NCBI RefSeq assembly: GCF_020463795.1
Contig: NZ_CP080025.1
Coordinates: 4,337,501-4,401,500 of the forward strand
Origin: Echinicola marina
Lineage (GTDB): Bacteria > Bacteroidota > Bacteroidia > Cytophagales > Cyclobacteriaceae
DNA length: 64,000 nucleotides
Direction of reading: 5' to 3'
The first letter of the stretch is position 1; every line of letters begins with the position of its first letter. The position numbers were made by a program, and so were the translations under genes. Shown here in pieces: positions 1-64,000 of this stretch. The notes below the pieces were generated by a model. It worked only from the letters and a program-made list of their open reading frames with translations. It was not told the DNA's origin and ran no database searches.

Positions 1-651
1 GGAAAGGTTTTCCTTAAAGCAGCCCCTAGTTTGACCTTACTGGTCATAGTAATAGGAGGTATAGTTATAGGTATCTTTACCGCTACTGAGGCTTCAGCTA
101 TTGCAGTATTATATACTTTGGGACTTTCCTTTATTTATGGCGAATTAAAGTTAAAAGATTTACCCGCCATCTTACTTAAATCCTCATCTACGACTGCTGT
201 AGTAGCTTTGCTAATCGCTACTTCTATGAGCATGTCCTGGGTGATGTCCAGTGAGGATATCCCTCAATCGCTCAGTCAAATCCTACTTTCATTAAGCGAT
301 AATAAATATATCATTTTAATTATCATCAATTTGACTTTACTATTTGTTGGTGTATTTATGGACATGACACCTGCTGTATTGATCTTTACGCCTATTTTTC
401 TGCCTGTGGTAAGTGAATTGGGTATAGACCCTGTTCATTTTGGAATCATTATGGTCCTTAACCTCTGTATCGGACTTTGTACGCCACCAGTGGGCTCTGT
501 CCTCTTCATTGGAGTAGGCGTAGCCAAAACCTCCATAGCGAAGGTCGTCCGCCCATTGCTTCCATTCTTCGTGGCAATGATCATAGGATTGATTATTATT
601 ACATTATTCCCGCAAATGACTTTATGGTTACCAAGTCTATTTGGACTATAG
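1..651 (+). CDS. TRAP transporter large permease (DctM type), C-terminal part
   Basis: The frame is open from base 1 with no start codon, so the gene begins upstream of the window and only about 216 C-terminal residues are seen. They form several hydrophobic helices typical of the large (12-TM) subunit of tripartite ATP-independent periplasmic transporters, which import organic acids with a sodium gradient. The stretch CTPPVGSVLFIG followed by GVAK matches the conserved PPVG loop near the end of DctM proteins. The short C-terminal tail ending in LPSLFGL is also normal for the family. A strong hairpin terminator follows, so this is the last gene of its operon. The substrate cannot be inferred. 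The family call is confident. Confidence 0.88.
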   Translation, partial: GKVFLKAAPSLTLLVIVIGGIVIGIFTATEASAIAVLYTLGLSFIYGELKLKDLPAILLKSSSTTAVVALLIATSMSMSWVMSSEDIPQSLSQILLSLSDNKYIILIIINLTLLFVGVFMDMTPAVLIFTPIFLPVVSELGIDPVHFGIIMVLNLCIGLCTPPVGSVLFIGVGVAKTSIAKVVRPLLPFFVAMIIGLIIITLFPQMTLWLPSLFGL

Positions 652-674
652 CGTAGATCAAGGCCTCATTATCC

Positions 675-712
675 AAAGCAGCCCTGCAAAGGGCTGCTTT
701 TTTGTTTTTTTC
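675..712 (+). terminator. Rho-independent terminator after the TRAP permease
   Basis: A perfect 10-bp stem (675-684 with 691-700) encloses a 6-nt loop and is followed by a long T-rich tract up to 712. It lies 23 nt downstream of the TRAP permease stop codon. Confidence 0.9.
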
Positions 713-747
713 TTATTACAAACTGCTAGGTAATATATTGGATTTTA

Positions 748-755
748 TAAGTTTG
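748..755 (+). promoter_or_regulatory. Candidate Bacteroidota -7 element
   Basis: TAAGTTTG fits the TAnnTTTG -7 consensus and lies about 97 nt upstream of the outer-membrane protein start. No good TTTG -33 element is at the expected distance, so this is weak. Confidence 0.3.
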
Positions 756-851
756 AATGCTAATGCTTTACAGATAATATTAGATAGGGTAAAACTTCTT
801 TGGATATAATGCAGTTAAAACCTTTTAAGCCATAAATATTTTCCTTATTCG

Positions 852-1991
852 ATGAAAAAACAACTTTTACTGCTCCCACTGATTTTGTTCTGTTGCATTG
901 TACAATCCAATGCCCAGGATCAAGGCTTTATCAAAAGATATATTAATAAAATCATTAATGACACCAGCGATGCGGCAGAACCCCAATTCCTATTATATCC
1001 TACATTGGCTTATTCTCCAGAAACGAGTTGGGAGATTGGTTTTAGTTCCTTATATGTTTATTATGCCAATAAAGACACGAGCAATAGGCTAAGTGAAATC
1101 AATGGCTTCACATTTGTCACTTTGGAAGGTCAATATGGTTTATGGTTTGACCATGCCAATTATTCGGATAAGGAAGACTGGTTCTTTTTGGGTAGACTTC
1201 GCTATCAGCAATTTCCTTTGTACTACTATGGTTTGGGGCCAAGTACCAGTAATGATTATCTGGCATTAGTAGATTCAAAACAGGTTTTGATTAAAGAAAG
1301 GGTATTGAGAAAATTAAAGAAGGATTTTTATTTGGGAATGGAACTAGATTTCAATCATTTTGGATCAGTAAGCTTTGAACCCAACCACCCCGAAGCTAAT
1401 TTTGATTTGCCCTTGGGAAGTGAAGGTTCTACTAATATAGGCTTGGGATTGGGCCTAGTTTATGACAACAGGCATAATGTGCTTAATGTAAGAAAAGGAC
1501 TTTTTTCTGAATTGGCCTATATCCAATATGCCCCTTTTTGGAAGGGGCAATATGAATTTGCTACCATTATTTCTGATAATAGAATTTACCGTCCAGTGGG
1601 TAAAAATAATGTATTGGCAGCCCAACTATTTGGCCAATTCAATACTGGTGAGGTGCCATTTAATATGACCAGTGCCCTCGGAGGAGAGAGTCAAATGAGG
1701 GGCTATTACTATGGCCGCTATAGAGACAATAATTATATCTCAAATCAGGTTGAATTCAGATTATTACCTATTCCGCTAGGTTTCAGTAAGAGGTTTGGAG
1801 CGGCAGCCTTCGCCGGTGCAGGTACTGTATTTCCTGATTTCAATAATTTATACTTGCATAAGATTGTCTGGTCGGCAGGGGCAGGTTTACGCTTTTTGTT
1901 GTTCCCAAAAAAGGATATCTACACTCGCTTGGATTACGCTTTTGGCAAGGATACCAGTGGATTTTATATTTATATTGGCGAAGCTTTCTAA
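852..1991 (+). CDS. BamA/TamA-type outer-membrane barrel protein
   Basis: The 379-residue protein starts with a signal peptide (hydrophobic core LLLLPLILFCCIV, cleavage near SNAQ). It continues as alternating aromatic-rich beta strands ending in an aromatic residue (IGEAF), as outer-membrane barrels do. The patterns LGLGLVYDNRHNVLNVRKG and GGESQMRGYYYGRY resemble the Omp85 / bacterial surface antigen barrel, where the latter is the RGY motif region (the VRGF/Y of strand 6 loop). There is no obvious POTRA domain, so it is a short Omp85-like protein, as often seen in Bacteroidota, perhaps a lipid or protein porter. It is preceded by a terminator and followed by a long palindrome, so it is probably monocistronic. 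The specific cargo is unknown. Confidence 0.8.
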   Translation: MKKQLLLLPLILFCCIVQSNAQDQGFIKRYINKIINDTSDAAEPQFLLYPTLAYSPETSWEIGFSSLYVYYANKDTSNRLSEINGFTFVTLEGQYGLWFDHANYSDKEDWFFLGRLRYQQFPLYYYGLGPSTSNDYLALVDSKQVLIKERVLRKLKKDFYLGMELDFNHFGSVSFEPNHPEANFDLPLGSEGSTNIGLGLGLVYDNRHNVLNVRKGLFSELAYIQYAPFWKGQYEFATIISDNRIYRPVGKNNVLAAQLFGQFNTGEVPFNMTSALGGESQMRGYYYGRYRDNNYISNQVEFRLLPIPLGFSKRFGAAAFAGAGTVFPDFNNLYLHKIVWSAGAGLRFLLFPKKDIYTRLDYAFGKDTSGFYIYIGEAF

Positions 1992-2078
1992 GTAAAATAC
2001 TGCTAATAAATTTTAATGTGATGATTTATCATCAATATTCAGATAATGATTAATGCGTCGAAATGGAATAGGGTCAAG

Positions 2079-2122
2079 GGAACAAAAGGTCAAATTTCCA
2101 TGGAAATTTGACCTTTTGTTCC
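2079..2122. terminator. 44-nt perfect palindrome, bidirectional terminator
   Basis: A 22-bp arm (2079-2100) is followed with no spacer by its exact reverse complement (2101-2122). It lies between two convergent genes and ends 2 nt before the stop of the minus-strand gene. On the plus strand a short T tract follows, so termination of both transcripts is the simplest role. Confidence 0.75.
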
Positions 2123-2124
2123 TT

Positions 2125-3075
2125 TTAATCCATAGGGACTTTATGACCATATTGTTTTAGCCAGCTATCAAAGTCTTTGAGTTCAGGGTTGAGCTCCCTG
2201 GAAAGGTCCACATTTCTGTGACGATTACAAACCTCTTCAAAATCCCTATAAAACTGAAACATATTTCCCAAATCATCGGCCCCAGGAAAATCAAAACTTC
2301 TGAAGGTATCCGGATTTACATTATTGTAGATTACTTCTTTTCCTAGGTGCTTGGAGAAAGCTGCCGCCATTTCAGTTCCACTTAGTTTTTCTCCAGCAAG
2401 TCCTACCGTTTTCCCGACCATGCTTTTCCCCTTTTTAAAAATGCCATAAGCACATTTTCCAATATCTTCAGCTGCGATCCCTGCCATCTTTTTATCATCC
2501 AGAGGAAATGTCAGATAATATTTGCCATCTTCACCTTTTTGGGGACCGCTTCCAAAGTAAATAAAATTGTCCCAATAAAATGAGGCCATGAGATAAGTGG
2601 TAGGAAGACTCATATCGATAAAAAGCTGATTGGCCTCACCCTTCATATCAAAATGAGGAACTTTAAATTTTCCCTGTAAAGTAGGCATTCGATTGTCCTC
2701 CAAAGGAACATATTTTCTGGTATCTTCCAAGGTAGACCAGATGATATGTTGCAATTCACATTCTTTGGCGGCCTCAGCCATATTTTTTGCATGGATATAT
2801 TCTTTCTCGGGTGAAAAGTGATCCCAGAAAAAAGTGACCAGATAGGCACCATAAGCACCATTCATTGCTTCAATGATACTGGCCTTGTCATCAAGGTTTG
2901 CTACTGCCACTTCTGCACCCAAATCTCCTAATTCTTTGGCTTTATCAGAATTTTTATCTCTAGTTACCGCTCTTACCGCAAATTCACTATTTGTGTCGCT
3001 AAGAATTGCCCTTGCGAGTCCACCACCTTGAGCACCAGTAGCCCCCATAATGGTAATTATCTTTTTGTCAGACAT
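2125..3075 (-). CDS. NmrA-like NAD(P)-binding oxidoreductase / sensor
   Basis: The 316-residue protein has an N-terminal Rossmann nucleotide-binding motif, MGATGAQGGGLARA (about residues 10-23), followed by a strand ending VRAVTRD. This is typical of the NmrA/HSCARG branch of the atypical short-chain dehydrogenases. Such proteins bind NAD(P)H and may act as redox sensors or NAD(P)H-dependent reductases. The canonical YxxxK pair of active SDRs is not evident, consistent with NmrA proteins. It has no signal peptide and is cytoplasmic. It is transcribed alone, convergent with the outer-membrane barrel gene. The specific substrate is unknown. Confidence 0.87.
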   Translation of the reverse strand: MSDKKIITIMGATGAQGGGLARAILSDTNSEFAVRAVTRDKNSDKAKELGDLGAEVAVANLDDKASIIEAMNGAYGAYLVTFFWDHFSPEKEYIHAKNMAEAAKECELQHIIWSTLEDTRKYVPLEDNRMPTLQGKFKVPHFDMKGEANQLFIDMSLPTTYLMASFYWDNFIYFGSGPQKGEDGKYYLTFPLDDKKMAGIAAEDIGKCAYGIFKKGKSMVGKTVGLAGEKLSGTEMAAAFSKHLGKEVIYNNVNPDTFRSFDFPGADDLGNMFQFYRDFEEVCNRHRNVDLSRELNPELKDFDSWLKQYGHKVPMD

Positions 3076-3276
3076 GATATGAAAGGTTATAGTTGAATAA
3101 TAAGGGAATCCTACTGATGAAATACTATGGGTGGTAGTTTAAAGAAGTAATGTCGGCTTCAATGACATGGTTTAATTTACAAATTTTAAACTTCAAATCC
3201 CTTAATTACAACTATGAATTGGATTCAAATTGTTCATTTCCAACAAAAATGCGTGAAAGGCTTCTTCAGCTATATA

Positions 3277-4071
3277 CTATCCTATCTTTTCTTCCTTGAT
3301 CAGCTTCAGCAATGCTTCAGGCTCATCAGTAGTAATGAAATCCACTTTCTGGTCCAATAGCCATTTCATGTCTTCTTCTTTGTTTACTGTCCAAGAATTT
3401 ACCGTTAGACCTAAATCCTGAGCTTCTTTGATCCATTCTGGTTTGTCCTTCAGAATTTTTATATTATAATCAAATCCGAAGAAGCCTGCTTGCTTCAGTT
3501 CAGCTGGACTTTTGTCTCCGCTTAAATAAGCAACTCTTGCATTTGGATCCAATTCAATGATCTTTAGTCCTGCTTCATAGCTGAAAGTTATATAATCTAT
3601 CCATTCTCCAGCATGCAAGGATTTTACTGCCTGCAAGCATTTTTCTGCAAGAAATTCGCTTCTTTCCACTCCAAGCTTGGAAGGTTTTATTTCAAAGATC
3701 AACTTAGTTTTTGTCTGCTTCATTCCAGCAGTCAAATATTCTTCTACGGTAGACAGTTTTTCACCATTGGAATGTTTGCTTGAGAGGAGATCCTGGTAAT
3801 TATGTTGTTCTATTTCCATGCCTTCAAAATCCGCGTCATGATTGACCACTAAAACACTGTCCTTGGTCATCCATACATCAAATTCTGAACCTTCACAGCC
3901 CAATTCTATGGCTTTCTCCAATGAAGCTATTGAATTTTGAGGTAAATCACCTGTTTTCCAGGCCCCTCTATGGGCAATTACTTTATTATCATTAAAATTC
4001 TTTGATTCACAGGATACTAATACTATTAGCATAATTAAAAGTGGGTACAAAGTATTGTGCTTTGAAGTCAT
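3277..4071 (-). CDS. Glycerophosphodiester phosphodiesterase family lipoprotein
   Basis: The protein hydrolyses glycerophosphodiesters to glycerol-3-phosphate and an alcohol. Family motifs are HRGAWKTGDLPQNSIAS (the HRG...PENT motif, here PQNS), EFDVWMTKDSVLVVNHD (metal-binding E-x-D and the second catalytic His), and EIKP. The late-barrel stretch NSWTVNKEEDM is also typical. The frame is open to 4104, but the start chosen is the ATG at 4071, because it begins a clean lipoprotein signal ending LVSC (Cys about residue 21). The longer form would place charged residues before it. It is likely a periplasmic or surface-anchored enzyme. No operon partner is close by. Confidence 0.88.
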   Translation of the reverse strand: MTSKHNTLYPLLIMLIVLVSCESKNFNDNKVIAHRGAWKTGDLPQNSIASLEKAIELGCEGSEFDVWMTKDSVLVVNHDADFEGMEIEQHNYQDLLSSKHSNGEKLSTVEEYLTAGMKQTKTKLIFEIKPSKLGVERSEFLAEKCLQAVKSLHAGEWIDYITFSYEAGLKIIELDPNARVAYLSGDKSPAELKQAGFFGFDYNIKILKDKPEWIKEAQDLGLTVNSWTVNKEEDMKWLLDQKVDFITTDEPEALLKLIKEEKIG

Positions 4072-4545
4072 GATATACAATTGTTTAAATACATAAAGTT
4101 TCAAACAATTCTACGAAAAAAAGGGCATTTCTTAATTTATATTAACCAATAATTAAGATTATATAACACAAAATAAATAATCGTTTTTCAGCCTTATATA
4201 TTACTAATTCATGGTTTGGGGAAGTTTTATGAATTGATAAAACTTTTATTTCATTTGATGTGAAAATATTGATGTTTCTTGATGCTTAAGTAAGTTGAAA
4301 AAATCACTAAGTATAATTTTTTAAATAACATCTCCAGAATTACTTTTGGTGTTAAATTAGTTGTTAGTCAATAAGAAAAGTATAACGACTGGCAAAAAAT
4401 GCTCATGTCCTGATGACTGGTAATACTAGTAATTCTTAAAATTAATTTTTAGTCATTTTCATCTTACGTTTTTAGGTATCCCATACCATAATGGATTAGT
4501 AGATTACTCGAATCAGGACACGTAATCACCCTAAACATAATCAGC
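4072..4545. other. AT-rich intergenic region without a gene
   Basis: No convincing reading frame is present in these 474 bases between divergent genes, so both promoters should lie here. An inverted pair, TGTCCTGA at 4406-4413 and TCAGGACA at 4513-4520, brackets about 100 nt upstream of the receiver-domain gene. Its role is unknown. Confidence 0.5.
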
Positions 4546-4917
4546 ATGTCTAAAATTTTAATCCTTGAAAAGGACCAAAACTTTTCAAGTAATATCTGTG
4601 AGATTTTGGAATTATATAATTACCAAACCCAACAATGTTACGAAACGCATAACCTGTTAAAGCAAATCGATGATTTTGTACCTGATTTATTAATACTTTC
4701 TGTATCCTTGGACCAAAAGCAATCTGGGATTGAACTCGTAAAAAAAATATTGCCTGATAATGGGCTCCCCATCTTATTTATCAGTGATCAATACCTAAGT
4801 GAAATATTTGGGAATGAATTAAAACTGATGAATAATGCTCTAATTATCTATAAGCCCTTCAGTATTAATCAACTAATTTCAAGTGTGAAAGAAGCTACTA
4901 CAAAACTAATAAATTGA
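4546..4917 (+). CDS. Single-domain receiver-like protein lacking the phosphoacceptor Asp
   Basis: The 123 residues cover one CheY-like receiver fold. Strand 1 is KILILEKDQN, with an acidic pair reduced to E-K-D. Strand 3 is PDLLILSVSL, and strand 5 ends YKPF with the conserved Lys-Pro. In normal receivers the residue after PDLLIL is the phosphorylated Asp, but here it is Ser. The protein is therefore probably a phosphorylation-independent pseudo-receiver. There is no output domain. It is followed after about 110 nt by the metal-efflux genes on the same strand, so a link with that operon is possible but unproven. Confidence 0.75.
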   Translation: MSKILILEKDQNFSSNICEILELYNYQTQQCYETHNLLKQIDDFVPDLLILSVSLDQKQSGIELVKKILPDNGLPILFISDQYLSEIFGNELKLMNNALIIYKPFSINQLISSVKEATTKLIN

Positions 4918-5026
4918 TATATTAGTTATAATTCACTTACAGAATGAATATTATTAAGGTTTAAGTCCCATAGATTATTTGACTTTTGCAAACCTATTGC
5001 ATGGGTTTAATGGATATATTTGTTCA

Positions 5027-5350
5027 ATGAAATGGATGGAAATCATAGTGAGGTATTATTTATTTGCCCTGATGTTATTCCCTTGTGGGGATGAACAAGC
5101 ACAAATAAATATCGATTCACCAGAAACGATTTTCATAAGCCAAGATCATGGGAATCACGATCATACAGACCATGATGATTGTTCTCCATTATGTGTATGC
5201 CATTGTTGTCATCTGCATTATGTTATTCATGACAAACCTGAAATTCGGTTTGTAAAATGTTACACAGCCACAAATAGGGTCTATATTCCCACCATACCTG
5301 AAGGACAAATTCAGGATTTTTTAAAGCCTCCAAAGGCAAGCATTTCATAA
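5027..5350 (+). CDS. Small His/Cys-rich protein upstream of the metal efflux pump
   Basis: The protein is 107 residues long from the ATG at 5027. An upstream in-frame TTG at 4979 is less likely. A hydrophobic N-terminal segment (YYLFALMLFPC) suggests export or membrane anchoring. The centre holds a dense cluster DHGNHDHTDHDDCSPLC followed by VCHCCHLH, well suited to bind soft metals. The C-terminus ends FLKPPKA. Short proteins like this commonly sit before CzcA/CzcB in Bacteroidota and are often labelled DUF6660-like. I recall this association but could not verify it. A periplasmic metal-binding or sensing role is inferred from composition and position. Confidence 0.65.
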   Translation: MKWMEIIVRYYLFALMLFPCGDEQAQINIDSPETIFISQDHGNHDHTDHDDCSPLCVCHCCHLHYVIHDKPEIRFVKCYTATNRVYIPTIPEGQIQDFLKPPKASIS

Positions 5351-5613
5351 GACCATAATGCTTGATTCATTTATATTAATTCCTGACGAGCAATGGGGAC
5401 ATGTGGGGTTGGTACCAAAACGCAGTAGCCTCTTATCCCTTAATTGATTCCTATGCTCCATTAATGAATTGAGCTACATCTTTAAAATTCATTTTATCTA
5501 ATGTCAAAGGATTTTCCTGACCTATGCCTGTAGAAAAGGAAACTAGACAGGCAGTGCTAGGGAAGCATGTCAGGTAAGTTCTCGTGGACATAACATCATA
5601 AAATCAATCAAAT

Positions 5614-8600
5614 ATGATTAATCAGCTTATAGATTTTTCTATCAAGAATAAGCTTATTATATCACTGTTTACCATTGCACTTGTAGTGGCTGGGATATGG
5701 TCTGTCAAACAGCTCCCAATAGATGCCGTACCGGATATTACTAATAATCAAGTTCAGGTAATTACCCAAGCTCCTAATTTGGGCACAGAAGATATAGAGC
5801 AATTTATTACTTACCCTGTGGAGTTGGCGATGGCCAATTTACCCGGTGTTAAAGAGGTCAGGTCAGTCTCTAGATTTGGTCTTTCATTGGTAACCATTGT
5901 TTTCAATGACGATATGGATACCTATTTACCCCGTCAACTAGTTGCGGAGAAGCTTGATGCCATCCGAGAAGAAATTCCGAGTGGTTTTGGATCCCCAACT
6001 ATAGGCCCTATTTCTACTGGTTTAGGAGAAATCTATCAATACACCTTGGAGATAGCACCCGATTATAAGGACAAATACAACATCACAGACCTAAGAACCA
6101 TTCAAGATTGGATTATCAGGAGACAAATGGCCATGGTTCCGGGAGTGGTGGAAGTGAATGCCTTTGGAGGCAAAATCAAACAATATGAAGTAGCTGTCGC
6201 TCCTGATGAACTAAGGGCTATAGGGATAAGCATACTGGACATCTATGAAGCCCTCCAAAAAAACAACCAAAATACAGGTGGTGCCTATATTGAAAGAAGT
6301 CACCAAGCCAATTTTATTAGAGGAGAGGGACTTATCAGAAACCTCGATGAAATAAGGAATATAATTATCAGCAATGAGGAAGGCCTACCCATAAAAATCA
6401 AGGATGTGGCAGATGTCAGGTTTGGCCATGCTGTTCGCTATGGTGCATTTACCAAGAATGGGGAAGGAGAAGCCGTTGGAGGTATGATCTTAATGCTAAA
6501 AGGAGCTAATTCCGATAAAGTCATTACTGCTGTTAAATCGAGAATAGAACAGATCCAGGAATCTTTACCGGAAGGTATCAGGATCAAACCATTTTTGGAC
6601 CGCAGCAAATTAGTTGAAAAAACAACCAGCACAGTAAAAACTAACCTTTTGGAGGGGGGATTGATTGTTATTTTTGTCCTGGTACTGTTATTGGGCAATT
6701 GGCGTGGTGGGTTGATTGTGGCTTCCACTATTCCCTTAAGTTTATTATTTGCTTTCATTTTGATGAAGGCCTTTGGTGTTTGGGCCAATTTAATGAGTTT
6801 AGGAGCAATTGACTTTGGGATAATAGTGGATGGCGCTGTAATTATAGTAGAGAGCACTGTCTTTTTGCTCTATTCCAAACTGAGGGAAGGCAAAGAACTA
6901 AATGGTCAATTAAAAGATGAAGTGGCCAGCGTCGCATCCAAAAGGATGATGAATGCGGCGTTCTTTGGTCAGTTGATCATCTTGATTGTTTTCCTTCCAA
7001 TTCTTGCTTTGGAAGGAGTGGAAGGTAAAATGTTCAAACCAATGGCACTTACATTTATCTTTGCTATGATCGGTGCCATGCTGCTTTGTCTCACCTACGT
7101 CCCGATGATCTCCGCTGTATTTATCAAAGCCAGTAAAAAGAAAACTTCCCAAAGTTGGGGTGATAAAATTATCTCGGCAGTAGAAAATGCCTATTTGCCT
7201 TTATTGCAGTGGGTATTAAAGCAATCTAAATGGGTAGTGGCCATAGCTTTGGTATTGTTTTCTATGGCCATTTATTCCTTTTCAAAAATGGGTGGTGAAT
7301 TTATCCCACAGTTGGACGAAGGAGATATTGCCTTTCATATTATGCTTCAACCTGGAAGTGCTCTGTCCGAATCATTGGAGACTTCCACCAGAATAGAGCA
7401 GATCATCTTGGATAATTTTCCTGAGGTCGAACAAGTAATGAGTCGATTTGGTGTCGCAGATGTCCCCACTGATCCCATGCCTATGGATATTGCCGATTGC
7501 TTTATCATCCTAAAACCCAAATCTGAATGGGTTTCTGCGGAGACCAAGGAAGCATTGATCAATAAGATCAAAGAAAAGATCAGTATCGTTCCAGGGGTAA
7601 ATTATGAATTTACTCAGCCTATAGAAATGCGTTTCAATGAACTGCTCACAGGGGTTCGTGAGGATATCGCCATCAAGTTATTTGGAGAAGATTTGGAAGT
7701 GTTGGCCCAAAAGGCACAGGAAATTGGCACTTTAGTCAATGGCATAGATGGTGTGGCTGACTTTAGGGTAGAAGCTACTACAGGTTTGCCGCAAATGACC
7801 GTGGATTACCAAAGGGATAAATTAGCCCAATATGATTTGAACGTTGAAGATATTAATGCCATTATACAAACAGCCTTTGCCGGAAAAAAAGCAGGGGTGA
7901 TTTTTGAGGGAGAGAAACGCTTTGACTTGGTCCTACGATTGGACACCCTTTACCGTACACAAATCAATGATGTGAAAAACCTCTATGTAAATACTCAAGA
8001 TGGTTCCCAGATTCCTTTGAAAGAAATTGCTCAGGTAAGTTACCAGCCAGGTCCGATGCAGATCAGTAGGGACAATACCAATCGAAGGACCTACGTGGGC
8101 ATCAATGTCAGAGGAAGAGATATCAAATCATTGGTAAATGAAATTCAAGATAAACTTAAGGCTGAATTGAAGTTGCCTCCCGGCTATTATATCCGCTATG
8201 GTGGTGCTTTTGAAAATTTTGAAAGAGCTACTTCCCGGCTATTATTGGTCGTTCCCATCGCTTTGGCATCCATATTTATACTCATATTCTTTGCATTGGG
8301 CTCGATGAAGCAATCCCTGATGATTTTTATAGCCATTCCCATGGCTTCCATAGGTGGAATATTTTCACTTTGGCTAAGGGATATGCCTTTTAGCATCTCT
8401 GCGGGAGTTGGATTCATTGTGCTTTTTGGGGTGGCCGTCTTAAATGGGCTGGTAATGATAAATGGACTTAATGAACTGAAAATGGAATCTAAACTGAATC
8501 TAAATGATAGGATACGCCAGGGTACCAAAAGAAGGATAAGACCCATTCTACTGACCGCTTTGACAGATATTCTTGGATTTTTCCCCATGGCCCTTTCGGC

Positions 8601-9960
8601 CACAGCAGGAGCAGAAGTGCAAAGACCGCTGGCCACTGTTGTTATTGGAGGATTGATAAGCAGCACCTTGTTGACTCTCTTTTTACTTCCTGTACTTTAC
8701 CAATGGGTAGAGAGGAAAAGTACCCTTGCAACCTTTCCAAAAATAGGAACCGCTTTGCTATTGGTCGGACTATTCATGGGCACACAAAGGGTCAAAGCAC
8801 AAAATCAGGACAGCATACCAAGCCTCAGTTTGAATGAAGCAATGGAAATGGCCAATACCAATTATCCACTGATCAGTAAAGCCAAAATGGAAATTGAAAA
8901 GCAAGTATCCATGAAAAAGAGCGCTTGGGATATGGGCAATACGCAGGTATTTACCGGTGGAGAAGAATTGCTTGATGGAAAGGGAATCTATACTCGATTA
9001 GGCCTAATGCAACAACAAATAGACATATTCGGAGTGCCTTCAAAAATCAAATACCAACAACAAAAAGTAGCACTTGCTGAAGCTGCCTTAAACCTTTCGG
9101 CATTGGAGCTGAAACGAGAAGTCAGTAAAGCCTTTGCCAACTTATATATTGCGAAAAGGAAACTATCATTATATACACATTTGGACAGTTTGTTTGAAGA
9201 GTTTAGCCGGGCCGCAAAGTTAAGATGGGAAACTCAAGCAAGCAGTAAACTGGAATGGTTGACTGCTGAAAACAAGGCCAAGCAAATAGAAATTCAAAAA
9301 CAGCAGGCCTGGCATGATCTGAATATTGCAGAACAAAAATTCAATTTGTGGCTGGTAAGCGACCAAAGATACACCATAGCCGTGGATAGCGAAACATCAC
9401 TTTTGGAGGCCTTTACTAGCAATGATCCTAACCTTGAAGCCCATCCAAGTATGGTGCTTTCCTCTGAAAAAAATGAATTGGCCATTAGATCATTGAAGAA
9501 AGCCAAAGCCGCTTATTTACCAACCATTAGCGGACAGTATGGCTGGCAAAACGTCAATGGATCAAGTGGATACAATGCGTTCCAAATCGGATTGAATATT
9601 CCATTGGCCTTTAATGTCAACCAAGCAAAAGTACAAAGTGCCAAAATCAGTGCTGAACAGGTTGATAAGGATTATCAGGAACAGTTAATAAAACTCAAAA
9701 CTGCTTATTCAAATAGTTTGGAAGCCAATATTAAATGGAAAATATCCTACCAATATTACCTTACAGAGGCATTGCCCTTGGCAGTTGAACAGGAAAAAGG
9801 AGCGCAACTAGCTTATAAGCAGGGAGCCATTGATTATGTTACCTTCTTGGAGAATATCAATACCGTTATGGATATCAAGTTTGGGGCATTGGAGACTTTA
9901 GAAAAATACCTGATGAGCAAGGTGAACTTATCCTATTTCGAAATCCCTCTAAAATACTAG
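5614..9960 (+). CDS. czcA: CusA/CzcA heavy-metal RND pump fused to a CzcC/TolC-like outer-membrane factor
   Basis: The 1448-residue protein has two parts. Residues 1-1040 are a full heavy-metal-efflux RND pump: TM1 is followed by KQLPIDAVPDITNNQVQV, TM4 carries GAIDFGIIVDGAVIIVES (Asp400 and Asp406 of the proton relay), and twelve TM helices flank two periplasmic loops. Residues about 1070-1448 are a TolC/CzcC-type outer-membrane factor (LNEAMEMANTNYPLISKAK and long amphipathic helices). The joint at about 1044-1063 is a hydrophobic stretch ending VKAQ that looks like a retained signal peptide, which would carry the second part across the inner membrane. Such fusions are familiar in Bacteroidota. 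Together with the adaptor gene 5 nt downstream it should export divalent or monovalent metal ions. The metal is not defined. Confidence 0.92.
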   Translation: MINQLIDFSIKNKLIISLFTIALVVAGIWSVKQLPIDAVPDITNNQVQVITQAPNLGTEDIEQFITYPVELAMANLPGVKEVRSVSRFGLSLVTIVFNDDMDTYLPRQLVAEKLDAIREEIPSGFGSPTIGPISTGLGEIYQYTLEIAPDYKDKYNITDLRTIQDWIIRRQMAMVPGVVEVNAFGGKIKQYEVAVAPDELRAIGISILDIYEALQKNNQNTGGAYIERSHQANFIRGEGLIRNLDEIRNIIISNEEGLPIKIKDVADVRFGHAVRYGAFTKNGEGEAVGGMILMLKGANSDKVITAVKSRIEQIQESLPEGIRIKPFLDRSKLVEKTTSTVKTNLLEGGLIVIFVLVLLLGNWRGGLIVASTIPLSLLFAFILMKAFGVWANLMSLGAIDFGIIVDGAVIIVESTVFLLYSKLREGKELNGQLKDEVASVASKRMMNAAFFGQLIILIVFLPILALEGVEGKMFKPMALTFIFAMIGAMLLCLTYVPMISAVFIKASKKKTSQSWGDKIISAVENAYLPLLQWVLKQSKWVVAIALVLFSMAIYSFSKMGGEFIPQLDEGDIAFHIMLQPGSALSESLETSTRIEQIILDNFPEVEQVMSRFGVADVPTDPMPMDIADCFIILKPKSEWVSAETKEALINKIKEKISIVPGVNYEFTQPIEMRFNELLTGVREDIAIKLFGEDLEVLAQKAQEIGTLVNGIDGVADFRVEATTGLPQMTVDYQRDKLAQYDLNVEDINAIIQTAFAGKKAGVIFEGEKRFDLVLRLDTLYRTQINDVKNLYVNTQDGSQIPLKEIAQVSYQPGPMQISRDNTNRRTYVGINVRGRDIKSLVNEIQDKLKAELKLPPGYYIRYGGAFENFERATSRLLLVVPIALASIFILIFFALGSMKQSLMIFIAIPMASIGGIFSLWLRDMPFSISAGVGFIVLFGVAVLNGLVMINGLNELKMESKLNLNDRIRQGTKRRIRPILLTALTDILGFFPMALSATAGAEVQRPLATVVIGGLISSTLLTLFLLPVLYQWVERKSTLATFPKIGTALLLVGLFMGTQRVKAQNQDSIPSLSLNEAMEMANTNYPLISKAKMEIEKQVSMKKSAWDMGNTQVFTGGEELLDGKGIYTRLGLMQQQIDIFGVPSKIKYQQQKVALAEAALNLSALELKREVSKAFANLYIAKRKLSLYTHLDSLFEEFSRAAKLRWETQASSKLEWLTAENKAKQIEIQKQQAWHDLNIAEQKFNLWLVSDQRYTIAVDSETSLLEAFTSNDPNLEAHPSMVLSSEKNELAIRSLKKAKAAYLPTISGQYGWQNVNGSSGYNAFQIGLNIPLAFNVNQAKVQSAKISAEQVDKDYQEQLIKLKTAYSNSLEANIKWKISYQYYLTEALPLAVEQEKGAQLAYKQGAIDYVTFLENINTVMDIKFGALETLEKYLMSKVNLSYFEIPLKY

Positions 9961-9964
9961 AAAA

Positions 9965-11146
9965 ATGAAATTCAAATATTTATATAATATCATATTTATT
10001 GTTCTATTAAGTGCTTGCAACCCAAGTGATGAAAAATCTCTTCACAATACTAAAGGCGGAGCAGAGGATCATTCTGAGCATGAAAATGATCAATCAGTAC
10101 ATTTATCAGCAGATCAGGTTGAGGCATTGCAGATAAAAGTAGACAGTATTCCAAAAAGAATCATTACTGGAATAGTGGAAGCCAATGGCGTACTGGAAGT
10201 ACCTCCTCAAAATGAGGCGAACATAACGGCGATCATAGGGGCAAATGTCAATAATATCAAAGTAATTGAAGGTGATAAGGTACATAAAGGTCAAATAATA
10301 GCCTATGTGAGCCACCCGGATTTGATCCAATTGCAAATCGATTACCAACAAAAGTGGAATGAATTGAAGTTTGTTCAGCTGGAATATGAAAGACAGAAAA
10401 CACTTTTTGAAAATGAAGTTGGGGCTGGAAAGGAATTTCAACAGATTAAGGCCAATTTGGCTGGGTTAAGAGGAAATGTAACTGGAATGGAAAGCCAACT
10501 AAACCTACTTGGCATTTCACCAAAAAACATCCAAAAAGGAAATATCTCAGCAAATATCCCCATAAAAAGCCCCATCTCAGGATATGTTAAAAAAGTCCAT
10601 ATTAAAACTGGCCAGTATGTTTCTCCCCAATTCACCATGTTTGAGGTAGTAAACATAGAACATATTCATGCTGATCTGATGGTATTTGAAAAGGATATCT
10701 ACAAAGTCAAGGTAGGACAAAAGGTGAGATTCAAAGTACAAACCCTTCCAGAAGATGAACTCTATGCCGAGGTATATGCTGTAGGAAAATCCTTTGAAGA
10801 AAAACCTAAAGCGGTGCATATTCATGCTGAAATAGCAAATAAAAAGGGACTATTGATTCCGGGAATGTATGTGCGAGGACAGGTAATCATTGATGGCAAA
10901 CTGGAATATGCAGTTAAGGAAGGAGCCATAGCTAAATCGGGTGAAAAACACTTCCTCTTTGCTGCCAGCAAAAATGGCAAAGAATGGGATTTTAAACCCA
11001 TTGAAGTTTTGGTAACCGATGGTAATGACAGTTGGAAATCCATTAAGTTCTTAAATGCTGCAGACCAACATCAACAATTCGTCATGAATCAAGCCTACTA
11101 TATCATGGCCGAGATGAATAAAGGAGAAGGTGGACATCATCATTAG
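9965..11146 (+). CDS. czcB: Efflux RND periplasmic adaptor subunit (CzcB type)
   Basis: This 393-residue membrane-fusion protein bridges the inner-membrane pump and the outer-membrane factor. It begins with a lipoprotein signal (IVLLSAC, Cys18). The biotinyl-lipoyl halves (NVNNIKVIEGDKVHKGQIIAYVSHP and IPIKSPISGYVKKV, each quoted only in part) are split by an alpha hairpin (residues about 120-185). Beta-barrel and membrane-proximal domains follow. A His-rich segment after the Cys (DHSEHENDQ) and the C-terminal GGHHH suggest metal binding. The start is 5 nt after the pump stop, so both belong to one operon and form one complex with the fused outer-membrane factor. Confidence 0.92.
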   Translation: MKFKYLYNIIFIVLLSACNPSDEKSLHNTKGGAEDHSEHENDQSVHLSADQVEALQIKVDSIPKRIITGIVEANGVLEVPPQNEANITAIIGANVNNIKVIEGDKVHKGQIIAYVSHPDLIQLQIDYQQKWNELKFVQLEYERQKTLFENEVGAGKEFQQIKANLAGLRGNVTGMESQLNLLGISPKNIQKGNISANIPIKSPISGYVKKVHIKTGQYVSPQFTMFEVVNIEHIHADLMVFEKDIYKVKVGQKVRFKVQTLPEDELYAEVYAVGKSFEEKPKAVHIHAEIANKKGLLIPGMYVRGQVIIDGKLEYAVKEGAIAKSGEKHFLFAASKNGKEWDFKPIEVLVTDGNDSWKSIKFLNAADQHQQFVMNQAYYIMAEMNKGEGGHHH

Positions 11147-11322
11147 CGGTAAATGGTTTTGGATTACTAATTTATTTTGATAGGGGCCTGTTTCATTTTG
11201 TGGACAGGAGAAAAATGTTCCTTTGAAGCTAGCCCTAATTGACTCCTATAAAAATCCTTTCATTTTTATGCTAAATTGATTTACTTGTTTATATATTTAA
11301 AGTAAAATGTAAGTTGACTAAC

Positions 11323-12105
11323 ATGAATCTATACACGAATAACTGTTCTGCCCTCATTTGTTTTTTTCTACTATTTTTCACCATCCAAGCTAGCTTTGCC
11401 CAAATAGGAGTAGGAGCAAAAAAGCCCAAAAGTGCAAAATGGCTGTTTGATGGAAGCCGTGAAATGCTTGATGAAAAATGGACCTATTGGGAAGGGCCTG
11501 GACTAAAAGCCTCTTTGCCTATCAAATGGCAGCTGTCAGAAGACCCTGTCCATGGAGACTTGGTCTTAAACACCTTTGATGAAAGTGCGGCCAATGGACG
11601 CTATGGTGCGGCAGATATTGTCACCAAAGAAAAGTACAGGGATTTTAGATTGCACATCGAATTCCTTATCCCGAAAAAGGGAGGCAATAGTGGTGTTTAT
11701 TTGCAAAACAGGTATGAAATTCAAGTGTTGGACGGTGATTCTACCAGCCATGGCATGGCCGCCATCATCAATGAAAAAGCTGCTCCCTATCATGTCTATA
11801 ATGGTCTGGGAAAATGGAACGCTTATGATATACAGTTTCGCGCCGCCCGCTTTGATAAGCAGGGGAAATTAATAGAGAGACCTTTGGTAACGATCTACTT
11901 CAACGGTGTAAAAGTTCATGAAAACGAGCATATACAGCAAGTTTGGGGAGGAGCATATTCAGGATTGGATGGCGGCAATGATGGAGGCAAAGGAGTGACT
12001 GACCGTCCGGGAGGCTTAAAATTACAGTCTGAAGGTCATGAAGTATTGTACAGAAATATCTGGATTGAAAATTTGAATATCAAAAAGTCCAATACCGATT
12101 TCTAA
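11323..12105 (+). CDS. Secreted DUF1080 (3-keto-disaccharide hydrolase) family protein
   Basis: A signal peptide ending SFAQ precedes a single DUF1080 jelly-roll domain of about 230 residues. Family landmarks are WLFDGS...W near the start, YRDFRLHIEFLIPKKGGNSGVYLQ in the middle (quoted in fragments: DFRLHIEF, GGNSGVYL), YEIQVLD, the ITIYFNGVKVHEN-like strand, and a C-terminal stretch, GGLKLQSEGHEVLYRNIWI. These proteins are concanavalin-like and several hydrolyse 3-keto-glycosides. The substrate here is unknown. The ATG at 11323 was preferred over an in-frame TTG at 11314. A terminator follows, so it is probably a single gene. Confidence 0.87.
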   Translation: MNLYTNNCSALICFFLLFFTIQASFAQIGVGAKKPKSAKWLFDGSREMLDEKWTYWEGPGLKASLPIKWQLSEDPVHGDLVLNTFDESAANGRYGAADIVTKEKYRDFRLHIEFLIPKKGGNSGVYLQNRYEIQVLDGDSTSHGMAAIINEKAAPYHVYNGLGKWNAYDIQFRAARFDKQGKLIERPLVTIYFNGVKVHENEHIQQVWGGAYSGLDGGNDGGKGVTDRPGGLKLQSEGHEVLYRNIWIENLNIKKSNTDF

Positions 12106-12122
12106 GCATAACTATATTATAG

Positions 12123-12173
12123 AAAAAGGCCAGCAATCTGAAAACAGTAGTTTATGGATTACTGGCCTTTTTT
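12123..12173. terminator. Bidirectional terminator between convergent genes
   Basis: An 11-bp stem (12123-12133 with 12162-12172) has A-runs on the left and T-runs on the right, so it can end transcription on either strand. It lies between the DUF1080 gene and the minus-strand HD-PycTM gene. Confidence 0.8.
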
Positions 12174-12189
12174 GATGTCTGTGAACCAT

Positions 12190-13374
12190 TTAGTAAGTAT
12201 CCACCGGAAAGAAAATAGTAGCGACTGCAAATGCTAAAATCGAAATGATAAATCCAAACATAAAAACGGTATAACTCTTTCTCAGTAGAACATATTTTTT
12301 TGCCAATACCTTTCCCAAATAATAAATATCCCTGGTCATACTGCCATAGAGATAATCTGCATTATCTAACATTTTACCCATGCCATATTCATATTCTGCC
12401 AAGCTCATTTCATGAAAATTGCCGAAGTAAAGAAGATTTCCTTCCTTATTATCAATGCTTTCCTTGGTCACCTTTCCTGATGTTACATTAGGACGGGTAG
12501 CCAAAATAGCAAACACCATCGTCACCAAACTTGTCGCGAGCAGCATTGTGGTTGGAATAATATAATTTGGATACTCTTCCAATTTCCTGAGCAATACTGA
12601 AACGATAATGGTGAGTATTATTGAATTTACAGAAATCATGATATTTGCCTTATTGTCTGCAATGGAGGAGAGCTCCAAATGATTTCTTGAAGTGGTCCTA
12701 AAAAGTGTTTCTACGCCTCTTTCTGTTCCCTTTTTCTTTTTTTTCTTTTTATCTGATTTTTGTTCGGTTGCTTCTATTTTCTCGATCAAGGTATTGATGT
12801 TTTTTTGTTTTCCAATTTGACATTTTTGCTGGCAATATTCCGTCTTGTACTGATGCTTGTTTAAAAAGATCAAATTTGAACGAAGCCAAGAGTCTAAATC
12901 CAAATTCAAGAGTTTCAGTTCCATTAATTCTTCTCTTAACTTCAATGATCTTTGGTAGTAATCATCCCTAGCCAAATGGGAGAGATCAGCATCACACAAT
13001 ATTTTTTCTATTAAAACGGATGGTTTTTGAGGCATTTGGGTAGAGTAAATACAACTTTGAACTTTCTCTACAAATTCCTCTCCCATGCCATTTTCCAATA
13101 AAAATGTTTTGGCTATTTTGGCCCCCTCACTTTCATGGTTTTCCAGTTTTGATCTGGCCCAACAGCCCACATCATGAAACCAAGCTGCAATCAGCAAAAC
13201 CAATTTTTCCTCTTTGGAAAGAGAATGATGGGAACTTATTTCTTCGCAGGCCTTGACTACGTCTATAGTGTGTTCCAGATTATGGTATTTGAAAAGCTTT
13301 TGGTTACTATCTTCATAGAGGGCTTTTACATAAGATGCTACCTTATGAAGTAAATTAATATTAACTTCTTCCAT
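12190..13374 (-). CDS. HD phosphohydrolase fused to a Pycsar-effector-like (PycTM/DUF5706) membrane domain
   Basis: Residues 1-200 form an HD domain. YHNLEHT holds H31 and H35, WFHDVG holds the H67-D68 signature, and CDADLSHL supplies the distal Asp near 128-130. A Lys-rich linker follows (about 206-216). Residues 226-390 match the DUF5706/PycTM family: SSIADNKANIMISVNSIIL leads into TM1 (249-263), TM2 is at 272-292, and a final TM is at 369-389. PycTM domains are the membrane effectors of Pycsar cyclic-nucleotide anti-phage systems. No pyrimidine cyclase gene is nearby, so this is a stand-alone protein. Such HD fusions occur on Bacteroidota chromosomes, and the role may be nucleotide signalling rather than defence. 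Domain calls are confident, function is not. Confidence 0.82.
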   Translation of the reverse strand: MEEVNINLLHKVASYVKALYEDSNQKLFKYHNLEHTIDVVKACEEISSHHSLSKEEKLVLLIAAWFHDVGCWARSKLENHESEGAKIAKTFLLENGMGEEFVEKVQSCIYSTQMPQKPSVLIEKILCDADLSHLARDDYYQRSLKLREELMELKLLNLDLDSWLRSNLIFLNKHQYKTEYCQQKCQIGKQKNINTLIEKIEATEQKSDKKKKKKKGTERGVETLFRTTSRNHLELSSIADNKANIMISVNSIILTIIVSVLLRKLEEYPNYIIPTTMLLATSLVTMVFAILATRPNVTSGKVTKESIDNKEGNLLYFGNFHEMSLAEYEYGMGKMLDNADYLYGSMTRDIYYLGKVLAKKYVLLRKSYTVFMFGFIISILAFAVATIFFPVDTY

Positions 13375-13428
13375 ATATATTAAATACTTTAGAATGAACT
13401 AAATTTAACAGTATTATATTAGTAAAGC

Positions 13429-14292
13429 ATGAATTCATTTAAGTTTATAGTCATTTTATTTTTTGTACTCATCCATTCCTGTGGCCTTAAAGAAAGGCGC
13501 TTTGATGGTACATATACCTCCCCAGAATCCTATGATTTGACAAAGGGAGAAAAGCTGATCATCCCAGAAGTCCTAGATGAAGTTTCTGGAATTACCATTG
13601 GTGATAACGGCAATATCTGGGCTATTCAAGATGAAGCCTCCATCGTCTATGAATTAAAATGGCCCAACAAAAAAATCCTGAGAAAGAGTAAGTTTGCCAA
13701 AAATATGGATTTGGAAGACATCCTTTATACCGAAAAAGGACTATATGGACTCAAAAGTAATGGTGATATTTATGAAATAATTAATGTATTTGAAGAAACT
13801 GTGAGTTCCGTGAGCTATGATTTTCCTTTTGATGGAAAAAGGGACTTGGAATCTCTGGCCCAATTATCTGATGACCAAGCCATTCTATTTTGTAAATCCT
13901 GTAAATTAGATAAGGATAATGAAGCCAGTGCTTTCGTTTTTGATTTTAACACCAAAACTTACAGCGAAATCAAAGATTATAAATTGACCGAAAAGGAGCT
14001 ACGAAAAATTCTCCATGAAGAGACTGATTTTAAATTGACGATAAAACCCTCTGCTGCGGTCATGCATCCTATTGAAAGGAAATTATATGTCATTTCATCT
14101 GTTGGAAAATGGCTGCTGATCATGGATAAATTTGGGGATGCTGAAGAGATTCACCGATTGGACCCAAGACTTTTCAAACAGGCGGAAGGAATCACTTTTA
14201 ACCAAAGAGGAGACATGTTCATTTCAAATGAAGCGCATGACGGAAACCCTAATATTTTGAAGTTTGACTACCTTCCCCAATCCAAAAAATGA
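13429..14292 (+). CDS. SdiA-regulated-type beta-propeller lipoprotein
   Basis: The 287-residue protein has an N-terminal lipoprotein signal (ILFFVLIHSC, Cys near residue 18). Repeated propeller-like strands follow, such as LDEVSGITIGDNGNIWAIQDE and GITFNQRGDMFISNEA (given in part). These fit the SdiA-regulated family of calcium-dependent six-bladed propellers that are exported in Bacteroidota and Proteobacteria. Its stop codon overlaps the ATG of the next gene (ATGA at 14289), so it is translationally coupled to the large metallophosphoesterase-barrel protein and may act with it at the cell envelope. The biochemical activity is unknown. Confidence 0.75.
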   Translation: MNSFKFIVILFFVLIHSCGLKERRFDGTYTSPESYDLTKGEKLIIPEVLDEVSGITIGDNGNIWAIQDEASIVYELKWPNKKILRKSKFAKNMDLEDILYTEKGLYGLKSNGDIYEIINVFEETVSSVSYDFPFDGKRDLESLAQLSDDQAILFCKSCKLDKDNEASAFVFDFNTKTYSEIKDYKLTEKELRKILHEETDFKLTIKPSAAVMHPIERKLYVISSVGKWLLIMDKFGDAEEIHRLDPRLFKQAEGITFNQRGDMFISNEAHDGNPNILKFDYLPQSKK

Positions 14293-17200
14293 AACATATA
14301 GCTTTATTAATGTTTTTTTCCCTAACTGGCATACTCCAGGCCCAAACACTGGAGAGAAGGATCATCCTGATCGGGGATGCGGGAGAATTAGATGATGGCA
14401 AACATCCTGTGGTAGAATTGGTGAGTGAATTCATAGATGAAGATACCCTTAGCCAAAAAACTGATATCCTATTTCTTGGTGATAATATTTACCCTAAAGG
14501 AATGCCCGAAATCGGAGATCCTAATAGACCAGAAAGTGAATATATTTTGACACTTCAGGCAAATATGGCGGATAAAGTTAATGGCGAAGTGATTTTTCTA
14601 CCGGGCAATCATGATTGGGAAAAAGGACATGAAGGAGGCTATGCTGCTGTATTGAGGGCCCAAGCCTTTATCGATTCATTGAATAGAGAAAAGTTGTTTT
14701 GGAAGCCAAGAGATGCCTGCCCAGGCCCAGAACTTCGAGAAATAGGTGATAAGGCCATTATGATCATTGTAGACAGTCAATGGTGGCTGCACCCCAATGA
14801 AAAACCCGGATTGGATTCAGACTGTGACTACAAAACTGCTGAGGAAGTCTTGGCTGCCATGGCAGATATGGTCAATGCCAATAAAGACAAGACCATTATC
14901 TTGGCGATGCACCATCCGCTCAAAACCTACGGGGAACACAATGGAGCTTATAACTGGAAGGACCATCTTTTTCCTTTTACGGCAATCAACCCCAATTTAT
15001 ATATCCCGCTTCCAGTCATTGGGTCCATTTACCCCTTGTATAGGACCTATCTAGGCAATATTCAGGATATACCGCATCCCAAGTACCAGGAAATGATTGA
15101 AGGCATCAATAAAATCATTTCAAGTCATTCCAAGGTCATCGTAGTAGGCGGACATGAACACGCTTTGGAGTATACCTTGGATCAACATATACACCATATC
15201 GTTAGTGGATCTGGCTCCAAAAGCACAAAATTAAGGAAAAATAAACCATGTCTTTTTGCTATGGACCAAAGGGGTTTTGCCAGTCTGGACCTATATAGTA
15301 ATGGAAGCGTAAATCTAAATTTCTTTAGTTTGGAAATTGGGCTCAATCCAGTTTATCAATCAGAAATTATTAAGGGAAAACCCTTATTGCTCGATTCACT
15401 TAATATCAATAGTAACACATTCCCTGATACTGTAAAAGTGTCCATCAGTGAACAATATCACGCAAACAGGCAACAAGAAAAATGGTATGGAACCAACTAT
15501 AGAAAAATATGGAGCGAGGAGGTAGCATTTAGGGTATTCGATATCAGTAAGGAAAGAGGTGGAATGAAAATCGTCAAAAGGGGCGGAGGCATGCAAACCA
15601 AATCCCTTAGACTTGAAGATAGTTCAGGAAAACAATATGTGCTAAGATCAGTGGAAAAATATCCAGCAGCGGCTATTCCAGAAGTACTGAGAAAAACAGT
15701 GGCCATAGATATTGTACAAGATCAAATTTCAGCTTCAAATCCATATGGAGCCATAATGATTCCTCCTTTGGCAGATGCCCTTAAAGTTTACCATACTCAT
15801 CCAGAGTTGGTGTGGCTCCCTGATGATCCTGCATTGGGTATATACCAGCAGGAATTTGGAAATGCGGTTTATCTCTATGAAGAAAGGGAAACAAGCCCTG
15901 AAGGGCTGAGTGATGAAGATTATAAGTTTTACAGCACAGAAAAAATGCTCAAAAAACGCTTGGAAGACCAAGATTATGTCCTGGATCAAAAAAATGTGCT
16001 TCGTGCAAGATTGTTGGACTTGTTTATAGGCGATTGGGATAGACATGATGACCAGTGGAGATGGATAGGAATAGAACACAAAGAGGGAAGGGAATTTCTC
16101 CCCATGCCCCGCGATAGAGACCAAGCTTTTTTTGTAAACCAGGGAATCTTACCCAAAATAGCTAGTAGAAAGTGGATCATGCCTAAATTTCAGGGATTTG
16201 ATGACCACTTGCGGGATATCAATGGTTTTATGTTTAATGGGAGATATTTTGATCGTTCATTTTTAAACGACCTTGATCGGGAAGATTGGGAAGATGAATT
16301 GGATCGTTTTCAAGAGAAGATGGACAGCAACACCATCGAAGGGGCAATAGCAACTTTACCAAAGACCATCCAAGACATCCTTCGAGAAGAACATCATATT
16401 AATTCTACATTGAATTTTCGAAAATCATGGATAAAAGAGGAAGCATTAAAGTATTATGGGTTTTTAGCTGAAAATGTAGATGTATATGGAACAAATAAAG
16501 ATGAACTGTTTGAAATTAGGCATGAACCGGATGGAAAGGTAGATGTAGAAATTACCAAAATAACCAAAAAAGGTAAGCTGGAGCAAAAATTTTTTAGCAG
16601 GAAATTCGATCCGGAAGAAACGAAAGAGGTCAGAATCTACGGACTGAATGGAGATGATAAATTCAACATAATAGGGAAGGGCCCAGGAAAAATTAAGATA
16701 AGGTTGATGAGCGGACTTAGTGCTGACACCATCATCGACGATAGCCAGCTTAAGAAAAAATCCAATATTATCTATCAATGGAAAGACCAAAAAGACAATT
16801 TACATTTGGGCACTTCAAATAAAATCAAAGAGTCAAAAAGCAGTACCGTTTTCAATTACAACAGAAAGGCTTTTAAATATGATATCTTAATGCCATTGGC
16901 TTCCTTTGAATATAATGTTGATGATGGGATCTTTTTGGGGGCAGGAGCCCTTTGGACAACCCATGGATTTAGAAAAGATCCCTATGCCGTAAAGCAAAGT
17001 ATCAAGGCCAATATGGCCGTAAAAACAGGTGCTTTTAATATTTACTACGAAGGACATGCCATAAAACTCATCAATCAACTGGACTTAGAGTGGAACGCTT
17101 CCTTAAGAGCGCCAGATTATGTGAATAATTTCTTTGGCTATGGAAATGAAAGCAGCGAGTTCCTAAAGGATGAATTCGGTCCCCAATATTACAGAATAAG

Positions 17201-17939
17201 GTACAATCAAATTAATCTAAATACCTGGATCAGGCATAATCTCAATCAAAATATTTTCTTCAGGATAGGACCACAATACCAAAGAGTAAAGATGGATGAA
17301 GATGATAATATTGGAAAATATATCAATTCGGAAAACCAAACGGATATTGATATTGAGGAATTGAATCAACTGAAACAATATGCTGGTTTAAATGCCCAGT
17401 TTATCATCGACCAAACAGATCATCCAAAACTCCCTAACAGAGGAATCAAATTTCTGCATGAATTTAATTTTAATGCCGGCCTAAATGAAAGCAGTAATAC
17501 CTTGAGTTCAATGAATACGGAGATAGCCCTATTTTGGAGCAGGTTGATTCCATCCCAAGTAACCTGGGCCACCAGATTTGGCTCGGGATTCAATTGGGGA
17601 CAGTACGAGTTTTTCCAATCGCAAAACCTAGGCGGACAAGATAATCTAAGGGGATACAGAAGAAGCCGTTTCCAAGGGCAAGCTATGGTTTATAATAACA
17701 CAGAGGCCAGAATCAGACTTAATAACTTCACCACCAGACTGTTTCCTGCAAGTGTTGGACTCACGTTATTTCATGATATAGGAAGGGTATGGTATGAAGA
17801 CGAAAATTCATCAAAATGGCATAATAGTTTCGGCGCTGGACTTTGGCTGGCACCGATGAACATGATGGTGGTTTCTGGCACCCTTTCCATTGGGCAAGAA
17901 GAAATATTGCCAAGCTTTACCTTTGGCTATCAGTTTTAA
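14289..17939 (+). CDS. Three-part envelope protein: metallophosphoesterase, kinase-like middle, BamA-type barrel
   Basis: The 1216-residue protein has a signal peptide ending LQAQ. Residues 22-340 are a calcineurin-like phosphatase with all metal motifs: IGDAG, LGDNIYP, LPGNHDWEKG, MHHPL and GGHEHALE. Residues about 830-1216 are an Omp85/surface-antigen barrel, with GGQDNLRGYRRSRF as the RGY motif and a terminal aromatic (GYQF). The middle (about 400-700) is not named in my memory. It holds GGGMQTKSLRL, DLFIGDWDRHDDQW (near residue 585) and PRDRDQAFF (near 610). These look like the glycine-rich loop, catalytic DRH and metal-binding Asp of FAM20/HipA-like kinases, an inference from motif order only. 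The protein overlaps the upstream propeller gene by 4 nt and the convergent GAF gene by 23 nt. Confidence 0.8.
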   Translation: MKHIALLMFFSLTGILQAQTLERRIILIGDAGELDDGKHPVVELVSEFIDEDTLSQKTDILFLGDNIYPKGMPEIGDPNRPESEYILTLQANMADKVNGEVIFLPGNHDWEKGHEGGYAAVLRAQAFIDSLNREKLFWKPRDACPGPELREIGDKAIMIIVDSQWWLHPNEKPGLDSDCDYKTAEEVLAAMADMVNANKDKTIILAMHHPLKTYGEHNGAYNWKDHLFPFTAINPNLYIPLPVIGSIYPLYRTYLGNIQDIPHPKYQEMIEGINKIISSHSKVIVVGGHEHALEYTLDQHIHHIVSGSGSKSTKLRKNKPCLFAMDQRGFASLDLYSNGSVNLNFFSLEIGLNPVYQSEIIKGKPLLLDSLNINSNTFPDTVKVSISEQYHANRQQEKWYGTNYRKIWSEEVAFRVFDISKERGGMKIVKRGGGMQTKSLRLEDSSGKQYVLRSVEKYPAAAIPEVLRKTVAIDIVQDQISASNPYGAIMIPPLADALKVYHTHPELVWLPDDPALGIYQQEFGNAVYLYEERETSPEGLSDEDYKFYSTEKMLKKRLEDQDYVLDQKNVLRARLLDLFIGDWDRHDDQWRWIGIEHKEGREFLPMPRDRDQAFFVNQGILPKIASRKWIMPKFQGFDDHLRDINGFMFNGRYFDRSFLNDLDREDWEDELDRFQEKMDSNTIEGAIATLPKTIQDILREEHHINSTLNFRKSWIKEEALKYYGFLAENVDVYGTNKDELFEIRHEPDGKVDVEITKITKKGKLEQKFFSRKFDPEETKEVRIYGLNGDDKFNIIGKGPGKIKIRLMSGLSADTIIDDSQLKKKSNIIYQWKDQKDNLHLGTSNKIKESKSSTVFNYNRKAFKYDILMPLASFEYNVDDGIFLGAGALWTTHGFRKDPYAVKQSIKANMAVKTGAFNIYYEGHAIKLINQLDLEWNASLRAPDYVNNFFGYGNESSEFLKDEFGPQYYRIRYNQINLNTWIRHNLNQNIFFRIGPQYQRVKMDEDDNIGKYINSENQTDIDIEELNQLKQYAGLNAQFIIDQTDHPKLPNRGIKFLHEFNFNAGLNESSNTLSSMNTEIALFWSRLIPSQVTWATRFGSGFNWGQYEFFQSQNLGGQDNLRGYRRSRFQGQAMVYNNTEARIRLNNFTTRLFPASVGLTLFHDIGRVWYEDENSSKWHNSFGAGLWLAPMNMMVVSGTLSIGQEEILPSFTFGYQF

Positions 17940-20313
17940 GCTTGGCTTTATGCGTTTCATGTTCGGAAAGCTCTGAAAACAAAGGTTTCCCAACATCCAC
18001 GCGCAGGGCTTTAAGCCCATTCACGCCCTGCAGGTCTTCCAAGTCCAGACGCTCTACCTCACTTCCCAATAAGCCTTTTACTTGCAAATATGTTATATAA
18101 TCCATGTATTCCGCCTCTTCTTTAGGTTGGGAATAAATGATCGCAATTTTACCTGGCTGGGTAAGCCTTTCTTTGCTGTTTTTGATCAGGGCCTTATCTA
18201 TCCGCTTTTTCATTATTTCATAGCGAATATTATAGGCTCCTTCCACATCAAACTTCCTTTCATCCATTCTAAAGCTGATGGACAGCGGTGAGCTGTGTAC
18301 CAATAGCAATTGTGTGGTTTCTAAGGGAATAGGCAATTGCTCCTTCAAGGATTCACTTAAAAAAGCACTTTCACACAAGGTGGTCAATTGCCATAATTTC
18401 AAACTTTTAAGGTATACAGGGTCAAAAATCTTATCCCTTACCAAAGATTGACCTATATAAATATTATAATCAATGCCATCGGTTTTATATTTCTCATAAT
18501 AATGAGGAAACATTTCTTGGGCTTGAACCTGGGCTTTATCTATATGTTGGCTTAGAGCACTGTTCAGCAGGCTAAGGCTTTGCTCAAACGCACTTCTGTT
18601 TTCATACAATAAGCCTAATTCTCCATTCACTCTGGAAAAATAAGTACTGATTTCCTCATTCAAACTTGGATGAACAATTTGTAAGTGCTTAAACAATGGT
18701 TCAAGCTCATCTAAAAGAAAATAGTTGATCTTGGACTCATCATCTGCCACCAATATCAGCTGGATATCATCCAGCATTTTTTGAATCTTAAAACTCATTT
18801 TCTCTAGTACAGGGAGATCATTTAAGACAAGTGCTCCATGAATGATTTTCTGCGCCATTCTTAATTGTTGCTGTAGATCTCTCTGTATGGTTTCTAGTCT
18901 GGTAGCCGAAGAGTTCCTAATGTCCACTGCAGCATATAAAGGATAAACATTATCAAAAACAACAGGCTGCAAACTGCTGTTTTTACCATTTTCTTGATCC
19001 ACTATTTTTTGTACGGCGACCTCATTGAATTTCCATTCTATAGCAGGCTGTATAGCGGTATAATTTTTCCTGATGACCTGTTGGACCTTGTACTCAAACT
19101 GCTTCATGTTTTTTTGCATGGCCACGGCCAAAGGTTGATTGACACTTTTCAGTTTATCCAACATCAATGCATTCAGCACGCCTTCCTCTTCAGCACAGAT
19201 TTCCAATACGCCCACTAATCTTCCATCGTAATGTAAAGGCACAATGATGATTTCCTTAATACCCATTTGCTGAATTTGTGTGTAGGAATCAGGTGCCTCA
19301 GCACAGGTTGCAAAATCATTTAGAAAAACAGGATCCTTTACATTGGAAAGGAAAGATACCACACTTTCATAACTATGATCACAATCCATCATACATAAAT
19401 GTCTGATCAGAAAGCTATTGGCCAGTCTCCTGTCGGAAATCAAGTATTTATTGTCAAATTTCTGAAAAGCGGCAATACCGACTTTGATGTTGGGTACTCC
19501 TAAAAGACTTTTTACACTTTGGTCTACTACCTCCATGAACTTTTTGGAAGAAAAATCATTTTCTTCCAAAAGGGCGTTGCTCAGCTCTGAAACACTTTCT
19601 GTATTGGTGAAATCCTTGAGCTGTAAGATCAGAAAACCGGAAAACACAAAGTCTTCCAAGGGCAAGACCTTTTGCCAGTTTTCCAAGTCCCTAATGCAAG
19701 GGCTGGTACCAGAACAAAGTTTTAAAATTTCTTCCTTGGGTGGTAGGCGCTTGCTCGTCCTTACTTCGATAAAATCCGCATTGGCTTCAGAATAGAAATA
19801 CCTGTTGAGGCCAGTCTTGTCCATGACCTTATAGACCAAACTACTGTCTGTTTTGATGTTCAGGTCATAAAACTGGTTTAAAATGATCTTATAGGCATGG
19901 ATTAATTTTGAATAGCGCATTTCCTCCTTTTTCTCCTCAATATTGGAGGGGGAAAAGGCATCCGGACATAGAAAATTATCCTTAAATCCCTGAGAAGCAT
20001 AAACGATGTCCATCGCAAATGGCAAGGACATCATATACATCTGCTTTTTTGAATCAAGTGAAACAGGAAATACGCTATTGACAATAAAAGCAAGGGCTTC
20101 CTTATCCTTGACCAATTCCTCCTTATCCACCTTTTCTTGGAGTAAAATAGGGTAGGACTTAACTTCTTCTAATAGCTTTTGAAAGAAAAAGGCGTTAAGC
20201 TCATCCTTGTCATGCGCTTTTTCCTTCCATGTCGCCAGTAATGGCAAGAAGGACAGTTCTCTTTGACTGACCAAATAAGGGAAATTATTGTTCCAAGCAG
20301 TTTGTATATCCAT
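17917..20313 (-). CDS. Large GAF-domain protein
   Basis: This cytoplasmic protein of 798 residues has no signal peptide. A GAF domain is visible at about residues 270-410: IKVGIAAFQKFDNKYLISD, then MGIKEIIIVPLHYDGRLVGVLEI, a typical GAF strand-turn-strand. The flanking N-terminal 260 and C-terminal 390 residues are mostly helical, with no kinase, HAMP, cyclase or HTH motif that I can see. GAF domains bind small ligands such as cyclic nucleotides or haem, but the ligand here is unknown. Its last 23 nt overlap the convergent barrel gene. Proteins of this size and layout occur in Cytophagales without assigned function. Confidence 0.72.
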   Translation of the reverse strand: MDIQTAWNNNFPYLVSQRELSFLPLLATWKEKAHDKDELNAFFFQKLLEEVKSYPILLQEKVDKEELVKDKEALAFIVNSVFPVSLDSKKQMYMMSLPFAMDIVYASQGFKDNFLCPDAFSPSNIEEKKEEMRYSKLIHAYKIILNQFYDLNIKTDSSLVYKVMDKTGLNRYFYSEANADFIEVRTSKRLPPKEEILKLCSGTSPCIRDLENWQKVLPLEDFVFSGFLILQLKDFTNTESVSELSNALLEENDFSSKKFMEVVDQSVKSLLGVPNIKVGIAAFQKFDNKYLISDRRLANSFLIRHLCMMDCDHSYESVVSFLSNVKDPVFLNDFATCAEAPDSYTQIQQMGIKEIIIVPLHYDGRLVGVLEICAEEEGVLNALMLDKLKSVNQPLAVAMQKNMKQFEYKVQQVIRKNYTAIQPAIEWKFNEVAVQKIVDQENGKNSSLQPVVFDNVYPLYAAVDIRNSSATRLETIQRDLQQQLRMAQKIIHGALVLNDLPVLEKMSFKIQKMLDDIQLILVADDESKINYFLLDELEPLFKHLQIVHPSLNEEISTYFSRVNGELGLLYENRSAFEQSLSLLNSALSQHIDKAQVQAQEMFPHYYEKYKTDGIDYNIYIGQSLVRDKIFDPVYLKSLKLWQLTTLCESAFLSESLKEQLPIPLETTQLLLVHSSPLSISFRMDERKFDVEGAYNIRYEIMKKRIDKALIKNSKERLTQPGKIAIIYSQPKEEAEYMDYITYLQVKGLLGSEVERLDLEDLQGVNGLKALRVDVGKPLFSELSEHETHKAKLKTDSQR

Positions 20314-20431
20314 AACTTCTATTCAATAATATTTATACCCCTTTTCACCTAGAATAGTTCAATAATCGACTATTATTTAACTTTGGAACCTAGAAAACAG
20401 ATAACTTTAGTAAACTGCTAAGTTGGAAGGG

Positions 20432-20474
20432 ATAGCTCAGACAATCCAAAACTGAAATAAAGCATTTGAGCTAT
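20432..20474 (-). terminator. Candidate terminator after the GH2 gene
   Basis: An 8-bp stem, ATAGCTCA (20432-20439) with TGAGCTAT (20467-20474), encloses a 27-nt loop immediately after the GH2 stop codon. The stem is modest and the T tract weak, so the call is tentative. Confidence 0.35.
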
Positions 20475-20475
20475 A

Positions 20476-23265
20476 CTATTTAGGACTGAAATCAAACCAT
20501 AAAATAATATCCATTTTTTCGTCTCCTTTATGCATAACATCCCTAGCTGGCTCAGCCTGAGGTCCCATTTCTTGAGCACTATGAAACTTCGTACCTATAG
20601 GAGGGATATGGTATAAAAAGGACAAATCACCCTTTGGAAAAGGAACTCTTAAATGTTTGGTCGCAAAAGGAGCGTTTTCTGGACTGAAAAGTCTGAAAAA
20701 TAAACCTGCAGTCTCTGTATAGACCATCATATTGCCTTGCTCCAAGGCTAAATTATAAGCGTATAGATTAGCATGATAACCTTTAAACTCTGGGTACTCC
20801 ATCCTACCATTTGAATAACCTGTAATGGTATTATTATAATCCTTTTGCCAAATACCAAATTGGGGACCACGCATCCTGTTTTTCCAGACCCTGTACGGTC
20901 CATTTCCCAGCCAGGAAATTCCTTTCACCATAGTTTCTGGCAATGAGAAATTCACCCCCAGAAAGGACTTATTCGATAGACTTTCATCTGGAGCGGCAAA
21001 CACGACTTTTAGTAATCCATTTTTAAATACTTTCCACTGAATCTGTTTTGGATAGGAAGAATACGAAGCAGTCAAAAGGAAATTACCTTCCTCATCCAGT
21101 TCATATTCGAGCTTTTCCAAGGAGTTATTTTCTTGTTGAATAGGTCCGGATAGGCCAAAGTTTTCCCCTCCCTTAATAACTTGGATAAGCATACCGGACT
21201 TTTGGTCAAATTCATATTCAAACTTATCCGTTCCCACTTTTATTTTGTTTCCAGATGCTGCATGCTTCAAATTGCCATGGTCTATTCTTCCCTTTAAAGC
21301 AATCCTTCTCTGGGTAAACTCCTTAGCCTGTCCTATTGGCCAGGTCCAATGGTGAACTTCCATACCACTGGGATCAATTATAGCTATTTTTAACCAATCA
21401 GCTTTCGCTAATGTTGGGGGCAAGTCAAGTTTAATTTTCTTCCTTTCACCAGGTAAGATCCTTGGCAAGACCTGCACACCGGATCTGATCAGTTTTTCAT
21501 GCTCCCATTGATCAAAAGACATCAATGACCATTGCAAATGATAGCCTCTAAGATCAGTGTATAAGTATTTATTTTCCAATGCCAACTGCCCATCATAGTA
21601 GTCATTGATGACCATAGGTTTCACTTGAACAGGGGACCAAATATCCTTAATGGTGTAAAAACTGCCTTCCTTTTCCCTGTATGGACCTAAAATCCCATCT
21701 GGCGCATGATTTCCATCTGCATCCAAACTGTCCTTTAAATCTGTCCTAAGCACAGCTTCATCCGAAAATACCCATAGAAAACCACCTGCAGCAGCTGGAT
21801 TTGACATATAATTCTTCCAAAAATCTTCCAAACCTGCCCCATGCCCTCCATCATACAGACCATGTAAAAACTCGGTAGGCATAAAGATATCCTGTCCGTT
21901 GGATAGACGCTGAATCCCTGCACCATAAACCGGATAATGAAAAGTGTCAACACCATTTCTGCGTAACCAAGGATAGATTACCGGTCGCTTTTGGATATCC
22001 CAAAAATGGAACCAAGGTTCATTCCTGAAATCCCATCCTCCTTCATTGCCATGGTCCCAAATAACCACAGAAGGATGATTTTCATCCCTAAGTACCGTTT
22101 CTTTGATCAATTTTGGACCCACAATGGTATCGTAACCATCCTGCCAGCCAGTAACTTCATCCAGCACAAACATGCCCAGTGAATCACATAAATCTAGAAA
22201 TGCCTCATCAGGGGGATAGTGACTCATTCTTACAGCATTCATATTCATTTCTTTCATTAAGCGAATGTCTTCCAAATGATTCTCCCAACTTAGAGCCCTT
22301 CCACTGTTGGGATAGAATGAATGCCTATTGACGCCTTTAAATATTACCTTTACGTTATTGATGTAGATTCCATCCTTTTCACGGAGTTCTACGGTACGAA
22401 AACCAATCTGTTCTTCTTTGCTATACACTACTTCATCTCTGTGCAATAATTGAAACTTGGCTCGGTATAACTTGGGTTGTTCAGGATTCCAACTTTGAAT
22501 ATCTTTAAATTGCCCTTTTAGCCAGCCTTCCTGTCCACTTATCTGTTCAGATATACTGCCAATAAGCCTATCCTGATCATAAAGGTCTACTTTTACTGAA
22601 GCCTGCTTTAGGCTTTTATTTAACTGTAAAAGAGATTCAAACTGTCCATTTTCATTGGCATTGATTGCTATCCTATCAAAATGATATTGAGGGAGTACCT
22701 CCAGATAGACAGGCCTGAATATGCCCCCAAAGAGCCAAAAATCAGCTTGCCGTTCTGCTTTATTGATGGACTCGTTGGAGGAATGTTTAGAAACTTTGAC
22801 TTCAAGTAAATTCTTTTGACCAAATTTCAATAAGCCGCTGATATTATATTTAAACTCATAAAATCCTCCTTGATGAATGGGGCCTGCGGATTGACCATTG
22901 ATCCATACTTCTGTATCCGTCATAGCTGCACCAAAAACAATATTGATCACCTTGTCTTTCCATGCTTTGGGCACTTCAAACTGATGCTTATAAAATCCAA
23001 CTTCTTTTCCTAAGGCCTTGTCTGGATGACTGTGATCATGGCCATAATTATAAGTACCAAATCCATGAAGCTCCCAGTTGGAGGGAACAGGCACTTCACT
23101 CCATTCATTGGCATTTCTTCCAGCAGAAACTTTAAAATCCCAATTAACGGCTGAAGCGGCATCCTTTCCAGACAGGTAAACCCTTTGATAGTTGATACTT
23201 TGGGCGGAGCTATTCAGAATTCCGAAGTATAGACAGATAAAAAAAATGGATATACTTTTAGGCAT
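20476..23265 (-). CDS. Glycoside hydrolase family 2, beta-galactosidase-like, secreted
   Basis: The 929-residue protein has a signal peptide (FFICLYFGILNSSAQ). It follows the GH2 order: an N-terminal sugar-binding jelly roll (WNFKVSAG-type start, VPVPSNWELHGFG), an immunoglobulin-like domain, then a TIM barrel (FKGVNRHSFYP). The acid/base is in HGNEGG (Glu408) and the probable nucleophile is Glu465 in PTEFLHG. The C-terminal region contains WLGNGPYRVWKNR, as in LacZ-like enzymes with a beta-sandwich domain 5. It should release beta-linked galactose or a related sugar from polysaccharide in the periplasm or at the cell surface. An IS200-type element lies about 35 bp upstream of its start codon and may have changed its promoter. 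Confidence 0.9.
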   Translation of the reverse strand: MPKSISIFFICLYFGILNSSAQSINYQRVYLSGKDAASAVNWDFKVSAGRNANEWSEVPVPSNWELHGFGTYNYGHDHSHPDKALGKEVGFYKHQFEVPKAWKDKVINIVFGAAMTDTEVWINGQSAGPIHQGGFYEFKYNISGLLKFGQKNLLEVKVSKHSSNESINKAERQADFWLFGGIFRPVYLEVLPQYHFDRIAINANENGQFESLLQLNKSLKQASVKVDLYDQDRLIGSISEQISGQEGWLKGQFKDIQSWNPEQPKLYRAKFQLLHRDEVVYSKEEQIGFRTVELREKDGIYINNVKVIFKGVNRHSFYPNSGRALSWENHLEDIRLMKEMNMNAVRMSHYPPDEAFLDLCDSLGMFVLDEVTGWQDGYDTIVGPKLIKETVLRDENHPSVVIWDHGNEGGWDFRNEPWFHFWDIQKRPVIYPWLRRNGVDTFHYPVYGAGIQRLSNGQDIFMPTEFLHGLYDGGHGAGLEDFWKNYMSNPAAAGGFLWVFSDEAVLRTDLKDSLDADGNHAPDGILGPYREKEGSFYTIKDIWSPVQVKPMVINDYYDGQLALENKYLYTDLRGYHLQWSLMSFDQWEHEKLIRSGVQVLPRILPGERKKIKLDLPPTLAKADWLKIAIIDPSGMEVHHWTWPIGQAKEFTQRRIALKGRIDHGNLKHAASGNKIKVGTDKFEYEFDQKSGMLIQVIKGGENFGLSGPIQQENNSLEKLEYELDEEGNFLLTASYSSYPKQIQWKVFKNGLLKVVFAAPDESLSNKSFLGVNFSLPETMVKGISWLGNGPYRVWKNRMRGPQFGIWQKDYNNTITGYSNGRMEYPEFKGYHANLYAYNLALEQGNMMVYTETAGLFFRLFSPENAPFATKHLRVPFPKGDLSFLYHIPPIGTKFHSAQEMGPQAEPARDVMHKGDEKMDIILWFDFSPK

Positions 23266-23301
23266 GGTGTTTATCGTTTGTATATGGGTTCAGTAAATAA
23301 T

Positions 23302-23322
23302 CCTCGGGGCAAGCCCGCGAGG
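23302..23322 (-). repeat. Right-end hairpin of the IS200/IS605 element
   Basis: CCTCG (23302-23306) pairs with CGAGG (23318-23322), and the inner GGGC/GCCC pairs with one bulged G. It lies 10 nt past the tnpA stop codon, where the downstream (RE) imperfect hairpin recognised by TnpA is expected. Confidence 0.65.
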
Positions 23323-23331
23323 CATTATTGG

Positions 23332-23793
23332 TCAATCGAATATTTTTAATTGATAATTCGTCTTCAGTTTTTTATATCCTTTTTCCAGCCCTTGACTCTT
23401 TACATAATTAGCGATCTTTTCCTCTGTTCCATGTTGGCCTACCGTATTGACAAAATATCCCTTACCCCAAAACTCCCCTCCCCAGAGCTGTTTTTTCACC
23501 TCTGGGCATTCTTTAAACACCTCTCGCGCCACTAAACTCTTTATCGTTCTCACTATTTTGGTTATACTATACGTGGGAACCGATTGGATCAGAAAATGTA
23601 CATGGTCAGCATCTGTACCGATTTCCAGAAATTTAATCTCATATCTTAGTTCTATCTGTTCACACGTCGATGTCAGAACTTTATCAACCTCTTTACTGAA
23701 CACTACTCGTCTATATTTTGCTGAGCAAACTATATGGTACAGCAAAACTGATACATTATGACTCTTATGGATATACTTACTTTCTTGCGACAT
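23332..23793 (-). CDS. tnpA: IS200/IS605 transposase TnpA (Y1 HUH)
   Basis: The 153-residue protein has the typical size and layout. The start reads HNVSVLLYHIVCSAKYRRVVF, quoted here only to mark the strand that opens the fold. The HUH motif is HVHFLIQ, after DAD. The catalytic tyrosine is in ANYVKSQG near the C-terminus. TnpA works as a dimer on single-stranded DNA, cutting beside the hairpins and moving the element by peel-and-paste. No frameshift or stop interrupts it, so the element could be active. Confidence 0.92.
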   Translation of the reverse strand: MSQESKYIHKSHNVSVLLYHIVCSAKYRRVVFSKEVDKVLTSTCEQIELRYEIKFLEIGTDADHVHFLIQSVPTYSITKIVRTIKSLVAREVFKECPEVKKQLWGGEFWGKGYFVNTVGQHGTEEKIANYVKSQGLEKGYKKLKTNYQLKIFD

Positions 23794-23813
23794 CGAGTCA
23801 CAAGATAGTAAAA

Positions 23814-23827
23814 CGAGGCTAGCCTCG
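23814..23827 (-). repeat. Left-end hairpin of the IS200/IS605 element
   Basis: CGAGGCT followed directly by AGCCTCG forms a perfect 14-nt palindrome about 20 nt upstream of the tnpA start. It fits the left-end hairpin of the element. Confidence 0.65.
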
Positions 23828-24068
23828 GGGAATTTGACCCTAAGAGATTAAAAGTTTTAAATTACTGGAATTCCAGACCAAAAAAAATCTCCTGAAGTAA
23901 TAATATCAATTTTGCCCAAATCTCTTTGGGGGCCCATATCAGCTCAAAAATTTATACAGCAGTAGCATTTACCTGATTTTTATCATGTTCAAACCTGAAA
24001 ATTGCTCTGCTTTTAGGAACATATAGCATGTAATTTTGTTCAGTGAAATTTAAGTAAATATTACTAAT

Positions 24069-25904
24069 ATGTCCTTGATCAACAGCACTATACTCCATTC
24101 GAAGGAGATGCATGATTTTCATATTCCCGTTATGGGCCTTGGCTTTACCATAGATACGCCTCTTAAAGTTGGGCGCTTTGGAATCAATAGTGTGGTTTCC
24201 ATAATGGAAGATGACTTGATAGAGTCCATGAGGAAAATTCACTGCAGAAAATCCGGTGAAGCCTATATCCCTATTTCAGCAGAGGAAGAAGACTCCAGGG
24301 CCAAGAGGATCAAAGCCTATTTGAATCTAATGTGCAAATTGCTCAATGCCCAGATGGAAAACTTAAAACAGCTTTCCTTTCAGAATGAGGAGAATGACCT
24401 GAATAAATACTTCAAAATGTTGCCTACTTCCCATCCATTTGCAAAATTATACCATAAAATGCAGGGCAGTAAGGGAACAGAAAAGTTGGCTTTGGAAAAT
24501 ATCCTTAAGGACTCCCTGCAAGCCGGAAGCATAGATGTCAATATTATGACAAAGGTAGACCGCCTCAGCTACGATAAAGAAGGCAACACACTTCCTAGAG
24601 AATTCTCTGCCGCGCTTTCTGCTTTAAGGGGCTTTGCCCAGAGCGACCTGAAGTCCAATGTGGTTTTTTCAGCAGGCATGAATCCTGCGCTATTCGGTTA
24701 TTTGGAGTCTTTTGATGATTTCTTCCCTGATGTCCATGGAAATATCCAAAAAGGGATCATTCTTAAAGTGAGTGATTACCGATCTGCTTTGATCCAAGGT
24801 AAATTTCTGGCCAAGAAAGGTCTTTGGGTAAAGGAATTCAGGTTGGAATCAGGCTTAAACTGCGGAGGCCATGCATTTGCCACTGAGGGGCAGCTAATGG
24901 GACCGATTTTAGAGGAGTTTAAAGAAAATAGGAACAGCTTAAAAGAAGAATTAGCATCCATATGTCAACAAGCCTTAGCGGTAAAAGGAAAATATCCTTT
25001 AGCCGAAGACAGTAAAATGAAGATAACTGCTCAAGGCGGCATTGGTACAGCTGGAGAAAACCAGCTGCTCTTAAAGCACTATAATTTGGACAGTACAGGC
25101 TGGGGAAGCCCCTTCCTGATGGTACCTGAAGCAACCAGTGTAAATACCGATACCATTCAAAGAATAATAAAAGCTGAAAAAACCGATTTCTTCTTAAGTC
25201 ATGCTTCGCCCTTGGGAGTCCCCTTCAATAATTTGAGGACAAGCACGGGCGAGCAGCAACGCAAAGAGAGAATTGCGAAGAATAGACCAGGCAGTCCCTG
25301 CTATAAAAAAGTCCTTTCCTCCAATACTGAATTTACCAAAATCCCCATTTGTACTTCATCTAGACAATATCAAAACCTGAAACTGAAAGAGATCAAAAAG
25401 AACAGCGCATCCGATGAGGAATACCAAAAGGAAGCCGCCAAGATTACCGAAAAGGATTGCCTTTGTGAAGGGCTGGCAGCTCCAGCAATCCTATCTCATG
25501 GAGAAAAACCAGGTCGAAAACTAGATGCCGTGACCATATGCCCAGGACCTAACTTGGCCTATTTCAAGGGGATTTATAAACTTCAAGAAATGGTGGATCA
25601 TATCTATGGTAAGCACCAACTGAAACTTGAGCAAGATAGACCTTATTTCTTTATCAAAGAATTACAGTTGTACTTAGACTATTTTAAAAAGGAGCTCAGT
25701 GAATACCAAGCTTCACCCTTGCCAAAGCTAGGGACTTACTTGAATAAATTCAACAAAAACCTTCAATCGGGAATACAGTATTACAAATCACTGTTGGGTA
25801 CGACCATCAAAGAATCTGATGAAACCATCAATAAAATAAAAAGGGAACTGGAAAGCGCTGCCAAGTACTTGAAATCCCTTCCAGCAGAACATGCGGTTTC
25901 TTGA
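24069..25904 (+). CDS. Unassigned 611-residue protein, possible FMN TIM barrel (nitropropane-dioxygenase-like)
   Basis: I do not recognise the family with certainty. Several stretches resemble FMN-dependent TIM barrels of the nitropropane dioxygenase / glutamate synthase type: FHIPVMGLGFTIDTPLKVGRF near the start, GLNCGGHAFATEG in the middle, and ITAQGGIGTAGENQLLL with WGSPFLMVPEATS further on, which recalls the phosphate-binding GGI loop. The Cys-containing part KDCLCEGLAAPAILSHG and a helical C-terminus follow. There is no signal peptide. A start at 24108 is possible but leaves a worse ribosome-binding distance. A strong terminator follows. The locus lies a few kb from Rrf2 and Hmp genes, so a role in reactive nitrogen metabolism is conceivable but not shown. 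Confidence 0.5.
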   Translation: MSLINSTILHSKEMHDFHIPVMGLGFTIDTPLKVGRFGINSVVSIMEDDLIESMRKIHCRKSGEAYIPISAEEEDSRAKRIKAYLNLMCKLLNAQMENLKQLSFQNEENDLNKYFKMLPTSHPFAKLYHKMQGSKGTEKLALENILKDSLQAGSIDVNIMTKVDRLSYDKEGNTLPREFSAALSALRGFAQSDLKSNVVFSAGMNPALFGYLESFDDFFPDVHGNIQKGIILKVSDYRSALIQGKFLAKKGLWVKEFRLESGLNCGGHAFATEGQLMGPILEEFKENRNSLKEELASICQQALAVKGKYPLAEDSKMKITAQGGIGTAGENQLLLKHYNLDSTGWGSPFLMVPEATSVNTDTIQRIIKAEKTDFFLSHASPLGVPFNNLRTSTGEQQRKERIAKNRPGSPCYKKVLSSNTEFTKIPICTSSRQYQNLKLKEIKKNSASDEEYQKEAAKITEKDCLCEGLAAPAILSHGEKPGRKLDAVTICPGPNLAYFKGIYKLQEMVDHIYGKHQLKLEQDRPYFFIKELQLYLDYFKKELSEYQASPLPKLGTYLNKFNKNLQSGIQYYKSLLGTTIKESDETINKIKRELESAAKYLKSLPAEHAVS

Positions 25905-25908
25905 TTTT

Positions 25909-25943
25909 ATTGAAGCTGGATTTATTCCAGCTTCAATATTTTT
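25909..25943 (+). terminator. Rho-independent terminator
   Basis: A perfect 12-bp stem (25909-25920 with 25926-25937) with a 5-nt loop is followed by a T-rich tract, 4 nt after the stop of the TIM-barrel-like gene. Confidence 0.88.
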
Positions 25944-26032
25944 ACCTCGATCCCAACAACACTTCGCCTTAGCAGAAAGGAAAACTCATAACAATTTCCT
26001 TAGAGCATAGTTTTCTATATTTATATGGAAAT

Positions 26033-26848
26033 ATGGAAGAAATGCTCACCGATCGCTTACAAGATTTAATTAAAGGAGTTCCTGAAAATATTACCGGCGT
26101 TTACTACCTATGGAATGCCAGCAATAGAATTATATATATAGGCAAAAGCAAGAATATCAGGTCCCGACTATACCAACATTTCAGCAATACCAGCCAAAAA
26201 GCCCAAAGAATGCAAAAGCAAACGGTCAGGGTAACTATAGAAAACCTGGGCAATGAGCTGATCGCGGTTTTGAAGGAATCAGAGCAAATTAAGCGGTACC
26301 AGCCTATTTTTAACCGTGCCCAAAGGAGATCAATATTTCTTTGGGGAATATTTGAGGGAAAAGATCTACATGGCTATCACACACTTCAATTAGGCAAAAT
26401 AGCCCCGTCCGAACAGGAGCTAATAGCATTTGGGAACAAATCCGAAGCCAAAGAATTTTTATTTAGAATCACTGATAAGTATGGACTTTGTCAAAAGATC
26501 AATGGGCTGTATCCCAGTAAATCTTCATGCTTCCAATACACTTTGAAGATATGCAAAGGGGCCTGCATCCAAAAGGAAGACCCATTGGCCTATAATAAAA
26601 GAGTACAACAATTTCTGCAAGACCATTTTCTTCCCAAAGAAGACAAAATCATCGTGCTGTCAGGTAGGGAAGCGAATGAAAAGGGAATTGTACTCATTGA
26701 AAATGGAATTTATAAAGGTTATGGTTTCGTCAGAGACCAGCCCTTGGGTAGGGATTTGAAAAAGTATATCCAGCCAAAGACGGACAATAAAGAAACCCAA
26801 AGATTAATTCGTTCTTTCTTAAAAAGAGATGGTTTACAACCTAATTAA
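26033..26848 (+). CDS. GIY-YIG nuclease with UvrC/Cho-like cysteine cluster
   Basis: The 271-residue protein opens with a GIY-YIG domain (residues about 15-100): GVYYLWNASNRIIYIGKS, then RSRLYQHF, and the catalytic Glu in LKESEQIKRYQPIFN. From about residue 160 to 185 it has YGLC, SSC, LKIC and KGAC, the pattern of the four-cysteine cluster after the GIY-YIG domain in UvrC and Cho. It lacks the UvrC C-terminal RNase H-like nuclease and HhH domains, so it resembles Cho, the one-cut 3' incision enzyme, or the N-terminal half of UvrC. A DNA repair nuclease role is likely. It stands alone between two terminator or promoter regions. Confidence 0.82.
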   Translation: MEEMLTDRLQDLIKGVPENITGVYYLWNASNRIIYIGKSKNIRSRLYQHFSNTSQKAQRMQKQTVRVTIENLGNELIAVLKESEQIKRYQPIFNRAQRRSIFLWGIFEGKDLHGYHTLQLGKIAPSEQELIAFGNKSEAKEFLFRITDKYGLCQKINGLYPSKSSCFQYTLKICKGACIQKEDPLAYNKRVQQFLQDHFLPKEDKIIVLSGREANEKGIVLIENGIYKGYGFVRDQPLGRDLKKYIQPKTDNKETQRLIRSFLKRDGLQPN

Positions 26849-26879
26849 TTGGGTAAATCACTTTAAATCAGCACGAAAT

Positions 26880-26893
26880 ATGACACAAGTCAT
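26880..26893 (+). promoter_or_regulatory. Candidate Crp/Fnr-family binding site
   Basis: ATGAC-ACAA-GTCAT is a perfect 5-bp inverted repeat of the TGA-N6-TCA form used by Crp/Fnr-type regulators. It lies about 50 nt upstream of the four-helix membrane protein gene and near the nitrosative-stress genes. Only the spacing and symmetry support it. Confidence 0.35.
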
Positions 26894-26942
26894 TTAATAT
26901 GGTGAAAATGTACCGTAAATTGAATCATAAACTTATGGAAAA

Positions 26943-27377
26943 ATGAACTCATCTTACTTACATTTCTTGATCAATGCTATTCCCGTTTTGGGCACACTGT
27001 CAGGCTTAATATTATTAGGATATGGAATGGTTGTATCATCCCGCAGGTATGATAGAACTGCTTATTTGGTCTTTATGATAAGCACTATAGGTACAGTCCT
27101 GACCTATATTTCCGGTTTTTGGATATTAGATGCTATCGAAAGTCCTTCATCGTCAATGATAGAGGCCATCAATTTACATAAATACATCGCGCAGGGAGCC
27201 ATGGCAAGTATGATTATTCTTGGTTTAGCCAATCTCTACGCATATAGAATTTCAAGTAAAGGACATAAAGTTTCAAGTACTCTAAATTATGTACTCCTAG
27301 GATTGGCTTTTGTTTCACTGACCATCAATATTTCCGCTTCCATCCAAGGAGCTAATGTGCATTTCACTGTGAATTAA
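26943..27377 (+). CDS. Four-helix integral membrane protein of unknown function
   Basis: The 144-residue protein has four predicted transmembrane helices: about residues 7-28 (INAIPVLGTLSGLILLGYG), 38-58, 82-103 (AMASMIILGLANLYAY) and 114-134. A histidine in NLHKYIAQGAM and one in the C-terminal GANVHF could be haem or metal ligands, as in DUF2231-like membrane proteins, but no known motif is certain. It lies just before the Rrf2-Hmp genes on the same strand. A Crp/Fnr-like palindrome is upstream. A role in nitrogen oxide or redox physiology is only suggested by position. Confidence 0.6.
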   Translation: MNSSYLHFLINAIPVLGTLSGLILLGYGMVVSSRRYDRTAYLVFMISTIGTVLTYISGFWILDAIESPSSSMIEAINLHKYIAQGAMASMIILGLANLYAYRISSKGHKVSSTLNYVLLGLAFVSLTINISASIQGANVHFTVN

Positions 27378-27509
27378 TTAGATATTGTATAGTTTAATCA
27401 GCTCTTATCTTCCCAGACAAGCAGTAGCATCCAACATCCTGATGTGGTGCTTAGATTTCCTGATTTCTTTATCATACATCCTAGATGAATAGGCCCTCTA
27501 AGACTATAA

Positions 27510-27539
27510 TTTATTTAGGATAAGTTTGTCCGAAATAAA
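27510..27539 (+). promoter_or_regulatory. Operator-like inverted repeat over a -7 element before the Rrf2 gene
   Basis: Arms TTTATTTAGGA (27510-27520) and TCCGAAATAAA (27529-27539) match at 10 of 11 positions around an 8-nt centre, TAAGTTTG, which itself fits the -7 consensus TAnnTTTG. The layout is that of an autoregulated promoter for the Rrf2 gene 36 nt downstream. No clear -33 TTTG is seen. Confidence 0.6.
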
Positions 27540-27575
27540 AAAGAGCTTACCTTTGCCCCAGTAAAATAGTAATCA

Positions 27576-28010
27576 ATGTTTTCAAAAGCTTGTGAATACG
27601 CCATCAGGGCCGTCTTGTACATTGCGACCCAATCAGAGCAAGGCAAAAGGACTTCTTTAAAAGCCATTTCTAAGGAAATAGATTCACCTGAAGCCTTCAC
27701 AGCAAAAATCCTTCAGCAGCTCTCCAAAAACAATGTCTTGCAATCCATAAAAGGTCCGAATGGGGGATTTGAGATTGATGAGGCTAGCATGCAGCGCATT
27801 AAGCTGATCGAAATCGTAAGGATCATGGATGGTGAGCAGCTATTTACAGGATGTGCGCTTGGCTTAAAGGCTTGCAATATGGATAAACCATGCCCTTTGC
27901 ACCATGAATTCCTTGGGATAAGAACCAATATCCATCAATTATTGGACAATACCACCATCAAAAAATTAGTCAATGATTTAGAGTTAGGATTGACATTCCT
28001 TAAGCGGTAA
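27576..28010 (+). CDS. Rrf2-family transcriptional regulator (NsrR/IscR-like)
   Basis: The 144-residue protein has an N-terminal winged helix (SKACEYAIRAVLYIA, KAISKEIDSPEAFTAKILQQL, KGPNGGFEI in order). Its C-terminal half carries CALGLKACNMDKPC, a CX6CX5C cluster fit to bind an iron-sulfur centre, as in NsrR and IscR, then PLHHEF. The gene precedes hmp by 71 nt on the same strand, the usual setting for a nitric-oxide-sensing repressor of flavohaemoglobin. An inverted repeat overlaps its own -7 element, consistent with autoregulation. Whether the cluster senses NO or another signal is an inference from context. Confidence 0.9.
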   Translation: MFSKACEYAIRAVLYIATQSEQGKRTSLKAISKEIDSPEAFTAKILQQLSKNNVLQSIKGPNGGFEIDEASMQRIKLIEIVRIMDGEQLFTGCALGLKACNMDKPCPLHHEFLGIRTNIHQLLDNTTIKKLVNDLELGLTFLKR

Positions 28011-28081
28011 AAAAAAATTCAACCATTAAAAGATAAAAAGGTCTTTTATTCTTCTATTAATCAAATAAAACAATCGACAAA

Positions 28082-29293
28082 ATGGCAAGTGCTAAAACCA
28101 TCGAAATTGTAAAATCCACAGCTCCTGTACTCAAAGAGCATGGAGAAATCATCACGAAAGTATTCTACAAGAACATCTTCACCAAGCATCCAGAACTGAA
28201 GAACATTTTCAATATGACACACCAGGCCAAGGGATCCCAACCCAAGGTTTTGGCTAATGCCATTTTCCAATATGCTACCTATATTGATCAATTGGAAATG
28301 CTATCCGGGGCCGTGAATGCCATAGCGCATAAGCACAGTTCCCTGTCCATAACACCAGAAATGTACCCCATAGTAGGGGAAAACTTACTACTGGCCATCA
28401 AAGAGGTATTGGGAGATGCTGCCACAGAAGAGATCATTGATGCCTGGGCAGAAGCCTATGGAGATTTGGCCAAAATATTTATCCAAACGGAAGAAACGAT
28501 ATACCATACACAAGAAAAACGGGCTGGAGGTTTCCGTGGGAAAAAACAATTTAAAGTCGTTCAAAAGACAGTAGAAAGCGAAATTATAACCTCATTTTAT
28601 CTCCAGCCAGCCGATGGGAGCGAGGTGCCCCACTTTGTACCAGGCCAATACATTGCCCTCAGTGTACAGATCCCAGGAGAGAAACATTTGCATACTAGAA
28701 ATTATAGTTTATCAGACCTGCCAGCTAAGGACAGCCTAAGAATCAGTGTGAAGAAAGAACCAGGTAATCCTGTAGGTATAGTTTCCAACTTTCTTCATAC
28801 CGACATAGTAGTGGGCGACATATTGGAAATAGGTATGCCATCAGGTGAGTTCACCCTCAAAAATTCTGAAAAACCAGTAGTGCTAATTGCTGGAGGAGTA
28901 GGAATAACACCGCTTCTCAGCATGTATAAACAACTAAATCTAGAAGACAAAAAGGTAACTCTCTTCCAGTGTGCCATTAATTCAGATGTTCAGGCTTTTA
29001 GGAATGAAATCCAAACTATCAGCAAAGCCCAAAGCGAGTATAAAATAGTTTATAGTGATCCTACAGAAGAAGATGTGAAAGTTCAGAACTTTGATCATAG
29101 AGGTTTACTTACGGTAGACATATTGCAAGCTTCATGGCCAGCCGAAGGAGCGGAAGTGTACTTCTGCGGACCTAAACCTTTTATGAGACATGTCAACCAA
29201 TTGCTCTCAGAAATGGAGATTAGCGAAGAAAATATCCACTTTGAATTCTTCGGTCCAAGTGAAGACTTAAAACAGGAAAGTTTAGCCCTATAA
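28082..29293 (+). CDS. hmp: Nitric oxide dioxygenase (flavohaemoglobin Hmp)
   Basis: The enzyme converts NO and O2 to nitrate with NAD(P)H. Residues 1-140 are a globin with the proximal histidine in AIAHKHSSL and the usual ITPEMYPIVGENLL region. Residues 150-260 form an FAD-binding barrel (RNYSLSDLP, GIVSNFLH). Residues 265-395 form an NAD-binding domain (VVLIAGGVGITPLLSMY, VYFCGPKPFM). Its 403-residue length is normal. It follows the Rrf2 gene and is probably under its control. The 71-nt gap holds an ATAAAA/TTTTAT inverted repeat (in the 28040 region) that could be an extra operator. Confidence 0.96.
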   Translation: MASAKTIEIVKSTAPVLKEHGEIITKVFYKNIFTKHPELKNIFNMTHQAKGSQPKVLANAIFQYATYIDQLEMLSGAVNAIAHKHSSLSITPEMYPIVGENLLLAIKEVLGDAATEEIIDAWAEAYGDLAKIFIQTEETIYHTQEKRAGGFRGKKQFKVVQKTVESEIITSFYLQPADGSEVPHFVPGQYIALSVQIPGEKHLHTRNYSLSDLPAKDSLRISVKKEPGNPVGIVSNFLHTDIVVGDILEIGMPSGEFTLKNSEKPVVLIAGGVGITPLLSMYKQLNLEDKKVTLFQCAINSDVQAFRNEIQTISKAQSEYKIVYSDPTEEDVKVQNFDHRGLLTVDILQASWPAEGAEVYFCGPKPFMRHVNQLLSEMEISEENIHFEFFGPSEDLKQESLAL

Positions 29294-29306
29294 GCTATCT
29301 CTTTAA

Positions 29307-29358
29307 TTTAAAGGTAAGATCCAAAGTCAATGAAAATGGCCTTGGATCTTACTTTAAA
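29307..29358. terminator. Stem-loop between convergent hmp and HPP genes
   Basis: A 15-bp stem with one bulged G (29307-29322 with 29344-29358) lies between the stops of two convergent genes. The T tract is short, so termination is likely but not certain. Confidence 0.6.
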
Positions 29359-29373
29359 TGACCTGACGCAATT

Positions 29374-30009
29374 TTATTTATTGGTATTGATTCCTATGCA
29401 CCTTTTTAAATTCATGATATACTTTTCCCCACGACTTTGGTGTTTTTTAGGATGCATATTATAGGGATAATGCCTGTCCTTAGGAAAATTATTGACGAGC
29501 AAGGCAATGACCAATAGGATAATAGCTCCTGTAAATACAGGACTAAAGACATAAAAATAACCCAAGGATTTTATTTTTTCAGAACCAATGACAGCAATTA
29601 ATGCAGAAGCTCCACCTGGAGGATGCAGGGCCTTTAGCATCTGCATGGCCACAATGGCCAAACCTACCGCAACGGCACAAGTGAGCCAAAAAACATCAAA
29701 ATACCCAACCGTATTGACAGTGGAAACTCCCACAAAAGCACTAATGGTATGACCCAAAACCAAATTCCTTGGCTGAGCTAAAGGGCTATTCGTCGCTCCA
29801 TAAACTAATACCGCGGAAGCCCCGAATGAACCAATCAAAAACACATTTTCCAAGGATGAAAATCCATGCAAGTTTGACTGAACAAAACCAATGGAACCTA
29901 TCCCCAAAACAGCCCCCACAAAGGTCCAAATATGATCTATAGGCTGTAATATGGTTTGCCTATAAACAATATATTTAGCCTTTCGATAACCTTTTTTTAT
30001 TCTTTTCAA
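29374..30009 (-). CDS. HPP family membrane protein
   Basis: The 211-residue protein has about five or six hydrophobic helices and the family's name motif in KALHPPGGASALIAV, preceded by GASAVLVYGATNSPLAQPRN. Both are typical of the HPP family. Plant HPP proteins transport nitrite across the plastid envelope, while bacterial members are mostly uncharacterised. The gene lies next to hmp (convergent) and the ClC channel gene (same strand, 137 nt upstream). This position fits nitrate/nitrite handling after NO detoxification, an inference only. A TAAATTTG -7-like site lies 35 nt upstream. Confidence 0.88.
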   Translation of the reverse strand: MKRIKKGYRKAKYIVYRQTILQPIDHIWTFVGAVLGIGSIGFVQSNLHGFSSLENVFLIGSFGASAVLVYGATNSPLAQPRNLVLGHTISAFVGVSTVNTVGYFDVFWLTCAVAVGLAIVAMQMLKALHPPGGASALIAVIGSEKIKSLGYFYVFSPVFTGAIILLVIALLVNNFPKDRHYPYNMHPKKHQSRGEKYIMNLKRCIGINTNK

Positions 30010-30043
30010 AAGTAAATATTTTCTACAATCCTCAAAACTCCTG

Positions 30044-30051
30044 CAAATTTA
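30044..30051 (-). promoter_or_regulatory. Candidate -7 element for the HPP gene
   Basis: On the minus strand the site reads TAAATTTG, matching TAnnTTTG, 35 nt before the HPP start codon. The -33 region is only a partial match, so the call is tentative. Confidence 0.35.
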
Positions 30052-30146
30052 AGCACTAATCTCTAACCATAAAGTAAATGCCCAATTATTGGAATGAATC
30101 AGCTGCCATAAAGAGGAGAATTAATATTCCATTGCATAAGAAACAC

Positions 30147-31424
30147 TTATTCCTCACTCGTTTTCACTTTTTGAGAACTAATAAATGGGACTTTAGGCGC
30201 TAGGAAATATCCCGTTAAACTGGCAAAGAAAATAGGCACGAAATACTGAAACCCTGTTAAAGTGGTCAATAATATTGTGGTACTCATAGGTGTTCTGGTC
30301 ACACAAACATTGATGGCTGCCATACAGCTGACCATCCCAAGTGATAGACTGATACCAGGCAAAAATTGATGAACTATTAAACCTAAGGTACCTCCAATAA
30401 AGAACAATGGTATAATAAAACCACCTCTCCAACCTGAGGTCACCGTTATCGATACAGCCAATATCTTAAACAAAAGAAGCAAACAAAGAAAAAACATGGT
30501 CCTTTCTTCAGACAATAACTCATTCAATTCATGATGTCCAAAATATCTTGTTAGTGGAAAATAAAATGCAATTATTCCCAGCAAAAGGCCACCAATAAGT
30601 GTTTTGACAAAAATTGGAGCATGAAAATAGGAAAAACATGATTTAAGCCATTTAGTACAGTAGATAAAAAACCATCCAAGCGCTGTCCCCAAACAAGCAA
30701 AAAGTACCGCATAGCCAAAATCAAGCTTACTGGCCATTTCGTAGGAAGGGAGTTGCCATATGGGACCTATGCCTAAATGGACCACCAATGCAAAAATGAT
30801 ATAACTGAAACAGCTGGCCACAAATGCAGGTATAATCGCTTTGTAATATTCAACTGCATATTTATAATGTAATATTTCCAAAGAGAATAAACTTCCACCA
30901 AGAGGAGCCCCAAAAAGTGCAGTAAAGCCAGACGCCATCCCTGCAATGCTTAAGGATCTCAGGGATTCACCTTTTAACCTCAACAATTTCCCTAACCAGG
31001 TTCCGGTAGACCCTGTTACTTGGACCAGAGGTGCCTCAGGACCTAAACTTCCTCCCGCTGCAACGCATAACAGTGAAGACAGTATCATAGAGGGATTATT
31101 CTTAGGATCCAGTTTTCCTTTATTAAATCGAATATTATTCACGATTAAATGAATCTCTCCAGGATCACCTATCCAGTGAATGACCAATCCTGCAAGTAAT
31201 CCAGCCAAAGCCATGACAGGGATTACTGTCCATCCTTCAAAAAAAGTAACTTGGTGAATTAAAAATTCCAAACTCACCCAATAGAGACCTGCCATGATAC
31301 CACCTATAATACCTAATGCTGCCCAAAGGAGAAAAGACCTGCTGAAAACAAAAGGGTTGAACTTTATGGGTTGATCTAAAAGATTGAGATAGGTGACTAA
31401 TTTCTTTTTGTTCTTGAATTTCAC
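30147..31424 (-). CDS. ClC-type chloride/anion channel or antiporter
   Basis: The 425-residue protein has the multi-helix ClC fold. The anion-filter motif GGSLGPEAPLVQ holds the gating glutamate (GxEGP-type, here GPEAP). Another filter strand is GWRGGFIIPLFFIGG, and a further conserved part is AGMASGFTALFGAPLGG. There are no CBS domains at the C-terminus. Members carry chloride, nitrate or fluoride. The substrate cannot be settled here. Upstream, a tandemly duplicated promoter lies about 240 nt before the start, and it shares sequence with the Rrf2 operator, so this gene may belong to the same stress regulon. Confidence 0.9.
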   Translation of the reverse strand: MKFKNKKKLVTYLNLLDQPIKFNPFVFSRSFLLWAALGIIGGIMAGLYWVSLEFLIHQVTFFEGWTVIPVMALAGLLAGLVIHWIGDPGEIHLIVNNIRFNKGKLDPKNNPSMILSSLLCVAAGGSLGPEAPLVQVTGSTGTWLGKLLRLKGESLRSLSIAGMASGFTALFGAPLGGSLFSLEILHYKYAVEYYKAIIPAFVASCFSYIIFALVVHLGIGPIWQLPSYEMASKLDFGYAVLFACLGTALGWFFIYCTKWLKSCFSYFHAPIFVKTLIGGLLLGIIAFYFPLTRYFGHHELNELLSEERTMFFLCLLLLFKILAVSITVTSGWRGGFIIPLFFIGGTLGLIVHQFLPGISLSLGMVSCMAAINVCVTRTPMSTTILLTTLTGFQYFVPIFFASLTGYFLAPKVPFISSQKVKTSEE

Positions 31425-31665
31425 TGTAAAATGAATGATTTAACGAGGGTGGCAAAGCATTAAATAATTTAATAAATCAGGATAACATGACCATAACTAC
31501 ACATTATATTATCCCTGCATGTCCTTTCCAAAATGAATTTTTACGTACACCTACTTAGATTAAAAGGGAACAGTACGGGTCATTTTGATTAAAGTATCAA
31601 CTGCTTCGATCTTGAAACTACTTGGACAATGGATTGATGATTATTGGCATCATAGCAGATAATCA

Positions 31666-31730
31666 GACAAATTTAATGCTGAATTTATTTAGGACAAATT
31701 TAATGCTGAATTTATTTAGGACAAATTTAA
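31666..31730 (-). repeat. 27-bp tandem repeat (2.4 copies) forming duplicated promoters
   Basis: Two exact 27-bp copies (31666-31692, 31693-31719) and an 11-bp partial third form this block. On the minus strand each contains TAAATTTG (31668-31675, 31695-31702, 31722-31729). The preceding TTTG lies exactly 19 nt before it, giving two overlapping TTTG-N19-TAAATTTG promoters pointing to the ClC gene. The plus strand shows TTTATTTAGGA in each copy, identical to the left arm of the Rrf2 operator. The rest of 31425-31765 holds no gene. Confidence 0.65.
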
Positions 31731-31765
31731 CATTTTTTTAGCTTTTAACATCCCAAAATACTGAT

Positions 31766-34486
31766 TTAGTCTTCCCCATCATGGCCCTTATCTATATGCA
31801 ATACAATATCCGTTTTTTCCTCCTCCAGCGGGATTTTATAGGCTCCTCCAATTTTTGTATAAGCCAAGTCCTCTGCATTTCCTTCAATCCTTAAAAAGGC
31901 ACTGGGAGTATAATCGTCCTTAGCATTTAAGCTCAACTTTAGTCTACCAGTTTTAGTATGATAACTGACTTCATGGAATGTCCCCGCATCAAGGGTCAAC
32001 CAGACTTGAGCAGGAGCAATAAAGATTTTGGACTTTGCGGCTGTAGTCAATTTCACATGAACCGTTTCACCTTTTATTTCTAAGTTCCCACCAAAAGCCA
32101 GCCAGCCCAAATCTTCGTCTTTCGTGATATAAGTGGCGGTATTGACTGCATAGCCATAAAAACCAGAACCATAATCCCCAGATAAATAATCAATCCTTAA
32201 GGTAGAAGGATAGGAGTGAAAAGCAGCTGGCCCAAAGCCGTCCTGGGTGATATTGGCAATGCCCCCAAGTAAACCACCATACCCCACTTGCAACAAATAC
32301 AGGTTTTCTGGGCTTTTTCGAAATTGCTTTAATACTGGAATGGCATTCAATGAAGAGCCATAGTGGTGGATCTGCCGTTCCACCCTGGACAGTTTACCTC
32401 CATAAAGGAAATCCCAGTAACGACGGGCATTTCCATTATAGGCCCAATGAGGTAAGGTAGGCATATAAGCCAAGATGGCATCTAAGGTTACCCTTGCTTT
32501 ATGATCATAGCCGAAATAATCTGACCACATATAAACTTCCTCCTGTCCCGTAGAATCCCATGGCATTTCACTGCCGAAGGGATATTCCAAGGCTTTCCAA
32601 TGAATCGCCCGGCTATGCATTCTTGCTTCCAAGTCGCTGGCCATTGCTTCTAAATTTTCGTTTTTCAAATCCTCCAGGATAAATAGAAAAACCGATCCCT
32701 CCATTTGTCCAAACTGCGCATAATAGGGGGCATGCTCTACCATAGCGATACTTGTATGGTAAGCTTGTTTGAGATACCATTCCCAAGGTCTATTATCCAC
32801 CAATCCCTCATGGTAGCGAGCAAGCCGGTACATCACCCAATAAGCTGCTGCCACATGGGGATAATTATAGGACCTACCGGGATCATTGGCCTGTTGATGG
32901 TTCCACGCTGCCCATGTATCATAATTAATACTGTCTAGATAAGTACCTTTAGGCAGAGAATCAGGTGCATAGTAAAAAACACTTTTCTTAACACCGTACT
33001 GGTGCTTTCCTTCACTATATTGGATATGGCCCCATAGCGTATGATCAATGAACTTTTGAAGTTTTTCTATTTCTGCTTTTTCTGGTTGAACCAATTGCTT
33101 CATAATAGCTGCTAACCAACTACCTGCACCACCTTCATCACTAAGCCCTGCCACCCAAGCCCTGCTGTCCTGTGTAAGTTGCTCTTTGGTCTCATAATCA
33201 TAACTGATCACAGAAGGATTTCTTTTGAAAATAGGATCAGCTTGATCAAACCATTGCTTGGTCATTAAGAAATTCCCAAAATCATCCACTACTTCAGTTT
33301 CAGGTTTGATGACTTTATAATTAATGGATTGCTTAAGCCCATTTTCATAAGTGAGGATGACCCTGGAACGGCCCCATTTTTTCCCTTCTACAAGCATTTT
33401 TTTTACACCTTTCTCGGTAAATCCATCTTGTTGGATCCTAAGCGCTCCCTTAGGTGTAATTTCAATGGATTTGATCTTATGGTCATAATCAATAAATAAT
33501 TGAGCTCGGATATCCTGAGGAATCACATAGCCCGGGATACCCCTTGTCACTGGTCTTTTTTCCTCTCTTAGTTTTTCCTGTATTTTCTCTATTCCTGCTG
33601 CAAGGACAAATTTTAAGGCAAAGTCTTTCCTTTCTCCAGGCTGCAATACAAGGGAAGTAGGAGGATTCCATTGTTCTACACCCTTCCATTCCTCTTCTGC
33701 ATAGGCTTTACTGTAAACCATCCACTCATGAAAACCTTCAAAAACAATACTTCTGGGCGTTGGGTCATCCAATAATGGCCTATAAGCCTCAAAAGCCATA
33801 TTTTCCTCAGGAAGGACCAATAGGGCAGGTCCTTGTCCATTTAACCTTTTGGCTTCCAGATAACCGGCATCCAATCCTATATAGGGATCAAAAAACACAT
33901 TTTGGGCATGGGTTTCTACCAGCGATTTCCCCTCAAGGATATTATTGAATACCATCGGCACACCTAATGCTCCTATTTCTACTGCTAGATGGGTTTTATT
34001 GGTGATTTGAAAACGAAGTACCAACTGCCCATTAATCAACTCATAAAAGCGTGTGACAGACACAGGAATATCTTCCGGTAAGGTGTTCGTTAAATCTGCA
34101 GCTGCCAAAATATTTCCTGTAACTTCGAGGGGCTTGACAGCTTTTCTTTGGCTAGCAGTAGAGTAAGACTTCCATTCGTTTTTTCCCTCCTTGATCCTCA
34201 AGTTGATATCACCCAGATGGTACAGACCGTCTTTGTCCCTTAATTCCAAGCGATCACCTGGTGTAAAATCAAAATGAGTATCTTGCGCAGGCCCCAAACT
34301 GGCAACAGTCTGAGATGCCTTGACCAATTTGATATGAAAATCAGGTGTTTTGAACTTTTGGTAAACTTCTGCAATTCCCAGTGTGGATTCCTTCTCTTCC
34401 AAACTGCTCCAGTAATTCTGGCCATGAACCTTTATAGTGCCCATCAGGAAAATAAATAAGGACAGGAAATAGGCTTGGGTTTTCAT
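31766..34486 (-). CDS. Secreted DUF5695-type protein
   Basis: Starting at the ATG at 34486, the protein is 906 residues long, with a signal peptide (FLSLFIFLMGTIKVHGQ). An upstream in-frame ATG at 34507 would add seven residues before the signal. The N-terminal third is rich in beta strands. The middle and C-terminal part contain helix pairs such as AAYWVMYRLARYHEGL and PHWAYNGNARRYWDFLYGG, suggesting an (alpha/alpha) toroid typical of glycan-processing enzymes. I recall this layout as DUF5695 in Bacteroidota but cannot verify it. It lies 54 nt downstream of the GH127 gene on the same strand, so the two are probably co-transcribed and act on the same glycan. Confidence 0.72.
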   Translation of the reverse strand: MKTQAYFLSLFIFLMGTIKVHGQNYWSSLEEKESTLGIAEVYQKFKTPDFHIKLVKASQTVASLGPAQDTHFDFTPGDRLELRDKDGLYHLGDINLRIKEGKNEWKSYSTASQRKAVKPLEVTGNILAAADLTNTLPEDIPVSVTRFYELINGQLVLRFQITNKTHLAVEIGALGVPMVFNNILEGKSLVETHAQNVFFDPYIGLDAGYLEAKRLNGQGPALLVLPEENMAFEAYRPLLDDPTPRSIVFEGFHEWMVYSKAYAEEEWKGVEQWNPPTSLVLQPGERKDFALKFVLAAGIEKIQEKLREEKRPVTRGIPGYVIPQDIRAQLFIDYDHKIKSIEITPKGALRIQQDGFTEKGVKKMLVEGKKWGRSRVILTYENGLKQSINYKVIKPETEVVDDFGNFLMTKQWFDQADPIFKRNPSVISYDYETKEQLTQDSRAWVAGLSDEGGAGSWLAAIMKQLVQPEKAEIEKLQKFIDHTLWGHIQYSEGKHQYGVKKSVFYYAPDSLPKGTYLDSINYDTWAAWNHQQANDPGRSYNYPHVAAAYWVMYRLARYHEGLVDNRPWEWYLKQAYHTSIAMVEHAPYYAQFGQMEGSVFLFILEDLKNENLEAMASDLEARMHSRAIHWKALEYPFGSEMPWDSTGQEEVYMWSDYFGYDHKARVTLDAILAYMPTLPHWAYNGNARRYWDFLYGGKLSRVERQIHHYGSSLNAIPVLKQFRKSPENLYLLQVGYGGLLGGIANITQDGFGPAAFHSYPSTLRIDYLSGDYGSGFYGYAVNTATYITKDEDLGWLAFGGNLEIKGETVHVKLTTAAKSKIFIAPAQVWLTLDAGTFHEVSYHTKTGRLKLSLNAKDDYTPSAFLRIEGNAEDLAYTKIGGAYKIPLEEEKTDIVLHIDKGHDGED

Positions 34487-34540
34487 GTTTAATATTTTTT
34501 TGGTCATTTATTGCTTATGGAGACTTTCTGAAATTATCCA

Positions 34541-37500
34541 CTATTCTAATAGGACATCCAAATAGACGGAATACCGACCATAGGTATCATAAAAAGGCTT
34601 ATAACTAATCCCATCAATGATAAATTCCAATTGCTCAGGATCTGCTTCGATAGACTTACCGATATCTTTAGCATTTAGTCTCACTTTCCTCCATGCTTTC
34701 CTTGGTGCATTTTCTTGGGCAGCTAATAAAACCGGACCATAAAATAAGCTGGCAATGTTTTGCTGGTCCATCACCGGTTCTAAATGAAATTGGAAGGGTA
34801 TGCGGTATTCAACAGTGTCCCCATCATTCCATTGGCGGGCAATTTTAACATAAGTCCCAGGGGCTCCATCAATATCCAGCTCTTTTCCGTTGATCATAAT
34901 AGAAAAACCTTCTGAAGCCCACTGAGGTACCCGAAGATACAAGGTAAACTTTCCGTTTCCATTTATGCTTAAACGGGTCTGGTCCTCTCTTGGAAATGAA
35001 GTGCTTTGGACGATACTAATTTGGCGTTCCGTCCAATTCAATGTAGAAGGAACAAAGAGATTCACAAAAAGACTTTGGTTGTCCCTATCCTTAAAATAGA
35101 TGGAGTTTTGTAACTTGGTACTACTTTCAAGCGCGGTCCCATTACAGCATGTAAAGCCCTTCATATCAGGATTGCCAAAATGTTTGAGCGAACCCGGTCT
35201 TAGTGGAACATGGTAGGTATTGGCAGGACTGTTTTCAGCTACGGATGCCAAAATATGATTATACAGTCCGCGCTCATAATAGTCCATAAATACCGGATTT
35301 TTTCCTAATAGAAATAGCTGTCGACTTAACTTTAGCATATTATAAGTGGCACATGTTTCATTTTGTCCGCCAGCAGCAAAACCATTTTCATAAAGACTTG
35401 CTGGTTCATTGATAAAGCATTCTGCATTGGCGGGATTTCTTGCTCCTGCCACTCCTCCGATGCTGTACATATAATCATTGGTAACCATGTGCCAAAAATT
35501 ATTGGCTATATGAAAGTACTGGCTTAAGCCTGTCTCCTTGTACATTTCCAGCGCCCCCATGATCTGCGGAATGTGCTGGTTGGCATGCAGCCCACGGAAA
35601 GTATCCACATTTTTGGCCAGTCCATGATGCTGCCCTTGGTCTCCATAAAACACTTTGATATTGTCGAATAATGCGGCTGTCTCCAAAAAAACGGTTTGAC
35701 CTGTAAGTCTTGAAAGTCTGGCCATGGCTTCGTTCATTCCTCCAAATTCACCGGCGATATAACTGTTCCACATCTTGATCAGGGTCTCAGTGGGCAATTG
35801 ACTTAATCTTGCATGTACCCATGATCCCATTCCTTCGGCGATTTCTAAAGCTTTTGGATTGCCACTTACCTCATAAATATCCATTAGACCTGCCAAGATC
35901 TTATGTAAGGTATAATAAGGGGCCCAAATTTGGTTCTTTTGCCCACCATAATTAGCCCCTTGCTCCAGCATAATGAATTGATCTGGTGGATAGGCACTGA
36001 TATAACCTTTCCCCCAGTTCCAATAATCTGTTCGGATCCCTTCTTTACTTAAATCGGAGTTAAAAGCTGTTTTGTCAGGACCAATTGGAATTTTGGTGGG
36101 CTCAGCCTCATAATCTCCTGTGGTCTTTTGAGGTTTTCCTGACAGCTGTGACAAACGATATAGTGTTTGGACCATATAGTCCATCTTTAACTTAAATATA
36201 GCCTGTAGCGCTGTATCATAGTTACTGCTTGAATAGGCCTGTGCAATGGCGGTAAGGTAATGCCCAGTGGCATGTCCCCTTAATTTGGTTTCCTGACTAT
36301 CCCAGCCTCCCAAAGGCTTGGCCGCCTCAGGCTGTTCTTGCCCAAAGGCATTACGAAACATATACAAAAAATCATCGGGATTGGTTTTGGCCAAAGTGAA
36401 GATAAACTTATCTCTATTTTCAATAAATTTGGAAGGACGGCCCTGCAAGTCAGTATCCAAACGGACTTGTCCCAATTCGAAGGCCTCCAAGCTACTGGTA
36501 CCAGTGGACGGAACTGGGGCATCTACAATCTTAACCACTGCCTTGGGCACGATAGAACTACCGGCAATCTTTCCGCTAATAGTATATTCTCCCTCATGCA
36601 GTACTGCTCGATTGTCTTTGGGAGCAGGCCAGAGCACTCTTACCAAAGGTCCATCAATGCCTTCCTGGTACACTCCCTTTAGATAGCGGGGGAGTACGGG
36701 AAGGTGCCCCACACTTGTCTTGACTTCAATATCTGCGACATCCGTCAAATAGGGATTGTATAATTGTGGATAATGTGCATCAAATTTGGGTAAATCATCA
36801 CTTGATTTCTCTTGCACATTTACCTGGCTAGTACCTTCTCCATCTACTGAAAGATGAAATATATTCTTCACTTGAATTTCGTTCAATGGAATACGGTAAA
36901 TCCTAAAATCATGCATATAGGCATCAAGAACACTATTTTCTTGGTCAATACCTCGGCCAATGAAACACTTATTGTTAGGTCCGAAACTGGCAAGCGCTTT
37001 TTCCAAAGCAAGGCCTTCAACACTAATTTCCTCAATGATTACACCATTAAGGTAAATCCACAAATGATTAGACGCAGGGTCAAGAATAAGAACAAAATGA
37101 TTCCATTGATATAAATCTCTAACTGCTGTCAGGGAACTGCCGATTAAAGCTCCTTCGTTTACAATAATGGTTTGAAAATGCAATTGTCCGTCTTTGATTA
37201 AAGTACGCACTGAAAGTCGGTTCCTTTCGCTTGCCCCAAAATCAAAAAGAACTTGTCCAGTTGCTGTAGACTGCATATTAAACCAAGTACTGATGCTGAG
37301 CGCTGCCAATCCCTCTATAGTTTCTCCTGGGATACGCATATACCCCATGTTTTCTTTAGAAAAGGAAAGTACACGGAGGAAATTTTCATCATGTTCAAAG
37401 ACCGCTTCTCCAGCTAAAAATTCGCCATGAAGATTATTTCTTGACCAATCTTGCAAATCTTCCAGTAGGGGATAGCGAGCCACCAAGGCGGTCTCACCGA

Positions 37501-37594
37501 TACCGTCCAGCATTTGATCGCCATTTTGGGCTTGTATCGCAAGACTGAAAAAAATAAAAAGTAAGAATAGCAATAACTTTTTAACCTTCATCAT
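34541..37594 (-). CDS. GH127-type beta-L-arabinofuranosidase-like enzyme with N-terminal LamG domain
   Basis: The 1017-residue protein has a signal peptide (LLLFLLFIFFSLAIQAQ). A LamG/concanavalin-like domain spans about residues 30-250 (SISTWFNMQS, NHFVLILDPASNHLWIYLNG). The rest is an (alpha/alpha)6 barrel followed by beta domains, as in DUF1680/GH127 enzymes. The zinc-thiolate active site is complete: Glu746 and Cys748 in NETCATYN, and Cys816-Cys817 in TCCNG, matching Glu338, Cys340, Cys417 and Cys418 of HypBA1, where the second of the pair region includes the nucleophile. It should release L-arabinose or a related sugar from plant or algal glycans. It likely forms an operon with the DUF5695 gene. 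Confidence 0.9.
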   Translation of the reverse strand: MMKVKKLLLFLLFIFFSLAIQAQNGDQMLDGIGETALVARYPLLEDLQDWSRNNLHGEFLAGEAVFEHDENFLRVLSFSKENMGYMRIPGETIEGLAALSISTWFNMQSTATGQVLFDFGASERNRLSVRTLIKDGQLHFQTIIVNEGALIGSSLTAVRDLYQWNHFVLILDPASNHLWIYLNGVIIEEISVEGLALEKALASFGPNNKCFIGRGIDQENSVLDAYMHDFRIYRIPLNEIQVKNIFHLSVDGEGTSQVNVQEKSSDDLPKFDAHYPQLYNPYLTDVADIEVKTSVGHLPVLPRYLKGVYQEGIDGPLVRVLWPAPKDNRAVLHEGEYTISGKIAGSSIVPKAVVKIVDAPVPSTGTSSLEAFELGQVRLDTDLQGRPSKFIENRDKFIFTLAKTNPDDFLYMFRNAFGQEQPEAAKPLGGWDSQETKLRGHATGHYLTAIAQAYSSSNYDTALQAIFKLKMDYMVQTLYRLSQLSGKPQKTTGDYEAEPTKIPIGPDKTAFNSDLSKEGIRTDYWNWGKGYISAYPPDQFIMLEQGANYGGQKNQIWAPYYTLHKILAGLMDIYEVSGNPKALEIAEGMGSWVHARLSQLPTETLIKMWNSYIAGEFGGMNEAMARLSRLTGQTVFLETAALFDNIKVFYGDQGQHHGLAKNVDTFRGLHANQHIPQIMGALEMYKETGLSQYFHIANNFWHMVTNDYMYSIGGVAGARNPANAECFINEPASLYENGFAAGGQNETCATYNMLKLSRQLFLLGKNPVFMDYYERGLYNHILASVAENSPANTYHVPLRPGSLKHFGNPDMKGFTCCNGTALESSTKLQNSIYFKDRDNQSLFVNLFVPSTLNWTERQISIVQSTSFPREDQTRLSINGNGKFTLYLRVPQWASEGFSIMINGKELDIDGAPGTYVKIARQWNDGDTVEYRIPFQFHLEPVMDQQNIASLFYGPVLLAAQENAPRKAWRKVRLNAKDIGKSIEADPEQLEFIIDGISYKPFYDTYGRYSVYLDVLLE

Positions 37595-38217
37595 TATATT
37601 ATTTCTTTTGGATCTGGATCTGTGGTTTCAACTTTGCCTTATTGAGGTAGCCAATTACAAATCAAAAGGTAGATCAAATCATTATTTCTGCATATCCACT
37701 TTTCTATCAATAAGTATTATCCTCCAAAGTACCCTTACAAAAAAGATTCTTATATCAGAATTAATAGTACCTGTTCACCTCCAGACAAATCGGAGAAATT
37801 TCCACCACGCTCTGCCTGTGAGAAATAATGCAATTGTTGTGAAAACGGATAAGTTTATTACAGTTCAATCAATTACCGCTGAAAACATATGTGTAAAAAT
37901 AATTTTAATTTACAAAATAATATTGCGGCATATTGTCTCACACTAACACTATATTATCATACTTTAAAAAATCATCTACTATTCACTTCGGCTAAGCCTA
38001 AGCCAATCCTCATCCTGACAATCCTTCCAGTCCATACTTGCAAGAACTTAGCAATTACAAAAGATAAAATAAGTTCACCCCAGTAACTGAACCATATTCA
38101 TTGTCATAGCAACCCAATCCATTTACTTTTTCAATGTGTCCCCTTAACGCTCAAGGTTTCCAACATCGTGGATAGCTACTTCAATAGAAAGACTTCCAGC
38201 AACCTACAGCTACCTTT
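37595..38217. other. Non-coding or decayed stretch upstream of the GH127 gene
   Basis: There is no convincing gene. Short open frames have unlikely compositions. The promoter of the GH127 gene must lie at the left edge, but no clear TTTG / TAnnTTTG pair is visible on the minus strand. The right part merges into pseudogene remains. Confidence 0.5.
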
Positions 38218-38699
38218 GGAACTACCGGAATAACTTTTGGAGGATCTGGAAATGGTTCGAATAGCTTTACTGCATCTGGTTCATAGTAGATTTGAATGCT
38301 GCATTGGATGCTGCTTTCTTTCTTCCAGATGTCAACTTTAATGGTACCGATGCTGGTACAATTTCATTTTTGGCAAATGATGGAACCGACGATTCCAATA
38401 CCGCTTCGATAACTTTTGATATAGAAGCTATAAATGGTGATCCTTACTATACAAGATTGCCTTCCTCCATTACAGTCGAAGAGGATGAGTACCCAATGTA
38501 TTTTAGAAATGCTTTATCAGGAGGGAATTTTGGAGATGTTGACTCGGGTACAAGTCTGGTTACATTTAAGATGACGGCTTCTTCTGAATTGATCGGTTTC
38601 TCAAATCCTGTTGGTTATAGGTGGGCAATACCCACGAGTTCATGGCCATTTTCAACCTGTTCAGGACCAACGAAAGAAAACATCCCAAAGAAGTGTTGA
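38218..38699 (+). pseudogene. Remnant of a cadherin-like repeat adhesin, frameshifted
   Basis: Frame 1 (38218-38286) reads GTTGITFGGSGNGSNSFTASGS, cut here to its core, then a stop. A second frame from 38292 continues NAALDAAFFLPDVNFNGTDAG and TISFLANDGTDDSNTASITF, then INGDPYYTRLPSSITVEEDEY. Joined, they give the usual cadherin/Ig-like repeat of giant Bacteroidota surface proteins (NFNGTD and SITVEED motifs). There is a frame change near 38285, no start and no continuation, so this is a broken fragment of a large adhesin. The tail after about residue 110 of the second frame looks unrelated. Confidence 0.75.
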
Positions 38700-38977
38700 T
38701 TTGGTAGGGGTATTATCTGTCAACGATCGCATCATTTCAAAAGGCGGAATTTAATCTGACTTTTGTAATGATGCGATTTAGTTACTTTCCAATACAGTAA
38801 ATTTTAAATGATTGATTATAAGCATTTTATGTTGATTAAAGATGTACTATAGTTGTACAACACCGCTTAATTTATTGTCAATAATCTCGCCGGTAATTTC
38901 TCCTGTAATTTCGACCTTTAAATACTGGCCTATTTTTGTCAGCCTATCTACTACTTGGCATGTCAGAAATAGTGAGT

Positions 38978-39250
38978 TCAATCATCCATAACTAGAGTGC
39001 TATTTGAAGGTAATATGATCGGAAAAATTCTGTTGAGAAGCTGCATAGGCTCGTATCGACTGTTCTCCCCATTTATTACTGCAATAAGGGTATCAACTTG
39101 CTCGGTAGTCTTCCCAGAGACCGGAAATTTCCTTCTGGTGAAGTTTCTCCCAAAAAAGATTTCATATGTTTTTGATAAACCGATTTTATTCAAAAGCTCA
39201 TTAAGAAAGTAGTAACAACCATGTTTGTCTGAAATGGCGTATTTCCCCAT
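38978..39250 (-). pseudogene. Decayed metallophosphoesterase (serine/threonine phosphatase) fragment
   Basis: The 90 residues begin MGKYAISDKHGCYYFLNELL, which matches the start of PrpE-like phosphatases, where GDIHG holds the first metal ligands (here SDKHG, Asp and His kept). The expected second motif GDYIDRG appears as GRNFTRR, having lost its aspartates. The GNHE and later motifs are absent and the frame ends early. It is probably an inactive remnant. It lies between the adhesin fragment and the WYL regulator, in a zone of decay. Confidence 0.65.
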
Positions 39251-39270
39251 GTTTATGTAAGTTATATTTT

Positions 39271-40170
39271 TTATTCGTACAGTCTCAGTGCATTTTTGAG
39301 CTTCGCTTTTAAATCATTGATCAAATTATTTGGTTTAATAACCTTCAGATTTTCTCCATAAGACAGTAACTCCATCATAAAATCATGAGTAATAAATAAA
39401 GTCAGTTTGATGCGCAATTCTTCTTCATTATCCACCAGGACTTGCTGTGACTCGTGTAAGGGCAGTGATTTGATATATTTACCCTGGTAGGGTTCAAAAG
39501 ACAATATGATTTCTTCAGGCTTAAGTTCATTTGGACTTATTATTCCGAAACAATATTTATAATGGTCATTTATATTGAATTCAGTGGGTGCATTAAACTT
39601 TCTTTTTAGAACTCTTAGATCAGTTAATCGGTCAAGGGCGAAGCTTTTTATATGATTATTTCTAAGGTCATTTGCCAATAGATACCACCTGTTCTTAAAC
39701 TCCTTAAGGGCGAAGGGTTCCACATTTCGAATGGACAATTCATCCTCCCAAAATTTTTGATAGGTGAACTGAATTTCCTTCTGGTTTTTTATCGCATGTA
39801 GTAGTCCATAGAGATTTTCGGTTCCCTGAGGCCTTCTTTTTTCAAAATGAATAAAATTTGACAATCTATCCGTCAAATTCAAGGCATTGAATGTATCAAA
39901 CGCTTCTAAAACTCTCTGATTTCCATCAGGCTGTCCATCATAGACTATACAATATCCCTTTCTGCTGTGGTCATATCGAATATCGATATTGTACAGGGAA
40001 CGAATATCCTCTAAGTCTCTTTCAAAAGTACGTTTGGAAATATTGAAGTTGTACCCCTGTAACTCAGATTCCAAAGCCAATCGATCAGCAATCTCCAAAA
40101 AGCTAGCTGACTTATTCCGTAGTTTATTAATAATCAAATACTGCCTTGCTATAGATTCTCTTTTTGACAT
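39271..40170 (-). CDS. WYL-domain transcriptional regulator
   Basis: The 299-residue protein has an N-terminal helix-turn-helix (QYLIINKLRNKSASFLEIAD, then NISKRTFERDLEDIRSLYNI, of DeoR type) and a WYL domain (residues about 115-215: EIQFTYQKFW, LKEFKNRWYLLANDLRN, SFALDRL). A C-terminal WCX extension follows. WYL proteins bind nucleic acids or nucleotides and often control defence, DNA repair or mobile-element genes. Here it lies at the left edge of the defence island and beside a hen1 fragment. Its target genes are unknown. Confidence 0.9.
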   Translation of the reverse strand: MSKRESIARQYLIINKLRNKSASFLEIADRLALESELQGYNFNISKRTFERDLEDIRSLYNIDIRYDHSRKGYCIVYDGQPDGNQRVLEAFDTFNALNLTDRLSNFIHFEKRRPQGTENLYGLLHAIKNQKEIQFTYQKFWEDELSIRNVEPFALKEFKNRWYLLANDLRNNHIKSFALDRLTDLRVLKRKFNAPTEFNINDHYKYCFGIISPNELKPEEIILSFEPYQGKYIKSLPLHESQQVLVDNEEELRIKLTLFITHDFMMELLSYGENLKVIKPNNLINDLKAKLKNALRLYE

Positions 40171-40217
40171 ACTTATCTTGGGTTTGCTAACACCGATTTA
40201 TAATTATAGCCATTTTG

Positions 40218-40511
40218 TCAATAAGGATAAATAGCCACAACTATTAAGGATGATGAGACATAAGGCTGGTCATTTACATATTGTCCGAGCGTAAATCCCT
40301 TGCCTGAAAGATTTCTTGTACCTCCAACCTTGTCAATCGGGTCAATGTCAAGGAGTAGAGCAACAGTCGTCTTGTCTTCTGAACTGTCAGGATAGAATAC
40401 ATGCGCCTTGCCAATTGACAAGTCCACCGATTGGAATTTTTCCGGGTGTTTGTGGAGCAGGAACCCAAGGTCTGTAGCTGGTTTATGTGTCGTTGTTATT
40501 GTCAGTAACAT
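40218..40511 (-). pseudogene. hen1: Truncated hen1 (3'-terminal RNA ribose 2'-O-methyltransferase), N-terminal part only
   Basis: The 97 residues from the ATG at 40511 match the start of bacterial Hen1: MLLTITTTHKPATDLGFLLHKHP, shown in part, then GKAHVFYPDSS, LLLDIDP and GFTLGQYVNDQPYVSSSL. Full Hen1 is about 460 residues and has a C-terminal methyltransferase domain. It works with the Pnkp kinase-phosphatase-ligase to repair tRNAs cut by anticodon nucleases. Here the frame stops right after the VVAIYPY stretch and no methyltransferase or pnkp follows, so RNA repair is lost. The 5' end overlaps the TM2 gene by 29 nt. Confidence 0.82.
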
Positions 40512-40830
40512 TTGTTTGATATTTTGCTTGGGCAATGGTCAAATTTCTCTGAAATTCAAGGTCTCTTTCACTTTTCTCAATCTCAGTTATTTTAGCAGAG
40601 ATTGCCGCATTATACCTGTTGACTTTTCCGGGTATTAGAAATAAGTCCACAACGCACCAAGTCCAAGTTATTGATAACGGAAAAAAGAGAAATCCGGCAA
40701 TAATTGCTAACCAATAAAGGAGTTGTATTCCCCACATCCCAAGGTAGGCATAGTGACATCCAAAAAATAACCATAGTAAATAAGTTACCCCTGTGGATTT
40801 GAATTTAGACATTAAATAATGTTTCATCAT
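40483..40830 (-). CDS. TM2-domain membrane protein
   Basis: The 115-residue protein has two helices typical of TM2 domains (YLLWLFFGCHYAYLGMWGIQ and YWLAIIAGFLFFP) joined by a short turn. The conserved W and D residues are in TWTWCVVDLFLIPG. A charged, helical C-terminal tail follows. TM2 proteins are small inner-membrane proteins of unknown role. It overlaps the hen1 fragment. The ATG at 40812 is an alternative start. Confidence 0.78.
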   Translation of the reverse strand: MMKHYLMSKFKSTGVTYLLWLFFGCHYAYLGMWGIQLLYWLAIIAGFLFFPLSITWTWCVVDLFLIPGKVNRYNAAISAKITEIEKSERDLEFQRNLTIAQAKYQTNVTDNNNDT

Positions 40831-40968
40831 TGTTTATAGATTTGGTCTCTTTGTTCAAGTCGAAGATGGATAGGATTTTAGCAATTCCGTCTAAAGGAAG
40901 GAGCGGATACCCCTTCCTGTAACCAATCGGTAGTGTGTTAATAACTTGAATTACTTGGAGATATATGA

Positions 40969-41616
40969 CTACTCTCTGTTTCTGAAGCTATTGTATGCCT
41001 CTATAATATCTTTAAAATAATCTTCTTCACTGATTCTGGATCCTGGATGATAAGCGTCTATATAGATAACATTACTCTTTTTCACAGCATGACAGGTTCC
41101 AAATACTTTAAAATCAGGCAAGCCTAAATCATTTTGGAAAAACCTATAGGTATTCCCAAAGATGATTACATCTGGACTATAGGCATTTATTTGATCGATT
41201 AATAAATCTTTTGACTCATTGTAATACTCTTGTAATTCATTATCATTCGCCTTAGATATACCCCCAACCTTCTTAATGTTAATATATGCGATTTTCTTAA
41301 GCACATCAATTATGGAAGGGTCTTCATTAGTATATGGTATATCATCCCACTCAGTACCATTTATTATCCCGTTCGTCACGTAAATTATTTTCCGAAAGGT
41401 CTTTTCCCATCCATTTTTTATCCCTTTATCAGTTTTAAGGTTATCTATGGCACCCCTCAAATCCCACTCACCGTCTTCGCCTGTACTGTTGGCTTCCTTT
41501 AAAACCCATAAAATCTTCGTCTCAGCATTTTTATATGCTTCTTCATTTACAATACCGTCAAAAATTGGACTCTTTCCGCGTTTTTCGGCAATCTCAGTTG
41601 TTCTTTCCTCAAACAT
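40969..41616 (-). CDS. Possible uracil-DNA-glycosylase-fold protein
   Basis: The 215-residue protein is not recognised as a named family. Its order of elements fits the UDG superfamily: an N-terminal strand ILWVLKEAN in place of the GQDPY-type loop, a helical middle, then PDVIIFGNTYRFF, and a C-terminal AYHPGSRIS that recalls the HPS/HPGS leucine-loop motif. The usual catalytic Asp or Asn could be in KEANSTGEDGEWD. It has no signal peptide. Together with the zinc-finger and AAA genes to its right it forms a minus-strand group at the edge of the defence island. Function is unproven. Confidence 0.5.
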   Translation of the reverse strand: MFEERTTEIAEKRGKSPIFDGIVNEEAYKNAETKILWVLKEANSTGEDGEWDLRGAIDNLKTDKGIKNGWEKTFRKIIYVTNGIINGTEWDDIPYTNEDPSIIDVLKKIAYINIKKVGGISKANDNELQEYYNESKDLLIDQINAYSPDVIIFGNTYRFFQNDLGLPDFKVFGTCHAVKKSNVIYIDAYHPGSRISEEDYFKDIIEAYNSFRNRE

Positions 41617-41687
41617 GTTCTTTTCAAATTAGGTTAAGTTTATAAAATTTAAAGTGTAAAATTTCAACTAGAGCTTTCAAAATAAGG

Positions 41688-41939
41688 CTACAACGTCGCC
41701 ATGTGCCTGCCTTTATTGGGACCATTTGGATGCCTTGAACAATTTGATGTGGTCATTGCACTGATAGAATTAAATGATTTTCCACAACACTTGCAAGTGT
41801 ACCTTGATTTCTCACTGCCTTCGTACAGTTTGTGTTTCCCTTTGTTGGGACCCATCGGGTGCCTCGAACAGTTTGATGTTGTCAGACTGGATACACTTGA
41901 AAATTTTCGTCCGCAATGCTCGCAATAAAAATTAGCCAT
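41688..41939 (-). CDS. Small two-finger zinc protein
   Basis: The 83 residues contain two near-identical units of about 35 residues each. Each has a CxxCG pair (YCEHCGRKF and YTCKCCGKSF) and then SNCSRHP-GPNKGKH (first) or SNCSRHPNGPNKGRH (second), giving C2..CH ligands for zinc. Between them is a short charged linker. It has no other domain. C2H2-like fingers are unusual in bacteria and may bind nucleic acid or protein. It begins 21 nt downstream of the AAA ATPase stop, so the two are likely one operon. Confidence 0.7.
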   Translation of the reverse strand: MANFYCEHCGRKFSSVSSLTTSNCSRHPMGPNKGKHKLYEGSEKSRYTCKCCGKSFNSISAMTTSNCSRHPNGPNKGRHMATL

Positions 41940-41959
41940 GGTTTTATATTTTTGGTTAT

Positions 41960-43108
41960 TTAATCGGTTTCGGCAAACTTGTTTCCATTGGTCGCCTTAA
42001 ACCCAATGGATTTATTGTTTTGTTCTTGACGGAAATCCTTTTCTTCTTGATTGTAAATGGAGGCCAAGGTCATCGGGGAGTTTATTTCCGTTTGAAAGCC
42101 TAACTTCCCTGAGAGCCGCTTGGCTTTTTCCACTTCCAACTCCTTGAACTCATATTTGGCAATTAATCTTCCCTTGCGCATTAGAGCTTTATCGACTTTT
42201 GACAGATCTGTATTAAAAGTGCAGATAATTTGAATATTCAAAAGGTCAGACAGCAATCCGTCTGAAATATTAAGCAAGGAAGATACCGGGGAGTAACCTT
42301 CTTCTTCCCTGTCAATCACGATGTTCTCCGCATCCTCGATGACAAAAACGGAATCCGGGTTTTCTGTCAAAAGCGGAATTAGTTCTGGATCGGTAATCGT
42401 ACTTACCCTGCTAAGAGGAAGAATAATCACCCTTTTCTTTATCAATGAAACCAAATACCGTATATAATTTGTCTTTCCTGTACCCGGCTTCCCATGTAAA
42501 ATCACCAAACCTTTGTCGTTAGATTTTTGAAGCCTTTGAAGGATAGTTTTGTGCGTATCTTCAAAGTCATCATTATAATTGTCTGCAATACTAAGCTTGG
42601 GTTTGACTATCGGAAATGATAGGTATTCAAAGCCTGGGCCGGATGATTTGATAAGCAAGGTGATAAATGGCTTTCTTTGAACTCTTTTTTTGAATTTTTT
42701 GACTTCTTTGATTATTGATTCCACTTTTTCGGCAGGAGTTCCGGAAAAGAGAACCTTAGCTTTTGAATTATTGATGTCAAAACACACTACTAAGTCCTCA
42801 AACAGGAAATAGAAAACTTTATCAAGTTCGGCTTTCTTACTTCCGTTAAAATAGCGCTTATTAAAATGTTTTTTTGTGATTTCAGCTTGATACTGATTTT
42901 CAAACCATTCATTTGCCCGTTTACAATTGATCTCTATTTCGGTGATCAGGTTGGGTATCAAATTAAAATAGGCTGCAAACAAAGAAAGTTCATTAAGGTA
43001 TTCTCCTGAGGGAGAAAATACCTGTCCTAAGTTAATTTTAGTCGAGGCATTTTCTACTTCAGGGGTTGGATTAGCTTCTACGGCGATCTTGGCGGTATCC
43101 TTTATCAT
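41960..43108 (-). CDS. AAA-family ATPase
   Basis: From the ATG at 43108 the protein is 382 residues. An in-frame upstream ATG at 43156 is less likely because the leader before 43108 is the usual A-rich type. The N-terminal half (about 1-190) is a domain I do not recognise. The C-terminal half is an AAA core: Walker A GKPGTGKTNYIRYL (about 210), Walker B DSVFVIEDAENIV (about 263), and an arginine-rich MRKGRLIAKYEF resembling FtsH/ClpX-type ATPases. Downstream by 20 nt is the two-finger zinc protein. It lies next to, but not contiguous with, the restriction operon. Confidence 0.72.
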   Translation of the reverse strand: MIKDTAKIAVEANPTPEVENASTKINLGQVFSPSGEYLNELSLFAAYFNLIPNLITEIEINCKRANEWFENQYQAEITKKHFNKRYFNGSKKAELDKVFYFLFEDLVVCFDINNSKAKVLFSGTPAEKVESIIKEVKKFKKRVQRKPFITLLIKSSGPGFEYLSFPIVKPKLSIADNYNDDFEDTHKTILQRLQKSNDKGLVILHGKPGTGKTNYIRYLVSLIKKRVIILPLSRVSTITDPELIPLLTENPDSVFVIEDAENIVIDREEEGYSPVSSLLNISDGLLSDLLNIQIICTFNTDLSKVDKALMRKGRLIAKYEFKELEVEKAKRLSGKLGFQTEINSPMTLASIYNQEEKDFRQEQNNKSIGFKATNGNKFAETD

Positions 43109-43470
43109 TTGCTTTGTGTTTTTATTTATAGCAAAAGTAAATGGAGGGTACGCCAAAATGTGTCGTTCTAAAATAATTTTTATCTAATCCTCGATTGCAA
43201 GGGGGACTAGGAAATTCTTGCGTTTATCAACGCCACTATTTACCCTATGGAGACATTGCAATTGCTCTATTTTAAAAATCTACATTGCAAACTCGAATTA
43301 AGCTATAAAATTTATTACAATCTAATAATCTTATCACTACAAATTTTCAAAGGGGCTGGACATAACTCTTGGATGCATAAGTTCTTTTATTTACAGTAGT
43401 ACCTTAATATTCTTGTCTCGAAATAGGTCCAAGCTTGTCCTCATCATTGAGTTTATTTTCAATGAGAATT
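43109..43470. other. Gene-free gap between the AAA gene and the restriction operon
   Basis: There is no supported gene in these 360 bases. The region should hold the AAA-gene promoter on the minus strand and the end of the restriction operon, but no clear hairpin terminator or TTTG / TAnnTTTG pair is visible. Confidence 0.45.
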
Positions 43471-44124
43471 TTAACCATCACATAAATGCTCCAATTTCGC
43501 TTCTACCTCTTTTAACTTCATATTCAACTCAACTTTCTGGTTAAACTGCTTACACTTTGAAATGGCAGATTTCAGGCTTGAAATTTCCTTATTTAGCTTA
43601 TCGACTTCCTTATTCCGATCAATTAGCTCACTGATAGACTTTTCGTTTGCCTTAAAGTTTCCGGATAATTGATTGCAAAAATCCTGATATACAGCATCAA
43701 TGCTTTTCTTAAGGTTTAGGCTGAATTGATTTTCATTCGCGGTAAACCAATCAGATCTAAATGTCCAGTCGATAACCGAGTTATCATCATTTGTAGGATG
43801 GGGATGCTTTTTGGAAGTAGACAAGAAAACATTCCCATTATGAGAAACAATAAAGATAATGTGATAGGGTATGGACTTATCGATGAGGTCCAAAAGTGAT
43901 TTTGGGTCACCGCCTTCTTTGAGTTCTATCTTGAAAACCTGTATTTCCGATATTTCCTGACCTTTTAGGTTAATAGTTTCTTCTGACAATTTATTGGTCC
44001 AGGTGATGCGCAAAATCAAGCTTGAAAACAATGCCTTTTGTTTGGTATTGGTGTACTTATCAAAAGCATTTTTAGGGACAACCCTATTTATCACGGTCTG
44101 GCGAGGTAAGTTGAATAAATCCAT
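43471..44124 (-). CDS. DUF4391 protein linked to an SNF2 helicase
   Basis: The 217-residue protein starts MDLFNLPRQTVINRVVPKN. The middle contains IQVFKIELKEGGDP and IDKSIPYHIIFIVSHNGNVFLSTSKK, typical of DUF4391, and the end is a coiled coil rich in Lys, Ser and Glu. DUF4391 members usually follow a large SNF2-type helicase in restriction-like loci. Here the ATG overlaps the helicase stop codon by one base (TAATG), so the two are translated together and probably interact. Its activity is not known. Confidence 0.82.
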   Translation of the reverse strand: MDLFNLPRQTVINRVVPKNAFDKYTNTKQKALFSSLILRITWTNKLSEETINLKGQEISEIQVFKIELKEGGDPKSLLDLIDKSIPYHIIFIVSHNGNVFLSTSKKHPHPTNDDNSVIDWTFRSDWFTANENQFSLNLKKSIDAVYQDFCNQLSGNFKANEKSISELIDRNKEVDKLNKEISSLKSAISKCKQFNQKVELNMKLKEVEAKLEHLCDG

Positions 44125-45161
44125 TATCTCACAATTAAAAATGACACTAACTTAAAGTCTTCTATTCCTTTGAATTTCTCCTTTAAAGTAGTTGTTCCCC
44201 CTGATTTGAAAAGGCTCATGACTTCCTTTTCCTCTTCAGTATTCAGAATACTCCCAATGCTTTTTTTAAGCAAATCGGAATAAAAACCCATTTGATGGTA
44301 TTCATCCGTTTCCTCATTTAAGGCTTTGCAAAGATCTTCAAGTGGTTCGCTTTTCCCCTTACAAAGCATTCTAACTGCATCAAGAATCTTTTTTGATTCT
44401 ATATGGTTAAGGTTCAACTCTCCTGATTCCTTGATATAAACCAGGTAATAGGGATGCAGTCGGTTAAGTTTATTGATATTTACACTTGAATTGACATTTT
44501 TCAACACATAAATTACACCTTTTGATAAAATATCGGTGGCCCGGACCACTGCATGCAATCCCTCAGGAATATTGGTTAGTTCTCCATAGGTATTGATATA
44601 ATTGGATAAATCCACTCTGAAATCATTTAACCCTAGGTCAGTAATGCTTACACCTTCCCTTAGATCTTCCAGGTCAATCACTTCATCTTGCATTCTTTGG
44701 AGTTGGATCTTGCGATATTCCAGGTCTTTTTCATCGGTGTTAAGGATATTGTCATCACCTGTACTGGCCATATTACTGATCTGCATCCTGCTTTCTACCC
44801 GCTGTTTTAGGTTTATATAGGCATCCAGGGTGATATCCGGCCAAAAGTTGACAAGGGTAATGCTGTCATTCTTTGATCCAATTCTATCTATTCTACCAAA
44901 GCGTTGGATGATTCTCACCGGATTCCAATGGATATCATAATTGATTAAATAATCACAGTCTTGTAGGTTTTGTCCTTCGGAAATACAATCTGTCGCAATC
45001 AGTAAATCAATTGATTCAGGAATGTCTGCATACAGTTGAGCCTTACTTTTCGAAATAGGAGAAAAACAACTCAATAAATGGTTGAGTTCTGTAGGTATTT
45101 TCTTTTCATTGCTGATTTTCTTGGAGCCTGTAATGAGCGCTGTATTAATTATATTGGCTTT
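44124..45161 (-). CDS. SNF2 helicase, C-terminal part after a frameshift
   Basis: The frame is open from 45161 down to the stop at 44124. It contains NIINTALITGSKK, LLIATDCISEGQNLQDCD, and NYDIHWNPVRIIQRFGRIDRIGS, motifs V and VI of the SNF2/DEAD-type helicase core (quoted in parts). It is a direct continuation of the preceding 736-residue protein in another reading frame. The overlap (45145-45161) lets the two be joined by a single-base change. Alone it would start at a TTG near 45074. It would not make a working helicase without its N-terminal half. Confidence 0.75.
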   Translation of the reverse strand, partial: KANIINTALITGSKKISNEKKIPTELNHLLSCFSPISKSKAQLYADIPESIDLLIATDCISEGQNLQDCDYLINYDIHWNPVRIIQRFGRIDRIGSKNDSITLVNFWPDITLDAYINLKQRVESRMQISNMASTGDDNILNTDEKDLEYRKIQLQRMQDEVIDLEDLREGVSITDLGLNDFRVDLSNYINTYGELTNIPEGLHAVVRATDILSKGVIYVLKNVNSSVNINKLNRLHPYYLVYIKESGELNLNHIESKKILDAVRMLCKGKSEPLEDLCKALNEETDEYHQMGFYSDLLKKSIGSILNTEEEKEVMSLFKSGGTTTLKEKFKGIEDFKLVSFLIVR

Positions 45162-47355
45162 TTAAATAGCTCTGAATATTTTCATAGAGGTAATTGGCTG
45201 TGTCGGCAAAGGCCGTGAAAATAATGGCTTTTTGGTTTCCTGGATTAAATGGCTGTTTGATCTTCTTATCAAGCAACTCAATAAGCTGCTGAAGTTTAAA
45301 ATCATCTTTTCCCCGGATATCTACTATTTTGCTCCATATGCGATGAAGTAAAAACAAATCCTCATTTAGGTCCTCCTTCCACTTGCGGGTATCCATATCA
45401 GAAATATGGACTTTTATTTTCTTTCCAATCTTTCCCTCTTCATCTCCCCAGTCTGACTCCCAGTCAAAATTTTCATCATTAATTTTGGCTTGAATGCCCT
45501 GGTATTCACCATTAGAATCCTTCTCAATGGATTTTACTGCACGCTCTATTTGGGAAATAATACCCTCCAATGTCAACCTAAAGGAGTCCACAGAACTTTC
45601 CAGTCGCTTTAATAAGTTGATGCGCATCAAAATCCTTAAGCTGTTATCCCTATCGATTTGGGACAATTTACCACCGCCTGACCTTACATCCTTCTCAAAT
45701 ATCTCTCTATATAGCTGAAGTTTACTTGGAAGGATATAATTCAATGGGGTATATACTGACAGGTTCAGTAAAGTCAGCTCTTCTGCGATTTCTGCATAGG
45801 TGACCTGTCCATCTTTGGTAAGTGGGCATTGCATAGGAACTGGCTTATTCCTTTTAGGGAATTTACCTATTGCAGTGGTGTCATAGTAGGTAGTAATATG
45901 CTTTCTAGACCGGGCGATGGTTAGCGAGTCCAGGATTTCGAAAAAATCAAAATCAAGCATATCGAGCAGCTTTTCTGTGGTACGTTCAGAATTATCAAAT
46001 CTACTCCAAACATTAAATGCTTGCTGTGCCCTTCGGAAAATTTGCTCTATTCCACTACTAGTATCTAACTTACTATCGATTTTAAAAGCTTCTCCCTCAT
46101 AAGCTAATGCCAATTGGTTTTTAAGGTCATTGAATCGATTATTAACGGGAGTTGCGGAAAGCATCAGTACTTTTGTCTCTATACCTTCTTTGACAATCTT
46201 CCTTAGCAGTTTCTGATACCTGTTTTCTCGATCAGAATAAGCATTATTATTCCTGAAATTATGGGATTCGTCAATCACTACAAGCCCATAATTTCCCCAG
46301 TTCACATTTTCCAACCGTCTTCCATTACTCTCACCTTTGTCACGGGAAAGATCCGTATGAAATAATACATCATATCGGAATCGATCAGATTGCAGGATAT
46401 TGTTCTTATCATTGTTACGGTAAGTGTTCCAGTTGGCTTCCAGTTTTTTGGGGCAAAGCACCAATACATCCTTATTCCGCATTTCGTAGTACTTGATTAC
46501 GCCCAGTGCTGAAAATGTTTTCCCTAAACCAACACTGTCAGCAAGGATGCAACCATTGTACTTTTCAAGTTTATTAATGGCGCCAATTACCGCATCCCTC
46601 TGAAAATTATAAAGTTTACTCCATACCAAGGTGTTTTTAAAACCTATTTGATCATTGGGGAGGTTATCCAGGGATAAGTCATCTAAAAAGTCATTGAATA
46701 TATTATAGAGCGTGATGAAATAGATGAATTCTGGGCTGTTCTCTTGATAAGCAGAAGCAAAATAATCCTGAACGCTTTGGGTAACCTCCTTCAGATCTTC
46801 CTCATTCTCCCAGATTTGATTAAACCATTCCAAATATGCATTACTATTGGGATAATCAGATTTCTGGATGAGTGTGGGGAAACCCTTTTTAGGGGTAATA
46901 CCTAAATCAGAGGTGGTAAAGCTGTTGACATTGGAATAGGCAAATGCGGATTGATTATTATTATCCACATGGATCATCCCATTCAGCGCTTGGTGATGGT
47001 GCTTATTGGATTTGAAAGTCACCTTTTCCTTTACCCATTTGGAGCATTCCTTGGCGATGGCACGTTGATTCAATTGATTCTTTAAACGAAGTTCAAAATC
47101 ACCACCACAGAGCTCCGCTTCTTTGTATAAGTGGGGAATAAAAAACTTGGGCACCTCTTTTTTAAAATTCTCCTCAATAAAAGTAGGGGAGGTAAAGACA
47201 AACCGAAGTTCTTCAATATGCTTCAGCTCCTTTTTTAAAGCCTCAAAAGCATAAATGGAGAATGAAGAAGCGGCTATGCTTAGTTTAGCACTTTTACCAA
47301 TGCTCTCTTTTAGGTCGTCCCCTAGGCGCTGGTTTATATTGTCAATTAGATGCAT
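45145..47355 (-). CDS. SNF2 helicase with PLD-like N-terminus, broken by a frameshift
   Basis: The 736-residue frame has an N-terminal phospholipase-D-like region without a clear HKD (about 1-200). SNF2 motifs follow: Walker A LADSVGLGKTFSALGV (near 275), DESHNF (near 358), and MLSATPVNNRF. It ends after FADTANYLYENIQSYL at 45145, where the C-terminal helicase motifs are expected in a different frame. The single break may be a true pseudogene mutation, a sequencing error, or programmed frameshifting. It lies 6 nt after RloC, so the whole operon is co-transcribed. Its partners are DUF4391 and the Mod/Res proteins. Confidence 0.85.
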   Translation of the reverse strand: MHLIDNINQRLGDDLKESIGKSAKLSIAASSFSIYAFEALKKELKHIEELRFVFTSPTFIEENFKKEVPKFFIPHLYKEAELCGGDFELRLKNQLNQRAIAKECSKWVKEKVTFKSNKHHHQALNGMIHVDNNNQSAFAYSNVNSFTTSDLGITPKKGFPTLIQKSDYPNSNAYLEWFNQIWENEEDLKEVTQSVQDYFASAYQENSPEFIYFITLYNIFNDFLDDLSLDNLPNDQIGFKNTLVWSKLYNFQRDAVIGAINKLEKYNGCILADSVGLGKTFSALGVIKYYEMRNKDVLVLCPKKLEANWNTYRNNDKNNILQSDRFRYDVLFHTDLSRDKGESNGRRLENVNWGNYGLVVIDESHNFRNNNAYSDRENRYQKLLRKIVKEGIETKVLMLSATPVNNRFNDLKNQLALAYEGEAFKIDSKLDTSSGIEQIFRRAQQAFNVWSRFDNSERTTEKLLDMLDFDFFEILDSLTIARSRKHITTYYDTTAIGKFPKRNKPVPMQCPLTKDGQVTYAEIAEELTLLNLSVYTPLNYILPSKLQLYREIFEKDVRSGGGKLSQIDRDNSLRILMRINLLKRLESSVDSFRLTLEGIISQIERAVKSIEKDSNGEYQGIQAKINDENFDWESDWGDEEGKIGKKIKVHISDMDTRKWKEDLNEDLFLLHRIWSKIVDIRGKDDFKLQQLIELLDKKIKQPFNPGNQKAIIFTAFADTANYLYENIQSYLKSQYN

Positions 47356-47361
47356 AGATAA

Positions 47362-49626
47362 TCAATCCTCAATTTTATCCTCATAGCTACATATTCTAAG
47401 CATACTTTTGTAATGATCCTCATCCACTTTTTTTATCAACCGCAATACATCATGGACAACATTTTTTCCTTCCTCCATCAATGGCTCTACAGTATTATCT
47501 AGAGATTCAATTCGGTCAAGATGAGAATATTTATGCACGAAATAATAAATTCTTTCTTTTTTCTCAGGTGGCAGACCTTTCTTTTCGCCCAATTGCAATG
47601 CCCCATTAAATCCAGAGTTGTCTGGACATTTAAAACTGGTAAATGCCTCCAAAAGTCGTCTGATTGAGTTCGCTATTGTAAAGCAAAGAGATTCGTCAAT
47701 ATTATCCATATCTTGAAAATCTAAGACAGTCTTAAACACATGTTGGTATTCTGAGTGAAAACTCACTAAAGACTTATTAGCATCCGCAATTACCCCTTGC
47801 TTTATTAAATATACATTTGAAACTGATTTTTCCTTGCTGTTTTTTCTATGCATCCAGTCTCGAACCTGTTTGAAAAACCAAAAATTATGGGTTAGCACGA
47901 AAAGTTGCTTTGATTTTTCGGTAGTTTTCTTAATTAAACTGGACGCATTGAATAGATGATTGCTATCGAAACTAGATATAGGATCGTCCAAAATTATGAT
48001 TTGATCAGCCAATTTCGCGTCATTTTCCTGGATTTTAGAGAAAAAATAGATCAGGGAGATGGCTGTTTTTTCTCCCTCGCTCAAATTCCTAGCAACGATA
48101 CCGCCCCTCTTTAATTGGTATCCCCCTTCTTCCTGCCTTTCAAGTACTATATTATTCCTCCCTAAAAATTTGTGGATACTATTGTTGATTTCTTCAATGG
48201 CTAAAGTGTCACTTTTTAGGCTATTTTCTAGTTCTGATATCCGATCCGCTAACAATGAAGATTTTTCCTTTTCTGAACCTAATTGGCCGCCTAAAGTTTC
48301 TTTCTTTTCCTCTATATCTCTGAGACCATCAGTTATTGCTCTTTGGCTTATGAAATGATACTCGATCTTCTTTTTCGCATTTTCAGCCTTTTGCTGATGA
48401 GATCTAGTAATCTCATTGTGCTCCTTTATGACTTTAATAAGATCAGCCAATGTATTATTGAATTTAGAAAATTCTAATAGATCTGAATTTTCCTCATCAA
48501 ACGTTCTAAAGGGATCACTTTTTTTGGCAGACAAAGAATCAATCCAATTCCTAAGGATTCCATTGGCATCTAAAAGAGATTTGTTTGTTTCTCCCATTAT
48601 GAGAATATACTTGGCTTTTAAACTTTCATAAAGCAAATAACTTTGATCTGTTATTTCTAGTCTGATACCTTTTTCTAGCTTTTCAACCATTTGAGTAATC
48701 TGATCCTTTAGATCGGTATATTCTTTACTGAAATGTTTTTCTAAATCTTCAATCCTGCTCTTTGGAAGTGCTTGGCCACAAAATTCACAATTACTACTTT
48801 CATATTTATTATATAAAACAAGACCATCCTCAACCCATTTTCCTATTTCAGGATTATCTTTAAGTCTCTCAATGACTCTAGAGGTAATATTAGTAGTCAG
48901 TAGCTTGTTTACCTCTTTTTGAACTTGAGTCAGCTTCTCAACCTCTATTTTTGTTGGAATTTGTGTTTCCGATATTTCATCTTTCTTACTGTTAAGGAGA
49001 GTATAGTTTTTTTCTTGGGACAAATCTGCCTCTGATAGCTCATAGTCTTGTAGTTTTCTTCCCTCTCTTTTTAAATCATTCCAGATTTTTTCCGAAGTGT
49101 TTTTATTGTAGGTAACATTAGCGTAGACCGTTCCCAGAAAGAAGTCTTTAATTGATTTTCCGGCAGCTTTATGAAAATCCTCTATCTTTCTTTTAAGACC
49201 AACAAATTCTTTATCTATTTTTTCGATATCACCCTGTTTCGACTTAAGCTCACTTTTTTTTCCATCCAGCTCCTTCTTTTCATCGACTTTTTCTTTACTT
49301 ATAAAAATGATAGGCTTTGTTTTGGCATCGAATAAATTCAAATTGTCCGACACAAAATCTTGATTGAAAACCCTAATATCCAAGGTATGATCAATTTTTT
49401 TTGATTCGATCTTCCCTTCAGTGAGATTAATAGTGAACTCAGCAGAATCAAATTCAGCATGCATTGTCTTAATTTCCATGCACCTCAGCAATCTACTAAG
49501 AGTGGTTTTACCGCTTCCATTCCATCCATAAATAAGATTATACTTATTGAATGGCTCTATTTTTTGCCCGGCTTGCAAATTATCCAAGATACCGAATCCA
49601 TTGATTTTGGTGATTTGTTGAATCAT
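47362..49626 (-). CDS. rloC: RloC/PrrC-like AAA ATPase with zinc hook, candidate anticodon nuclease
   Basis: The 754-residue protein has an N-terminal Walker A GWNGSGKTT (residues 34-42), then long coiled coils broken by C280-E-F-C283-G, a Rad50-like zinc-hook motif. After this come the ABC signature LSEGEKTAIS and Walker B IIILDDPISSFDSNH. The C-terminus holds R656-R-L-L-E660 with His698 or His702 about 40 residues later (FVHKYSHLD), the same Arg-x3-Glu...His arrangement as the PrrC/RloC tRNA anticodon nuclease. RloC enzymes cut tRNA when DNA is damaged or a restriction system is inhibited. It sits between Res and the helicase in the operon, 6-21 nt from each neighbour. The active-site assignment is inferred. 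Confidence 0.78.
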   Translation of the reverse strand: MIQQITKINGFGILDNLQAGQKIEPFNKYNLIYGWNGSGKTTLSRLLRCMEIKTMHAEFDSAEFTINLTEGKIESKKIDHTLDIRVFNQDFVSDNLNLFDAKTKPIIFISKEKVDEKKELDGKKSELKSKQGDIEKIDKEFVGLKRKIEDFHKAAGKSIKDFFLGTVYANVTYNKNTSEKIWNDLKREGRKLQDYELSEADLSQEKNYTLLNSKKDEISETQIPTKIEVEKLTQVQKEVNKLLTTNITSRVIERLKDNPEIGKWVEDGLVLYNKYESSNCEFCGQALPKSRIEDLEKHFSKEYTDLKDQITQMVEKLEKGIRLEITDQSYLLYESLKAKYILIMGETNKSLLDANGILRNWIDSLSAKKSDPFRTFDEENSDLLEFSKFNNTLADLIKVIKEHNEITRSHQQKAENAKKKIEYHFISQRAITDGLRDIEEKKETLGGQLGSEKEKSSLLADRISELENSLKSDTLAIEEINNSIHKFLGRNNIVLERQEEGGYQLKRGGIVARNLSEGEKTAISLIYFFSKIQENDAKLADQIIILDDPISSFDSNHLFNASSLIKKTTEKSKQLFVLTHNFWFFKQVRDWMHRKNSKEKSVSNVYLIKQGVIADANKSLVSFHSEYQHVFKTVLDFQDMDNIDESLCFTIANSIRRLLEAFTSFKCPDNSGFNGALQLGEKKGLPPEKKERIYYFVHKYSHLDRIESLDNTVEPLMEEGKNVVHDVLRLIKKVDEDHYKSMLRICSYEDKIED

Positions 49627-49647
49627 GGCTGAAAGTCAATTTTAGAG

Positions 49648-52600
49648 TTATTTCATTTGAACAATATCCATCAGCTTTTCATAGCTGCTTATTTTTGAAA
49701 ATTTCACCACTCCGCCTCCGATGGTATCAAAGTGTTTTTCGGCACAGTGGATTTTTAATTTCTCTATTTCCCGTAAATCCATATCAGAATCAGACCCTTT
49801 GGTTTCTGCCACAAAATAGATGTGTCGTACTTTGTCCTTGTCCAATACAATGGCCCAATCAGGACTGTATTTGGCGACAGGGGTGGAGACATAAAAACTC
49901 TTGGGAAGCTTTGCATATACCACCACCTCGGTACTGTTTTCCAGTGCTTTGGCAAAATCAGCCTCAATCTTGGAATCAGAGGTCAAATAGTCATATATGT
50001 GCTTTTTCAACAGGTCCGACTGGCGGAGTGCATGCTTGTCATTGGTAAAGACCGTTTTGGCATCATGACGGCCATCGACCTTATGATAGACAATATTATT
50101 GATGATCAAGCTGGCCTTTACCTCATTGATTAACTTGCTGGACCTGGCGATAAACTCTTCCGGGTTTTTACGGATCAGTAAAAATTTCTCCTCATGAATG
50201 GCTTTAAGAATGGCCACAATGGTTCTTCTGGTCAGATGGGTCAAGGCCTCAATTTCTCCAATAACATCATAAACCGTATTGGCATACAGGTCATTTTTGA
50301 GCTTTAGGGATTCCCTTTTGGATTCTTTCACCAAGCTGCCTTGTTCCATTTCTGCCTTTGTGCCTTCCTGAAGCTCTCCGGTTTTTACTTCATATATACG
50401 GTCACTAATATGGAGCTGGGCATTGATCCGGTTTTTGCTGTCCCTGATAAGTTTTTCGGTATCGAAGTTGACTTCGTACACGGTTTTCAGATTGATTTTA
50501 TCCCATAACTCCTGGAATTCCTTTTTTGCAAAATTGGCATTGGTATCCAAAATAATGGTTTGTCTTTCATCTTCAGGCTTAAAGGCTTCCCCGGTATATA
50601 CTGATTTGAGTAATTTCCCAATTGACTCCCGATAAGGTTCAAGGGTATAGGGAAGAGGCATTTTGTTTTGCTCAATCAATTCCCTTCCTTCAGGAGTGAT
50701 CCTATCCTCTTCGTCAATAACATCATTTTTGTACAAGAGCTTGTTCAATTTCTTTGCATCCTCCTCCGTTAGACGATGCGTTTCATCTTGTTCATTACTG
50801 ACTACTTTTCCCACAAAATACTCCACTTCGGCTCTTTGTGGACGGTCTCTGAGTGTAGCAGCTATTTCGGTTTGAAGCCCTTTGGCAAACGCCTCATAGC
50901 TTTCTGATGCAATAACGGTCAGCTTATTGATTTCATGGATTTGTTCGCCCACCAAATCAAAGTCCTGCCTTACACCCCGTTTGTCCACACACAGACGCAT
51001 ACCACGGCCTACTTCCTGCCTTCTTCTGGTCTGGCTTCCACTATCCGCATTTTTGAGGGCACAGATTTGGAATACATTGGGATTGTCCCAACCTTCTTTC
51101 AGGGCAGAGTGTGAAAAGATAAAGCGCACTGGCTCTTCAAAGCTCATTAGCTTCTCCTTGTCCTTCATGATCAGGTCATAGGCAGAAGTATCATCTGATT
51201 CCTCGCTCCCCCGTTTTACTTTAGGATCGATGGATTTACCTTTTTTGTCAATGGAAAAATAGCCATCATGTACTTTTCCGGCATCATCCCTGGATAGGTA
51301 ACTTGAATAGGTCGTTGGTAAACCTACTTGTTCGGTAGGCAGGTAAGCTCTATGGACCTTTCCTGGATCAGTTTCCACCAGATAGTCATTATATTCAGCT
51401 TTAAAGATATCCAAGAACTCACTTCGGACATTATTATATTCTTCCTCAAAAATCTGAGCATACTCACCCAATAATTTCTCTCCTGATTCATCATACATAC
51501 GGTATTTATCAACGGAGTCTATAAAGAAGAGGCTGAGGACTTTTATCCCTTGGCCAAACAGTTGTTTTTCTTTTTGCAAGTGGGACATGATGGTTTCCCT
51601 GATCTGCACCCTACGGAATGAATGTTCGTCCTTATCATTGAGTATATCCCCTGGAAAAATGTCCTGTCCATTAATGACTACCTTATTTAGGTATCCGTTG
51701 ATTTCGGAAATTGTATGGTTTTTATAGGCCGGTAGATTTCCAGACAATTCATACAGATTAGCACCTTCAGGAAGCTTTTGCCTTACTTTTTTGATACTTT
51801 CTCCAACTCTCTTTTCAAATTCCAATACGGCAAAAGGCGGCTTGGTGGTACTCAAGCTGATATGCTCAAGGTACAAGTACCCTGTAGTACCTGTTGAGCC
51901 TTTCAGGTTGATGCCTTTGACCTGAATTTTCTTGACCAAATGCTGGTTATAGGCATCCAGTGCATCTAATCGATAAATCTTATTGTATTCTTCACCTTTG
52001 GCGTGAGTGGCAGAATACCTTAAGGTAAATAAGGGGTTAAATCCTTGCATACTATCTAAGGTTTTAGACCCTTGTTTACCAACGGATTGTGGTTCATCGA
52101 TGATCAAAATAGGATTGGTCTGGGAGATGATATCAATAGGCCTCCTTGTTCCAAATTGATCCAATTCCCGATAGATACGGTTGCCCACATTATCCTTTAA
52201 TTCTCCTGTCTTTTTGTCGTATTGAGCAGAAGAAAAAGCCTGTGTATTGATAATCATCACACTGATCCTGCTGTCCGAGGCAAAGTTTTCTATATCCTGG
52301 GGACGACCGGAATTGTAAATAAAAGGGTTGATCTTATGCCCATACAATTCCTGAAAGTGATCCTGAGTTACCTCAAAAGATTTAAACACACCTTCACGAA
52401 TGGCAATACTGGGGACAATAACGATGAACTTGCTCCAACCATAATGCTTATGCAATTCATACATGGTACGGATATAGGTATAGGTCTTACCCGTACCGGT
52501 TTCCATTTCAATGGTCAGGTTATAGCCCAGCTTTGTTCCTTTTGGCCTTTCTATCTGTTGACTCTCGTTCAAGTCGTTCAGTTTTTGAACCTGTTGGATA

Positions 52601-52845
52601 TTTTTCAACACCTGTGGTTCCAATAACTGTATAGGACTATTACGATAGCCTATTTCTTCCAGTACCTCTGATTCGAACACTGATGCTTGAATACTTCCAC
52701 TGGCTGCTTGCTTGGCCTTTTTGATCAGGTTTTTGCTGCGCTCTAAGGTGAAACGATTGGTTTTTATGGGTTGGCCATTAAAACAATCCACCACGGCTTT
52801 AACCGCCTGAATCTGAAAATCTTGTTCTTTAAATTGGAGTTTCAT
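49648..52845 (-). CDS. res: Type III restriction endonuclease subunit (Res), helicase-nuclease
   Basis: The 1065-residue protein has an SF2 helicase core with Walker A METGTGKTYTY (near 118), a DEPQ box in IIDEPQSVG (near 248), FSHSALKEGWDNPN and QTRRRQEVGRGMRLC motifs, and a C-terminal PD-(D/E)xK nuclease, with SPDWAIVL followed by FVAETKG near residue 1012. This is the domain order of type III Res subunits, which translocate on DNA and cut at a distance. It overlaps the upstream AlbA_2 gene by 4 nt (ATGA). It should act with Mod to restrict unmodified phage DNA. Confidence 0.92.
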   Translation of the reverse strand: MKLQFKEQDFQIQAVKAVVDCFNGQPIKTNRFTLERSKNLIKKAKQAASGSIQASVFESEVLEEIGYRNSPIQLLEPQVLKNIQQVQKLNDLNESQQIERPKGTKLGYNLTIEMETGTGKTYTYIRTMYELHKHYGWSKFIVIVPSIAIREGVFKSFEVTQDHFQELYGHKINPFIYNSGRPQDIENFASDSRISVMIINTQAFSSAQYDKKTGELKDNVGNRIYRELDQFGTRRPIDIISQTNPILIIDEPQSVGKQGSKTLDSMQGFNPLFTLRYSATHAKGEEYNKIYRLDALDAYNQHLVKKIQVKGINLKGSTGTTGYLYLEHISLSTTKPPFAVLEFEKRVGESIKKVRQKLPEGANLYELSGNLPAYKNHTISEINGYLNKVVINGQDIFPGDILNDKDEHSFRRVQIRETIMSHLQKEKQLFGQGIKVLSLFFIDSVDKYRMYDESGEKLLGEYAQIFEEEYNNVRSEFLDIFKAEYNDYLVETDPGKVHRAYLPTEQVGLPTTYSSYLSRDDAGKVHDGYFSIDKKGKSIDPKVKRGSEESDDTSAYDLIMKDKEKLMSFEEPVRFIFSHSALKEGWDNPNVFQICALKNADSGSQTRRRQEVGRGMRLCVDKRGVRQDFDLVGEQIHEINKLTVIASESYEAFAKGLQTEIAATLRDRPQRAEVEYFVGKVVSNEQDETHRLTEEDAKKLNKLLYKNDVIDEEDRITPEGRELIEQNKMPLPYTLEPYRESIGKLLKSVYTGEAFKPEDERQTIILDTNANFAKKEFQELWDKINLKTVYEVNFDTEKLIRDSKNRINAQLHISDRIYEVKTGELQEGTKAEMEQGSLVKESKRESLKLKNDLYANTVYDVIGEIEALTHLTRRTIVAILKAIHEEKFLLIRKNPEEFIARSSKLINEVKASLIINNIVYHKVDGRHDAKTVFTNDKHALRQSDLLKKHIYDYLTSDSKIEADFAKALENSTEVVVYAKLPKSFYVSTPVAKYSPDWAIVLDKDKVRHIYFVAETKGSDSDMDLREIEKLKIHCAEKHFDTIGGGVVKFSKISSYEKLMDIVQMK

Positions 52846-54704
52846 CTTTTAACTTCTCCTTTCTTGATATATGCCTGTTCAGGATGATTAATCAATTCGG
52901 GATGAAGGTATTTTAGTTCTCCAGATTTGATCATTTCTTTAAGGTATTGCCGCTTTATATATTTTTCACCTTTACCTAATATGTTGGCGATATGGGAAGC
53001 TTTCACCGCTCTTTCTGCACATATTTCCTTTATAATTTCCCCAACCTTTTTGTGATCATGTTCCCTCTGATTTAGTTCGTTGATTCGATTTTCCAGTTCC
53101 TTGCTAATGGTAGGTGGTGTACTTAAATCCTGGGCTAGGTTACTTAAATCTTGAGGTGGTGTACTTAAATGCTGAGCTAGGGTACTTAATTCTTGGGGTG
53201 GTGCACTTAAATCCTGAGCTGGGGTACTTAATTTTTTTCCGGCGATATAATAAGTTCCTTTTCCTTTACCCTTCGGCTCTAACAGATCATGATTTTTTAA
53301 TGATCTAAGTTCGATACTGGCCTTTAAAGTGTCACAATCCGCCATCTGACGATATTTATGATTATCTATGGCTCCAACTTCCCTTACAAAAATCAACGCT
53401 TGCTTTTGACTGTCGTTCAACTGTAACCCAGCAAACTGAGCCAACCAATCTACATCTTGTTGATCAAGAAAATGATGGAGCAATAAGCGGGTTACAAATT
53501 GGTTGTTATTCCTATCAGAATCGAATGTAGGAGGGGCCAAGTGAGAAGAAGCCATTAATTTTCTCATGGCCCGAATACCCGACCCTTTGGTCTCAGCTAA
53601 GTTCGTCTCATGAAATACTGCTGCAATAAATGGGTTTCTCGTTTCACTTCCTGGTTCTCCCAATTTGTCTTCAGCCTTAAGTGAATAACCTGGGTTGATA
53701 ATCTCAATACGATTATCATATCGGATCACCTGAATGGGTCTATGCTCACGGTAGGATCTGTGCATTACAGCATTGACGATGGCTTCACGAAGCGCTTTCG
53801 ATGGAAGTCCAACGGATTTGGCTTGCATCTCTCCATCTGATAATAAAAATCCTCTTGGAAGATCATTGTTAATCGCTTCGATCAATCGAAAAACCAAAGT
53901 TAGAAGTGGTCCTCTCATATCTATGGTAGTGAACCTGTCATCAGGATCCTGTACCCAAACATTGCCTGGAACCCTGATATAATCAACCCTCAACATAGGC
54001 ATATGTGCTCTTAAAGCTTTAGAACTTCCAAAAAGCACTAATCCGGATAGGTTAAGTTCACTTTTGTTCTGTTTGTTCACACAGCCTAGGGCTTCCAAAA
54101 GCTCAGCATCAGAGTAGCTTAATTCTTCTGCTGCAGCATTTACTTTTTCACGAAGAGTCCTATACCTTTTAAGCGCATTTTCATCTATATCCTCAAGGCT
54201 AGTACCCGTAACCGGGGTCTGATCATAACCTTGATAGTCAGCATAAAAGACCCGCAAATCATCTTCATTGCACCTTTGATCTGTTGGGCCGATACGTCGG
54301 TATGCTCCCTGGGGAAGTCCATCCGCTTTGAAATAAAAAGGCTTTTGGTTAAGAGAAAGCTCATCCACACGAACTTTTATTATGGTATCACCATGCACTC
54401 TTTCCACCGTGACTTTAGGTCGTACAGGAATATTGAACATTGAGCTACACTGGCTGACAAAATCTTTCTGAAAACTATCCGGGTCGGTAATATGGACTGT
54501 TTTATATTGAGGAATAAGCGAAGCTTTATCTTCAGCTACACCCAATAAGATATAACCACCACCTAATGAGGGTTCATTCGCAAAAGCGCACACCGTCTCC
54601 ATGACTGAATGTGAACTTTCATGCCCTCCCTTTGCTTCTATCCAATCGCATTCGTCCTGTTGGTTCAACAGTTTAAACAATTCTTCTGCTGTATAATCCT
54701 TCAT
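52842..54704 (-). CDS. AlbA_2/Schlafen-type ATP-binding protein with repeat linker
   Basis: The 620-residue protein begins with an AlbA_2 (Schlafen-type) domain (CDWIEAKGGHESSHSVMETVCAFAN, partial; GGYILLGVAED), residues 1-150. A GHKL-like ATP-binding fold follows (KALREAIVNAVMHRSYREH and IRYDNRIEIINPG, with GSGIRAM), residues 300-420. The C-terminal half holds six copies of a seven-residue LSxxxQx unit (about residues 489-530) before a winged-helix-like end. These proteins are common in restriction loci and may be DNA- or RNA-binding accessory factors. It lies 1 nt after Mod and overlaps Res by 4 nt, so it is part of the operon. Its activity is unknown. Confidence 0.8.
   Translation of the reverse strand: MKDYTAEELFKLLNQQDECDWIEAKGGHESSHSVMETVCAFANEPSLGGGYILLGVAEDKASLIPQYKTVHITDPDSFQKDFVSQCSSMFNIPVRPKVTVERVHGDTIIKVRVDELSLNQKPFYFKADGLPQGAYRRIGPTDQRCNEDDLRVFYADYQGYDQTPVTGTSLEDIDENALKRYRTLREKVNAAAEELSYSDAELLEALGCVNKQNKSELNLSGLVLFGSSKALRAHMPMLRVDYIRVPGNVWVQDPDDRFTTIDMRGPLLTLVFRLIEAINNDLPRGFLLSDGEMQAKSVGLPSKALREAIVNAVMHRSYREHRPIQVIRYDNRIEIINPGYSLKAEDKLGEPGSETRNPFIAAVFHETNLAETKGSGIRAMRKLMASSHLAPPTFDSDRNNNQFVTRLLLHHFLDQQDVDWLAQFAGLQLNDSQKQALIFVREVGAIDNHKYRQMADCDTLKASIELRSLKNHDLLEPKGKGKGTYYIAGKKLSTPAQDLSAPPQELSTLAQHLSTPPQDLSNLAQDLSTPPTISKELENRINELNQREHDHKKVGEIIKEICAERAVKASHIANILGKGEKYIKRQYLKEMIKSGELKYLHPELINHPEQAYIKKGEVKR
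53113..53238 (-). repeat. 42-bp tandem repeat (3 copies) inside the AlbA_2 gene
   Basis: Three consecutive 42-bp copies (53113-53154, 53155-53196, 53197-53238) differ at a few positions. Each encodes 14 residues, that is two heptads of the LSTPPQD / LSNLAQD type. Changes in copy number would keep the frame. Confidence 0.85.
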
Positions 54705-54705
54705 A

Positions 54706-56598
54706 TCAGATCACTTTCATTTCTGTTTCTGGACTTAACTGCTTTAGTAACTGACGGACATTCACCTTGGCGGTATCGTTTTTAAAGCCGCTGTCTCGGA
54801 ATACCACCCTAAGTGGTTCATCCTTGGCGATTTCTTTGGCAAAGTCTTCATCGATGCCCTGATCAAAACAGGCATAAAGGGAATTTTCAGCTACCATATA
54901 GACTTTCTTTCCAATAATATCCCTAGTCCTGATTTTTAAGCTCAGCGAAAGTCCCCAGTCCAACATGATCTGTGCCAGCAAATCATCCGGTGTACGGTCG
55001 GGCTTGACATTATCGGCAAAGGCATCCAACTGGCTCTGCTGATAGTCCTGAGGACGGTAATAGACATCCTGCATATTACTGCTGTCCAGACGATAGACAC
55101 GGAAACCGTAATCAATATCCGCATTGGTTTCTTCCTTGATCTTTTTTGCTGCTCTTCGGATTCGTTCTTTGCCTATTTCGCTGATATTTTTGTAACCTGC
55201 TTTGTAGGCATCACTTTTTTCATCCGTTTCTTCAGGAAGTTGTACTTGGATATATTTTCTTTTTCCGGAATCTTCGGCATTCTGTTTTAAAATAGCGTGG
55301 GCCGAGGATGCAGACCCAGAAAAGAAATCAAGAATAATGTCGCTGTCTTTCATTCCCATCCTGACAGCCTTTTGGATTAGGCTAAATGGTTTTGGAAAGT
55401 CAAAAACTTTATTCTTCATTAAATCTTGTAAGTATTTACTTGCTTCATCAGTTGTTCCAGTCTCTTGTCTGGTCCAAAAATTTACTGGAACCATTCCTTT
55501 ATCCATTTCAGACAAAAATCTTTTTAATCTTGGGTAGGTATTTCCTCCATCCTTTCCCCAATAAAGTCTATTCTCTGATTGATGTTTTTGGTATTTGGAA
55601 AATTCATACTTCCATGCATTAGTCGGGTGAACTACTTTTTCTCCAGTTATTGGATTAATTAGTTCGTATGATAAATTAGGTCTTTGTTCCTTTGTTGCTG
55701 GATTAACGTATGATACACTTGTCCAAACCCCTCTAGGATCATTATCAGGATTTGAATACGTGGAATCCGCTTTTTCATTTCTTGGTTCCTTTATTTCTGA
55801 AAGAGAATCTGATTTTCTAAAACATAGTATATGCTCTGTCAGGGTAGCAAAAGTTTTTGAATTATTGCTTCTAGTAAAGCGCTTTTCCCAAACGATACTA
55901 GTTAGGAAATTACTCTCACCAAATATCTCATCACAAATTTTTCGAAGATTGTGAACTTCATTATCGTCAATAGAAATAAATATGACTCCGTCTGAAGTCA
56001 ATAGGTTTCTAGCTAATTTCAATCTAGGGTACATCATGCTTAGCCAATCAGAGTGGTAGCGGCCAGCAGTGGCAGGATTATCCTTTAGTCCAGAAAGTTT
56101 TTTGCCTTCTTCATCAACAAGTCCGCTTTCTAGGTCAGATTCTTTAGCCTTTTTTTTGAAGTCATCTACATAAACAAAATCATTTCCGGTATTATAAGGA
56201 GGATCTATATAGATCATTTTGATCTTACCCAAATAACTTTCCTGAAGGAGTTTTAGCACTTCCAGATTATCTCCTTCGATATAGATATTTTCGGTATTGT
56301 CGAAATCCACTGAGTCTTCTCGTACCGGGCGCAGGGTTTTAGTAGTGGGCAAATTGGCGGTGACGATGGCTTCTCGTTTTCCGGGCCATTCCAGCCGGTA
56401 GCGCTCCTTGATGCCTTCCACTACAGCATGGCTAAGCTCTTGCTTCAGCAGGTCGAAATCTATGCTTCTGCTGAGCTCAGTGCCATTGGTTGTTTCCACT
56501 TCTGATTCGGTGATGCAGTTTGGAAAAAGTTGAGCCAGTTTATCAAAATTTTCTTTGACCAAGTCTGGGGACTTTAAGTCCAGTTTATCTATACTCAT
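54706..56598 (-). CDS. mod: Type III-like DNA adenine methyltransferase (Mod)
   Basis: The 630-residue N6-adenine methyltransferase has motif IV DPPY at residues 132-135 (YIDPPYNTGNDF) before motif I (DIILDFFSGSASSAHA, near 423), the beta order of type III Mod. The central variable part (about 190-400) is the likely target-recognition region. It modifies host DNA so that Res cuts only unmodified DNA. It begins 11 nt after a small XRE regulator and ends 1 nt before the AlbA_2 gene. The target sequence cannot be read from the protein. Confidence 0.93.
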   Translation of the reverse strand: MSIDKLDLKSPDLVKENFDKLAQLFPNCITESEVETTNGTELSRSIDFDLLKQELSHAVVEGIKERYRLEWPGKREAIVTANLPTTKTLRPVREDSVDFDNTENIYIEGDNLEVLKLLQESYLGKIKMIYIDPPYNTGNDFVYVDDFKKKAKESDLESGLVDEEGKKLSGLKDNPATAGRYHSDWLSMMYPRLKLARNLLTSDGVIFISIDDNEVHNLRKICDEIFGESNFLTSIVWEKRFTRSNNSKTFATLTEHILCFRKSDSLSEIKEPRNEKADSTYSNPDNDPRGVWTSVSYVNPATKEQRPNLSYELINPITGEKVVHPTNAWKYEFSKYQKHQSENRLYWGKDGGNTYPRLKRFLSEMDKGMVPVNFWTRQETGTTDEASKYLQDLMKNKVFDFPKPFSLIQKAVRMGMKDSDIILDFFSGSASSAHAILKQNAEDSGKRKYIQVQLPEETDEKSDAYKAGYKNISEIGKERIRRAAKKIKEETNADIDYGFRVYRLDSSNMQDVYYRPQDYQQSQLDAFADNVKPDRTPDDLLAQIMLDWGLSLSLKIRTRDIIGKKVYMVAENSLYACFDQGIDEDFAKEIAKDEPLRVVFRDSGFKNDTAKVNVRQLLKQLSPETEMKVI

Positions 56599-56609
56599 AT
56601 CGCTAAAGT

Positions 56610-56900
56610 TCAGATTGAATGGTTTTTATTATAGGTTTGCAAGGCTAAGCTGAGGGCTTGTGGAATATAGGCTTCTCCTTCGGTGGTTTTCAGGATTTTA
56701 TCCGCCAGCCATAAGGTTAGTAATTCTTCCTGGGACTGATGGAAGATTTTAGCCAGCTCGATAATATCTTCTTTTCTAAAAAGGCGATCTCCACGCTCCA
56801 TTTTACTGAGTAGTGCTGTATCCATGTCCAGCTGTGCGGCAAGCTGCCGAAGCAGGATATTTTCACCTTCACGGAGTTCCCGTATTTTATCTCCAATCAT
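56610..56900 (-). CDS. XRE-type regulator, first gene of the restriction operon
   Basis: The 96-residue protein has an HTH (IRELREGENILLRQLAAQL, then DTALLSKMERGDR) typical of XRE/Cro repressors, and a short C-terminal tail. It sits 11 nt upstream of mod and shares its strand, the position of a controller (C-protein-like) that delays restriction when the system enters a new host. It and the next XRE gene are divergent, with a 257-nt gap between them that should hold their promoters. Confidence 0.88.
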   Translation of the reverse strand: MIGDKIRELREGENILLRQLAAQLDMDTALLSKMERGDRLFRKEDIIELAKIFHQSQEELLTLWLADKILKTTEGEAYIPQALSLALQTYNKNHSI

Positions 56901-57157
56901 TTTAAGTCTATTTGATTATTGACTTGACAAATTTTGACTAAAATAGGAAATTATGCGAGGATTTCAGCTGGGATAGCGAAATATTTTATCAGTTTTGAAG
57001 GGCAAGAATTTTCCTGGTCATAGAGACATTCTGAATGACACATACTAAAAACAATAAACGGTTTTTAAACCCTTAATCAGGACATTCTATCATTCCTTGT
57101 TTCCATAATATTCCATTTTTCGTAACTTGTACTTTAGTTTTTTAGCAACCAAGCCAT

Positions 57158-57583
57158 ATGACAAATTCAACTTCAAGAAATATCCATCAAGGAAGAAATA
57201 TCAAACGCTTTAGGGAAATGCTCGGTATCAAACAAGATTCCTTGGCACACGAAATGGGAGAGGATTGGTCTCAAAAGAAAATTTCCTTATTGGAACAAAA
57301 AGAGACTATCGAAGAAGACATTCTCCGCCAAGTTTCTGAAATCCTTCATATCCCTGTCGAAGCCATCCAAAATTTTGATGAAGAGCAGGCGGTGAATATT
57401 ATTTCGAATACCTTTCATGCTAACGATAGCGCCACAGGCTTCATATATAATAACTATCCTACCTTTCATCCTGTAGACAAGTTGATCCAGCTCCATGAAG
57501 AGAAAATCGCCTTGTATGAGAGAATGTTAAAGGAAAAGGATGAGATGATGGCAAGATTAGAGCGGTTAATTACTAATAAATAG
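57158..57583 (+). CDS. XRE-family regulator with a C-terminal coiled coil
   Basis: The 141-residue protein has an HTH in residues 10-65 (QGRNIKRFREMLGIKQDSLA, then WSQKKISLLEQKE). It is followed by a linker and a C-terminal coiled coil (KLIQLHEEKIALYERMLKEK). It is divergent from the restriction operon, so it may regulate it or the antitoxin-like gene downstream. Similar proteins are common in Bacteroidota genomes as stand-alone regulators. The target is unknown. Confidence 0.82.
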   Translation: MTNSTSRNIHQGRNIKRFREMLGIKQDSLAHEMGEDWSQKKISLLEQKETIEEDILRQVSEILHIPVEAIQNFDEEQAVNIISNTFHANDSATGFIYNNYPTFHPVDKLIQLHEEKIALYERMLKEKDEMMARLERLITNK

Positions 57584-57639
57584 AATTTTGCCAAGTAGAC
57601 TTGAATAATTTTATCTACTGCTTGATTTACTAGTTTTTG

Positions 57640-57779
57640 ACTTTGGTTTAATAGTAGGTATATATAGATATAAATCTATGTGAATATGGACATATTTGTA
57701 TATACAGATATAGGAATATATGCATATATAAGTATCTTGAAATAAGTGAATTGTATATCCAAATCTATAAAATAGTTAA
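57640..57779 (+). repeat. AT-rich degenerate repeat with palindromes
   Basis: The region is almost entirely A/T, with recurring GATATA / TATATA blocks and palindromes such as TATATGCATATA (57717-57728) and ATAGAT-ATAA-ATCTAT. It directly precedes the small antitoxin-like gene and may contain its operator and promoter. It does not resemble a CRISPR array. Confidence 0.5.
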
Positions 57780-57968
57780 ATGGAAACTTTCCTAATCGAG
57801 ATAGAAGATCAAGAAAAAGCGGATGCCATTAAAGCTGTGTTAAAAGCACTTAAAGTAGAGTTCAAGGTTTCCGCTGATTCTTCTGAATCCAAGCGGATTG
57901 CAGAAAGTGCTGCCCAAGGGTATAAGGAGATGCTGGAAATTGAAAAAGGGGAAAAAGAAGCTAAATAA
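57780..57968 (+). CDS. Small DUF2683/antitoxin-like protein, no toxin partner seen
   Basis: The 62-residue protein reads METFLIEIEDQEKADAIKAV, then a mostly helical acidic chain ending GEKEAK. Its size and helical, acidic character fit DUF2683-type antitoxins that usually precede a RelE/YafQ-like toxin. Here no toxin frame follows. The next 100 bases hold only a terminator. It is preceded by an AT-rich palindromic region. It may be an orphan antitoxin or a small regulator. Confidence 0.6.
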   Translation: METFLIEIEDQEKADAIKAVLKALKVEFKVSADSSESKRIAESAAQGYKEMLEIEKGEKEAK

Positions 57969-58033
57969 TACCCTTCATTCAAAGAAATATAATATTTCTT
58001 TCATCATCATTAACAACCATTATATTTTCAGGT

Positions 58034-58070
58034 AAAAGCATGGCAGCTAATAATATCTGCCATGCTTTTT
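58034..58070. terminator. Strong bidirectional terminator
   Basis: A 13-bp perfect stem (58034-58046 with 58057-58069) with a 10-nt loop has an A-run at its left and a T-run at its right. It ends both the antitoxin-like gene (plus) and the subtilase gene (minus). Confidence 0.88.
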
Positions 58071-58117
58071 AAAATTTTTCTTTATACTCTTTCTACTTAC
58101 AGATAGATTCGAACCCT

Positions 58118-60535
58118 TTATCTTTCAACTCGAATCTTTTCACGTATGATACCTTCTTTGTGAATTAAATGAATATAATAAAATCCATTTTTTAGATCTC
58201 TTACATTTATACTTGTTTTTAATGTTGAAACCTGTTTCGAAATCATTTCATCCCCTGATGGGGAATATATTTTAAGTTCATATAAATACTCACCAGTATT
58301 TTCAAGACGAAAATCCGTTGTATCTACTTCAACAGTGAGGTTCTCTGAAACAGGATTTGGATACACATTTAGAGCCATTTGATTGTTACAGGAAGGATCA
58401 GAAAAACACTGGCAATAATATCCGTCTGTGTAGGCATTAATAACATGACTTGTTGAACAAGTCCCATCAGACATTTGCAAAGTAAGATTAAAATATTCAG
58501 GATCATCTGACAGTACCGCTACTATTCGATCTCCATTTTGGACAATCCATACATTTGGATTATCCACTGACCAAGTATAGGTAACTCCTGGAATATCAGG
58601 TGCACTCCAATACGGATTGGCATGACATGGATCCTGTCCCGGAGGAAAATAGGTTATTTGTGGCTGCCCAGGCCAAAAGTTTTGGGAAATTTCTACATCT
58701 CCACAATCACTTGAAACATTAAAGGTTATTTTTGGAGTTCGGCCGGTATAAGTACTTGCAAATAGTTCAACAAATGCAGATGAGCCAGTACCATTACTAT
58801 TTGTAAAAGGAGAAGTCGGGGTTACAGACCATGTAACGGTACTCCCCGCAGGTGTGTTTGGAAGTGTAAATGTTCCACTACCTGAACATAGAAGGGAAGA
58901 ACCAGAAACAGTCGGTAGCGCTGATTGCAATGCAGCTTGGGCATTTAAACGTCCGAATCCGAATGTATTATCAAAACCACTGCTCCCCATATCTGTAGCA
59001 GTCTGCTGTAAAATATTTCTCATTTGCGGTTCTGTCAAACTGGGGTTAACCGATAGCATTAATGAAGCAACACCCGATACTTGTGGACAAGCTGCAGAGG
59101 TACCACTAAAAGTATCTGTATAATTGCCCGCGTTATAACCGTTAGCTCCCATCCTGTCTGTAGTAGTTAAATCAGCAAGCTGACCTACACCTCCTGATGG
59201 GGCAACTAAATCCATCTCCGGTCCTCGACTACTGTAGTTCCATATTGTTCCACTTGGAGCGATGGCACCAACAGTTATTACACCTGGGACATTTGCAGGA
59301 AAGTTTACACCACTATAACAATCGTCGCAACCAAAATCTGAATGATTATTTCCAGATGAAAAGACCACTAAACTCCCTAAATCACCTCTTCCTTCTGTTC
59401 TTGCACGGCCAATCGCATCTTCGATATTATCAAACCACGCACCCTCATTACGATAACTCCAGGAATTGCTTAATATATCTGCTTCTCCATCTTCCCAAGC
59501 CCAGTCTATTGCATCCCTTATATCTTCGCATGTCTCATTAGAAACAGAAACGAGTTGGCCATTTTGATCAACAAAAGTAGTATAATCATTAAAAATATTT
59601 ACGGGAATAATATCTGTACATGGGGCAATACCGGCTATTCCTACATTGTCTTGAGAAGCAGCAATGATTCCTGCACATGCTTGACCATGACCTATTATAA
59701 CATTCGTTCCTAAGGGAACTGGAAAGACAGGAGCACCAAAGCCAGTTGGATCAGTAGGAGTGAAACCTTGAAGGACTCTTCCATCAATATCTTCATGGTT
59801 TTCAACTCCATCATCAATAACAGCTACCCTTACTTCACCTACCCCCGTAGAAATTCCCCATGCTTGTGGTGCATTGATATCAATATTATTTCCTTGGTTA
59901 AGGTAATATTGATCAGGATATAAGGGGTCAGTAGGGGTATAGGGAATTGCAATTTGATTTTTTAAAATCTGAGCACGAAAATTTGGATGGCAGTAATCCA
60001 CTAATTCACTTTCATAAATCAAATTGGATAGACTGAGAACTTTGTCCCAATCCTTAATTACTATTTTGTAAGTGTTGTGCTTTTTTTCTTTCAATGACTC
60101 ATACTCATCTTTTATTAAATTTAGTATACTATCAATATGAACCCCATTCTTTGGTTTAAGTAAAATTTCTCCATTTGTAAAAATGGGGTTGTCGTCATTC
60201 ATAAAAGTTAACCCATATGCACCAGATTCAATTTCAGGGTTTTCATCTAATATTCTTTTAATATCTAAATTAGCATTTTTAGATTTAACGATAATTTCTC
60301 GTTTTGATGTTTTACTAACAGAATTGGTGAGATCTTTTTTTTTGATTTTTGAGACCAATGCTTCCATGTCTATGTCTGGTCTCCCCCTTAAAAGTATTGA
60401 GTTTTTATCCATAGATAAAAAATTCTTTTTCCCATTTGACCAATAATAGGTCTCTTCTCTTGAAATTGAAGATATTATAAAAACAATAAGTAAAAGGATA
60501 AAAAAAGTTTTTAAGTGTTTCATTTTTAGGGACAT
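58118..60535 (-). CDS. Secreted S8 subtilisin-type serine protease with T9SS C-terminal signal
   Basis: The 805-residue protein has a signal peptide (KTFFILLLIVFIISSIS), a propeptide of about 160 residues, then an S8 domain. The catalytic triad is Asp in VAVIDDGVENH (near 242), His in IIGHGQACAGI (near 282) and Ser in FSGTSAACPQVSG (near 478). Beta-rich modules follow, and the last 90 residues carry a type A sorting domain (NVYPNPVSENLTVEV and a terminal IREKIRVER), which directs export by the type IX system. It is probably a surface or extracellular protease. The start overlaps the lipoprotein gene by 10 nt. An ATG at 60523 is an alternative. Confidence 0.92.
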   Translation of the reverse strand: MSLKMKHLKTFFILLLIVFIISSISREETYYWSNGKKNFLSMDKNSILLRGRPDIDMEALVSKIKKKDLTNSVSKTSKREIIVKSKNANLDIKRILDENPEIESGAYGLTFMNDDNPIFTNGEILLKPKNGVHIDSILNLIKDEYESLKEKKHNTYKIVIKDWDKVLSLSNLIYESELVDYCHPNFRAQILKNQIAIPYTPTDPLYPDQYYLNQGNNIDINAPQAWGISTGVGEVRVAVIDDGVENHEDIDGRVLQGFTPTDPTGFGAPVFPVPLGTNVIIGHGQACAGIIAASQDNVGIAGIAPCTDIIPVNIFNDYTTFVDQNGQLVSVSNETCEDIRDAIDWAWEDGEADILSNSWSYRNEGAWFDNIEDAIGRARTEGRGDLGSLVVFSSGNNHSDFGCDDCYSGVNFPANVPGVITVGAIAPSGTIWNYSSRGPEMDLVAPSGGVGQLADLTTTDRMGANGYNAGNYTDTFSGTSAACPQVSGVASLMLSVNPSLTEPQMRNILQQTATDMGSSGFDNTFGFGRLNAQAALQSALPTVSGSSLLCSGSGTFTLPNTPAGSTVTWSVTPTSPFTNSNGTGSSAFVELFASTYTGRTPKITFNVSSDCGDVEISQNFWPGQPQITYFPPGQDPCHANPYWSAPDIPGVTYTWSVDNPNVWIVQNGDRIVAVLSDDPEYFNLTLQMSDGTCSTSHVINAYTDGYYCQCFSDPSCNNQMALNVYPNPVSENLTVEVDTTDFRLENTGEYLYELKIYSPSGDEMISKQVSTLKTSINVRDLKNGFYYIHLIHKEGIIREKIRVER

Positions 60536-60900
60536 TTTATGGTTGAATAATCATTTAATTTTACATATGGTACTGGTACAGGGAAAGTGTTCGAAGGGCA
60601 AATTTGACTTTGGTATTCTGGTTTTTCGTCTGTGCCGTAAAGACTATAATTGATATATATTATCTCGTCCTTGGGTATTACTGCCCCCGTAAACTGGACA
60701 ACATTATCATATTTTTGTTCGTACCAGTCTAATTCCCTGCCCTTTACAGGGCCGCTTAGAATCTGAACAATATTTACATTATAACATGACTGATATCCAA
60801 TTACCTTAGCCTTTATGCATCCAGGATTTGGCACTTCTTCACATCCTGAAAAGATGAAAATAGCAATCAATGCTAGGAGAAAATTTTTTGGATTTTTCAT
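60526..60900 (-). CDS. Small Cys-containing lipoprotein, unknown
   Basis: From the ATG at 60900 (the longer in-frame TTG at 60909 is less likely) this 124-residue protein has a lipoprotein signal, LALIAIFIFSGC. The mature part has a few cysteines (CIKAKVIGYQSC, ICPS) that may form disulfides and no family I recognise. It overlaps the subtilase start by 10 nt, so the two are translated together and may be partners, for example as an inhibitor or maturation helper. That role is a guess. Confidence 0.62.
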   Translation of the reverse strand: MKNPKNFLLALIAIFIFSGCEEVPNPGCIKAKVIGYQSCYNVNIVQILSGPVKGRELDWYEQKYDNVVQFTGAVIPKDEIIYINYSLYGTDEKPEYQSQICPSNTFPVPVPYVKLNDYSTIKCP

Positions 60901-61195
60901 AGTATACAAAATTTAGTATAGAAATCTTTTTTCTACATAGACGGAAGATAAAATGCTTTCGCGACATCAAAACAGCAAATTTGGATTATATTATTTAGTA
61001 AAATATTATCAATGAATGATAATCTAATTCATATTTCTCTTGAAAAATGCATCCTTTCATTTAAATATATTAAATATTTTTTTTTTTTAATTCATTTATA
61101 TGAAAGGAATAGTCAATTTATTCAAATTTCTTATTCAAGAATGATTCGAGGTAGCCAAGCATGAATGTTAAATACTTAGCTGCTAACCATACATA

Positions 61196-62380
61196 TTAAA
61201 TCCCTCTCCCATAACTTTTCTTTTTCTTCTTCTTTCTTTTCCTTTGAGGAGCCTCCTCTAAATTCCCAGTAGCCGGAACAGGACCAAGCAACTGGCTAAG
61301 GCCAGCAATGGCACCATAAGCGCTAAAAAGGCTATTTTCACGACCTGTATCATCTGAGAATGGGATTCCTTTAGCCCAGTCTGTCCCTTGATAAGCTGAT
61401 CCATCCTGGGATCTGGTTTCGGCTGTGGTGAGCGAATGCTGTTGATCTGATTGTACAAAGCCTTCTGATTCTTTATGATCTGCACTTGGTTTTGCTGAAG
61501 TTCCACCAAGCACTTTATCAGTTCCTGAAATTCTATCCTGACCTTTTGATGCTCCTGAGGGGTATTTTGCCCTTGTTTGTTCATTTGCTTTGCTAATTTC
61601 CTTGCTGTCTCTAGTTTGCTCATAGTTTAATTTTTTTGATACATTTCCCCATTTAAATTGATTCCCCAAAGCCTGTCCTTTGGCTGTAAAACCATCAAAC
61701 AAATAGGATATTCCTGATACCCTGCCCGTACTGGCCTGATTGAAAAGGACGTTTATCCCTTCTTTTTCCAAATGTTCAATAAATGAGGGGATATTATTGG
61801 CTTGTTTCAAGGCTTCGTTTACCTTTTCCTGTAGCATCATCCGTTTGGATGGCTCACCAGTTCTCAATACCATTTCTATTTCATCCTTATTAGCTGCTTT
61901 AAGCGTAGCTTCTTGACTACTTTTGACTTCCTGGAGGCCATATTTCTTTTCGAGTTCCCTGATCAGCTTTTCACTCCGCCTGAAATTATTGCTATCGGAT
62001 ACCACCCTTCCATCAAATCGGTTCCTCAGTGCCAGAATATGGCAATGCGGATGTTCGGTATCATGATGTCTGAAAATGAAATAGGCGTTATTGTCAAAGC
62101 CCATTTTCCTCATATACTCCTCAGCAATGGCCAGCATTTTATCATTGGTCAAGCTTTCCTCTTTACCAAAGTTCAGACTGGTGTGATAGGTATTTCTGGT
62201 CAATCGGGGATTGAGGCTTTTCATTATATCCAGTTCCTTTTTCACCATTGCCCTTTCAGTACTGCTAAAGTTAGTGGCTAGCAGCTCAGCCCTTTTTGTA
62301 ATGTCCTTATCGTGGAGTTTTTGAAAATTGTATTCAAAGGCCCCCATAAACGATTTTCCTATGGACTGTTTAGCGATCAT
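61196..62380 (-). CDS. mobA: MOBP-type relaxase (mobilization nuclease)
   Basis: The 394-residue relaxase nicks DNA at oriT and leads the strand in conjugative transfer. The N-terminal domain begins MIAKQSIGKSFMGAFEYNFQK, as Bacteroidota MobA proteins do, and the metal-binding histidines are in FRHHDTEHPHCHILALR (near 110-117). The C-terminal third is charged and poorly conserved. It overlaps mobC by 11 nt. A second frame, encoding a membrane protein, lies wholly within its 3' part (61258-61623), as mobB does in mobA of RSF1010. No conjugation or integrase genes are in the window. Confidence 0.9.
   Translation of the reverse strand: MIAKQSIGKSFMGAFEYNFQKLHDKDITKRAELLATNFSSTERAMVKKELDIMKSLNPRLTRNTYHTSLNFGKEESLTNDKMLAIAEEYMRKMGFDNNAYFIFRHHDTEHPHCHILALRNRFDGRVVSDSNNFRRSEKLIRELEKKYGLQEVKSSQEATLKAANKDEIEMVLRTGEPSKRMMLQEKVNEALKQANNIPSFIEHLEKEGINVLFNQASTGRVSGISYLFDGFTAKGQALGNQFKWGNVSKKLNYEQTRDSKEISKANEQTRAKYPSGASKGQDRISGTDKVLGGTSAKPSADHKESEGFVQSDQQHSLTTAETRSQDGSAYQGTDWAKGIPFSDDTGRENSLFSAYGAIAGLSQLLGPVPATGNLEEAPQRKRKKKKKKSYGRGI
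61258..61623 (-). CDS. Membrane protein nested in the relaxase gene (MobB-like candidate)
   Basis: The 121-residue frame starts with an ATG at 61623, preceded by an A-rich leader. It has a helical, Gln-rich N-terminal half (KLAKQMNKQGQNTPQEHQK) and a clear transmembrane helix near its end (VVKIAFLALMVPLLALASCLV). Its codon content and hydrophobic pattern look like a real protein, not a shadow of the relaxase frame. In plasmid RSF1010 the membrane protein MobB is also read from inside mobA. By analogy this could aid relaxosome recruitment to the membrane. Expression is not proven. Confidence 0.6.
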   Translation of the reverse strand: MSKLETARKLAKQMNKQGQNTPQEHQKVRIEFQELIKCLVELQQNQVQIIKNQKALYNQINSIRSPQPKPDPRMDQLIKGQTGLKESHSQMIQVVKIAFLALMVPLLALASCLVLFRLLGI

Positions 62381-62714
62381 CGAGTAGACATTTTATGATA
62401 TAATCCAATTTATCCGAAAGACTGTCTAAAGCTTTCAATCGCTCATCGGAAACATTGAACTTTGAATTATAATGTTTGGCGATCTGGTTGATATTATTGC
62501 CAATCCTCTTCAGCTCCACATAAGTCTGCAAATCCAACTTTGGGACTTTTGCCTGAGGGAGCCTGTTCTTAAACACACAGGATCGAACCACATTCGCAGC
62601 TGGTAAATTGGAGATTTCACAAAGGCTCGCCAGTTGCCTTACTTCCTCATCATTCATTCTGAAACTGAACCTGACTGTCCTTCTTTCTTCATTTGATATT
62701 TTTGGTCTTGCCAT
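62370..62714 (-). CDS. mobC: MobC-type relaxosome accessory protein
   Basis: From the ATG at 62714 this is a 114-residue protein with an N-terminal ribbon-helix-helix-like DNA-binding part (MARPKISNEERRTVRFSFRM, then EEVRQLASLCEISNLPAANV). It then has a conserved ELKRIGNNINQIAKHYN, the hallmark of MobC proteins (the usual RIGNNLNQIA). MobC binds oriT and helps the relaxase open the strands. The upstream part of the open frame (to 62906) is not coding in my view, since it crosses the oriT-like hairpin. Confidence 0.88.
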   Translation of the reverse strand: MARPKISNEERRTVRFSFRMNDEEVRQLASLCEISNLPAANVVRSCVFKNRLPQAKVPKLDLQTYVELKRIGNNINQIAKHYNSKFNVSDERLKALDSLSDKLDYIIKCLLDDR

Positions 62715-62758
62715 CTTATTTTGAAATGAACTAAGTGAATTTTCATTTTCTGAGCAGA

Positions 62759-62802
62759 GCGAAGCAAGCGTTTCCGTCAGACGGAAACATGGCTTGCTTC
62801 GC
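62759..62802. other. Nested inverted repeats, candidate origin of transfer (oriT)
   Basis: An outer 11-bp stem, GCGAAGCAAGC (62759-62769) with GCTTGCTTCGC (62792-62802), encloses an inner 7-bp stem TTTCCGT (62771-62777) with ACGGAAA (62781-62787). It lies in the intergenic space directly upstream of mobC/mobA, where oriT is expected. No T tract follows on either strand, so a simple terminator is less likely. Confidence 0.55.
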
Positions 62803-62811
62803 AAAGCGACC

Positions 62812-63690
62812 CTATCTTCCCAATCCAAACTTTCGCTCCTGGACCACCTTCTCATTGAGATCTTTATGCAGATCGTAGAGCCTGCTTTTATCGAAACAAT
62901 TGACATTGGTTTCCAGTAGCTCTTTGGTCACTTTCTTTCCTGCTTCATCCCGGTCAAGGTATAGTTCAACTGTTTGAAAGCTTTTGAAATATGGCAAAGC
63001 CTCCTTGACATTTGAAAGGGAATTAAGTATTAGAAAACAAGTAGCCTTACAAGAAAACTTATTCATCTGGACAAAACTCATCAGATCAAATATTCCCTCG
63101 AAAACGGATAGTGTAGCAAAGTATTCGTTTTCTACATCTCCATAAATACTGACCCCCTGTCCAGAACAGCCTTTCCAATATTTATTGCGGATCGACCAGC
63201 CATTGGAATTTTCATTTCCTACCCCAAAGTATCTTTTCCCATTCATGACAAAATATACCTCCTTACAAAAGTGCTGAGCGATGAGTGGAGATATTTGCCT
63301 GGAAACCAAGTAATCCGAAATAGCCTTGTTGGTTCCAATGGGCTTGGTGTTAGTCACCTTAATTTTAGGTTCTATTTTGATATCCTCAAGAATGGTTTGC
63401 TGTTGAAAAGAAAAAGATTCAAGTTTAAGGTCTTTCAGTTGGTTCAAAGCATCCTCAACAGAAAATGAAGGATTCAGCTTTAAGATCAGGTCAATGAGGG
63501 TTCCTCCTGAATTATTGTCCCCATAATCAATCCATAGGTTCACTCTATGATCGACTTTAAATGAGGGTGTTTTTTCTTCTCTTATTGGGGAAAGATAATA
63601 AGAGCACTGCCCCAAGTTCCTTTTAGGATGGATTCCCAGGGCCGAAAGGTATTCGGAAATGCGGATTTTATTGGCTTGCTTACAGTTCAT
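62812..63690 (-). CDS. Toprim/CHC2-like primase-type protein of a mobile element
   Basis: The ATG at 63690 gives 293 residues. An upstream ATG at 63750 is less likely. Residues 1-75 resemble a DnaG CHC2 zinc-finger fold (ALGIHPKRNLGQCSYYLSP, then DYGDNNSGGTLIDLI), but the usual extra cysteines are missing. The second half has a Toprim signature in VELYLDRDEAGKK. Proteins of this kind precede MobC and MobA in Bacteroidota mobilizable elements and may prime complementary-strand synthesis after transfer. The metal-site loss suggests a changed role for the finger. Confidence 0.82.
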   Translation of the reverse strand: MNCKQANKIRISEYLSALGIHPKRNLGQCSYYLSPIREEKTPSFKVDHRVNLWIDYGDNNSGGTLIDLILKLNPSFSVEDALNQLKDLKLESFSFQQQTILEDIKIEPKIKVTNTKPIGTNKAISDYLVSRQISPLIAQHFCKEVYFVMNGKRYFGVGNENSNGWSIRNKYWKGCSGQGVSIYGDVENEYFATLSVFEGIFDLMSFVQMNKFSCKATCFLILNSLSNVKEALPYFKSFQTVELYLDRDEAGKKVTKELLETNVNCFDKSRLYDLHKDLNEKVVQERKFGLGR

Positions 63691-63816
63691 GGTTTGTATC
63701 GTTTGATTGTTAAAATTGACAATGGTGCCTACTTCCTTACTACATATCATTTAGATTGTTGTTTATCAGTATTTTAAGTGTAGTATGCGGACTGTAATTG
63801 GGATAACTTCACCCTT

Positions 63817-63854
63817 CTACACTAACTACATTTTTGACTTTGTAGTAAGTGTAG
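63817..63854. promoter_or_regulatory. Inverted repeat and iteron-like TGTAGTAAGTGTAG motifs
   Basis: Two 14-nt arms (63817-63830, 63841-63854) match at 13 of 14 positions around a 10-nt spacer. Related copies lie at about 63736-63745, 63776-63784 and 63918-63931. They lie upstream of the Toprim gene and could be an operator or replication-initiator iterons. No gene is convincing in 63691-64000. Confidence 0.45.
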
Positions 63855-64000
63855 TGGGTTTAATTTATTTAAGGTCACTACCATTAATCAATAGATATTC
63901 AATAGGTTATATTTATTGTAGTAATGTAGTAGGTGGATTTCTATATTTTATATGGTATCCCTTTACGGGATATGTTTTATTGTTATAGCCTCTTTTTGAC

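Follow-up and report, generated by a model that had tools for sequence, protein, structure and literature searches.

Known nitrosative-stress regulators

NsrR is released from DNA when it reacts with NO. Its regulon, described for E. coli, Bacillus and Streptomyces (PMC1274295, PMC8175989), resembles the locus reported here in that an Rrf2-family regulator carrying three closely spaced cysteines lies next to hmp, the operator is palindromic, and hmp and NO-repair genes are the targets (predicted at our locus). The NsrR operator consists of two AAxATGCATTT motifs 1 bp apart (PMC8175989), and E. coli NsrR also accepts single half-sites (PMC3887101). IscR, RirA and CymR share the same fold family, and IscR and CymR are the closest solved structures. 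HcpR of Bacteroides (PMC1274295) is also a nitrosative-stress regulator of Bacteroidota; however, it belongs to the FNR/CRP family, and in most cases hcp is the sole predicted member of its regulon.

We analysed a window of 64,000 nucleotides (bases 4337501-4401500 of a 5.69-Mb single-contig Echinicola genome), in which genes for an Rrf2-family regulator and hmp lie on one strand and genes for an HPP-family membrane protein and a ClC-type channel lie on the opposite strand, next to a DUF5695 gene (Table 1). The regulator belongs to the Rrf2 superfamily, with the domain covering the whole protein (PF02082, 91.6 bits; TIGR00738, 88.0 bits versus a cut-off of 73.3). All 83 regulators compared share residues C6, C93, C100, C106 and H109; the three cysteines C93, C100 and C106 could ligate an Fe-S cluster, so that cluster binding is suggested by the sequence. 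The NsrR equivalog NF008240 gives the regulator 49.8 bits, far under its cut-off of 182, and the operator found here, TTAWTTHGGAYAAWTTTRTCCDAAWTAA, does not match the NsrR operator. As neither its equivalog score nor its operator sequence fits, we do not file the regulator as NsrR; we think that it probably works like NsrR.

In detail, the locus differs from NsrR in that its operator reads GGAYA-N4-TRTCC with A/T arms rather than a pair of AAxATGCATTT motifs, and its predicted sites include a ClC/HPP promoter. Similarly, the regulator falls under all equivalog cut-offs of IscR, RirA and CymR, and the genes around it and its predicted targets point to NO rather than to Fe-S assembly or cysteine.

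Table 1. Features of the Rrf2-hmp-HPP-ClC block (window positions)
Feature	Position	Strand	Details
Predicted Rrf2 operator, palindrome TTTATTTAGGA-TAAGTTTG-TCCGAAATAAA	27510-27539	+	TTTATTTAGGA 27510-27520, TAAGTTTG 27521-27528, TCCGAAATAAA 27529-27539; inverted repeat; ortholog conservation; 31.9 bits
Probable -33 element of Rrf2 promoter, TTTG	27525-27528	+	inside operator centre; TTTG-N19-TACCTTTG
Probable -7 element of Rrf2 promoter, TACCTTTG	27548-27555	+	spacing seen in orthologs; TTTG / TAnnTTTG consensus
Rrf2-family regulator	27576-28010	+	144 aa; probable Fe-S protein; PF02082, TIGR00738
Predicted second operator, upstream of hmp, ATTAAAAGATAAAAAGGTCTTTTAT	28024-28051	+	matches WAAARGAYMNNNNKRTCYTTTW; kept before hmp in other Echinicola
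hmp, NO-inducible flavohemoprotein	28082-29293	+	NCBIfam NF009805, 520 bits versus cut-off 432
HPP-family membrane protein	29374-30009	-	Pfam PF04982
TAAATTTG upstream of HPP	30044-30051	-	no operator arm
ClC-type anion channel/transporter	30147-31424	-	Pfam PF00654
27-bp tandem repeat	31666-31730	-	2.4 copies, 100% match; forms ClC promoters P1 and P2
P2 of ClC	31668-31698	-	-33 TTTG 31695-31698; -7 TAAATTTG 31668-31675
Inner ClC half-operator	31685-31698	-	product of duplication; arms 19.3 and -18.9 bits
P1 of ClC	31695-31725	-	-33 TTTG 31722-31725; -7 TAAATTTG 31695-31702
Predicted outer ClC operator	31712-31739	-	one strong and one weak arm; 19.6 bits
DUF5695 gene	end at 31766		neighbour of the block

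A conserved palindrome in front of Rrf2

A sequence-only reading of this DNA had described an inverted repeat at the Rrf2 gene, lying over the -7 element. The repeat is present, its arms complementary at 10 of 11 positions. We fitted a palindromic motif model to the regions upstream of 80 named Bacteroidota Rrf2 orthologs together with the Echinicola ones, and the seeded start reached 1107.8, versus at most 550 from 12 random starts. De novo, the palindrome TTAWTTHGGAYAAWTTTRTCCDAAWTAA turned up in front of nearly every Rrf2 gene examined (86 upstream regions), mostly 63-70 bp 5' of the Rrf2 start codon, and 81 sequences (78 distinct) scored at least 15 bits with the motif. This comparison supports the Rrf2 inverted repeat as a conserved operator in front of the regulator across Bacteroidota.

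The Bacteroidota housekeeping promoter has the consensus TTTG at -33 and TAnnTTTG at -7 (PMC7366714), and we found it at Rrf2 (27525-27555) and in both ClC promoters. TAnnTTTG starts 18-21 nt past the TTTR of the operator centre in 60 of the 78 distinct Rrf2 promoters, with a peak at 19-20. Hence, the midpoint of the operator coincides with the -33 element, and the spacer from there to the -7 is taken up by the downstream arm. With TAnnTTTG one promoter-spacing downstream in these promoters, we dropped TAAGTTTG as the -7, the role implied by the sequence-only reading; its TTTG probably fits a -33, with TACCTTTG as the -7.

Some 40 of the 80 Bacteroidota loci have another motif copy at a near-constant position around +447 from the Rrf2 start, just past the Rrf2 stop codon, where it mostly precedes a gene with a Ric-like translation, or other genes.

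Sites elsewhere in the genome

For scanning, we retrained the motif on 63 sites, all from outside Echinicola, and applied it to 1.324 Mb (~23% of the genome) picked so as to contain the window and a denitrification island. The top five sites were those of Rrf2 (31.9 bits), ric (22.7 bits, genome position 5453459), the nos-nor operon (21.6 bits, 5465948), ClC (19.6 bits) and a hemerythrin gene (17.0 bits, 5477824), the ric, nos-nor and hemerythrin promoters being on the island; below these, scores were 15.7 bits and lower. The reversed-sequence control had a maximum of 17.7 bits, which lies under the ClC site and above the hemerythrin site. Matches of 12-15 bits at window position 60689 and in G009 (L169:3712) fall within open frames and were taken as chance, and a 14-bp core with 2 mismatches was too loose for use (>1000 matches).

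The operator upstream of hmp scored only 3.8 bits with the Rrf2-promoter motif. The genome contains four exact copies of its pattern WAAARGAYMNNNNKRTCYTTTW, at hmp and at three places on the island; two of these three island sites helped shape the pattern, and one is new. Hence predicted operators precede hmp, ric, nos-nor and hemerythrin genes. The sequence-only reading had proposed a regulon of hmp, HPP and the channel, and its hmp and ClC members are supported by their sites, but HPP lacks an operator of its own (best score upstream, -9.6 bits) and the predicted regulon is wider.

Named from their translations, the island genes resemble ric, a nos operon, NnrS, NO reductase, a cbb3-like subunit, hemerythrins and two Rrf2 paralogs. 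Binding of the sites chiefly by one of these paralogs, or jointly by all three regulators, instead of by the Rrf2 protein beside hmp, is quite unlikely. Identity among the paralogs is 48-50%, with FTAK and GPNGGF segments in common, and the island promoters carry the same motif, as joint or paralog binding would predict. However, the motif goes with the Rrf2 type of the window across Bacteroidota, at its own promoter, and among the Echinicola searched there are some with the site yet without these paralogs (e.g. G001 and G009).

The island (5452143-5480328) is 99.76-99.95% identical to DNA of another Echinicola species, G006, and the hmp-linked Rrf2 of G006 shares only 60% identity with its ortholog in this genome; this disparity points to recent transfer. 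A reverse-transcriptase gene of the group II intron type lies at one end of the island. A 13.5-bit operator-like site at 5469007 lies ~100 bp before a gene resembling anaerobic ribonucleotide reductase. The G006 hmp (L079:3403-6015) matches in two pieces separated by ~1.4 kb, which looks like an insertion within the gene.

The duplicated ClC promoter

We confirmed the 27-bp tandem repeat upstream of ClC, with period 27, and the two exact promoters reported in it: TTTG-N19-TAAATTTG occurs twice on the minus strand, P2 being 27 bp on from P1, and both have exactly the -33/-7 spacing of the Rrf2 promoters. The 240-nt ClC leader had no Rfam match up to E=5 to a riboswitch, fluoride or other.

The ClC copies had also been said to contain the Rrf2 operator sequence. 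They do share the 19-mer TAARTTTGTCCKAAATAAA, which is exact at 27521 (+), 31684 (-) and 31711 (-) and nowhere else in the 5.69-Mb genome, and which at up to 3 mismatches has 5 matches in the window versus 0.28 expected; since the pattern was drawn from these same sites, its uniqueness by itself is weak proof. A half-site pattern is exact genome-wide at the two ClC copies only. The bare 11-mer TTTATTTAGGA, which the sequence-only reading had named, proved uninformative, with 19 occurrences versus 14 for the reversed control, near background.

What the ClC copies share is a single arm. The outermost copy alone is a weak palindrome, with arms of 19.3 and 0.3 bits, the latter value being attained by 0.75% of intergenic 14-mers in the window, and the inner copy is a half-site. 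The ClC site is ~12 bits below the Rrf2 site. A shared Rrf2/ClC operator thus holds in that a site of the same motif is among the best of the scan and has an ortholog at the HPP gene of a sister species, but ClC has no whole operator.

When 5.7 Mb were simulated with a Markov model, sites of 19-21 bits arose about once per genome; a chance site is thus plausible over a whole genome but would be improbable in one intergenic gap 4 kb from Rrf2. Chance sites at this rate would suit a tandem that is merely a strong duplicated promoter, resembling the Rrf2 site through the shared TAAATTTG and an A/T-rich spacer, with no Rrf2 control of ClC. TAAATTTG is in itself a good -7, the inner copy has no second arm, and the site is at no other ClC locus compared. 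We consider this account somewhat unlikely because the likeness runs through TCCTAAATAAA, beyond the promoter elements, because only targets of known type outrank the ClC site in the scan, and because the site lies so near the Rrf2 gene and is kept before HPP in the sister Echinicola species G001.

Origin of the ClC site

In G001, HPP adjoins hmp with no ClC in between, and its promoter scores 19.3 bits; the ClC promoter of our genome is identical to it at 38 of 43 columns (E=1e-6). No such site was seen at 22 other ClC loci, whose upstream DNA peaked at 8.0 bits, and the remaining HPP upstream regions that we read all scored 0 bits or less; one of them is that of E. shivajiensis (G009), whose HPP likewise neighbours hmp. 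Hence, from its presence at the G001 HPP and its absence from the 22 ClC loci, the operator belongs to the HPP slot beside Rrf2-hmp and not to ClC. As judged from these comparisons, ClC most likely sits behind an HPP promoter that earlier held an Rrf2 operator, and the link of the Rrf2 motif to the channel gene appears specific to this species among the ClC loci compared. The operator of ClC seems to be a weaker, recently duplicated copy that was apparently picked up.

The ClC site may instead be a fossil, an operator copy or remnant that no longer binds and is retained since the promoter is needed. The weak second arm, a duplication that gave half-operators only, and the loss of the site at the E. 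shivajiensis HPP would all fit. We consider this to be unlikely, as both ClC copies and G001 keep TAAATTTGTCCKAAATAAA intact, including letters dispensable for a promoter.

No terminator was predicted between ClC and HPP; therefore, the two may be co-transcribed, and HPP could join the regulon only as a gene downstream of ClC. ClC and HPP are adjacent in two other genomes of the family, in operon order in one and divergent in the other, with no operator; this adjacency suggests a functional link between the two genes.

Proposed regulation and its meaning

With moderate confidence, we propose that a Bacteroidota Rrf2 regulator with NsrR-like NO control, probably an Fe-S protein, regulates its own gene through the operator at 27510-27539, and that ClC came to lie behind an HPP promoter with a prior Rrf2 operator and later underwent the 27-bp duplication. 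What we observed are the sites, their conservation, their geometry and their orthology; from this anatomy and what is known of NsrR, we infer that an Rrf2 dimer would cover the palindrome centred on -33, including the downstream arm between -33 and -7, and so keep RNA polymerase out. If NO damaged the cluster, the regulator would come off the DNA, and Rrf2, hmp and the operons for denitrification and NO repair would be switched on. P1 of ClC has the geometry of the Rrf2 promoter, carries a weak palindrome of the same motif and is orthologous to the HPP promoter of the sister Echinicola; the likely order is HPP operator first, ClC insertion next and tandem duplication last. The duplication would have added P2 with a half-operator only; therefore, ClC should be only partly repressed, as should HPP if the two share a transcript. 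E. coli NsrR (PMC3887101) offers a precedent for the use of such half-sites. Against this proposal we count the bit deficit of the ClC site, the rate of chance sites in simulation, the lack of the site at the E. shivajiensis HPP and at the 22 ClC loci, and the presence of three Rrf2 paralogs in the genome.

More tentatively, and with less than even confidence, the regulon may be a Bacteroidota-specific NO-type Rrf2 regulon with a -33-centred palindrome, extended in Echinicola to anion transport by HPP and ClC and so coupling NO removal with transport of N-oxyanions. HPP would then be a possible nitrite carrier, and ClC may have joined through promoter capture and half-operator duplication. HPP proteins include the nitrite transporter AtNITR2;1 (Maeda et al. 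2014, reviewed in PMC4137279), which fits the NO/nitrite/nitrate theme; AtNITR2;1 and the HPP protein of the window share a Pfam family, but the former is a plastid protein and the latter is bacterial.

The palindrome provides a concrete candidate operator for the NO-type Rrf2 regulator across Bacteroidota, and a literature search (without most subscription journals and regulon databases) found no earlier description of it. With it, NO regulons of Bacteroidota, including the Ric-linked ones in Flavobacteriia, would become predictable from sequence. The ClC site would be a readable case of a gene gaining a regulator site by landing behind an already regulated promoter, and would then show a tandem duplication copying just half an operator.

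Elsewhere in the window, an open reading frame at 23332-23793 resembles, as judged by eye, an IS200/IS605-type transposase, and 53112-53233 is a tandem repeat of 42-bp units in 2.9 copies.
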